Positions 1-34,707 of a stretch of DNA of 34,707 bases are shown here, one piece after another; the stretch's first letter is position 1; every line of letters starts with the position of its first letter. Source of the stretch: Westiellopsis prolifica IICB1 (GTDB taxonomy: Bacteria > Cyanobacteriota > Cyanobacteriia > Cyanobacteriales > Nostocaceae). Where the stretch lies: positions 2,427,152 through 2,461,858 of the forward strand of contig NZ_NAPS01000001.1 in assembly GCF_004323185.1 (NCBI RefSeq), in the 5' to 3' direction. A model generated the notes under the pieces. The model saw only the letters and a list, made by a program, of their open reading frames with translations, made no database searches and was not told the origin of the DNA. The position numbers and the translations under genes are program-made.

Positions 1-57
1 ACACCCTTAAACCCCCACACCCATTTTTAAGATAAACCTTGACTACAAACAACCTAT

Positions 58-2802
58 TTAACCGCGTAGTGTTGCTACTAATTGACGTGCAAATACAGAA
101 ACTGCTTGATATTTGTCTTCGTGTGTTTGCATCGCTTTTTGACGTGCAGATTGTTCTTGGGGATTATTAGCTACTACTGCTAATTGTTCATAACCTGGAT
201 AGTAGCGACAGAATGTATAAATTCCGTTATCATCTAATAACCACTGGCTATAAATTCCTTCTTTGCGAGGGAAAAAGCTTTCTGTTGCATTGCGGGCAAT
301 CACTTCACGAGGATATTTGAGTATACTGGTGAAACTATCAACGGCTACTGGCTGAATCCGCCCAACTAATCGTGTAGTTAAGTTTTGTAAAATTTTTGAT
401 GACGCTTTAGATTTGGCGATGGTATCGGGGTCTTGGGCTGATAGGATGACTCTAATTCCAGCTTTAGCACCGTTGGCACAAATTCTTCCTACTAAGTCAG
501 AAATTTGGTCGAATTCAAATAGAATTGGTGCTTCATCGATGAAGAATATAGAAGCAGGACTACTTAGAGCGCGGCGCAATGCTGCGGAATAGGCGCTTAA
601 AGATAGGACTGCTGCGTCTTCATTATCTGCGAGATTTCGCAAAGCGAAAACTAAAAGTTGGGCGTCAGTGGGAAAACTAGAAGGTGCGGAAATAGCTTGT
701 CCTACCCGACTAGAAAGCCAAAATCGCAAGCGCAACTGAATTTGATTTAAGGCGTCTTCAACTCTACCTGCAATTGATTCTAATTCTAAATGTTCTGGTG
801 AACAAAAATAGAGAAAATCCCTTAAAGTTGGGGTTTTTTGCCAAGCTGAACTGCCAAATCCGCCAGCGATCGCTTCTTGATATCGTTCTTTAATACCTTC
901 ATCAGTAAAGAAGGCTCCTAAAGCTAAGTTTAAGAGCGATCGCACTGTTTGTGATAGTAGCTGACTTTCGGTAGATGATCCTAAAACCATTGTCATCAAA
1001 GCTGATTCGAGGAAAGCGATATAATCCAACATGCGATCGCGTTGTTGTTCGGGATTCAATAAGCGTAAATCTGGCTGTTCAAATAAGTTATTTGATTGTT
1101 TGGAAATATCAAAATACGCTCCATTCCTCTCCATAAAATGTGTATAGTCGGTGAATGTAGACGTACCATCAGGTTTGGGAAAATCTAATGCGACTACAGG
1201 AATTTTATAGGCTAATGCTTGAGTTAAAATTCCTGATACTAATACTGATTTCCCAGCACGAGTAGTTGCAAATAGTGCTAAATTTTTATGGTGGTTGAAT
1301 AAATCCAGATGGACTGGTGTTCCACCTTCCTCGGCGATTAATTCAAAACCTTGGCGATCGCCTGCTTTAGTTAATACTAAAGGCATTAATCCTGGTACTT
1401 CATTGGTTAAATATAACTGACGTCGATTAAAAGGTCTTGCTAATAAACTTTCCCAAACAATCGGTAGAGTTTGCAACCAGATTTTCCAAGAGTATTCTGT
1501 TTCTCTAATTACCCGTGCTGGACGCTGAAAACAGTTTTCGATATATCTTGTCGCTTCATCTAATTTTTCTACACTGGGACGATGCACCAAGATAGCTATA
1601 CCTGCATAAATCGGTACTGCTCCCTCATACAATTGTTCTTGGGCTGCTACTGATTTTCTTAACTTTAATTGGGCGCTAACATCAATAGTTCTACTTTTTT
1701 CTTGTGCTAACAAAGCCGTCATATTTGACTGCTTGAGTACTCGTTGTAGTGTAGTTTTGACTATCGCTGGATTCGCTGCACTCAACTGACAAAAAATCTC
1801 TGTGTCTATCACATTTTCTCTAGCTAGCAGTTCCCAAAGATAACGCAACTGAGCAGATTTACTCGGCCAACCACCAGGTTTTTCGAGAAAAGTCATGACG
1901 CCAATATATTTATTATTGACGTGAACCCAACGCCGATCCGCAGAAGGGACATCAGACTCAATTAGCAAAGTTGTACTGTGGATATTTTCTATGAGTAATT
2001 TAGTACTAGCTAAATCTGAATAAGCTTGTTCATGTAATCCGTTTTCATCTAAAGTTAATAATTGGGGAATTTCTATTGGTTGAGTGTCATTAAATCTTCT
2101 CCAGGCTTCTCCCCATAATTCTTCTGTATTCAGAGGCTTAATATCTAAGCCCATTTTGTTAGATAATAGTTGTTCCCAACGACAAAAACCATTTTTATAG
2201 GCATTAGTAATAATTGTTTCCAGGCGCTGATTTTCTACTTCTGCTAAATCACCTTTAAATTTCAACCACCAAGTTTCGCCCTTAGCTAATAATTTTTCGA
2301 TCCAATCATCTGTATTTGTCGCATCTGGTTCAATCGTATAAGTTACGTAAATTCGCAAAAACTTTGGCTTGCGAATTCCAGAACGTGTCAGTTCTTGAAT
2401 CCTTGCTCTTTCTGAGAGTAATAAATATTTGATATCCGGTGATGGAGTTTTTTTGACTAAAGATGCTAACTCTTGTTGTCGCTGTCTATCTGAGCTAAAA
2501 GACCCCAAATGCAAAGTCATTTTCTCGCCTTCAGGAATATCTTTTAACCCAGCTTCAATGTTATTAAGAATCGTATTGATTTGTTCTGGTCTTAACGTCG
2601 TATGAATTCCTTGACAGTCAAAACCAAAAACAAAACAGAACCGATCTTTTTGGTTTCCTTTCGTCAAAATGTAAGCACCAATATCACGTCCTTCAAGTGA
2701 GACACGTAGCATTGTTGCTAGATGTAAAGCGTCCTCAAAGGGCGTGAATCTTGCCTCACTTCCGCCGACGCCGATGCTTTGTTTTCCGATTTTTTGCTTC
2801 AT
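58..2802 (-). CDS. VirB4/TraC-like type IV secretion ATPase
   Basis: Large P-loop ATPase of about 914 residues, of the kind that powers conjugative or type IV secretion channels at the inner membrane. Seen: a Walker A motif ATTRAGKS near residue 514, followed by PVVALDFPKPDG, and a Walker B-like IFFIDEAP near residue 755. A later VILSAQDPDTIAKSK stretch resembles the sensor Gln region of VirB4 proteins. The N-terminal half lacks clear motifs, as is usual for VirB4. I chose the ATG at 2802 over the longer frame reaching 2862 because the extra residues lie inside the upstream gene; even so the two genes overlap by 47 bases, which suggests translational coupling. It follows a VirB3-like and a VirB2-like gene, the usual virB2-B3-B4 order. 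It could be a HerA/FtsK-type ATPase of another membrane system. Family call fairly sure, exact role inferred. Confidence 0.72.
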   Translation of the reverse strand: MKQKIGKQSIGVGGSEARFTPFEDALHLATMLRVSLEGRDIGAYILTKGNQKDRFCFVFGFDCQGIHTTLRPEQINTILNNIEAGLKDIPEGEKMTLHLGSFSSDRQRQQELASLVKKTPSPDIKYLLLSERARIQELTRSGIRKPKFLRIYVTYTIEPDATNTDDWIEKLLAKGETWWLKFKGDLAEVENQRLETIITNAYKNGFCRWEQLLSNKMGLDIKPLNTEELWGEAWRRFNDTQPIEIPQLLTLDENGLHEQAYSDLASTKLLIENIHSTTLLIESDVPSADRRWVHVNNKYIGVMTFLEKPGGWPSKSAQLRYLWELLARENVIDTEIFCQLSAANPAIVKTTLQRVLKQSNMTALLAQEKSRTIDVSAQLKLRKSVAAQEQLYEGAVPIYAGIAILVHRPSVEKLDEATRYIENCFQRPARVIRETEYSWKIWLQTLPIVWESLLARPFNRRQLYLTNEVPGLMPLVLTKAGDRQGFELIAEEGGTPVHLDLFNHHKNLALFATTRAGKSVLVSGILTQALAYKIPVVALDFPKPDGTSTFTDYTHFMERNGAYFDISKQSNNLFEQPDLRLLNPEQQRDRMLDYIAFLESALMTMVLGSSTESQLLSQTVRSLLNLALGAFFTDEGIKERYQEAIAGGFGSSAWQKTPTLRDFLYFCSPEHLELESIAGRVEDALNQIQLRLRFWLSSRVGQAISAPSSFPTDAQLLVFALRNLADNEDAAVLSLSAYSAALRRALSSPASIFFIDEAPILFEFDQISDLVGRICANGAKAGIRVILSAQDPDTIAKSKASSKILQNLTTRLVGRIQPVAVDSFTSILKYPREVIARNATESFFPRKEGIYSQWLLDDNGIYTFCRYYPGYEQLAVVANNPQEQSARQKAMQTHEDKYQAVSVFARQLVATLRG

Positions 2803-3127
2803 GGTTAATTTCCAGTAAGCTTTGATAACGAGCAAAGCCTCTAGTCCAAGTGGGAACACCAATAAATTTACTTAAGAAGCGCCAACTCCTACCACCAGTT
2901 AAAATCCACCAAGTTGCCATTCCCCAACCGGTAATTAGTAACATCCACAACCATTTCTGAAACTCATCTTGAAAGAAGCCACCAAAAATTCCATTAATGA
3001 TAAAGTAGGAAACTAAAGCTATTACCGTCCAAGGTAGAACTTGATCAGCAGGAATTGGACCTAGAGAAGGTTGAGCGCCTAAAATTTGATTTACTGGTCG
3101 AAATTCTTTATCTGGTTCTTGAGACAT
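2756..3127 (-). CDS. Small two-span membrane protein, VirB3-like position
   Basis: A 123-residue protein with two hydrophobic segments (about residues 33-51 and 58-77), a Pro-rich N-terminus and a very basic C-terminus ending in RRRR-K. Size, two transmembrane spans and position directly before a VirB4-like ATPase match VirB3 (inner-membrane T4SS component), but I see no sequence motif that proves it. The basic tail overlaps the start of the ATPase gene by 47 bases. The gap to the upstream pilin-like gene is 48 bases, so the three genes probably form one operon read on the minus strand. Role inferred from context. Confidence 0.6.
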   Translation of the reverse strand: MSQEPDKEFRPVNQILGAQPSLGPIPADQVLPWTVIALVSYFIINGIFGGFFQDEFQKWLWMLLITGWGMATWWILTGGRSWRFLSKFIGVPTWTRGFARYQSLLEINHEAKNRKTKHRRRRK

Positions 3128-3175
3128 GACGAATTTCTCAGCAATTTTCCATCTTGATTTCAGATGAATTTATAA

Positions 3176-3802
3176 TTATTGATTATTAGTATTGGAGTCA
3201 CCAATAACGAAGCCCGTAAGGACATCAGCAATAGTAACCGCAACAACAACTAATAAAGGAGTTCTAGCAATACTTTGCCAGTCTTCATCTTTACGAACTG
3301 CATTCATCACACCAATCAGGGAAACAGCTATATATAGCAAGTAAAGAGCGCGTAGCACATTAAATACTAAACTAACTGCTGCTTGGGTATTATTACCTGT
3401 ATCTGCACCTTGTGTGAGAGTATTTTTAAAGAAATCTTCTGCTTTTTTAAAAAATTGCGCTTGTGCTGGTTCTGCCAAATAATCTAACCAGAATAAACTG
3501 AAAATTAAAGCTACGCCTAATATTTGCAGCAAAATAAGGTATCGTTTTGGTAGATTAACCTCATGCCCAATTTTATGAATAACAACTGCCACTAAACTAC
3601 CAAATACTAAACAAAAAAGTAAGATAGGACTTTTCAGACTTATAACGCTTAAAAATACAGCGCAAGCAATTAGAAATGGAACAGATTCTAATAATTTAAT
3701 CCGCCATATTTCTAAAATATTACTAAGTTTATAGGGTATGATTGTTGTCTTTTTATCAAAAAGTCTCAAAAACTTTCTCTGATGAGAAATTTGCCTAGAC
3801 AT
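3176..3802 (-). CDS. Multi-span membrane protein with VirB2/TrbC-like C-terminal half
   Basis: 208 residues. Three hydrophobic spans (about 41-56, 58-76, 88-106) are followed by a possible signal-peptidase site AEPAQA|QFF after residue 115. Then comes a roughly 93-residue module with an amphipathic start, a span at 142-166, a short charged loop (RKDEDW) and a last span at 182-200. The final module has the two-helix hairpin topology of VirB2/TrbC pilins, and it is the first gene of a set whose next members look like VirB3 and VirB4. The N-terminal extension is much longer than a normal pilin leader. A GGA ribosome site sits about 9 bases before the ATG at 3802. The pilin identity rests on topology and gene order only; it could be an unrelated membrane protein. 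Confidence 0.5.
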   Translation of the reverse strand: MSRQISHQRKFLRLFDKKTTIIPYKLSNILEIWRIKLLESVPFLIACAVFLSVISLKSPILLFCLVFGSLVAVVIHKIGHEVNLPKRYLILLQILGVALIFSLFWLDYLAEPAQAQFFKKAEDFFKNTLTQGADTGNNTQAAVSLVFNVLRALYLLYIAVSLIGVMNAVRKDEDWQSIARTPLLVVVAVTIADVLTGFVIGDSNTNNQ

Positions 3803-4573
3803 TCGTAAATTTCCTTTTTGTGCATTACAACTAAGTTTAAGTTGTTGTCTTCGATATCACAATTTAACATAAATAAACATTTAAGTTAAGAAAATTATGA
3901 AATTAAAGGTAAAGTATTATACATTTTAGTTGAATGTTGGGTTAAGAAACATAATTTATTGAATGAATTTTTGAAAATAGGCTCAGAATTATTATGGTTC
4001 TACAAAATATTTATCTAATTTAGTAATTAATCACTGAACTAAGCATTTGGGAAGTCTAACAGACTTTGTGCAGGAGTTAAGCAAAGAACAGAGTAAGGAA
4101 GAGTTTTTCCTTTATTTTTGCTGTATACCATGTCTGATTATCCAAAACTAGGGTGTTAAGTACATAAACAAAATGAATTACACACATATTCTTTTTGCTG
4201 TTCCCGGTTAAGAGTTCCCTAACCTCCATTTGTAGCTTTAATTTTGGCTAACTACTCAGCTTGGTATTTTACCCTTTGCAGAAACAGGACTTACGCAAAA
4301 CATAACGCGCATTTGCGGTAATTCATGAATTACTGCTACGCAAGAATAAGGTTTTCGCTCACATCTTGCGTAAGTCCTGAGAAATTAAAATTGCCTTCTT
4401 GACATAAATAACCTGTAGTCTTCTTCTATTGTCGCTTATTAACATTTATTAAAATCATGTAAATTATCGAAATGTAAAAATAATTGCTTATTTAACGATC
4501 GCTTCACTTGAATTTAACCGACGGTTGATAAATTTCACCTCAAAAGAGTGAAATTGCAAGGATTTAAGAGCAA
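3803..4573. other. Intergenic region with one MITE
   Basis: AT-rich divergent spacer between the VirB2-like gene (minus) and the PhoX-like gene (plus), so it must hold promoters for both. The only clear structure is the 95-bp MITE at 4285-4379. I see no ORF worth calling and no convincing Pho-box array upstream of the PhoX-like gene. Confidence 0.6.
4285..4379 (+). mobile_element. 95-bp MITE, copy 1
   Basis: Terminal inverted repeats CAGGACTTACGCAA at both ends (14 bp, perfect in this copy) enclose a 67-bp core that contains GGTAATTCATGAATTAC. The element is flanked by the direct repeat AGAAA (4280-4284 and 4380-4384), a 5-bp target-site duplication. The core has no coding capacity, so the transposase must act in trans. 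A second copy in opposite orientation lies at 6242-6336. Confidence 0.88.
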
Positions 4574-6013
4574 GTGTCTTTCTCACGACGTAAGTTTATA
4601 TCTCTGGCTGGTGTGACTGCTGCTAGTGTAACAGTGGTTTCCCCCCTAGAAGCGTTCTATGCTAGAGTTGCCCGTGGTCAAACCAGAAGAGGTATTGGTT
4701 ATGGTGCGCTAAGACCCAAGTTACCTGTGAACTACGAAGAATTAACCAGTACCGTCATTGGTGATCTCAGTCGGATTCCTCTGTTGGAACTTCCACCAGG
4801 ATTTAATTACACCGCGATCTCAATAGTCGGTCAGACCATGAGTGATGGTAATCCTGTTCCAGGTGATCATGATGGTATGGCAACTTTTGTAGGCCCCAGA
4901 GGTACTACTATCCTGATTCGGAACCACGAACTAGACCCGAATGAAAATGAATTTGGTAATACTAGCGGAGTAATTGCACCACCTGAGAAGAAGTATGACC
5001 AGATTAATGCAGGTGGTACTACTACCCTTGTAGTTGGACCAGCGCGTCGATTGATTAAAGATTATGCTTCTTTAGCTGGGACAATTCGCAACTGTGCTGG
5101 AGGCCCAACACCTTGGGGAACTTGGATTAGTTGTGAAGAAACCTTCAACAGGGGTGATGTGGGTGTTGTGCGCCATGGTTACAACTTTGAAGTTCCTGCA
5201 AATGTGGAAATTGGTTTGGCAGATCCGATTCCCCTCAAAGCCATGGGACGCTTTAGTCATGAAGCTGTAGCTGTAGATCCAGCAACCGGATATATTTACG
5301 AAACAGAAGATCGTGGCGATAGCTGCTTTTATCGTTTTGTTCCGAGTGTAGGTAAAGTAAATGCACCTGGACAATTAGCCCAAGGTGGTAAACTTTATGC
5401 TTTAAAAGTTGTAGATCAGCCTACTCTCAACACTACAAATAATCCCAACAGTGGCGGTTCTATCGGTTTGGTTCCCGTTGGTGTGCCATTAAAAGTAGAG
5501 TGGGTTCCCATTGATAATCCTGATCCTGATGTGGAGAACAGAACCCAAGGATTAGGAGTCCGCTACGAAGCTCAGTCTAAAGGCGCGGCAATTTTCTACC
5601 GGGGCGAAGGTGCGTGGTATGCTAAGGGTCTAATCTATTTCACTGCAACTCAAGGCGGCCCGCCTGCTGTGGGTGATACCAGAGGTAACGGTCAAGTTTG
5701 GGCTTATGATCCTAAAGCAGAAACAATTACATTACTTATTGAGGCTGAACCCAGCGGTGAACTACTTGATGAGCCTGACAATATTACTGTAGCTCCCTTT
5801 GGGGATCTCTTCCTCTGCGAAGATGGTGGTGGTGAACAATTTGTTGTTGGCGTCGATACTAAGGGAGAACTTTATCAGTTTGCGCGTAATGCTTACAACG
5901 AAAGCGAGTTTGCTGGAGCTTGTTTTTCTCCTGATGGTCAAACATTGTTTGTCAACATCCAAAGTCCTGGTATAACATATTGCATTTGGGGACCTTGGTC
6001 ACGTAAAGGTTAA
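4574..6013 (+). CDS. Tat-exported PhoX-family (DUF839) protein, putative alkaline phosphatase
   Basis: 479 residues with GTG start. A twin-arginine signal SRRKFIS at residues 4-10 plus a hydrophobic stretch predicts Tat export of a folded metalloprotein to the periplasm. PhoX/DUF839 hallmarks are visible: RNHE (116-119), GGTTTLV (148-153), WISCEET with Cys187-Glu188-Glu189, FSHEAVAVDP, ETEDRGDSCFYRF, and near the C-terminus DEPDNITVAPFG and LCEDGGGE. In studied PhoX enzymes the Cys and acidic residues of these motifs bind the Fe/Ca cofactor and the enzyme releases phosphate from esters. This protein is shorter than classical PhoX (over 600 residues), so phosphatase activity is inferred. An AAGGA lies about 12 bases before the GTG. 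It is bracketed by two independently inserted MITEs and ends before a terminator at 6155. Confidence 0.85.
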   Translation: MSFSRRKFISLAGVTAASVTVVSPLEAFYARVARGQTRRGIGYGALRPKLPVNYEELTSTVIGDLSRIPLLELPPGFNYTAISIVGQTMSDGNPVPGDHDGMATFVGPRGTTILIRNHELDPNENEFGNTSGVIAPPEKKYDQINAGGTTTLVVGPARRLIKDYASLAGTIRNCAGGPTPWGTWISCEETFNRGDVGVVRHGYNFEVPANVEIGLADPIPLKAMGRFSHEAVAVDPATGYIYETEDRGDSCFYRFVPSVGKVNAPGQLAQGGKLYALKVVDQPTLNTTNNPNSGGSIGLVPVGVPLKVEWVPIDNPDPDVENRTQGLGVRYEAQSKGAAIFYRGEGAWYAKGLIYFTATQGGPPAVGDTRGNGQVWAYDPKAETITLLIEAEPSGELLDEPDNITVAPFGDLFLCEDGGGEQFVVGVDTKGELYQFARNAYNESEFAGACFSPDGQTLFVNIQSPGITYCIWGPWSRKG

Positions 6014-6154
6014 ATAGTTTATACAGCTATTCCCTTGTCAAAGTTTGGGCGATCGCATACTTAACTATTAGTAAAAAAAATACTAAGTCCTATAAGTAAG
6101 AAAAATTGCGATTTCAGACAGATTAGACTCTACCTTACAAGCCTCTACCTCGTT

Positions 6155-6194
6155 ACTGAGAAAATCTATCGGTTTTCTCAGTTTTTCTATTTTG
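6155..6194 (+). terminator. Rho-independent terminator after PhoX-like gene
   Basis: Perfect 10-bp stem ACTGAGAAAA (6155-6164) / TTTTCTCAGT (6173-6182) with an 8-nt loop, followed by a T-rich run. It lies about 140 bases after the PhoX-like stop codon. The stem is AT-rich but the layout is typical. Confidence 0.7.
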
Positions 6195-6241
6195 ATACAT
6201 GTTCTGGATTGGTGGCGATCGCATCATTTGTGATTTTGGAT

Positions 6242-6336
6242 CAGGACTTACCCAAGATGTGACCGAAAATTTTATTCTTGCGTAGCGGTAATTCATGAAT
6301 TACCGCAAATGCGCGTTATGTTTTGCGTAAGTCCTG
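6242..6336 (-). mobile_element. 95-bp MITE, copy 2 (inverted)
   Basis: Same length as the element at 4285-4379 and nearly identical to its reverse complement (about five mismatches by eye). Inverted repeats CAGGACTTAC[C/G]CAA at the ends differ at one position. It is flanked by its own target duplication TGGAT (6237-6241 and 6337-6341), different from the AGAAA of copy 1, so the copies were inserted separately. Confidence 0.88.
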
Positions 6337-6450
6337 TGGATTTCGGATTACTCTGTCGAGAAACCGAACCGAAGTGCGTCTATAGATTTTGGATGGGAAA
6401 ATCTTGACTAAGATAAGTATTAACTCCTGACTCCTGAGTTTTTACCTTTT

Positions 6451-7320
6451 ATGACAGCTATTCGTGAAGAAAAACACAAAGCTAAAGCAAATCATTCTGG
6501 AAAACGCATTTTACTTTGGATGGCGATCGCTTCAGTAATGATTTTCTGTTTAGCACCGATTATGTGGCAAGTTGTTACCTCTTTCAAGGTAAATCAGGAT
6601 ATTTCTCAGGTTCCTACTGTTTATTTTCCTACACGTTTAACACTGAATCATTACATTAATTTATTTACTCGTCGTCCATTTTGGCGTTACATATTAAACA
6701 GTGCTTTTGTATCTTTTGTTTCTACAGCTTTCGCTTTAGCCATTGGTGCGCCTGCTGCCTATGCCTTAGCACGGTTACGCCCTCGTGGTCATCAATTGAT
6801 CTTAGCAACTATTTTAATTGTGACTTTATTTCCTGGTATTTTACTATTCCAGGGATTGTTAGAAATAGTACAAGGTTTGCATTTGGGTAATAATTATCTA
6901 GCACTAATTATTCCTTATACAGCAATTAATTTACCGTTAACTATTTTGGTATTACGTAGCTTTTTTTTACAATTGCCAAAAGATTTAGAAGATTCTGCCA
7001 AAATAGATGGATACAACACCTGGCAAATGCTCATCCAAATTTTATTACCGATGACCATTCCAGCTTTAGTGACAACTGGAATCCTGACTTTTATTTTTGC
7101 TTGGAATGAGTTTATCTTTGCTCTCACTTTCATCACTCGTGAAGACATGAAAACCATTCCTGTAGCAGCCGCCCAACTTAGCGGAGCATCAACATTTGAA
7201 ATTCCTTACGGCCCAATTGCCGCTGCTACTGTGGTTGGTACATTACCCTTGGTGTTACTAGTTTTATTTTTCCAACGCAAAATTGTTCAAGGTTTAACGG
7301 CTGGTGCAGTCAAAGGTTAA
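6451..7320 (+). CDS. Carbohydrate ABC transporter permease (MalG-type)
   Basis: 289-residue inner-membrane protein with about six spans, the first near residues 20-42. The cytoplasmic EAA loop that docks to the ATPase is present at about residues 180-200 (LEDSAKIDGY ... QILLP). This belongs to the MalG/GgtD/LacG half of sugar or compatible-solute importers. A partner ATPase follows at 7667, but no MalF-type permease or substrate-binding protein is in this window, so the substrate cannot be told. In cyanobacteria this family includes the glucosylglycerol/sucrose/trehalose importer, which is only a possibility here. A 346-base repeat-filled spacer separates it from the ATPase gene. Confidence 0.88.
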   Translation: MTAIREEKHKAKANHSGKRILLWMAIASVMIFCLAPIMWQVVTSFKVNQDISQVPTVYFPTRLTLNHYINLFTRRPFWRYILNSAFVSFVSTAFALAIGAPAAYALARLRPRGHQLILATILIVTLFPGILLFQGLLEIVQGLHLGNNYLALIIPYTAINLPLTILVLRSFFLQLPKDLEDSAKIDGYNTWQMLIQILLPMTIPALVTTGILTFIFAWNEFIFALTFITREDMKTIPVAAAQLSGASTFEIPYGPIAAATVVGTLPLVLLVLFFQRKIVQGLTAGAVKG

Positions 7321-7666
7321 TGGGATCGGGAATCGGGGATCGGGGATCAGGGAAAAGGGAAACAAGGGAGACAAGGGAGACAAAGGAGACAAAGGAGACA
7401 AAGGAGACAAAGGAGAATAACCAATGCCCCATGCCCCATGCCCCATGCCCAATCCCCGTTACCCCTTCGCCCCTAATCCCCACTCCCTTGGGGGAGTGGG
7501 GACCGGTGAGTTCCCCAGAGGGGGCCCCACCTACCCCTTATCCCCAAAGGGGACCCCTACCTTCCCCAATCCCCAATGCCCGATCCCCGTACTCTATGAG
7601 AAGCCGCTGACGCGTCTACGCGAAGCGTCTCCTCTGGAGAATCCCCGATCCCCTATCCCTAAAACC
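7321..7666. repeat. Short tandem repeat cluster and hairpins between ABC genes
   Basis: Runs of GGGGATC-type units, ACAAAGGAG/ACAAGGGAG units and CCCCATG units (7321-7470). A strong hairpin follows: TCCCCACTCCC / GGGAGTGGGGA with loop TTGG (7477-7502). At 7600-7640 lies a further repeat with GACGC...GCGTC and TCTCC-TCT-GGAGA pairing. This is the heptamer-type repeat class common in heterocystous cyanobacteria. Long open frames through it are repeat artefacts. The G/C hairpin could attenuate transcription between permease and ATPase. Confidence 0.8.
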
Positions 7667-8752
7667 ATGGCAACACTGGAATTAAAAAATCTCAACAAGA
7701 CCTATTCACCGAAAGTAGTTCCTGTTAAAGATATCAGTTTAACTGTAGATGACAATGAATTTCTCACTTTGCTGGGGCCTAGTGGCTGTGGTAAGTCCAC
7801 AACTTTGAGAATGATCGCAGGATTGGAAGAAGTGACTCGCGGTAATATTATTCTTGGGGGAGAAGATATTACCTTAAAACGTCCAGGCGATCGCAATATG
7901 GCGATGGTATTTCAAAGCTATGCTCTTTATCCTCACATGACGGTGTACGAAAACCTCGCCTCTGGACTAAAACTCAAAAAAGTTCCCCGTGCTGAAATTA
8001 AGCAACGAGTCGCCGATGTCTCAGCAATTCTAGGCTTAGAAGAATTATTGCAGCGTAAACCTGGCCAATTATCTGGAGGACAAAGACAACGGGTTGCAGT
8101 CGGTCGAGCATTGGTACGTAACGCTCAGGTATATTTATTAGATGAACCCTTAAGTAACCTAGATGCACTGTTGAGGGAACGAGTCCGCGCCGATATTAAG
8201 CAAATATTTGCTGCTCAAAAAGTGCCAGTAGTCTATGTCACCCACGACCAAACAGAAGCGATGACGCTTTCAACTAAAGTTGCAGTCCTCAATAACGGCT
8301 ACGTGCAGCAACTAGATCCACCCGCACGCATATATAATCATCCCGCAAATTTATTTGTAGCCGGTTTTGTGGGTAGTCCACAGATGAATTTGCTTACCCT
8401 ACCCTGTCAAGAACGCCATGCAATGCTGGGTGAGTTTAAAATTTCCTTACCTGATATTCCCACAATTCCACCGCAAATAGTTTTGGGAATTCGTCCAGAA
8501 CACGTTCACATTGCCCAAGAAGGAGATACAAACATTATTAAAGGTCGTGTATTTTTAGTCGAAAATCTGGGAATGCACAACTTGGTGAGTGTCAGCGTTG
8601 CTTCTCAAAAAGAATCTCTAACAGCACGTGCTTTGTTATCCCCAGATCAAAATATAAGTAACGAAGAGATAACATTAGCATTGCCAAATGAAAATATTCA
8701 TTGGTTTGATGTAGAGTCGGGAGATACGTTGGTTAGGAGAGGTAAAGAGTGA
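7667..8752 (+). CDS. Sugar ABC transporter ATPase (MalK/UgpC/GgtA type)
   Basis: 361 residues from the ATG at 7667. Walker A GPSGCGKS (37-44), Q-loop Gln83, signature LSGGQRQRVAVGRAL (135-149), Walker B YLLDEP with Glu160, and switch His193 in VTHDQTEAM are all present, so it should hydrolyse ATP. The 120-residue C-terminal part (NPANLFVAGFVGSPQMN, then LGIRPEHV) is the TOBE/OB regulatory domain of the MalK group. A longer frame runs back to 7424 but crosses tandem repeats, so I reject it. It presumably pairs with the permease at 6451; such ATPases can be shared by several sugar transporters. No clear Shine-Dalgarno is seen. Confidence 0.92.
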   Translation: MATLELKNLNKTYSPKVVPVKDISLTVDDNEFLTLLGPSGCGKSTTLRMIAGLEEVTRGNIILGGEDITLKRPGDRNMAMVFQSYALYPHMTVYENLASGLKLKKVPRAEIKQRVADVSAILGLEELLQRKPGQLSGGQRQRVAVGRALVRNAQVYLLDEPLSNLDALLRERVRADIKQIFAAQKVPVVYVTHDQTEAMTLSTKVAVLNNGYVQQLDPPARIYNHPANLFVAGFVGSPQMNLLTLPCQERHAMLGEFKISLPDIPTIPPQIVLGIRPEHVHIAQEGDTNIIKGRVFLVENLGMHNLVSVSVASQKESLTARALLSPDQNISNEEITLALPNENIHWFDVESGDTLVRRGKE

Positions 8753-8759
8753 GGGGACA

Positions 8760-8840
8760 AGGGTTATCAGTTATCAAATTAAACTGTTAACTGATTCATG
8801 ACCAATGACAAATGACCATTGACAAATGACAAATGACCAT
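8760..8840 (+). repeat. Composite TTATCAGTTATC / TGACAAA repeat
   Basis: TTATCAGTTATC followed by AAATTAAACTGTTAACTGAT and then (TGACAAA/TGACCAT)n heptamers. A closely matching copy in the opposite orientation lies at 26076-26160. The ATG-like triplets in the repeat make the next gene's start ambiguous. Confidence 0.8.
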
Positions 8841-8844
8841 GTGT

Positions 8845-9195
8845 ATGAATATTATTCTTCACATTACCCAAGGTGAAAAATGGGAAGCAGCAAAGTTATC
8901 GGGAATATATCGCGCTGAAAGTCTCGACTCAGAGGGTTTTATTCATTGTTCTACACCAGAGCAAATTATTAAAGTTGCTGAGAGATTTTTTGCTGCTCAA
9001 ACAGGATTAGTACTTTTATTAATTGATTCTGAACAAGTGAAATCTGAAATTCGTTATGAGATGGCTGAGGTAGACGAGTTATTCCCTCATATTTATGGTG
9101 CTTTGAATATTGATGCTGTTTGGCGAGTAGTGGATTTTGAGTCTGAGGAGGATGGTAAATTTAGATTGCCACAAGAGGTTAAGGATTTGATGTAA
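8845..9195 (+). CDS. DUF952 family protein
   Basis: About 116 residues. The DUF952 pattern is clear: an ILHIT-type start, GFIHCSTPEQ, a hydrophobic LVLLLID strand, and FPHIYGALN near the C-terminus. Biochemical function of the family is not established; the fold is related to ADP-ribosyl-type small domains. I chose the third in-frame ATG (8845), because ATGs at 8833 and 8839 lie within the upstream heptamer repeat; the N-terminus is therefore uncertain by four residues. It ends 3 bases before the AtzG-like gene, suggesting cotranscription. Confidence 0.85.
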   Translation: MNIILHITQGEKWEAAKLSGIYRAESLDSEGFIHCSTPEQIIKVAERFFAAQTGLVLLLIDSEQVKSEIRYEMAEVDELFPHIYGALNIDAVWRVVDFESEEDGKFRLPQEVKDLM

Positions 9196-9198
9196 CAG

Positions 9199-9411
9199 AT
9201 GAATAATCAAGAGTTGAATGTGGGTGAGTATGTAGAGCAGATGGCTTTGTTGTTGGATTTACGGTTGAGGGATGAATATAGGGATGGAGTGATAGCAAAT
9301 TTTGAAAGAATTCAAGCGATCGCTCAACTAGTAAATTCTTTCCCCCTACCAGAAGATATTGAAGTCGCAGAAAAAGTTGAAATGCTTTCTAGAACACAGC
9401 TTCAACACTAG
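9199..9411 (+). CDS. atzG: AtzG-like small subunit (DUF4089)
   Basis: 70 residues with the AtzG/DUF4089 pattern: an N-terminal helix YVEQMALLLDL, then VIANFERIQAIAQLV and FPLPEDIE. AtzG of Pseudomonas is a small helical protein that binds and stabilises the amidase AtzE (1-carboxybiuret hydrolase), in a way like GatC with GatA. The AtzE-like partner is encoded at 10468, about 1 kb downstream, with two toxin-antitoxin-type genes in between. Name given by family likeness; the natural substrate in cyanobacteria is not known to me. Confidence 0.72.
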   Translation: MNNQELNVGEYVEQMALLLDLRLRDEYRDGVIANFERIQAIAQLVNSFPLPEDIEVAEKVEMLSRTQLQH

Positions 9412-9443
9412 GCAGCGTTCATTTATATTGACAACTAGCAGAC

Positions 9444-9507
9444 AGTACGTATAATAGTACGTATAGACATAATCTATATTAATCAACTTGGCGTTTCTAA
9501 AAACGCA
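9444..9507 (+). promoter_or_regulatory. Candidate operator/promoter and hairpin of toxin-antitoxin operon
   Basis: Two direct copies of AGTACGTATA (9444-9453 and 9456-9465), each containing the palindrome TACGTA, lie 50-70 bases before the antitoxin ATG. This is a layout expected for autoregulation by a Phd-type antitoxin. Right before the start is the inverted repeat GCGTTT-CTAA-AAACGC (9491-9506), which may limit ribosome access. No binding data; role inferred. Confidence 0.5.
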
Positions 9508-9513
9508 AAGCAT

Positions 9514-10008
9514 ATGACTCTCGCTATTGTAAGCAACATCTACTCAGATGAGCTAATTTCAGCTACTGAGTTGAACCGTCATCCTGGAAAAGTGTTAGAC
9601 AAAGCTTTAGATCACCCAATTACGATTACTCGTAATGAACAATCCTTTGCTTTGCTGCGACGTGAAAAAGTAGATTCTCTCGCTAAAGCGGCACAACATG
9701 GTAGAGATGTTGTTGAGCTTTTAAGTGTTGCTTTTCGTTTACTATTAGGACAGAACATTGGAACTGAGCATCCACATGGATGGCTTAGAGTATTTGACCG
9801 AGACGATCTTCAAGAATTTATTGGTGAAATCAGTGAAGCCTATCGCTGTGCTAATTTTCGTGAACAGGCTTGGAATGAGCTAGAGGTAATTATTCACGAA
9901 TGGCACGAGAGCGCTTTAGCAATCTCATCCCCTGAAATTGCAGCCGCCTTCAGTGACGAGTTTGATGAAGTACCATTGACTCAGCCAGTTACTGAGAGCG
10001 CTGATTAA
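9514..10008 (+). CDS. Phd/YefM-like antitoxin with long C-terminal extension
   Basis: 164 residues. The first roughly 55 residues have the Phd/YefM DNA-binding pattern: ISATELNRHPGKVLDKAL, ITITRNEQSFALL, RREKVDSL. The remaining 100 or so residues are acidic and helical and include EQAWNELEVIIHEWHESAL; this is about twice the usual antitoxin length and may hold the toxin-binding part plus something extra. The toxin-like gene begins 8 bases after the stop, a standard antitoxin-first operon. Direct repeats upstream (9444-9465) are a plausible operator. The pair sits between atzG-like and atzE-like genes. Confidence 0.72.
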   Translation: MTLAIVSNIYSDELISATELNRHPGKVLDKALDHPITITRNEQSFALLRREKVDSLAKAAQHGRDVVELLSVAFRLLLGQNIGTEHPHGWLRVFDRDDLQEFIGEISEAYRCANFREQAWNELEVIIHEWHESALAISSPEIAAAFSDEFDEVPLTQPVTESAD

Positions 10009-10016
10009 ATTCTGAT

Positions 10017-10394
10017 ATGTCAGAAAATCCATCAAACGATTCAACAATAGGAAATGTGGAGCCGCCAGAAGTAGAACTGACGGCTCCAATTCTATCGGAT
10101 ACAAAAATTACCTGGTTAGTAGTTGCCAAAAATTGCAGGGTCAACCGCGAATGGGAAGATTTAATGGAGCGTCATCCAGAAAACTGTTGTCGCTGCTACA
10201 AAGATTTATGCACTGCTCCTACCAATAGACAGCCCAGGCGCGTATTTCCTTTAAAAGGCAAGCCTTACAGAAGAGCATGGGAATATGAGGTAACGAGTGG
10301 GGACAGAGTTTTTTACGTTCCCCATCAAGAAGAATTAAAAGTAGTTGTTTACTATGCAGGAAAGCATCCAAAAACTGCGCCTACGCCTCCATAA
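10017..10394 (+). CDS. RelE/ParE-fold toxin-like protein
   Basis: 125 residues; toxin partner of the preceding antitoxin. An acidic, probably disordered 30-residue N-terminus precedes a core with VNREWEDLMERHPENC, RRVFPLKGKPYRRAWEYEV and the end strands DRVFYVPHQEELKVVVYYAGKHP. This order (helix, basic strand, then R-V-x-Y strand and V-V-V-Y-Y-A strand with a His near the end) is that of RelE/YafQ-like mRNA interferases. I infer ribosome-dependent mRNA cleavage only from fold likeness. The Cys pairs (ENCCRC, DLC) are unusual for the family. Confidence 0.62.
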   Translation: MSENPSNDSTIGNVEPPEVELTAPILSDTKITWLVVAKNCRVNREWEDLMERHPENCCRCYKDLCTAPTNRQPRRVFPLKGKPYRRAWEYEVTSGDRVFYVPHQEELKVVVYYAGKHPKTAPTPP

Positions 10395-10467
10395 AACTGT
10401 AGTTGGTGGATGGAGAAAATCGGTAATATATTATGGAGGAAATTGAAGCAGCGCCAATATTTAAACC

Positions 10468-11856
10468 ATGAATCTAGACTCTGCGGATGCTGTATCTATT
10501 GCTGTAGCAGTGCGTGAAGGTGAAGTTAGCGCGGTGGAAGTAACGCAAGCTGCTTTACAAAGAATTGCAGCACGAGATCGGGAACTCAATTGTTTTACCA
10601 CTGTGACTACTGATGCTGCTTTGGCTGATGCAGAAAGAATAGATCATGAAATTGCCCAGGGTAAAGATCCTGGTTTACTGGCTGGTGTACCTTTCGCTGT
10701 CAAAAATCTCTTTGATATTGCTGGGATTACAACTCTTGCAGGTGCAAAAATTAATGCTGAAAACCCGCCAGCGAAGCAAGATGCAACGGCGGTAGCGCGG
10801 TTGAAGCAAGCAGGTGCAATACTTGTAGGCGCGTTGAATATGGATGAATACGCCTACGGATTTGTGACAGAAAACTCTCATTACGGCGCGACTCATAACC
10901 CCCATGATTTACAACGGGTTGCGGGTGGTTCTTCGGGTGGATCAGCAGCAGCAGTTGCAGCTGGATTAGTTCCACTGACCTTAGGTTCTGATACGAATGG
11001 TTCAATTCGTGTACCTGCTGCTTTATGTGGTGTTTTTGGTTTGAAACCAACTTATGGCAGGTTATCGCGTGCTGGTGTAGCTTTATTTTCTAGCAGTTTT
11101 GATCATATCGGCCCTTTTGCCCGTTCAGTACAGGATATCGCTACAGCTTTTGATGTCTTGCAAGGGGAAGATGAACGCGATCCGGTTTGTACCAAACGTC
11201 CACCTGTAGAGACGCGAAATTTATTATTACAAAATATTGATGGGATTAAAATTGCGATCGCAGCTGATTATTTTTGCAAAGGGGCTAATCCTGAAGCTTT
11301 AGCAGCAGTGCAGAAAGTTACCGATGGTTTGGGTGTCAGTGAGTATGTAACTATACCCGAAGCCCATCGCGCCCGCGCCGCAGCCTTTGTAATTACTGCT
11401 TGCGAGGGAGCAAATTTACATTTGGAAAAGTTGCGTCAACGTCCTCAAGATTTTGATCCAGCCACACGCGATCGCTTTCTTGCAGGTGCATTAATTCCTA
11501 GTAGCTGGTATATACAAGCACAGCGCTTTAGAAAATGGTTTCGCGATCAAGTACGAGAAATATTTGAAAAAGTTGATATCATTATTGCCCCAACTACACC
11601 TATTGCTGCACCGTTAATTGGTCAACAAACAATGATTTTAGATGGAGAAGAAATTCTCGTTCGTCCCCATTTAGGATTATTTACTCAGCCATTATCATTT
11701 ATTGGTTTACCTGTTTTATCAGTACCAATTCAACATCAAAATGCTTTACCTTTAGGAGTGCAATTAATCGCTGCACCTCATCAAGAAGCGTTAATTTTAC
11801 AAGTCGCCTCGGTTTTAGAGACAAAAGGTATTATTTCTGCGTCCGTCGTTTCATAA
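10468..11856 (+). CDS. atzE: AtzE-family amidohydrolase (amidase signature)
   Basis: 462 residues of the amidase-signature superfamily. The Ser-cisSer-Lys triad is intact: Lys79 in GVPFAVKNLFD, cis-Ser155 in GGSSGGSA, and nucleophile Ser179 in SDTNGSIR. The following CGVFGLKPTYGR and the C-terminal IGLPVLSVPI / LPLGVQLIA match AtzE and GatA. An AtzG-like gene nearby supports AtzE over GatA. AtzE removes the amide of 1-carboxybiuret in cyanuric acid breakdown; in a cyanobacterium the true substrate may be another small N-carboxy amide. A GGAGG lies about 30 bases upstream of the ATG, too far to be its ribosome site, so the start is the best available rather than proven. Confidence 0.83.
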   Translation: MNLDSADAVSIAVAVREGEVSAVEVTQAALQRIAARDRELNCFTTVTTDAALADAERIDHEIAQGKDPGLLAGVPFAVKNLFDIAGITTLAGAKINAENPPAKQDATAVARLKQAGAILVGALNMDEYAYGFVTENSHYGATHNPHDLQRVAGGSSGGSAAAVAAGLVPLTLGSDTNGSIRVPAALCGVFGLKPTYGRLSRAGVALFSSSFDHIGPFARSVQDIATAFDVLQGEDERDPVCTKRPPVETRNLLLQNIDGIKIAIAADYFCKGANPEALAAVQKVTDGLGVSEYVTIPEAHRARAAAFVITACEGANLHLEKLRQRPQDFDPATRDRFLAGALIPSSWYIQAQRFRKWFRDQVREIFEKVDIIIAPTTPIAAPLIGQQTMILDGEEILVRPHLGLFTQPLSFIGLPVLSVPIQHQNALPLGVQLIAAPHQEALILQVASVLETKGIISASVVS

Positions 11857-12222
11857 AAAGTATTTCACAGGTAAATAATGTGATAATATTGGCTGAATGT
11901 TAGGGTGTAAGATGCCTCTTAACAATCACTCTCCAAAAATTCTGACTTTATCGATGAAGTTAGTCGCATCTACCTAAGTTTCAGCAAAATACAACAATCA
12001 AATTTTTCTGAACAAGCCTTCTATTGGTGTTTAATTTCAGAACGCCTCTTCATAATCTGAAGGTATGTAATTAGCATTGGGTGTATTAACCAAAAATTTC
12101 CTGAATAAAGTATTCATGACTTTTTCAGAACAGAGTTTTTCATCTGTTCCCCGTATTATTTAACACTCCAAGCACAAACTAAAATCTCACATCAATAATT
12201 TATTGAATAGGAAGATAGTTTC
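11857..12222. other. Intergenic region without recognised features
   Basis: 366 bases between the amidase and the PEP-CTERM gene. AT-rich, no ORF, no strong hairpin plus T-run and no repeat family member seen. It must contain the promoter of the PEP-CTERM gene. Confidence 0.5.
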
Positions 12223-12945
12223 ATGACCATTTTTAACAAGTTATCAATGATTACTGCTGGAGCCGTATTAACTGCTTTGGGAACAATCGCTACATCATCA
12301 TCTGTTCATGCTGCTACAACTTTTTTTGGTCCCAGTTCTTACCAAAGTTTCAATGACAGCCCTTTTAAAGGAGGTGACTATTCTTACTTTTATCTGGAGG
12401 ATTTTGAGGATGGGGCTTTGAATACACCAGGTGTTACATCTTCCAATGGACAAGTAAAAGGGCCTGAACCATTGAGAGATTCTGTTGATGCTGATGATGG
12501 TTTCATTGATGGTAATGGCGTAAATGGCTACAGCTATTATTTAGCTGATAATAGTGTAATTTTTACCTTTGATCAGAATGTTTTGGGTTCGCTTCCAACC
12601 GATGCAGGTATAACTTGGACAGATAGCTTTCCCGTTGGTGATGTCGTGTTTGAAGCTTTCAATGCTGACAATGTTTCTTTAGGGACAATTGTAGCCTCTT
12701 ATCTTGGCGATGGTTCAGTTGCTGGAGGAACAGCAGAAGATCGCTTTTTTGGGGTGTTTAATACAGATGGTATTTCTGCGATTAAAATCAGTATGCCCAA
12801 CAGCACTGACTGGGAAGTAGATCATTTGCAGTATGGTTTAAATAATTCTAAACCTGTACCCGAACCTGTGAGTATATTAGGTTCACTGGCTGCTGGTGCA
12901 ATTGGTATATGTTTACGAAAACGGCAAATAAAGCTAACTCGTTAA
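12223..12945 (+). CDS. PEP-CTERM domain exported protein
   Basis: 240 residues. It has an N-terminal Sec signal (hydrophobic to about residue 28, cleavage likely after SSVHA). The acidic, Gly/Asp/Ser-rich body contains YLEDFEDGALNTPGV. The C-terminal sorting signal is VPEPVSILGSLAAGAIGI followed by the basic LRKRQIK. In PEP-CTERM systems an exosortase cuts at the PEP motif and the protein is exported to the envelope or matrix. The exosortase gene is not in this window. The body has no catalytic motif I recognise; it may be a lectin-like or matrix protein. A stand-alone gene with repeats downstream. Confidence 0.87.
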   Translation: MTIFNKLSMITAGAVLTALGTIATSSSVHAATTFFGPSSYQSFNDSPFKGGDYSYFYLEDFEDGALNTPGVTSSNGQVKGPEPLRDSVDADDGFIDGNGVNGYSYYLADNSVIFTFDQNVLGSLPTDAGITWTDSFPVGDVVFEAFNADNVSLGTIVASYLGDGSVAGGTAEDRFFGVFNTDGISAIKISMPNSTDWEVDHLQYGLNNSKPVPEPVSILGSLAAGAIGICLRKRQIKLTR

Positions 12946-12966
12946 GACCGTCATTTGTCATTAGTA

Positions 12967-13071
12967 ATACCATTTCACGTTAATCACGATACACATAAAT
13001 TTTGTCCCAGACGCGATATATCGCGTCTCTACACCATCTGTATTTGTATCAGGGTTTTAGTGAAATGGTAT
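12967..13071. mobile_element. MITE-like element with ATACCATTTCAC ends
   Basis: Perfect 12-bp inverted repeats ATACCATTTCAC (12967-12978) and GTGAAATGGTAT (13060-13071) enclose 81 bp. The terminal TA on each side would fit a TA target duplication. The interior carries the perfect palindrome AGACGCGATATATCGCGTCT (13009-13028). Non-coding; the short open frame through it is not a gene. Confidence 0.65.
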
Positions 13072-13151
13072 AAGCGTTTCAGCGATTTTATCTTTCTTAA
13101 CATGAGAATCGCAAAGCACAGATCCCTGACTTCTGTAAGGATGCAGCTGGC

Positions 13152-13267
13152 CCAATACGGTTCGGTTAAGAATTTTTCCTCATAATTTTGGGCATGTAGA
13201 GACGTTGCAGTGCAACGTCTTTACAGGTTTAGATGTCAATCGATTTGTCTTATCCGAACCGTATTGG
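13152..13267. mobile_element. MITE-like element with CCAATACGGTTCGG ends
   Basis: Inverted repeats CCAATACGGTTCGG[T/A]TAAG (13152-13170 and 13249-13267, one mismatch) enclose 78 bp. The interior holds the palindrome AGACGTTGCA-G-TGCAACGTCT (within 13196-13224). No clear target duplication is visible. An IS4-type transposase remnant lies 75 bases away, but a link between the two is only a guess. Confidence 0.65.
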
Positions 13268-13341
13268 CAGCTAGACGCGATCGCACAATAAATTTTGTCT
13301 CGAAAAACCTATAAAATCCTTGAGGTGAGGGATTAGACCTA

Positions 13342-13749
13342 TCATTTACCACCTGCATTCGTAATGTAAGTCGATACATTCGTAATGTAAGTCGATACAT
13401 TCGTAATGTAAGTCGATACATTCGTAATGTAGGTCGATACATTCGTAATGTAGGTCGATACATTCGTAATGTAGGTCGATACATTCGTAATGTAGGTCAA
13501 TAAGTTAGTATAAATCTGCTTAGAAGTCTGTTTAAAAGATGGTTGGGTCAATTTCTCAAAGGTTGTTTTGGGGTTAGAAAAGAATTCGTAACCACGTTTT
13601 AGGTCACTAGCGCTTTGAAATATTTGTGATAGAGGCTCACCATATTTTACTTTTAAAGCCTCCGCAATTAACACTGCTCTGTTAGTCAGACGTTTGTCAC
13701 CAAAATCACAATTGCGGTACGGATTCGCTTCTAATAGTTTCATTTGCAC
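13342..13749 (-). pseudogene. IS4-family transposase N-terminus fused to 21-bp tandem repeats
   Basis: An intact 135-codon frame. Residues 1-80 match the N-terminal DNA-binding region of IS4-family transposases (CDFGDKRLTNRAVLIAEAL, SASDLKRGYEFFSNPKT, LTQPSFKQT). Then, instead of the catalytic DDE domain, come seven heptapeptides TYITNVS encoded by the 21-bp repeats at 13356-13502, and a short tail. The transposase is therefore truncated and cannot transpose. The frame remains open through every repeat because 21 is a multiple of 3. It could be a dead relic or an expressed DNA-binding fragment. Confidence 0.72.
13356..13502. repeat. Seven tandem 21-bp repeats
   Basis: Unit CATTCGTAATGTA[A/G]GTCGATA repeated seven times without spacers. 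Units 1-3 carry A and units 4-7 carry G at position 14; unit 7 ends GTCAATA. Each unit together with the preceding A contains the small palindrome ACATT-CGT-AATGT. The split of variants shows stepwise local duplication. Not CRISPR, as there are no spacers. Confidence 0.92.
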
Positions 13750-14329
13750 CCCAAAATACTACACTACAAGCACCTTACATTAGAAGACGCAAATCATCTT
13801 AAGTTCAAAGAATTAGTTCGCGATAAAGCATCGCGAACCAATCCCCTTTTCCACATCCCGTGAAAAGTCAGGGGGAAAGCTGGTACTACTGCTCACATTG
13901 ATGCTGTTATGTCTGTAATGAGACGTAGTATTTGGGATGAGATCCAAAAAGTCATTAATAGTCTTGATGATTGCTTGCTAGATATTAGTTCTGGCTCTGA
14001 GCAAGAATCAGAAGAACAAGAGGATTGAACCGCCCTTTTTCTTCGCGAGATAATATCGCGAAGAATGTGTTTTTTCCAAATTGGGATGCTCCCGTTTTAA
14101 ACTCTATGATGCACTACATTTTTATTAGAAATATAAATTTTATTAATATCAAAATATCTAGCTTAAATTACTAAATAATATTAAGATAATATAAAAGTAA
14201 GCTGCTAATCGCTGCTTGTAACAATTGTACGTCATTAGCTCAGGTAAATTGAAAAGTTACCGCTTTTCCCTTACCTTTTCGGTTTACCCTGTCAAACAAA
14301 CTTGGCAAACTATTAGGTATTAAATAATA
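13750..14329. other. Intergenic region with hairpins and a gene remnant
   Basis: Two related inverted repeats, GTTCGCGA-7-TCGCGAAC (13816-13838) and CTTCGCGA-7-TCGCGAAG (14041-14063), bracket a short acidic frame (13909-14028). The rest, 14064-14329, is AT-rich and holds the upstream region of the 82-residue exported protein. No RNA gene recognised. Confidence 0.55.
13909..14028 (+). pseudogene. 39-codon acidic frame, probable C-terminal gene remnant
   Basis: ATG-started frame of 39 residues: a helical part (RRSIWDEIQKVINSLDDCLL) followed by an acidic tail SGSEQESEEQED. The same frame is open upstream of the ATG for about 14 more codons. It looks like the end of a larger lost protein, but I do not recognise the family. 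It is bracketed by two TTCGCGA hairpins. It might also be a genuine small protein. Confidence 0.3.
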
Positions 14330-14578
14330 ATGTTAAAACGTCGCACAATACTAGCCAGTCTAGCTGCGCTTGGCTTTATTTTGGCTGTGAGTACACAGGT
14401 TTATGGAACAACGGCTACCGGGCCGGACGCTTGGGAGACTGTATACAATAATGCAGTTGCCCACGCAACGACGACAATCCCACAAGTATCGCTTCTTGGT
14501 ATTATTACTGGTCTGATAGATGACTTGGTCACATTTCTCAACGTTTATAACTTGTTGAGCGGATTTTGGGCTGGTTAA
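14330..14578 (+). CDS. Small exported protein of unknown function
   Basis: 82 residues. The N-terminus MLKRRTILASLAALGFILAV is a typical Sec signal with likely cleavage after QVYG (residue 26). The mature 56 residues contain a Trp-rich start (DAWETVY), a Thr run and a hydrophobic IITGLIDDLVTFLNVYNLL segment that could be an amphipathic or membrane helix. I do not recognise a family. It is the first of three consecutive genes for exported proteins on the plus strand, about 190 bases before the carbonic-anhydrase-like gene. No strong ribosome site. Confidence 0.6.
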   Translation: MLKRRTILASLAALGFILAVSTQVYGTTATGPDAWETVYNNAVAHATTTIPQVSLLGIITGLIDDLVTFLNVYNLLSGFWAG

Positions 14579-14765
14579 TTCTCTGTCTTATAAGCAAGTA
14601 AGAAAGAGTTGAAAAGGGGAATTATGGCAATATGATTTTTTGCTAATTCCTTCGTTTGGCCTGGAGTTTCGCTCACCATAGGCGACGCTAAATAGTATCT
14701 CTTCCTCGTTAACACAAATTATTCCGCAAATAAATACTCCATAGCTCGTGAGGAGCCTTCTTTTA

Positions 14766-16049
14766 ATGTTCAAACCTCGCACAATTTTTAGTGCCTTTAC
14801 TGCAATCATCCTTGCGTTTGTCCTAGTTATACAGGTAGATGCACAACCAGCCCTTGCAACCCTTGCTTCGTGTAGTCCAACTGCGGTTAACCGACCTATC
14901 TGTCCCAGTACAGCAGCCTCAACGGAAGCTAATTTTATTGACCCAGCTGCGATAATTACCAATCCCGCAAATATTACCTTGGAGGGAAAAGTCTACGTTG
15001 CACCATTTGCTCGGTTAAATGCTACTAATGGCCCCATCATTATCCGTGAAGGATCCAACGTCCAAGACCAAGTGAGCATTACACCTTCAGTAGCGGGGTC
15101 AACTATTGGTGAGCGAGTCATCCTGGCACACTTGGCCACTGTCAAAGGTACAGCCAAAATCGGTCTTACTGGCTCAACTGGGCCTTTTACTGACCCCGTG
15201 AGCGGTGTTCAGTTTAGCAACACTCAGCCAGAGACATTCATCGCCTTCAACGCTGAAGTAGACGGTGCAACTATAGAGTTCAACACCGTAGTCAATTTTC
15301 TCTCGCGGGTCGGCCCTGGTGTTACCTTACCCTCTGGTAAAGTTGTCCTCCCAGGTAAAAATGTTACTAGTAACATAGAAGCTACTAGTGGCAGTTTGGG
15401 GAAGGTGTCTAACCTGACACAAGCCGATGTTGCATTGATGCAGGGTGTGATTGCAGTTAATCAGTCATTGGCCCAAGGTTATACACAATTAGCCCTAGCC
15501 AATCCGTCAAATGTCACAGGGATAAATTTCAGTCCATCCACCCCTAATAACCCAACACCAAGTTTGCCAACCATAGGTGGGGTTACTACTCAAGATCCCA
15601 ACTACCCTAACCGCATCATCGGCAATGTGATTCTGCAAGATTCTCTCGCAGCCTTAAACCAGAAATTAGGTAATAGAATTTCCATCCGTGCTGATGAGGG
15701 TCAACCTTTTAACATTGGGATACTTGCCGGTGTAGCAAACGATGTTGTCTTTCATGGTTTAGCGACAACTAATCTGACTATTGGTAATGGAAATGGTTAT
15801 GGGCCTCGTGTTCTAGTTCATGGTGGTAGGCAGGTTGTCAATGGTGTTGATAGTGGCCCGGAAACTAAGCTAGGTGATGACGTAGGGTTAGCACCTGACG
15901 TTGTTATATTCCGTGCAGAAATTGGTAACAAATCAGCCGTGGGAAGAAAAAGCGGTGTCTTCAATTCCACACTACCTTCTAGAACGCATATCCGTTCAAG
16001 AACTATCTATGCCGATAACGGCAGCCTAATTTCAAAGGTAGAGTGGTAA
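14766..16049 (+). CDS. Exported tandem gamma-carbonic-anhydrase-like beta-helix protein
   Basis: 427 residues from the ATG at 14766, chosen because GAGGAG sits 10 bases upstream; a GTG at 14748 is less likely. Signal peptide to about residue 34 (cleavage near QPALA). Two left-handed beta-helix halves follow, each alignable to Cam of Methanosarcina thermophila. Half 1 (about 60-245) has VYVAPFARLN, SNVQDQV, ILAHLATVKG and the Cam-like tail LPSGKVVLPG ... LAQGY. Half 2 (about 280-420) has SIRADEG, NDVVFHG and RVLVHGG. In Cam numbering, half 1 keeps Asn73, Gln75, Asp76 and His117. Half 2 keeps Arg59, Asp61, Glu62, His81 and His122. Neither half alone has all three zinc histidines. Activity unproven; it could hydrate CO2 in the periplasm or be a structural relative. 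Confidence 0.78.
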   Translation: MFKPRTIFSAFTAIILAFVLVIQVDAQPALATLASCSPTAVNRPICPSTAASTEANFIDPAAIITNPANITLEGKVYVAPFARLNATNGPIIIREGSNVQDQVSITPSVAGSTIGERVILAHLATVKGTAKIGLTGSTGPFTDPVSGVQFSNTQPETFIAFNAEVDGATIEFNTVVNFLSRVGPGVTLPSGKVVLPGKNVTSNIEATSGSLGKVSNLTQADVALMQGVIAVNQSLAQGYTQLALANPSNVTGINFSPSTPNNPTPSLPTIGGVTTQDPNYPNRIIGNVILQDSLAALNQKLGNRISIRADEGQPFNIGILAGVANDVVFHGLATTNLTIGNGNGYGPRVLVHGGRQVVNGVDSGPETKLGDDVGLAPDVVIFRAEIGNKSAVGRKSGVFNSTLPSRTHIRSRTIYADNGSLISKVEW

Positions 16050-16161
16050 TCATACCAATTCGCAATTTGTAATTTAATGAGGCTTAGATGTGTAGCAGGA
16101 TTGTTTTTTGCTGCATCTGATGCCTAATTTTGAAGAATCGGGTTAAGCATTTAAGTTTTGC

Positions 16162-16743
16162 ATGACTATGAATTTTAAAATCCTCCCCCTAGTGCCTTCA
16201 CGATGCCTACGATTGGTTGTGCTTCTCACTTTGATATTCGGACTGATGCTAGGTCTTGATGTCAGTTCATCTATAGCTGCACAACAGGTTGAGCAACCTG
16301 GATATATAGAATCTGTTAATTCTCAGTCGCCGCAAGTCGTACAACCTCCAGTTACCGGACTCGTTTCTACCTTGTCGGATGAGGTTAAGGAATCAACAAC
16401 AAATTTGATTAACTGGTCAACCTACTGGAATCTTTGCTGGGAAGCTTATCCAGGGGCTAAAGAGTACGAACTGCAAAAGGTGCTGGTGGATGGTGAGTCT
16501 CCAGATTTACAACGTCAAAGCGATCGCTGTTTTCATCTCCAAGCTGCATCAAACGAAAACCTCAAATCACAAGGCTTACTCAACCGAGATTTAATCTTAT
16601 TAGTACATAAAACTCAGCTTGCTTATCGAGTCCGAGCCGTTCTAGATGATAACCGCGTCAGTGAATGGTCTACAGTCATGGCAGTTGGTGCAACTACTGA
16701 ACCTGAATCGAATGCTACTTCCATCAGTGTAAATCCTTCATAG
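16162..16743 (+). CDS. Exported protein with fibronectin-III-like domain
   Basis: 193 residues. A signal peptide at about residues 14-40 (hydrophobic LVVLLTLIFGLMLGL, cleavage near SIAA) leads to a Pro/Gln-rich linker. Then comes a beta-sandwich-like part: NLCWEAYPGAKEYELQ (strands B-C of an FN3 fold), and AYRVRAVLDDNRVSEWSTV, the usual FN3 F-G strands with the Tyr-x-Val-Arg-Ala pattern. Two Cys (in NLCWEA and SDRCFHL) may pair outside the cytoplasm. No enzyme motif. It follows the carbonic-anhydrase-like gene by 112 bases and may share its role, which is a guess from position. Confidence 0.6.
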   Translation: MTMNFKILPLVPSRCLRLVVLLTLIFGLMLGLDVSSSIAAQQVEQPGYIESVNSQSPQVVQPPVTGLVSTLSDEVKESTTNLINWSTYWNLCWEAYPGAKEYELQKVLVDGESPDLQRQSDRCFHLQAASNENLKSQGLLNRDLILLVHKTQLAYRVRAVLDDNRVSEWSTVMAVGATTEPESNATSISVNPS

Positions 16744-16827
16744 TCAGGACTTAGGCACAGGTTTGGGAGTAAGGGTATAGGGGAAATGGTGTTCTAAATC
16801 CTTACACTTCTATACTCCTATACCCTT

Positions 16828-16923
16828 ATAAATTAGCCCAGCCGTATTAAATATATTTTGGCTCAACCCAAAGATTTAGGCGCTTTCGCCTAAACGGCGA
16901 AAGCGACGGCTGGGCTAATTTAT
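16828..16923. mobile_element. 96-bp palindromic element inside IS630 remnant
   Basis: Perfect 18-bp outer inverted repeats ATAAATTAGCCCAGCCGT (16828-16845) and its complement (16906-16923). Nested directly inside the right arm is the hairpin CGCTTTCGCC-TAAAC-GGCGAAAGCG (16881-16905). Non-coding on its own, although its bases supply the tail of the transposase fragment's frame. It resembles a MITE; ends would allow a TA duplication. Confidence 0.65.
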
Positions 16924-16924
16924 T

Positions 16925-17110
16925 CTTGGCAAGTGCCTTATCTCGCTCGTTCACAACTGGGACTGCTATTTCTTGGTCACTTTTTCCCCATACGTAACCA
17001 CTTAAATCTCCCCACATTAAATGACACTCATCAATTAACAGTACTCTCAACTTTCCTGTTTCGATTTCCACGCTTGTGATGTGCCAGCAATGTTCTTGTT
17101 CAGAAATCAA
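16925..17110 (-). pseudogene. IS630-family transposase fragment
   Basis: About 62 recognisable residues containing LRVLLIDECHLMWGDLSGYVWGK and EIAVPVVNERDK. This is the second catalytic Asp region (DE plus W-G) of IS630/Tc1-type transposases. Both the N-terminal helix-turn-helix with the first Asp and the C-terminal Glu/Asp region are missing. After residue 62 the frame runs into the palindromic element at 16828-16923, which adds a foreign basic tail, so the fragment is certainly non-functional. Confidence 0.75.
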
Positions 17111-17326
17111 ATAGGAGTCCTATAGAGCGAAAATAATAGCAATTTGAAAAAAGAATGCTTGACTTTTAAGACAGTCGCTACATTATTATTTTTGTAAAAA
17201 TATTTTGATTTTGTTCTGTTTTATGAGACTATGCTTATAGTCAAAATTGCGAAATTTTGGCTAATTTTGTGGTTCATTCAACAAATAAAGAATTAGCAAT
17301 TAGTTTGTATATCAAGGTGTAATCTC

Positions 17327-17725
17327 GTGCGTAGCAGAAGAATGCAGATGGTTATGGATAAGGCTGCGATCGCGCTGTCAACTACATGTGCAATCCATTG
17401 TATGTTTTTACCAGTTTTGCTTGTCATGCTTCCTGCACTAGCAACGACCTCTCTTGGTAGCGAAAACTTCCACCGTCTGATACTATGGTTTGCCTTTCCT
17501 GTCAGTGTGTTAGCTCTAACACAGGGATGTCGTCGTCACAAAGATCGAATAGTGCTAACGGCTGGTATTTTAGGGTTGGTACTTCTCATTACAACCGCAG
17601 TTTTTGGACATACCCTACTTACAGAAGATGGTGAGCGCATTACTACGGTGTTAGGAGCAACAGCCTTAGCCTTTGGTCATATTCGTAACTATAGATTATG
17701 CGACAAAAATCAGTGCAAAACTTGA
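17327..17725 (+). CDS. MerC-like membrane protein
   Basis: 132 residues with about four hydrophobic spans and the MerC signature early on: AIALSTTCAIHCMFLPVLL, where the Cys-x-x-x-Cys pair (TCAIHC) in the first span binds metal in mercury importers. A second Cys set (GCRRHK, CDKNQCK at the C-terminus) is present. In cyanobacteria MerC-domain proteins occur without mer operons, so the cargo may be another soft metal. A GTG at 17327 has an AAGGTG ribosome site 8 bases upstream; ATGs at 17342, 17348 and 17354 are alternatives. Inverted repeats at 17227-17259 could be regulator sites. No mer genes adjoin it. Confidence 0.78.
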   Translation: MRSRRMQMVMDKAAIALSTTCAIHCMFLPVLLVMLPALATTSLGSENFHRLILWFAFPVSVLALTQGCRRHKDRIVLTAGILGLVLLITTAVFGHTLLTEDGERITTVLGATALAFGHIRNYRLCDKNQCKT

Positions 17726-17783
17726 GACAAAATACAACTGACCGATAAACAATCGGCGGAGCTATTCTGAATTTCAATTAAAA

Positions 17784-17865
17784 TGCGGATGAAAGGACTT
17801 GAACCTTCACACCTTTCGGTACTAGAACCTAAATCTAGCGCGTCTGCCAATTCCGCCACATCCGC
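17784..17865 (-). tRNA. tRNA-Leu (UAG)
   Basis: On the minus strand a complete 82-nt class II tRNA. The acceptor stem GCGGATG pairs perfectly with CATCCGC and the discriminator is A. The D-arm contains AATTGGCAGACGCG. The anticodon stem CTAGA/TCTAG encloses loop TTTAGGT (anticodon TAG). A short variable arm (TACCGAAAGGTG) and T-arm GGTTCAAGTCC follow. CCA is not encoded. Reads CUN leucine codons. Confidence 0.96.
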
Positions 17866-18132
17866 ATCAGTTTTTAATCGTAACATAACAAATCCTCAAT
17901 AGCAATAAAGTTTTTGTTGGTGGCTACTGGCTAGTTTTCCAAATAACATTGACCAACCATTCCGAGCAGGGGTACAGAGCAAGCAGAAAAATCTGTGGAA
18001 TCAAGCCACGCATCTAAAATCTAAAATTGTTTGACAATGTGCTATGGCTTCCTCTGAGAACTAAAACCTGTATCAGGAAGCCTTCAATTTGTGTAAAAAT
18101 ATTTCTACTTTTGATGATTTGCGAGAGAAACC

Positions 18133-18876
18133 ATGACGATGCATCCGACTCTCCAACGTGCATTTGCGAACCGCTGCGCCCTCAAAGTTATCAGCGGTTT
18201 GAATAATTTTGATGCTGTCCGTGTGGCAGCTACTGTGAAAGCTGCACATCACGGTGGTGCGACTTTTGTTGATATTGCTGCTGATCCTACCTTAGTAGAA
18301 TTAGCTAAGAGCTTGACTAATCTACCTATTTGTGTATCTGCGGTAGAACCAGAAAAATTATTGTCAGCAGTAACTGCTGGTGCGGATTTAATTGAAATTG
18401 GAAATTTTGATGCTTTCTACGCTCAAGGACGTAGATTTGAGGCTGAGGAAGTTTTAGCACTAACTCACCAAACTCGCGCTTTACTGCCAGAAATTACGCT
18501 CTCTGTCACAGTTCCCCACATTCTCACACTTGACGCGCAAGTACAACTGGCTGAGGAGTTGGTAAAAGCTGGTGCTGACATCATCCAAACCGAAGGTGGC
18601 ACTAGCAGCAACCCCACTCATGCTGGTACATTGGGCTTAATTGAAAAAGCTGCTCCCACATTGGCAGCAGCTTACGAAATTGCTCGTGCAGTATCTGTTC
18701 CAGTACTGTGTGCTTCCGGAATTTCTAACGTTACCGCACCTTTAGCGATCGCGACTGGTGCTGCTGGCGTTGGTGTCGGTTCCGCCATTAACCAACTCAA
18801 CAGCGAAGTAGCCATGATTGCTGCTGTCCGTAGTTTGGTAGAAGCTTTAGGAACAAGTGTAGACGTTAGAGGCTAG
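18133..18876 (+). CDS. Ycf23/DUF561 TIM-barrel protein
   Basis: 247 residues of the Ycf23 (DUF561) family, conserved in cyanobacteria and some algal plastids. Recognised by ALKVISGLNNFD near the start, HHGGATFVDIAAD, ADLIEIGNFDAFYAQG, ADIIQTEGGTS, and PVLCASGISNVTAPLAI with a glycine-rich GAAGVGVGSAIN end. These are beta-strand ends and phosphate-binding loops of a TIM barrel. The reaction is unknown; a role in gene regulation or small-molecule metabolism has only been suggested. Start is ATG at 18133 or the ATG two codons later. It is followed at once by tandem repeats. Confidence 0.9.
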   Translation: MTMHPTLQRAFANRCALKVISGLNNFDAVRVAATVKAAHHGGATFVDIAADPTLVELAKSLTNLPICVSAVEPEKLLSAVTAGADLIEIGNFDAFYAQGRRFEAEEVLALTHQTRALLPEITLSVTVPHILTLDAQVQLAEELVKAGADIIQTEGGTSSNPTHAGTLGLIEKAAPTLAAAYEIARAVSVPVLCASGISNVTAPLAIATGAAGVGVGSAINQLNSEVAMIAAVRSLVEALGTSVDVRG

Positions 18877-19071
18877 GGATTGGGATCGGGGATCAGGGAT
18901 CGGGGATCGGGGATCGGGGATCGGGTATTGGGAAGAGACTTGTTAAATAATTATCCCGTGTCTCCCTGTCCTCCTTGTCTCCCTTTTCCCCTTTTTCCCC
19001 CTTGTCCCCAATCCCCAATCCCCAATCCCCAATCCCCTTTCCCCTTTCCCCTTTCCCTGATCCCCGATCCC
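18877..19071. repeat. GGGGATC / CCCCAAT short tandem repeats
   Basis: GGGGATC units (18880-18925) and, after a spacer, CCCCAATC and CCCCTTTC units (18985-19070), which are partly complementary to the first block and could form a long stem. It lies between convergent genes (Ycf23-like and the aminotransferase), so it may also end transcription from both sides. Confidence 0.85.
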
Positions 19072-20196
19072 CTACACCAAACAATCCTTGAGGCTATAAA
19101 TTACCTGATCTTGTTGTTCTTCAGAAAGTTCTGGGAACATGGGTAAGGATAAAACCTCTTGGGATACTTGTTCGGATACTGGTAGCTGTCCTGGTTGATA
19201 GTTCAAGCTTTCGTACACTGGTTGTAAATGTAGAGGACGGGGATAGTAAATCATTGTATTTACACCTCGTTCTTGCAATTGGTTGCGTACCCAGTCTCTT
19301 TTGTTGTTGAGTACACGAATGGTGTATTGGTTCCAAACTCCTTCGCCACCATTTAATTCTTGGGGGGGAATAATACCGGGAACTTGATTGAGAAATTGTT
19401 GGTAACGAGATGCGATCGCTCGTCTTTTTTGATTCCAGATATCTAAATAACGCAGCTTGATTTGTAAAATAGCGGCTTGGATAGCATCCAAACGACTATT
19501 AACACCTATTTCTTCGTGAATGTAGCGATTTTTTTGACCATGCTCTTTTAGTACCCTTAACTTAGCAGCAATTTCTGGATCATTGGTCGTTATCGCTCCG
19601 CCATCACCACAACCACCGAGATTTTTGGTAGGGTAGAAGCTAAAACAGCCAATGTGTCCTATACTTCCTACTCTTTGTCCGCCCCAAGTTGCACCTGTAG
19701 ATTGAGCGCAATCTTCAATCACTGTCAGATGATGAGCGTTAGCGATACTCATTAGTGCAGTCATATCCACAGGTTGTCCAAACAAGTGAACAGGAATAAT
19801 CGCCTTAGTTTTAGGTGTGATCGCTGCTGCTACTTGCTGTAAATTGAAATTAAAAGTAGTTGCATCGATGTCAACAAAGACTGGTTTTGCTCCTACAGCA
19901 TCAATTACTTCAGATGTGGCAATAAAAGTGAAGGGTGTTGTAATTACCTCATCGTCTGCACCTATATTAAAAGCTCTGAGTGCTAGATAAAGCGCATCCG
20001 TCCCGGAATTACAAGCTACACATTCATTGACACCGTGATAATCAGCAAACTGCTTCTCAAATTTTCCAACCACCGGTCCACCAATATAACGACCAGAAGT
20101 TAAAACCTCTAAAACCGCACTACTCACTTCTGCTTCAATCGAGGCGTATTGCTGTTTGATATCAAATGCAGGAATGGAATTTTGACTTTGAACCAT
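19072..20196 (-). CDS. DegT/DnrJ/EryC1/StrS-family PLP aminotransferase
   Basis: 374 residues. The fold-type I PLP family is shown by NSGTDALYLAL (63-73, phosphate loop), TTPFTFIAT, HLFGQPVDM, the cofactor-contacting VIEDCAQSTGA (Asp162), and the PLP lysine Lys191 in FSFYPTKNLGGCGDGG. These enzymes put an amino group on a keto-sugar nucleotide, using glutamate as donor, for surface polysaccharides or secondary metabolites. No sugar biosynthesis neighbours are in view, so the product is not known. Length is normal. The gene is monocistronic here, divergent from the FetB-like gene with a 66-base spacer. Confidence 0.92.
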   Translation of the reverse strand: MVQSQNSIPAFDIKQQYASIEAEVSSAVLEVLTSGRYIGGPVVGKFEKQFADYHGVNECVACNSGTDALYLALRAFNIGADDEVITTPFTFIATSEVIDAVGAKPVFVDIDATTFNFNLQQVAAAITPKTKAIIPVHLFGQPVDMTALMSIANAHHLTVIEDCAQSTGATWGGQRVGSIGHIGCFSFYPTKNLGGCGDGGAITTNDPEIAAKLRVLKEHGQKNRYIHEEIGVNSRLDAIQAAILQIKLRYLDIWNQKRRAIASRYQQFLNQVPGIIPPQELNGGEGVWNQYTIRVLNNKRDWVRNQLQERGVNTMIYYPRPLHLQPVYESLNYQPGQLPVSEQVSQEVLSLPMFPELSEEQQDQVIYSLKDCLV

Positions 20197-20262
20197 GAGT
20201 TTATTATTTATAAAAATGTAGGCTGAAAACCCTTGAGAAACTAACTAGTAAGGCCAAAATCT

Positions 20263-21006
20263 ATGCAGGAACTGATCAAATTAGATTTAGTTGATTTGGC
20301 TAGTGCGACAGCATTAATAGCTGTAGTCATTGGTTTATCTGTTTGGGAAAATCTAGGATTAGAAATCAACCTAGTCTTGGCGACAGGGAGAACCATTTTA
20401 CAACTAGTGGTATTGGGATACGTTTTAGATTTCATCTTTGCTTTTAACAATGCTTGGGCAGTTTTAGCATTTTTAGCATTATTACTGACAATTACGGCGA
20501 TTGGCACACGAAATCGCATTAGTCAAAAAATACCGCAAGTTTTGCCTTTAGTGTGGGGTTCCCTTTTACTTAGCACAATTGTGGCTATAGTTTATACTAA
20601 TCTTGTGATTATTCAGCCAAATCGATGGTATGAACCACAGTACGTAATTCCTCTAGCGGGAATCATACTAGGTAATGCAATGAATGCAGCTGCGATCGCT
20701 GGTGAACGTCTTGTCAATACAATCAAAAATAGCCATCTAGAAATCGAAACTCATCTTAGTTTAGGTGCAACTCCCCAGCAAGCGATCGCCCAGTATCGCA
20801 AAGACGCCATTCGTGCTGGTTTAATCCCGACCATTAACCAAATGATGATTATTGGTTTAGTGACAATACCAGGATTTGTTGCTGGTCAAATATTAAGTGG
20901 TGTAAGCCCCCTTGATGCTGCTTCTTACCAAATTGTAATTATGTTAATAACTGCCTTTGCCAATTTGCTAACAATCTTTTTGTTAACTAAACAGTTGACT
21001 CGTTAG
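20263..21006 (+). CDS. FetB-like ABC permease (UPF0014)
   Basis: 247-residue inner-membrane protein with about six to seven spans. The UPF0014/FetB pattern is visible: RTILQLVVLGYVLDFIF, PLAGIILGNAMNAAAIAGERL, HLSLGATPQQAI, RKDAIRAGLIPTINQMM, and GLVTIPGFVAGQILSG. In E. coli FetAB exports iron. The FetA ATPase is not encoded next to it here, so it may be encoded elsewhere. The gene is divergent from the aminotransferase and followed by tandem repeats. Confidence 0.88.
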   Translation: MQELIKLDLVDLASATALIAVVIGLSVWENLGLEINLVLATGRTILQLVVLGYVLDFIFAFNNAWAVLAFLALLLTITAIGTRNRISQKIPQVLPLVWGSLLLSTIVAIVYTNLVIIQPNRWYEPQYVIPLAGIILGNAMNAAAIAGERLVNTIKNSHLEIETHLSLGATPQQAIAQYRKDAIRAGLIPTINQMMIIGLVTIPGFVAGQILSGVSPLDAASYQIVIMLITAFANLLTIFLLTKQLTR

Positions 21007-21065
21007 CTTTTTGATAACGCAGGCCGGTTGCAGAGCATTTGGTTTGGACGTAACAAATACAAATA

Positions 21066-21158
21066 GGGACGGGGAACAAGGGGGACAAGGGGGACAAGGG
21101 GGACAAGGGGAACAAGGGGGACAAGGGGAACAAGGGAGACAAGGGGAACAAGGAAGAC
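21066..21158. repeat. GGGGGACAA / GGGGAACAA tandem repeats
   Basis: About ten 9-bp units of the type GGGGGACAA with A/G variants. The block lies between the convergent FetB-like gene and the large membrane-protein gene. Apparent open frames through it on both strands are artefacts of the unit length. Confidence 0.88.
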
Positions 21159-22955
21159 TTAGCGAGTTGGTATATGTCCATGAATTTGGCTACCTTGGGC
21201 ATCAAAGACAATCACTGCTAAATTAGCGTTATCACTAATAACATCTAGGGCTTGCTGTAAACTTTGTAGGTGATTAGTGATATTAGTTACAGTATTTTGG
21301 TCGGCTTGATTTAAGCTGCTGTTTAGGGCTTGTTCATACTCCGGAGTAATCCGAACAATTATTTCTCGGTCATTAATGGTATAGTCACAAACTCGAACTT
21401 GACCAGAACAGGTTTTTTCTAAATCAGTCTGGGTTTGTTGTAAAGAGTTAACTACTTGGAGTTTTGTTTCTGCTTGTTTAAGAGATGTTGAATAAGTTTG
21501 GAGCAAAGTCTGAGCTTGAGTGTAGTACAAGCTATCTTGTTTGACCTGGTTAATAGTATTTAAAGCTTGGTTCCAGTATGTCACCGCAGCTTGCCATTGG
21601 TTTTGTTTTTCGTAGCGTTTGGCTTGTTCTGCGTTTTCAATGGCTTGTTGGTAGGTTTTGGCTGCTAGTTGTAGTTTAGTGGTGCGATCGCGTGCAGCTA
21701 CAAGTTTGGGTTTATACTCTATCAGCAGTTTTTCTACTTCTGAGTATACAGAGCTAGTTTTAGGAATAATAGTCAAGGCGTTAATTGCTACTTGCCAAGT
21801 AGATTGGACTTTTTGTAATTCTGGTAAGGTTTTAGCTGTAGTTTCTTGCTGGATGGCGACATTCGCGACATTTTTAGCTGCTGTGATTTTTTTTAACCAT
21901 TTGTCTTCTACTTGCAATTGCTGATTCACAGTTCGCAATTTGGCACGATATATCGCTAATCTTGGCTGCACCCATCCATAAAGTTCATTACTGGTACTAA
22001 TTGTTTCTAATGGTGCGATCGCTTGTCGCCAGAGATTTTGTCTAGCTTTTAGTTCTTCTAGAGTATTTACTGGGGTTTGACTTTTTTGCGTTGCTAATGA
22101 GACTGCACCAAAAGCTTTGATGATTTTATTTATAGTTTCTGAATGTCTAGATAGATTAGTTGCTAGTGTGTCAGCTTCTTGATAACGTGATGACCAACTG
22201 GGAATAGTTTTTAGTGCTGTAGTTGCTTCCACAAGTTGCTGTTGTATTGTTGTGAATTCTGATTCAGACTTGGAAGTATTTATTAATCTTTGCCATGATT
22301 TGTGTAAATTCTCGGCTGTTTGGATTTCTTGACATTCAGACATCACACAAGGACGAGTCAACAAATAACTAGCTCCACCTAAGACTGCAATTGCAGCTAC
22401 AACTATACCCAAGATCATAGGTTTAATTGGGCGTCTTGACTTTAATGTTGTGTAATAGGACAAATCTGGTGCATCTGCCATTAGGTCAAAATGCTGATAT
22501 TCAGATTCATCAGGGATATTTGGAGAAGATTGTTCATCAATCAACGCATCGGAAGCAGTAATATCTAGTTTCTCTTCTTCCCCTACTCCTCCCATTACTT
22601 TTTCATTCTCAGAAGAAACCTCATACTCTCCCATTTCCTCAACTTTCGTTTCAGAGGCTTGCAAAATCAGGGAATGTTTAGCGTAAGGTAACTTTACCCC
22701 TGCGATTCTCAAAAAGATTTCCACCTGTTGTCCGTGGTGATTAAGTAGTGATTGGAGTGCTTCTTCAAGCAATACAAACATATTCTCGGTATCAGCGCTC
22801 ACACCTTGGGGGTGTTGAGTTAAAATCATCAGCTGATCATTTTTGACAGCACACTTTACCTGGAAATATTCACCCGATGGAATTTCAGCACGCAGCTGTT
22901 CTTGCAATATTTGTTCTATCAACTGTAAATCTTCTTCTATGACCGCTACTTGCAT
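21159..22955 (-). CDS. Large single-span membrane protein with helical repeats, unknown function
   Basis: 598 residues from the ATG at 22955, which has AGGA about 8 bases upstream; a GTG at 23039 would add 28 residues. Layout: a cytoplasmic N-terminal domain of about 120 residues (EDLQLIEQILQEQL ... MFVLLEEALQSLL ... VEIFLRIAGVKLPYAK), an acidic linker, one transmembrane span (PMILGIVVAAIAVLGGASYLL, near residue 195), and a long Gln/Ala-rich helical region. That region has repeated W-x-x-A segments (LWRQAI, TWQVAI, WQAAVTYWNQAL), resembling degenerate TPR or coiled-coil repeats. A Cys pair (CSGQVRVCDY) lies before a small C-terminal domain. I recognise no named family. Possibly an envelope scaffold. 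Confidence 0.72.
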   Translation of the reverse strand: MQVAVIEEDLQLIEQILQEQLRAEIPSGEYFQVKCAVKNDQLMILTQHPQGVSADTENMFVLLEEALQSLLNHHGQQVEIFLRIAGVKLPYAKHSLILQASETKVEEMGEYEVSSENEKVMGGVGEEEKLDITASDALIDEQSSPNIPDESEYQHFDLMADAPDLSYYTTLKSRRPIKPMILGIVVAAIAVLGGASYLLTRPCVMSECQEIQTAENLHKSWQRLINTSKSESEFTTIQQQLVEATTALKTIPSWSSRYQEADTLATNLSRHSETINKIIKAFGAVSLATQKSQTPVNTLEELKARQNLWRQAIAPLETISTSNELYGWVQPRLAIYRAKLRTVNQQLQVEDKWLKKITAAKNVANVAIQQETTAKTLPELQKVQSTWQVAINALTIIPKTSSVYSEVEKLLIEYKPKLVAARDRTTKLQLAAKTYQQAIENAEQAKRYEKQNQWQAAVTYWNQALNTINQVKQDSLYYTQAQTLLQTYSTSLKQAETKLQVVNSLQQTQTDLEKTCSGQVRVCDYTINDREIIVRITPEYEQALNSSLNQADQNTVTNITNHLQSLQQALDVISDNANLAVIVFDAQGSQIHGHIPTR

Positions 22956-23763
22956 AGAGTCATCCTGCTGATTTATATAGTCTTGATCATTCTCAAGTTT
23001 GTTAAAAGAATTTATTTTTAGTTTGGAACGTAGATACACAGTTTCATGACCCCCAGCCTTGTAATGTGAGAGAACATTTTTTTAGCACAATTTTTCAGCT
23101 TTTACCAAAATTTGATATTTACAATTTATTCTTTTTTGATTTATGTAAACAATAGATGGAAACTATTTAATAAAATCAGCCCCATTATTAATTTACTGTC
23201 AATTTTGGGAACAATAATATTTTTGTTTAGGTAATATAAAATTTCAAAAAATTAAAAGATAGCAATCATACAATATTTTTAATTTTCCAGGGTCTCTTAT
23301 TCTATTTTCTCTAGAATGCTATAATTTTTTATTCAAAGTTAACTGTTAGAGGATGATAGTACTAAGAAAAATTTTTACTACATATCTGTCTCAAGTCTAT
23401 TGCTCATTCGTATTTTCTCTGATATAAATTCAAAAGCGAAAACTTGCAGTTGCTGAGATTAAATTTTTCTCTCACATGAAAAAATTTATTTGTACTGTTG
23501 TATCAAAATTTGATGACAAAAACTCTTGTTCGTTGAAATACAAGAAGTTTTACTGATAAAGTTAATTACTTGTTGTAAGAATGGTAAAAGCTAGTAGCAA
23601 AAGCGATGAATTTACTAGATTTACTGAATTGGATAAAATTAATGAGAGAAAAATTTATCTTAAATAAACAACTAAAGTTTGAGTATGCAAACTAGGTGCA
23701 GCTTTCAGATTTTAGACAGCACCAGTACAACCAAATAAAAATGGCTAGAGATAAGGTGTGTCA
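22956..23763. other. AT-rich intergenic region, nothing recognised
   Basis: About 800 bases of strongly AT-rich DNA between divergent genes. It presumably holds promoters for both the large membrane protein (minus) and the SucC-like gene (plus). I see no repeat-family member, no GCGATCGC site, no RNA gene and no credible ORF. Confidence 0.55.
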
Positions 23764-24996
23764 ATGGAATTGCTAGAATATCAAGTTAAAGAGTGGTTTC
23801 GGACAATAGGCATTCCTGTATTGCCTTCTCAAAAAATTGACCATCCCACGGATTTAAAAAGGTTAAAAATAAAATACCCAATTGTACTGAAATCTCAGGT
23901 ACATGCAGGAGAGAGAGCAAAAGCAGGTGGAGTTAGATTTGCTGAAACAACTATAGATGCGATCGCCGCCGCCCAAAATATTTTTAATTTACCAATTTTA
24001 GGCGAATTACCAGAAGTATTGTTAGCAGAAGCTAAGTATAATGCGGAGCAAGAATTTTTTTTAGCGGTAGTTTTAGATACAGCTGTTTGCCGACCGATAC
24101 TTTTGGGTTGTAAAGAAGCAGATATTGATTGGGAATCTGCTGGCAAAAAAATGCAGCATGTGGTAGTGGAACAAGAGTTTTCCCCATTTTATGCGCGACG
24201 TTTGGCTTTAAAAATGGGATTACAAGGTACATTAATGCAATCTGTCAGCATAATTGTTGAGAAAATGTACCATTTGTTTATAGAAAAAGATTTAGATTTA
24301 GTAGAAATTAATCCTCTGGGGGTCGATGCTTCTGGCCAAGTGATGGCTCTCAATGGTAGTGTCAATGTTAACGAAAGAGCGATCGCTCGTCACCCAGATA
24401 TTACTGAGATGGCGAGAAAAATGACCCATCGTCATAGCAGTGTAGAGTTTAACAAAAGATTGAGTGAATGGGATGCAGTAGAACTACACGGTAAAATCGG
24501 CATTTTAGGCAATGGTACGGGTTCGGTATTAGCAACTTTAGATTTAGTAGTCAATGCTGGTGGTAAACCTGGTGTTTGCTTGAATTTACGCCATGCTTTC
24601 CCCACCGACACTTTACCAACTACTTTTCGCGATCGCCTAGATAAAGCCATAAATATTTTGGCTGCTGATAAAAGTATTCAAGTCATACTGATCAACTTTC
24701 TAGGTAGTGTCCCTCAAAGTGAAGAAGTAGCAGAAGTAATTGCTAATTTAGTACAGCATCATAAAAACGAAATCAAAACCCAGGCTTTACGTTCTAACAG
24801 TAACAAAAGCCGACGCGAAAACAACTTACCACGTTTAGTTGTTCGTCTTGCTGGTTCTGAATTTAATGCAGCCAGAAAATATTTAACAGCATTAAAAGTT
24901 CCTAGTGATGTATCTATAGTAGTAGTAGAAAATTTAGATGAAGCAGTAGCAGAAGCAGTTAATCTTGCTAAAGCTACTGCTCAGAGAATATTTTGA
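23764..24996 (+). CDS. SucC-like protein (succinyl-CoA synthetase beta family), divergent
   Basis: 410 residues from ATG 23764. The ATP-grasp N-terminal half is clear: LLEYQVKEWF, VLKSQVHAGERAKAGGV, and DLVEINPLGV with Glu181 and Asn183. The C-terminal half has the CoA-ligase fold. Against E. coli SucC several conserved sites differ. The Mg ligand Asp of LDGK is Asn197 (LNGS), VHAGGRGKAGG is VHAGERAKAGG, the DVGGGA phosphate loop is NLRHAF, and NIFGGI is NFLGSV. So fold and partner are SucC-like, but normal ATP-dependent succinyl-CoA formation is doubtful. The SucD-like gene follows after 197 bases. It could act on another acid, or be regulatory. Confidence 0.82.
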   Translation: MELLEYQVKEWFRTIGIPVLPSQKIDHPTDLKRLKIKYPIVLKSQVHAGERAKAGGVRFAETTIDAIAAAQNIFNLPILGELPEVLLAEAKYNAEQEFFLAVVLDTAVCRPILLGCKEADIDWESAGKKMQHVVVEQEFSPFYARRLALKMGLQGTLMQSVSIIVEKMYHLFIEKDLDLVEINPLGVDASGQVMALNGSVNVNERAIARHPDITEMARKMTHRHSSVEFNKRLSEWDAVELHGKIGILGNGTGSVLATLDLVVNAGGKPGVCLNLRHAFPTDTLPTTFRDRLDKAINILAADKSIQVILINFLGSVPQSEEVAEVIANLVQHHKNEIKTQALRSNSNKSRRENNLPRLVVRLAGSEFNAARKYLTALKVPSDVSIVVVENLDEAVAEAVNLAKATAQRIF

Positions 24997-25193
24997 GAAT
25001 GTTTCCTTGTGTCCTTGAAAATGGGTATTGGGGAAGAAATTTTCATTTTGAGTTGTGAGATTTTCCCGCGATTGACTAACTTAAAAATGGGTGTGGGAGT
25101 GTAGGAGTGTAGCAAAAAGAACCTCTTTTTTGATGGTGAAACTTGTTTTATCGGGGCTAATTTGTGCCTTGTGCCTTCATGTATGTGTTTCTT

Positions 25194-26075
25194 ATGAACT
25201 TAACGCCAGACAGCAAAGTTATAATCCAAGGCTTTAGTGAATTTATATCGGCTACTCATATTAGCCAAATGATAGATTATGGCACTAATTTGGTAGCAGG
25301 AGTAAAACCTGGATGTGGTGGTCAAAAAATACACGGTCTACCAGTGTTTGACCTCGTGGAAGAAGTGGTAGATAAATATGGATTAATTGATACTACAATT
25401 ATCGGTGTAAATCCTTACGAAGTATTAGATGCGGCTTTGGAAGCGATCGCATCTAGTATTCGTCAAATTATCATTATTTCTCCTGGCGTACCACCATTAG
25501 ATATGGTGCAGTTACTACGTAAAGCTGAAGCCACAGAAACACTAGTAGTCGGGCCAAATAGCCCCGGTATTATTGTCCCAGGTCGAATTCTTTTAGGTAC
25601 TCAACCAAGTGAATTTTATACGCCAGGTCGAGTAGGAATTATCAGCCGTAGCACAACCCTAACCTACGAAGTAGCCAGAGAACTAACAACAGCGCATCTG
25701 GGACAATCAATCAGTGTCAGTATTGGGAGTGATGCGATCGTTGGTTCATCATTTATTCAATGGCTGCAAATTTTTGATGAGGATGACTCCACAGAGGCGA
25801 TAGTATTAGTTGGTCAACCCGGTGGAGGAAGGGAAGAAGCAGCAGCGCGCTACATAGCTGAAGCAATTGATAAACCAGTTATTGCCTATATTGCAGGTAC
25901 ACACGCACCACCAGCAAAACATTGGCGCCAAACCGGGACATTAGCAGCAGTGATTGGACGTCATCCAGACTTTGGTGCAGCAAAAAGCAAATTAGCTGCA
26001 TTTTCAGAAGTCAAAGTCCCAGTAGCGGAACGTCCTTCTATAATTCCAGAATTAGTAAGGAAGGTGATTAAATAG
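25194..26075 (+). CDS. SucD-like protein (succinyl-CoA synthetase alpha family), active site replaced
   Basis: 293 residues from ATG 25194, matching the E. coli SucD start; a GTG at 25164 is less likely. Alignment to SucD is nearly gap-free over PGCGGQKIHGLPVFD, GPNSPGIIVPG, GRVGIISRSTTLTYEV and KPVIAYIAG. Yet the phosphohistidine (E. coli His246, in GHAGA) is Gln246 in HWRQTGTL. Its partner Glu208 (GEIGG) is Gln208 (GQPGG). The CoA-binding GFTGSQGT loop is GFSEFISAT, and PNCPG is PNSPG. Normal phosphoryl transfer through His is therefore impossible. The partner SucC-like gene has matching losses, so the two have changed together. Function unknown. Confidence 0.83.
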   Translation: MNLTPDSKVIIQGFSEFISATHISQMIDYGTNLVAGVKPGCGGQKIHGLPVFDLVEEVVDKYGLIDTTIIGVNPYEVLDAALEAIASSIRQIIIISPGVPPLDMVQLLRKAEATETLVVGPNSPGIIVPGRILLGTQPSEFYTPGRVGIISRSTTLTYEVARELTTAHLGQSISVSIGSDAIVGSSFIQWLQIFDEDDSTEAIVLVGQPGGGREEAAARYIAEAIDKPVIAYIAGTHAPPAKHWRQTGTLAAVIGRHPDFGAAKSKLAAFSEVKVPVAERPSIIPELVRKVIK

Positions 26076-26160
26076 GTCATTTGTCATTTGTCATTTGTCA
26101 TTTGTCATAAATCAGTTAACAGTTTAATTTGATAACTGGTAACTGATAACTGATAACTGC
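26076..26160 (-). repeat. Composite GTCATTT / TGATAACTG repeat, inverted copy
   Basis: GTCATTT heptamers followed by the complement of AAATTAAACTGTTAACTGAT and TGATAACTG units. It matches 8760-8840 in reverse orientation. Lies between convergent genes. Confidence 0.82.
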
Positions 26161-27519
26161 TCAAGTCCTATCCAGCCCCAACCATTGTCCAATCTCTTGA
26201 ATTAGCCAATGACGTTCTATAGTTGACAGAGGGCTGGAAGTTAATTTCTGTCCTTCTACTTCGATGGTGACTCCTCTGGGTGCTGAACCTTGGTTGATAG
26301 CTTCTTGATATATTTTTTCAATTGTTGTTGTTGGACGCCGTTGCCGCTTGTAGCAAAAACCAAACAATTTCCAACGAATTTCAAAATTTTGGCGATCAAA
26401 GTAAAAATCAGTATGTCCAAAAGAAGGTAACACAGTTCCTTGCACCACTGCAATCAGCATTGCTACAAAGAAAAGCAACAAAAACCATGCCTGTGAACTA
26501 CCCCCTCTAATAAAAAAATTTATCAATTGTGGTAGTTGCCAGAGAAAAGGAATCATAATTCCTACCAAGTAAAATAATCTAAAAGCTTTACCACCGCGTC
26601 TTGGTATTTTAATTTCCAATTCACTAGCAGATTTCTTAATTTGAATTTGACTACCTGTAGGCTTACGACTAGTAATCGGTGGAGTGAGGGTATTTTTATT
26701 CTTGAGTGCTGCAAGTGCTTCTCTAGCAGTACCGAGTCGTTCTATGACATTTGGTTCTGTAAGCTTACCAATCCAATTCACAAAACCCCGGTCAATGCTA
26801 ACCTGATCAGCAAAAATAATCCGTGCATCCAGATGAGGTAAATCAGCGGGAGATATTCCCGTAAGCAAATGTATTAAAGTTGCACCCAAAGCATACAAAT
26901 CAGAAGCAGGAACAGCCCGACCAGCAAACTGTTCTATTGGTACGTAGCCATAAGTACCGACAACAGTGAAAGTCGCACCTTCCTGAACAGCTTGATCCTG
27001 TACCGCACCAAAATCAACCAAGTAAACCCGCTTATCTTCACCCCAAATCAAATTACTGGGTTTGATGTCGCGATGTAGGACAGGTGGGTTGAGTTCGTGT
27101 AAATAAACCAGAATACTAAGAACTTCAATCGCAATTTTTTCTACCTGTAATTCCGCAAAATGTTCACCTTTGTCTATTAAGTTCTGTAGAGATGTTCCAG
27201 GAATATAACTTTGTACTAACCCAAACCAGGGGAATTTAGAACCAGATTGATGTTCTAGAACAAAGTAATCTCGGTATTTGGGAATACGGGGATGATTAAG
27301 ATTTTTTAAGACTTGAGCTTCTCGTTCAAACAGTTTATGCTCATCCCATTGCATTTGGGGGGTGAGAATTAGCAACTTGACGACAACTAGTTCCTGAGGC
27401 TGTTTAGTCAAATCTTTTGCTAACCAAGTTTGGCGGCTAGCATCTGCACCTAATTTTTCCTGAATTTGATAGCGATTACAAAGTATTTCTCCTGCTTCTA
27501 ACATCCCCAAATTCCCCAT
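26161..27519 (-). CDS. Ser/Thr protein kinase with C-terminal membrane spans (downstream paralogue)
   Basis: 452 residues. Hanks-type kinase domain in the first 280: catalytic Lys48 (VVVKLL), HRDIKPSN with Asp151, DFG 169-171, and the activation segment GTYGYVPIEQFAGRAVPASDLYALG. The glycine loop is atypical: LGADASRQTWLA keeps only the first Gly of GxGxxG. Two hydrophobic spans (about 318-334 and 344-365) follow, then a roughly 85-residue beta-rich C-terminal domain (FYFDRQNFEIRWKLFG). This architecture suggests a membrane-anchored kinase with a small extra sensor domain. It begins 17 bases after the stop of a 440-residue paralogue with the same layout, so the two are a tandem duplication and probably one operon. 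Confidence 0.9.
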   Translation of the reverse strand: MGNLGMLEAGEILCNRYQIQEKLGADASRQTWLAKDLTKQPQELVVVKLLILTPQMQWDEHKLFEREAQVLKNLNHPRIPKYRDYFVLEHQSGSKFPWFGLVQSYIPGTSLQNLIDKGEHFAELQVEKIAIEVLSILVYLHELNPPVLHRDIKPSNLIWGEDKRVYLVDFGAVQDQAVQEGATFTVVGTYGYVPIEQFAGRAVPASDLYALGATLIHLLTGISPADLPHLDARIIFADQVSIDRGFVNWIGKLTEPNVIERLGTAREALAALKNKNTLTPPITSRKPTGSQIQIKKSASELEIKIPRRGGKAFRLFYLVGIMIPFLWQLPQLINFFIRGGSSQAWFLLLFFVAMLIAVVQGTVLPSFGHTDFYFDRQNFEIRWKLFGFCYKRQRRPTTTIEKIYQEAINQGSAPRGVTIEVEGQKLTSSPLSTIERHWLIQEIGQWLGLDRT

Positions 27520-27536
27520 GAAAAATTGTTAGTGAA

Positions 27537-28859
27537 CTAAGCAATCCCTAACCAATGTCTGATTTGTGCTGCCATCCAGCGACACTCTTCTTTACTTAGA
27601 GGTGGCTTTAATTTTCCGAATGAATACTCAGATACACCCAAAGCTAATGTCACTTCTGGTACTTTGTGACTACCATAACCACCAGTCTCACCGCTAAATA
27701 CTTTGTCAATTTCAGAAACTTTTCCTCGTTGTCTACGTAAGCAAAGACCTAGTAATTTCAATTCAATTTCAAATTGGTGATGGTCAAAGTAAATATTTGT
27801 TTCCACAAAGTTAGGCAAAAGAAACCAACCTGTTAGCAGGAGACTAGCTATCAGCCATATCCAACATTCCACGCTACCCAAGCTAAAACCACTACTGAAA
27901 AAGTATAACCAAATTGCTAGTAGTACTGTTGCAGCAATATTTTTCGGGTCAGTTAATGTCTTTTGCCAAAGCACAGGAATTTTAATGTGCAAGTGTTCAG
28001 GAGATTTTTGCAGTTGAATTTGACTATCAGTAGGTTTGGCACGAACTATTTTAGAAATGGCAATTTGATTTGCTTTAAGAAGCTTCAGTGCTTCTTTTGC
28101 ACTAGTGAAGCGTCTGTCTAAATTGGGTTGTGTCAGCTGTTCTAACCAGCGAACAAACCCAGGATTAATTTTTAGTAAGTGGGCAAACTGTAAGCGAGAA
28201 TCTTGCTGTGGTAAATCTGCTGGTGGAATACGGGTGAGCAAATGAATCAAAGTTGCGCCCAAAGCATAAAGATCAGATGCTGGAGTTGCCCTACCACCAA
28301 ACTGTTCTAGTGGTGCATAACCATAAGTTCCTACTATTGTAAAAGTTGCTCCTTTTCTGGCGGCGCGATCTTGCACTGCGCCAAAATCCACCAAATAAAT
28401 CTGAGAATTTTTTCCTAAAAGTAAATTGCTGGGCTTGATGTCGCGGTGCAATACTGGTGGACTCAAACTGTGCAGATAAATCAGAATCTTCAAAATTTGG
28501 GCAGCAATTTTTCGTACTTCTGCTTCGCTGAATACTCTTCCTTTTGCCAGTAATTCCTTAAATGACGAACCGGGAATATATTCTTGTACTAAAGCAAAAT
28601 GGAGTACTTGCTCTTCAAAGCCAAAATAATTACGATATTTTGGGATACACGGATGATTCAGTTGTTTGAGTATCTGGGCTTCTCGCTCGAAAAGTTTAAC
28701 ATCTTCCCACTTGGCTTGGTCGCTAAAAGTCAGCAGTTTAACAATGACTTGTTCATGAGTGGACAAATCCCATGCTAACCAGGTTTGACGACCAGCATTG
28801 TCACCAAGTTTTTCTATAAGCTGATAGCGATCGCGTAATACCTGTTGGATTTGCAACAT
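27537..28859 (-). CDS. Ser/Thr protein kinase with C-terminal membrane spans (upstream paralogue)
   Basis: 440 residues from ATG 28859; the frame extends to 28892 only through a TTG. Catalytic Lys41 (VIVKLL), HRDIKPSN, DFGAVQDRAARKGATF, and GTYGYAPLEQFGGRATPASDLYALG mark an active-type Hanks kinase. The glycine loop LGDNAGRQTWLA is again incomplete. Spans near 295-345 and a C-terminal domain IYFDHHQFEIELKLLG match the paralogue at 26161. The kinase domains are the most similar parts (about two thirds identical by eye) and the tails differ more, as expected if the input or target differs. First gene of the pair; a TATAAT lies 14 bases upstream on the minus strand, so the leader may be very short. 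Confidence 0.9.
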   Translation of the reverse strand: MLQIQQVLRDRYQLIEKLGDNAGRQTWLAWDLSTHEQVIVKLLTFSDQAKWEDVKLFEREAQILKQLNHPCIPKYRNYFGFEEQVLHFALVQEYIPGSSFKELLAKGRVFSEAEVRKIAAQILKILIYLHSLSPPVLHRDIKPSNLLLGKNSQIYLVDFGAVQDRAARKGATFTIVGTYGYAPLEQFGGRATPASDLYALGATLIHLLTRIPPADLPQQDSRLQFAHLLKINPGFVRWLEQLTQPNLDRRFTSAKEALKLLKANQIAISKIVRAKPTDSQIQLQKSPEHLHIKIPVLWQKTLTDPKNIAATVLLAIWLYFFSSGFSLGSVECWIWLIASLLLTGWFLLPNFVETNIYFDHHQFEIELKLLGLCLRRQRGKVSEIDKVFSGETGGYGSHKVPEVTLALGVSEYSFGKLKPPLSKEECRWMAAQIRHWLGIA

Positions 28860-28892
28860 CGTCTGGTGAAAATTATAGACGTCTGGGAACAA

Positions 28893-29147
28893 GGGTTTAG
28901 GGGTATGGGGGTGTAGGAAGATCTTGGAAGTGCGGGTAAAAATTTTGGGGGTATTTTAAAAATATGAATTTCAAAAAACTCTTGTTTCGTCTTACATTCT
29001 TATACTTTTACACCCTGACAGCCTTATACCCTTATACTTTTACACTTTAACGAAATCAGCACGAACATCTTAGCAACAAATATTCTTTTCCATGAGAAAT
29101 TGTTGTAAGTACCAATCTAACTAATAAAAGCTCCTCATAGATTTATT
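28893..29147. other. Divergent spacer before argB
   Basis: Contains loose repeats of GGGTGTAGG and, downstream, complementary TTATACCC / TTTACACTT units (28900-29050) that could pair. No gene. Promoters of the kinase pair (minus) and argB (plus) must be here. Confidence 0.5.
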
Positions 29148-30041
29148 ATGATCAAAGATTCTGAGTACATTCGACAAGATGCGGCGACTCGCGTACAAGT
29201 GCTAAGTGAAGCACTACCTTACATTCAACAATTTATAGGTCGCACTGTAGTTGTTAAATACGGTGGTGCGGCGATGAAAGATAGCAACCTCAAAGATAAA
29301 GTCATCCGTGATATTGTCTTTTTATCATGTGTTGGCTTACGACCCATTGTGGTACATGGTGGTGGACCAGAAATTAACAGTTGGCTGGATAAATTAGGAA
29401 TTGAACCACAATTTAAGAATGGTCTACGTGTCACAGATGCCCCCACAATGGATGTGGTGGAGATGGTGTTAGTAGGTCGTGTCAATAAAGAAATCGTCTC
29501 TTTGATTAATCAAGCTGGTGGTTCTGCTGTCGGACTATGTGGTAAAGATGGCAACCTCATTAAAGCCCGTCCCCAAGGAGATGAAGGTATAGGTTTTGTT
29601 GGAGAAGTCAGTTATGTCAATATTAAGATTTTGGAAACACTAGTAAGTAATGGGTATATTCCCGTAGTATCTAGTGTAGCCGCAGATGATAACGGACAAG
29701 CTTATAATATCAATGCTGACACCGTAGCGGGCGAAATAGCAGCAGCGCTAGGGGCAGAAAAGTTAATTTTGCTCACTGATACACGTGGAATTTTACAAGA
29801 TTATAAAGAGCCGACTAGCTTGATTCCCAAAGTAGATATTAAAGAAGCCCGTGACTTAATTGCTACTGGTGTGGTTAGTGGTGGGATGATTCCTAAAGTT
29901 AATTGTTGTGTGCGATCGCTTGCTCAAGGAGTTCGTGCCGCGCACATTATCGATGGTCGCATCCCCCACGCCCTGCTATTAGAAATCTTCACTGACGGTG
30001 GTATTGGTACGATGATTTTTGGTTCTCAGTTTATGTCGTGA
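29148..30041 (+). CDS. argB: N-acetylglutamate kinase
   Basis: 297 residues. It phosphorylates N-acetyl-L-glutamate, the second and controlled step of arginine synthesis, in the cytoplasm. The amino-acid kinase fold is clear: [10 protein letters not shown] (nucleotide loop), [12 protein letters not shown] (substrate loop), [35 protein letters not shown] and the C-terminal GGIGTMI. The N-terminal helix ([21 protein letters not shown]) is that of hexameric, arginine-inhibited enzymes, which in cyanobacteria are activated by the nitrogen signal protein PII. No NtcA box (GTA-N8-TAC) was found upstream. Length is normal for the family. Confidence 0.97.
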
Positions 30042-30184
30042 ACAAGGGTAGGGGTGTAGGAATATTTTGGGGTGTGGGTAAAAATTCTTGTTTTTTCTCA
30101 CACCCTCACATTCTCATTTAAAGGATTTCACAAATGCTGCTAACATTGGCACAATGAAGGCAGTGCTGAATTTGTGAGTAAAAC

Positions 30185-30706
30185 GTGAGTTCAGATAGTA
30201 TAGAAATTGCCAAAAATCGCTATCAGCAAGGAAGAGTAGCCTTTGAGAGTGGGCTATATCGAGAAGCTATTGAACAACTAGAAAAAGCAAGCGCCTTGTT
30301 GGCTCGTAATACTCGCCTGAGTGGTGAAGTACAAATTTGGTTGGCGACAGCTTACGAAGCAGCAGGGCGTACAGATGATGCGATCGCCCTGTGTGAACAA
30401 CTCAAACGTCATCCCCATTCAGAAACGAGTAAAGAAGCACGGCGATTGCAATACATTCTCAAAGCACCCAGATTACAACGTCCTCAAGAATGGATGACTC
30501 AAATCCCTGATTTTAGTAATATTGCTGACAATGAAAGTAAAATAAGTTTCTCTACCAAGCCAAACAAATCGGGAGCATCTAAAAAGCCACCTGAACGAGA
30601 ATTAGTTGACCTTAGCCAAGTCAATACTAAAGATAATCGCTTTATCTGGGTGGCGTTGATGGCGATCGCTCTAACATTATTGAGTTTAATCTGGTTGAAT
30701 TTTTAA
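30185..30706 (+). CDS. TPR-repeat protein with C-terminal membrane anchor
   Basis: 173 residues from a GTG start. Two TPR-like helix pairs occupy residues 1-90 (AKNRYQQGRVAFESGLYREAIEQLEKA; QIWLATAYEAAGRTDDAIALCEQL). A polar linker follows, then a C-terminal span (IWVALMAIALTLLSLIWL) that would anchor the protein with its TPR part in the cytoplasm. TPRs mediate protein contacts; the partner is unknown. It lies between argB and a DUF3153 lipoprotein gene in the same direction. The coding sequence ends with the start of tandem repeats. Confidence 0.78.
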   Translation: MSSDSIEIAKNRYQQGRVAFESGLYREAIEQLEKASALLARNTRLSGEVQIWLATAYEAAGRTDDAIALCEQLKRHPHSETSKEARRLQYILKAPRLQRPQEWMTQIPDFSNIADNESKISFSTKPNKSGASKKPPERELVDLSQVNTKDNRFIWVALMAIALTLLSLIWLNF

Positions 30707-30856
30707 GGATCGGGGATCGGGGACAAGGAGGACAAGGAGGACAAGGTAGACAAGGTAGACAAGGAATAATTTTTTAACAAGTTTCTTCCCGCTCCCCGTT
30801 ATCCCTTATCCCCAATCCCCGATCCCCGATCCCCGATCCCCAATCCCCGATCCCCA
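30707..30856. repeat. GGACAA and CCCCGAT tandem repeats
   Basis: GGATCGGGG, then AGGACAAGG / AGACAAGGT units (30706-30765), and a block of CCCCGATC / CCCCAATC units (30795-30856) complementary to the first element. The ATG at 30857 belongs to the repeat rather than to the true start of the next gene. Confidence 0.87.
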
Positions 30857-30883
30857 ATGTTGACGTTTGAGGAGATTTTTATA

Positions 30884-31666
30884 GTGATAAATTTAGCGCG
30901 TCTGAAATCTATTTGCTTGGTGCTGATAGCAACTTTGCTGCTTTCTGGTTGCGTGGATTATGACGTGGGGGTACGTTTTGATAATTCCAATAGTGGTGAG
31001 TTGGTGCAGCATATTAAGTTGGGAGAACGCCTTACCAGCTTTAGTGGTGAGCCTGTGTATGAATGGTTGAACAGTATAGAACGTCGCGCGCGTCAAGAAG
31101 AAGGTAAAGTACGAAGACCTTCTAAGGAAGAAGTGATTGTAACAATTCCTTTCAGTAATGGTGAAGAATTACAAACAAAATTCAATCAATTTTTTCACCC
31201 TACTGTTAATCAAAAAGCTATCAGCAGCGAATCTGACTCACAATTGCCAAAAGTAGAATCAAATTTACTTCTAAATCAGAATAATTTTTTGCTATTGGTG
31301 CGGAACCATTTGATTTATGATTTAGATTTGCGATCGCTCGCTTTAATTTCCAGTGATGGTAATGTCTTGGCAAATGCTGGTTCTATTCTTGATTTAGACT
31401 TTAGCTTAAAGACTCCTTGGGCAGCAAAAAGTATTCAAAGAACAGAAAACGCTCCTCTACCAGAAAAAAAGAACAATCAGCTAGTATGGCATCTTAACCC
31501 TGGCGAACTCAATCACATAGAAGCTGTTTTCTGGCTTCCTAGTCCTTTAGGTATTGGTACATTGTTGATTGTGTTGTTTGTTGGAGCAGGTTATTATTTG
31601 CGGTATAAATTTATGCCAGATCCGAAACTTCAGTTTTCTTCCAAAACAGCAGCAACTGAAGGTTAG
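30884..31666 (+). CDS. DUF3153 lipoprotein
   Basis: 260 residues from a GTG at 30884, chosen because GAGGAG (30869-30874) lies 9 bases before it; the upstream ATG at 30857 sits in tandem repeats. A lipoprotein signal ends with LLLSGC (Cys23). The body DVGVRFDNSNSGELVQHIKLGERL matches DUF3153, a cyanobacterial family of unknown function. A hydrophobic span near the C-terminus (IGTLLIVLFVGAGYYL) gives a second membrane anchor, leaving most of the protein outside the cytoplasm. It follows the TPR gene, but repeats lie between. Confidence 0.83.
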   Translation: MINLARLKSICLVLIATLLLSGCVDYDVGVRFDNSNSGELVQHIKLGERLTSFSGEPVYEWLNSIERRARQEEGKVRRPSKEEVIVTIPFSNGEELQTKFNQFFHPTVNQKAISSESDSQLPKVESNLLLNQNNFLLLVRNHLIYDLDLRSLALISSDGNVLANAGSILDLDFSLKTPWAAKSIQRTENAPLPEKKNNQLVWHLNPGELNHIEAVFWLPSPLGIGTLLIVLFVGAGYYLRYKFMPDPKLQFSSKTAATEG

Positions 31667-31814
31667 CTTGATCGAGCAGAAGCCCACAAGCTCACTGTTT
31701 GCTGTCAGGAAAAGGTAAAGGGAAAAGGAAAGAACTTATTCTCTTATCTTTTAACTTTTCCCTTTTCCCCACAAGAGCGCAAAAAGAACTTTTGCAATAG
31801 GTCTAAAATTAAGA

Positions 31815-32264
31815 TTACTCGTGTAACCAAGGCATGATGTGTGGTTGCCAATTCACTAATTCTTCATCTTTGAACCACAGAGAAATTTCGCGCTGTGCGG
31901 TTTCGGTCGCATCGGAACCATGAATCAGATTGCGGCCAATATTGACACCAAAGTCACCCCGGATTGTCCCAGGTTCTGCTGTTAAGGGATTTGTCGCACC
32001 AATCATTTTTCTCGCCGCAGCTACGACGCCATCACCTTCCCACACCATTGCCACTACTGGACCAGAAGTAATAAAATCAACTAAGCCTGAAAAAAATGGT
32101 CTTTCTTTGTGAACATCGTAGTGAGCTTCAGCTAGTTCTCGGCTAACTTTCAAGAATTTTAAGCCAACTAGAGTAAAGCCTTTGGTTTCAAAACGATGGA
32201 TAATTTCACCAGCTAGTTTGCGCTGTACACCATCAGGCTTAATGGCAATAAATGTGCGTTCCAA
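31815..32264 (-). CDS. ndk: Nucleoside diphosphate kinase
   Basis: 149 residues from a TTG start at 32264. This start gives the standard family length and has GAGGAG 6 bases upstream; an ATG at 32303 would add 13 residues from flanking repeat DNA. NDK moves the gamma-phosphate between nucleoside triphosphates and diphosphates through a phosphohistidine, seen here in [16 protein letters not shown]. Other marks: [16 protein letters not shown] at the start, [24 protein letters not shown], and GTIRGDFG. Complete and likely active. It is convergent with the DUF3153 gene. Confidence 0.97.
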
Positions 32265-32284
32265 AGTGATCTCCTCAAACTGAA

Positions 32285-32466
32285 TAAATTTGTCCTTTGT
32301 CAATTGTCATTAGTCATTTGTCAGTTGACCAATAACTAATGACCAATCACAGAATATCTTACGAAAAGTATACATGCACCAAACCCTTACTAATGACCAA
32401 TGACCAATGACCAATGACCAATGACCAATGACCATTGTACAGACGCGAGGAACATCGCATCTCTAC
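32285..32466. repeat. TGACCAA heptamer repeats and a palindrome
   Basis: GTCATTTGTC and TGACCAATGACCAA units (32300-32436), followed by an imperfect palindrome of the GTAGAGACGCGA family (32437-32466). Lies between divergent ndk and speA. Confidence 0.85.
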
Positions 32467-32528
32467 TGCCGTTGAAATACGAATCGATTAAATTGTAAAT
32501 TCGTGGGTGAAAGATAAAGGTCAGGAAA

Positions 32529-34547
32529 ATGCGTCTTGATTCTACTGCTGCATCTGATGAGGTGGTGAAACCGCCGTCCCATAATGGTAAAAAATCTGAA
32601 TTGAAAAATCACAAGCACAAAAAATTGCTGCCACCTGCCAGCATACAAGAAGGAACAAGCGTCTGGAAAATAGAAAATAGCGAGGCGCTATATCGCATTG
32701 AAGGTTGGGGACAGCCTTATTTTTCTATCAACGCAGCAGGTCATATTACTGTTTCCCCAAAAGGCGATCGCGGCGGTTCTCTGGATTTATATGAGTTGGT
32801 AAATGCTCTCAAACAGCGTAACCTGGGATTGCCGATGTTGATTCGGTTTTCTGATATTTTAGAAGACCGAATTGAGCGGTTAAACGCCTGTTTTGCCAAA
32901 GCGATCGCTCGCTACAATTATCCTGGTGTTTATCGTGGCGTATTTCCGGTCAAATGTAACCAACAGCGTCATTTAGTCGCAGATTTGGTGCGTTTTGGTA
33001 AACCCCATCAATTTGGCTTAGAAGCCGGTTCTAAGCCAGAATTAATGATCGCCCTAGCCATGCTAGATACACCAGGAGCATTGTTAATCTGTAACGGTTA
33101 CAAAGACCAAGAATATATCGAAACAGCGATGCTAGCCCAAAGATTAGGGCAAACACCGATCATTGTCTTAGAACAAATTGAAGAAGTCGATTTGGTGATT
33201 GAGGCCAGTCGCCAGTTAGGTATTCAGCCAATCGTGGGGATGAGAGCAAAACTCAGTACCCAAGGGATGGGACGCTGGGGAACCTCCAGTGGCGATCGCG
33301 CTAAATTTGGTCTGACAATTCCCGAAATTATCCATGCAGTTGAAAAGTTACGTGCTGCTGATTTGTTGAATTCTTTACAACTGCTACATTTTCATGTTGG
33401 TTCACAAATTTCTGCCATTAACGTCATCAAAGATGCTATCCAAGAAGCTAGCTGTATATATGTAGAATTAGCAGCTTTGGGGGCAAACATGAAGTATCTT
33501 GATGTTGGTGGTGGCTTGGGTGTAGATTACGACGGTTCCCAAACCAACTTCTACGCTTCCAAAAATTACAACATGCAGAACTATGCTAATGATATTGTGG
33601 CAGAGTTAAAAGATACATGTTCTGAGCGGAATATACCTGTACCAACACTGATTAGTGAAAGTGGCAGAGCGATCGCTTCTCATCAGTCGGTATTAATTTT
33701 TGACGTTCTCAGCACCAGTGAAGTTCTCACAGAATTACCGGAACCGCCCAAAGATGGAGAATCCCACATCATTAGTTACCTTTGGGAAACTTACCAATCA
33801 ATCAACCAAGAAAATTATCAGGAGTTTTATCACGACGCTACCCAATTCAAAGAAGAAGCTATTAGCCGCTTCAATTTGGGAATATTGAGCCTGACTGAAC
33901 GCGCTAAGGCGGAACGTCTATACTGGGCTTGCTGTCAAAAAATACTGAGTATTACTCGAAAAGAAGAGTACGTGCCTGATGAGTTGGAAGACCTAGAAAA
34001 AATCATGGCTTCCATCTACTACGTAAATCTTTCTGTGTTTCAATCAGCACCTGATTGTTGGGCGATCGATCAGTTATTTCCAATTATGCCGATCCACCGC
34101 TTAGATGAAGAACCAACACGACGCGGTATCTTAGCAGACCTAACCTGTGATAGTGATGGCAAAATCGACAGTTTTATTGATTTACGGGATGTGAAGTCAG
34201 TTTTAGAACTTCATCCCTTTAAACCCGGAGAACCCTACTATCTGGGGATGTTCCTCAATGGAGCCTACCAGGAAATTATGGGGAACTTACACAACTTGTT
34301 TGGTGATACCAACGCGGTTCACATCCAATTGACACCCAAAGGCTACCAAATTCAGCACGTAGTCAAAGGTGATACCATGACCGAAGTCGTAAGTTACGTC
34401 CAATACGATTCCGAAGATATGGTAGAAAATATCCGCCAGCGTTGCGAATTAGCTTTAGAAGAAAATCGCATTACACTAGCGGAATCTCAGCGATTGCTGC
34501 AAACCTATGAACAGAGTTTGCGGAGATATACATACCTATCTTCGTAG
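32529..34547 (+). CDS. speA: Biosynthetic arginine decarboxylase
   Basis: 672 residues. It converts arginine to agmatine, the first step of polyamine synthesis, with PLP. The fold-type III PLP barrel is clear: the PLP lysine Lys142 in RGVFPVKCNQQRH, LHFHVGSQI, YLDVGGGLGVDYDGS, and SESGRAIASHQSV. The large C-terminal part with SAPDCWAIDQLFPIMPIHRLDEEPTRR and LADLTCDSDGKID (active-site Cys and Asp) is that of SpeA, not of the acid-induced enzyme. The N-terminal 40 residues are basic and variable. An AGGTCAGGAAA ribosome site precedes the ATG. Complete gene. Confidence 0.97.
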   Translation: MRLDSTAASDEVVKPPSHNGKKSELKNHKHKKLLPPASIQEGTSVWKIENSEALYRIEGWGQPYFSINAAGHITVSPKGDRGGSLDLYELVNALKQRNLGLPMLIRFSDILEDRIERLNACFAKAIARYNYPGVYRGVFPVKCNQQRHLVADLVRFGKPHQFGLEAGSKPELMIALAMLDTPGALLICNGYKDQEYIETAMLAQRLGQTPIIVLEQIEEVDLVIEASRQLGIQPIVGMRAKLSTQGMGRWGTSSGDRAKFGLTIPEIIHAVEKLRAADLLNSLQLLHFHVGSQISAINVIKDAIQEASCIYVELAALGANMKYLDVGGGLGVDYDGSQTNFYASKNYNMQNYANDIVAELKDTCSERNIPVPTLISESGRAIASHQSVLIFDVLSTSEVLTELPEPPKDGESHIISYLWETYQSINQENYQEFYHDATQFKEEAISRFNLGILSLTERAKAERLYWACCQKILSITRKEEYVPDELEDLEKIMASIYYVNLSVFQSAPDCWAIDQLFPIMPIHRLDEEPTRRGILADLTCDSDGKIDSFIDLRDVKSVLELHPFKPGEPYYLGMFLNGAYQEIMGNLHNLFGDTNAVHIQLTPKGYQIQHVVKGDTMTEVVSYVQYDSEDMVENIRQRCELALEENRITLAESQRLLQTYEQSLRRYTYLSS

Positions 34548-34556
34548 GTACTAACT

Positions 34557-34707
34557 AAGGGACAAGGGAAGGGGAGTGTGGGGAGTAATGTAGAGACGCG
34601 ATTTCGCGTCTGGGAGTGTGGGGAGTGTGGGCGACAAGGGAGACAAGGGAGACAAGGAAGACAAGGAAGAATTTATTCCAATGCCCAATGCCCCATGCCC
34701 CATGCCC
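34557..34707. repeat. Repeats at window end with GTAGAGACGCGA palindrome
   Basis: GGGGAGTGT units, then the palindrome AGACGCGA-TT-TCGCGTCT (34594-34611), ACAAGGGAG/ACAAGGAAG units and CCCCATG units running off the window. Same classes as elsewhere in the window. Confidence 0.85.

Follow-up and report, generated by a model that had tools for sequence, protein, structure and literature searches.

Complementary active-site residues in the two fused halves of a probably exported gamma-carbonic anhydrase-like protein of cyanobacteria

The locus and its three-gene cassette

The window analysed here is a stretch of 34,707 nucleotides from Westiellopsis prolifica IICB1 (NZ_NAPS01000001.1, positions 2,427,152 to 2,461,858). 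It carries a cassette of three genes on the same strand, the second of which encodes a double-length protein related to gamma-carbonic anhydrases (gamma-CAs; Table 1). The reading frame of this carbonic anhydrase (CA) gene is listed from a GTG at 14748, with an ATG at 14766. Its product begins with basic residues, after which comes a strongly hydrophobic segment (mean Kyte-Doolittle 3.17), and the protein is therefore probably exported. Signal-like N-termini were recognised by a simple hydrophobicity rule (limit 1.8) in 56 of 57 family proteins, the only miss being the Deinococcus protein described below, at 1.76. A first-pass annotation, made from the letters of the window alone, had described the protein as secreted, which these N-termini, together with the signal-like starts of its neighbours, make probable.

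The 82-aa product of the first cassette gene matched no Pfam family above cut-off, and neither did the 193-aa product of the third, which also had no convincing relative in the PDB. A fibronectin-type fold, considered for the latter by eye, was rejected, as no domain or structure library backs it. Matches to both proteins accompany the CA gene at 23 relative loci (L033-L055), that to the 193-aa protein being partial in L054, and the order and strand of the three genes are the same at 23/23.

At the five loci that share the DNA block around the cassette (Table 1), the flanks do not match those of the window. The match in L036 begins at 14131, and on the left side the similarity among L033, L034, L035 and L038 runs on for about 80 to 220 bp beyond that with the window. 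The synonymous distance of the CA gene to L033-L036 and L038 is low (0.006-0.046) although the record titles name several genera, which suggests a recent spread of the cassette. No transposase gene was seen within the block (14094-16825), its edges showed no convincing terminal inverted repeats, and the promoter-like and terminator-like counts in the cassette were within about one standard deviation of those in shuffles. Fortiea sp. LEGE XX443, in which the other gene type is present too (L046), has a tandem duplication of about 180 bp at the beginning of its CA gene (L034 4983-6465). Elsewhere in the window, a 21-bp tandem repeat (13335-13531) encodes a repeated YITNVST and sits in a minus-strand reading frame (13342-13749) whose N-terminal part matches IS4-type transposases.

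Table 1. Features of the window and of genes adjoining distant (group 2) relatives; locations are window positions unless a locus is named.
Feature	Location	Strand	Remarks
Shared DNA block with three genes, about 2.73 kb	14094..16825	.	95-99% identical in L033, L034, L035, L036, L038
Small protein, 82 aa, first cassette gene	14330..14578	+	Signal-like N-terminus (by eye); match at 23/23 loci L033-L055
Double gamma-carbonic anhydrase reading frame	14766..16049	+	427 aa, probably exported
Signal peptide, approximate	14766..14858	+	End near ...QPALA; cleavage site judged by eye
Half 1: left-handed beta-helix with C-terminal helix	14931..15521	+	Keeps Asn98, Gln100, Asp101, His122, Asn232 (Cam 73, 75, 76, 117, 202)
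His122 codon (Cam His117), half 1	15129..15131	+	Predicted zinc ligand; conserved 56/56
Half 2: beta-helix without C-terminal helix	15522..16046	+	Keeps Arg308, Asp310, Glu311, His330, His352 (Cam 59, 61, 62, 81, 122)
His330 codon (Cam His81), half 2	15753..15755	+	Predicted zinc ligand; conserved 56/56
His352 codon (Cam His122), half 2	15819..15821	+	Predicted zinc ligand; conserved 56/56
193-aa protein, third cassette gene	16162..16743	+	Signal-like N-terminus (by eye); match at 23/23 loci L033-L055
Beta-CA gene next to group 2 gene	L090 4227-4925, L091 4169-4858, L092 4189-4884	same strand	Pro_CA 1e-38 to 1e-39
CobW-like gene next to group 2 gene	L133 5211-6281, L134 5152-6222, L135 5189-6271, L138 2736-3803	same strand	L134 by eye

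Two Cam-like units in one chain

In a phmmer search of the PDB, the window protein matched Cam, the gamma-CA of Methanosarcina thermophila (1thj; E 6.7e-10, whole protein), its residues 257-400 (433-aa numbering) aligning with Cam 10-153, and a second, weaker stretch, residues 161-247 in the same numbering, corresponding to the C-terminal part of Cam. The two stretches indicate two gamma-CA units, a complete half 1 and a half 2 without the C-terminal helix, which bears out the first-pass claim of two Cam-like beta-helix halves in a single chain. The Pfam scan returned no family above cut-off for this protein, and hence no RbcS family such as the RbcS-like repeats of the carboxysomal protein CcmM would give. 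Matches to NCBIfam models of gamma-carbonic anhydrase and CcmM were weak and far under the curated cut-offs (77.7 bits vs 380; 48.4 bits vs 550 for the CcmM model).

For the more distant relatives (group 2, below), a profile search found Cam at 1e-32 and CcmM at 3e-26. Of the NCBIfam models, the CcmM model NF053794 scored best with the group 2 proteins scanned (E 1e-53 to 1e-58, whole protein), its best stretch falling in half 1. A sequence relation to the beta-helix domains of Cam and CcmM is thus present, at a level that for the window protein does not reach the NCBIfam equivalog cut-off.

Division of the active-site residues between the halves

Conservation was assessed in an alignment of the halves of 31 close relatives (group 1) and 25 distant relatives (group 2) with Cam, 18 CcmM-like domains and 10 other single-domain rows; residues are given below in Cam numbering. 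The nine residues that the first-pass annotation had placed by eye align to Cam as it described. Each of the ten Cam site residues (59, 61, 62, 73, 75, 76, 81, 117, 122 and 202) is present once in the window protein, the Asn202 equivalent (N232) only in half 1, because half 2 stops before the C-terminal helix. In 30 of the 31 group 1 rows for half 2, an Asn appears at 202; as this half lacks the helix, it is a residue from near the C-terminus that has been misaligned.

The complementary pattern, whose conservation in homologues had been suggested as a check, held in 56/56 double-length relatives. Half 1 kept Asn73, Gln75, His117 and Asn202 in all 56 (31 close and 25 distant) and Asp76 in 55, the remaining one having Glu, and had Glu62, His81 and His122 in none; half 2 kept Arg59, Asp61, Glu62, His81 and His122 in all 56 and had Asn73, Gln75 and His117 in none. 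The three zinc histidines of the gamma class (81, 117 and 122) were accordingly supplied by both halves together in every protein (56/56) and by no half alone (0/112 halves), while Arg59, Asp61, Glu62, Gln75, Asp76 and Asn202 each stood in the half of their own side. All ten site residues were kept in 28/28 of the single-domain and CcmM comparison rows, the CcmM domains having the full set in 18 of 18.

These counts, and those for 46 relatives given below, exclude frame-split or partial sequences (the second copy in the W. prolifica genome, L002/L003/L105; L015/L072 of genome G005; L073 of genome G545; the second copy in L035; L081), and each gene was counted once. L011, in which the frame departs from the family after about residue 382, was counted. 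The pieces in L072 and L073 show the same split.

Conservation in one half and not the other marked eight of the nine site columns among 46 relatives and 8 of the 119 remaining columns (Fisher p 8e-8, a value that is indicative, as the rows are related and the nine columns were picked by the earlier reader). The ninth column, Asp76, fails because half 2 of group 2 also keeps an acid there. Synonymous codons varied at all nine kept positions in group 2, and it is therefore the residues, not the DNA, that are held there at least; in group 1 they varied at 4/9, and the invariance of Arg59, Asp61, Gln75 and His122, whose codons do not vary, says less. The dN/dS to relatives of about 70% identity was moderate (about 0.3-0.5), which was counted against the explanation preferred below. 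The proton shuttle of Cam, Glu84, is replaced by Ala in the window protein, and among the 46 relatives this position holds Glu in 21, Ala in nine and Thr in one of group 1 and Lys in 14 and Arg in one of group 2. Membership of the CamH subclass, which is without Glu62, was rated low, since half 2 carries this residue in 56/56.

Distribution and origin

A scan of contigs found 26 loci, comprising 23 full relatives (L033-L055, 66-98% identity), whose record titles include Nostoc, Anabaena, Fortiea and Fischerella, and three single-domain gamma-CAs. In a draw of 386 cyanobacterial genomes, group 1 was present in at least nine, the window's own included, and the same draw held three distant relatives of 379-404 aa (31-34% identity over the matched part) and a partial fourth (in G005). 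A profile built from the three distant relatives defined group 2, full or partial members of which occurred in at least 15 of 388 genomes of an order-level draw (E below 1e-60) and in at least 14 of 388 genomes of a class-level draw (E <= 1e-40), G005 being counted in both. The genome counts are lower bounds, as at most four candidates were scored per genome. Including the window's family, members fell under seven cyanobacterial family labels (f1, f3, f18, f22, f26, f50, f71). Three queries had no match on viral contigs, and a fourth gave one gamma-CA contig (L089), which was left out of the comparisons.

Outside the cyanobacteria, plasmid 3 of Deinococcus deserti encodes a member of group 2 (WP_012694801.1, annotated as carbonate dehydratase; L142 2261-3403). 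The motifs of this protein show the complementary split, and its gene was likely acquired by horizontal transfer.

Trees of the halves were built from 10 proteins per group, out of 31 in group 1 and 15 in group 2. Half 2 of both groups formed one clade both with the site columns (support 100/97) and without them (100/100), a result suggesting that the duplication preceded the divergence of the groups. Half 1 of both groups came together with the site columns (97/88), but this grouping fell to 8% of bootstrap trees when they were removed, and a single fusion event behind both groups, although likely from these sequences, is therefore stated with reserve and is not proved. Both trees carried a long-branch warning; the tree with site columns included five mislabelled double proteins (L049, L059, L083, L084 and L086), and that without site columns excluded these five and the distant single-domain rows L056-L058. 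Mean identity across the groups was 26.7% for half 1 and 32.1% for half 2, and that between half 1 and half 2 was 20.4% within group 1 and 27.8% within group 2. Each group has conserved cysteines of its own, in a CxPTxxNxPxCPS pattern in group 1 (31/31) and an (I/V)C(I/L/V)(G/E) motif in group 2 (26/26), and these would be consistent with disulfides formed outside the cytosol.

The subunit interface and the arrangement of the halves

In gamma-CA trimers, two zinc histidines come from one monomer and the third from the next (PMC4519908), and an Asp-Arg-Asp* triad joins the Arg59 and Asp61 equivalents of one chain to the Asp76 equivalent of the next (PMC8000050). The interface table of the latter places the equivalents of R59, D61, H81 and H122 on one side and those of Q75, D76 and H117, with the C-terminal helix, on the opposite side; the Asn73 equivalent does not appear in that table. 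One of the four structures behind it is a crystal structure (6IVE) and three are homology models, and its residue numbers were converted to Cam numbering through anchor residues, a mapping of our own. Half 2 of the double protein keeps the first side of this interface and half 1 keeps the second, helix included. As the halves keep opposite sides, a zinc site is predicted only where half 2 faces half 1, and the first-pass proposal to that effect agrees with the published two-sided interface.

The explanation we prefer, with a probability of about 0.75, is an exported gamma-class carbonic anhydrase that was duplicated and fused and that has one active site shared between complementary halves. 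An ancestral Cam/CcmM-like subunit would have been duplicated and fused, after which one side of the active site would have been lost from one copy and the opposite side from the other. Each half would fold as a triangular beta-helix prism, one face of half 2 presenting two zinc histidines with Arg59, Asp61 and Glu62, and one face of half 1 presenting the third histidine with Gln75, Asn73, Asp76 and the helix bearing Asn202. Packing of these two faces would create one zinc site, at which CO2 and bicarbonate would be interconverted in the periplasm or the extracellular space, and the protein probably has a single site in contrast to the three of the usual three-part enzyme.

The shared site could also form between chains, in mixed three-prism rings where half 2 of one polypeptide rests against half 1 of a different one; each ring would comprise two first halves and one second half, or the reverse, and have exactly one site. 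Such rings, which we consider not far short of an even chance, agree with the gamma-CAs described in the portions of the literature compared here, all of which are three-prism rings, and with group 2, in which the split is less extreme: half 1 keeps Arg59 in 21/25 and an acid at 61 in 25/25, and position 76 of half 2 is acidic in 25/25, so that the reverse interface looks retained there. In group 1, by contrast, half 1 has Arg59 in 0/31 and has lost nearly all hydrophobic residues of the corresponding face, which argues against a closed ring.

Two rounds of face comparison used positions that we chose from the published table, each round with its own list. At 11 positions of the face bearing His81 and His122, half 1 of group 1 had a mean of 0.68 hydrophobic residues, compared with 5.0 in half 2 of group 1, 4.24 in half 1 of group 2 and 4.06 in CcmM. 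At seven positions of the other face, half 2 of group 2 was strongly acidic (mean net charge -4.5; CcmM -1.0), and half 2 of group 1, which has lost the site residues there, was hardly changed in hydrophobic count (1.48 vs 1.89 in CcmM). For group 1, the window protein included, we infer from these residues a single gamma-CA interface per pair of halves; in group 2, a second interface may be kept as an acid-base contact without zinc.

The polar face of half 1 and the lost site residues of half 2 suggest that the unit of group 1 may be a two-prism pseudo-dimer in place of a three-prism ring. Under this more specific form of the preferred explanation, which is tentative and against which the odds lean, one exported polypeptide would have left the trimer as two complementary prisms with a single interface and one zinc site, and group 2 would be an intermediate in which the second interface persists as a salt-bridge contact without zinc. 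Two single-chain AlphaFold2 models, built from shallow alignments (24 and 26 rows), were of low confidence (pLDDT 45.6 and pTM 0.41 for model 1; pLDDT 54.4 and pTM 0.56 for model 2). A Foldseek search with the low-confidence model 2 gave no match to a PDB chain at E <= 0.001, and the best 50 of 114 matches include no gamma-CA.

Function and comparison with known carbonic anhydrases

Loss of Glu84 bears on two further readings, both unlikely. According to the first, the protein would be a catalytically dead scaffold or binding protein whose fold is kept for assembly, as in the complex I of ciliates, where a zinc-free gamma-CA heterotrimer serves as scaffold (PMC10060162); the CcmM proteins of two model cyanobacteria are likewise called non-functional (PMC9120777, PMC5472144), and two more genes with signal-like starts accompany the CA gene at 23/23 loci. 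The invariance of the first-shell and second-shell set in 56/56, together with the codon variation at nine positions in group 2, speaks against a dead protein, for which there is no evident reason to retain Gln75, Asn73, Glu62 and three histidines in complementary fashion. According to the second, equally improbable reading, the site would bind a metal together with bicarbonate or some other small molecule, and would serve sensing, transport or a reaction other than CO2 hydration. Some gamma-CAs are without detectable activity (PMC7199487), and the cassette partners are without assigned function; but Glu62, Gln75 and Asn202, linked to catalysis in Cam (PMC4519908), are kept, and a beta-CA gene adjoins the group 2 gene at 3/25 loci. 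CcmM is reported to be active without Glu84 (PMC4519908). Coincidental decay of two degenerate halves, which the divergence of these proteins might suggest (101/119 non-site columns show Cam-like conservation in neither half among 46 relatives), is contradicted by the invariance in 56 relatives and by the column test, and can be dismissed as extremely improbable.

Cam (1thj, 1qrg) is related in sequence to the window protein, in which all ten of its site residues compared here occur, Glu62 included. Cam itself may be exported. However, Cam is a homotrimer with three sites and the full set in each chain, whereas the two fused halves of the window protein share one set, from which Glu84 is missing. 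The N-terminal domain of CcmM, whose NCBIfam model best matches those group 2 proteins that were scanned, comes from the same phylum, but CcmM is carboxysomal, has RbcS-like repeats and carries the full set in its domain, unlike the double protein with its signal-like N-terminus and split set.

In plant complex I, a gamma-CA-fold heterotrimer of gammaCA and gammaCAL subunits has one working zinc site, which lies between two full gammaCA chains, one subunit having lost two of the three histidines (PMC7567890). The resemblance to these trimers noted in the first pass therefore holds for the single site in a heteromeric assembly and not for its position, which in the plant complex, as the available part of that source describes it, is not between complementary halves. 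The plant assembly is mitochondrial and made of separate chains, some with all three histidines, a condition found in 0/112 halves here; in the window protein both partners are incomplete, fused and probably exported.

The extracellular alpha- and beta-CAs of cyanobacteria, EcaA and EcaB, would likely share their compartment and chemistry with the double protein, and a beta-CA gene with an export-like start adjoins group 2 genes of one genus. The folds of EcaA and EcaB are unrelated to gamma-CA. They are the only non-carboxysomal cyanobacterial CAs named in the available text of two sources (PMC9120777, PMC5472144), so that the preferred explanation, if true, would add the gamma class to alpha and beta among extracellular CAs of these bacteria, which matter for both carbon uptake and carbonate chemistry. 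Npun_F3687 of Nostoc punctiforme, predicted to be a periplasmic CA, is up-regulated in co-culture, its class not being given in the part of the source seen (PMC11890772).

Among the matches listed in open-licence literature (titles and abstract openings), no fused or complementary gamma-CA was found, and the single match to duplicated gamma-CA concerned, as far as the excerpt goes, gene copies in fungi (PMC13098186). The gamma-CAs described in the sources compared are trimers with sites between subunits; a fused complementary pair is a natural experiment on the need for the trimer and on the ways in which duplicated domains may divide a shared active site. If the pseudo-dimer is real, a symmetric three-site ring would be reducible to an asymmetric one-site enzyme.

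Other carbonic anhydrase genes and neighbours

The W. prolifica genome holds a second copy of the CA gene and the downstream gene (G000:C1:2654663-2656522; L105 6508-8526), of the type about 70% identical, in which the CA gene is frame-broken and the downstream gene open. It also encodes a CcmM above cut-off and six beta-CA matches, and gave no alpha-CA match.

In three genomes of a single genus (three of 25 group 2 loci), the group 2 gene is followed on the same strand, after 9-11 bp, by a beta-CA gene whose start is twin-arginine-like (Table 1). At four group 2 loci, a CobW-like gene lies about 70 bp upstream, also on the same strand; its reading as a zinc chaperone was rejected, as the genes in L133, L135 and L138 match CobW above cut-off and ZigA below. 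At L096, L097 and L098, the next gene after that of group 2, on the same strand, encodes a copper amine oxidase (L097 and L098 by eye).
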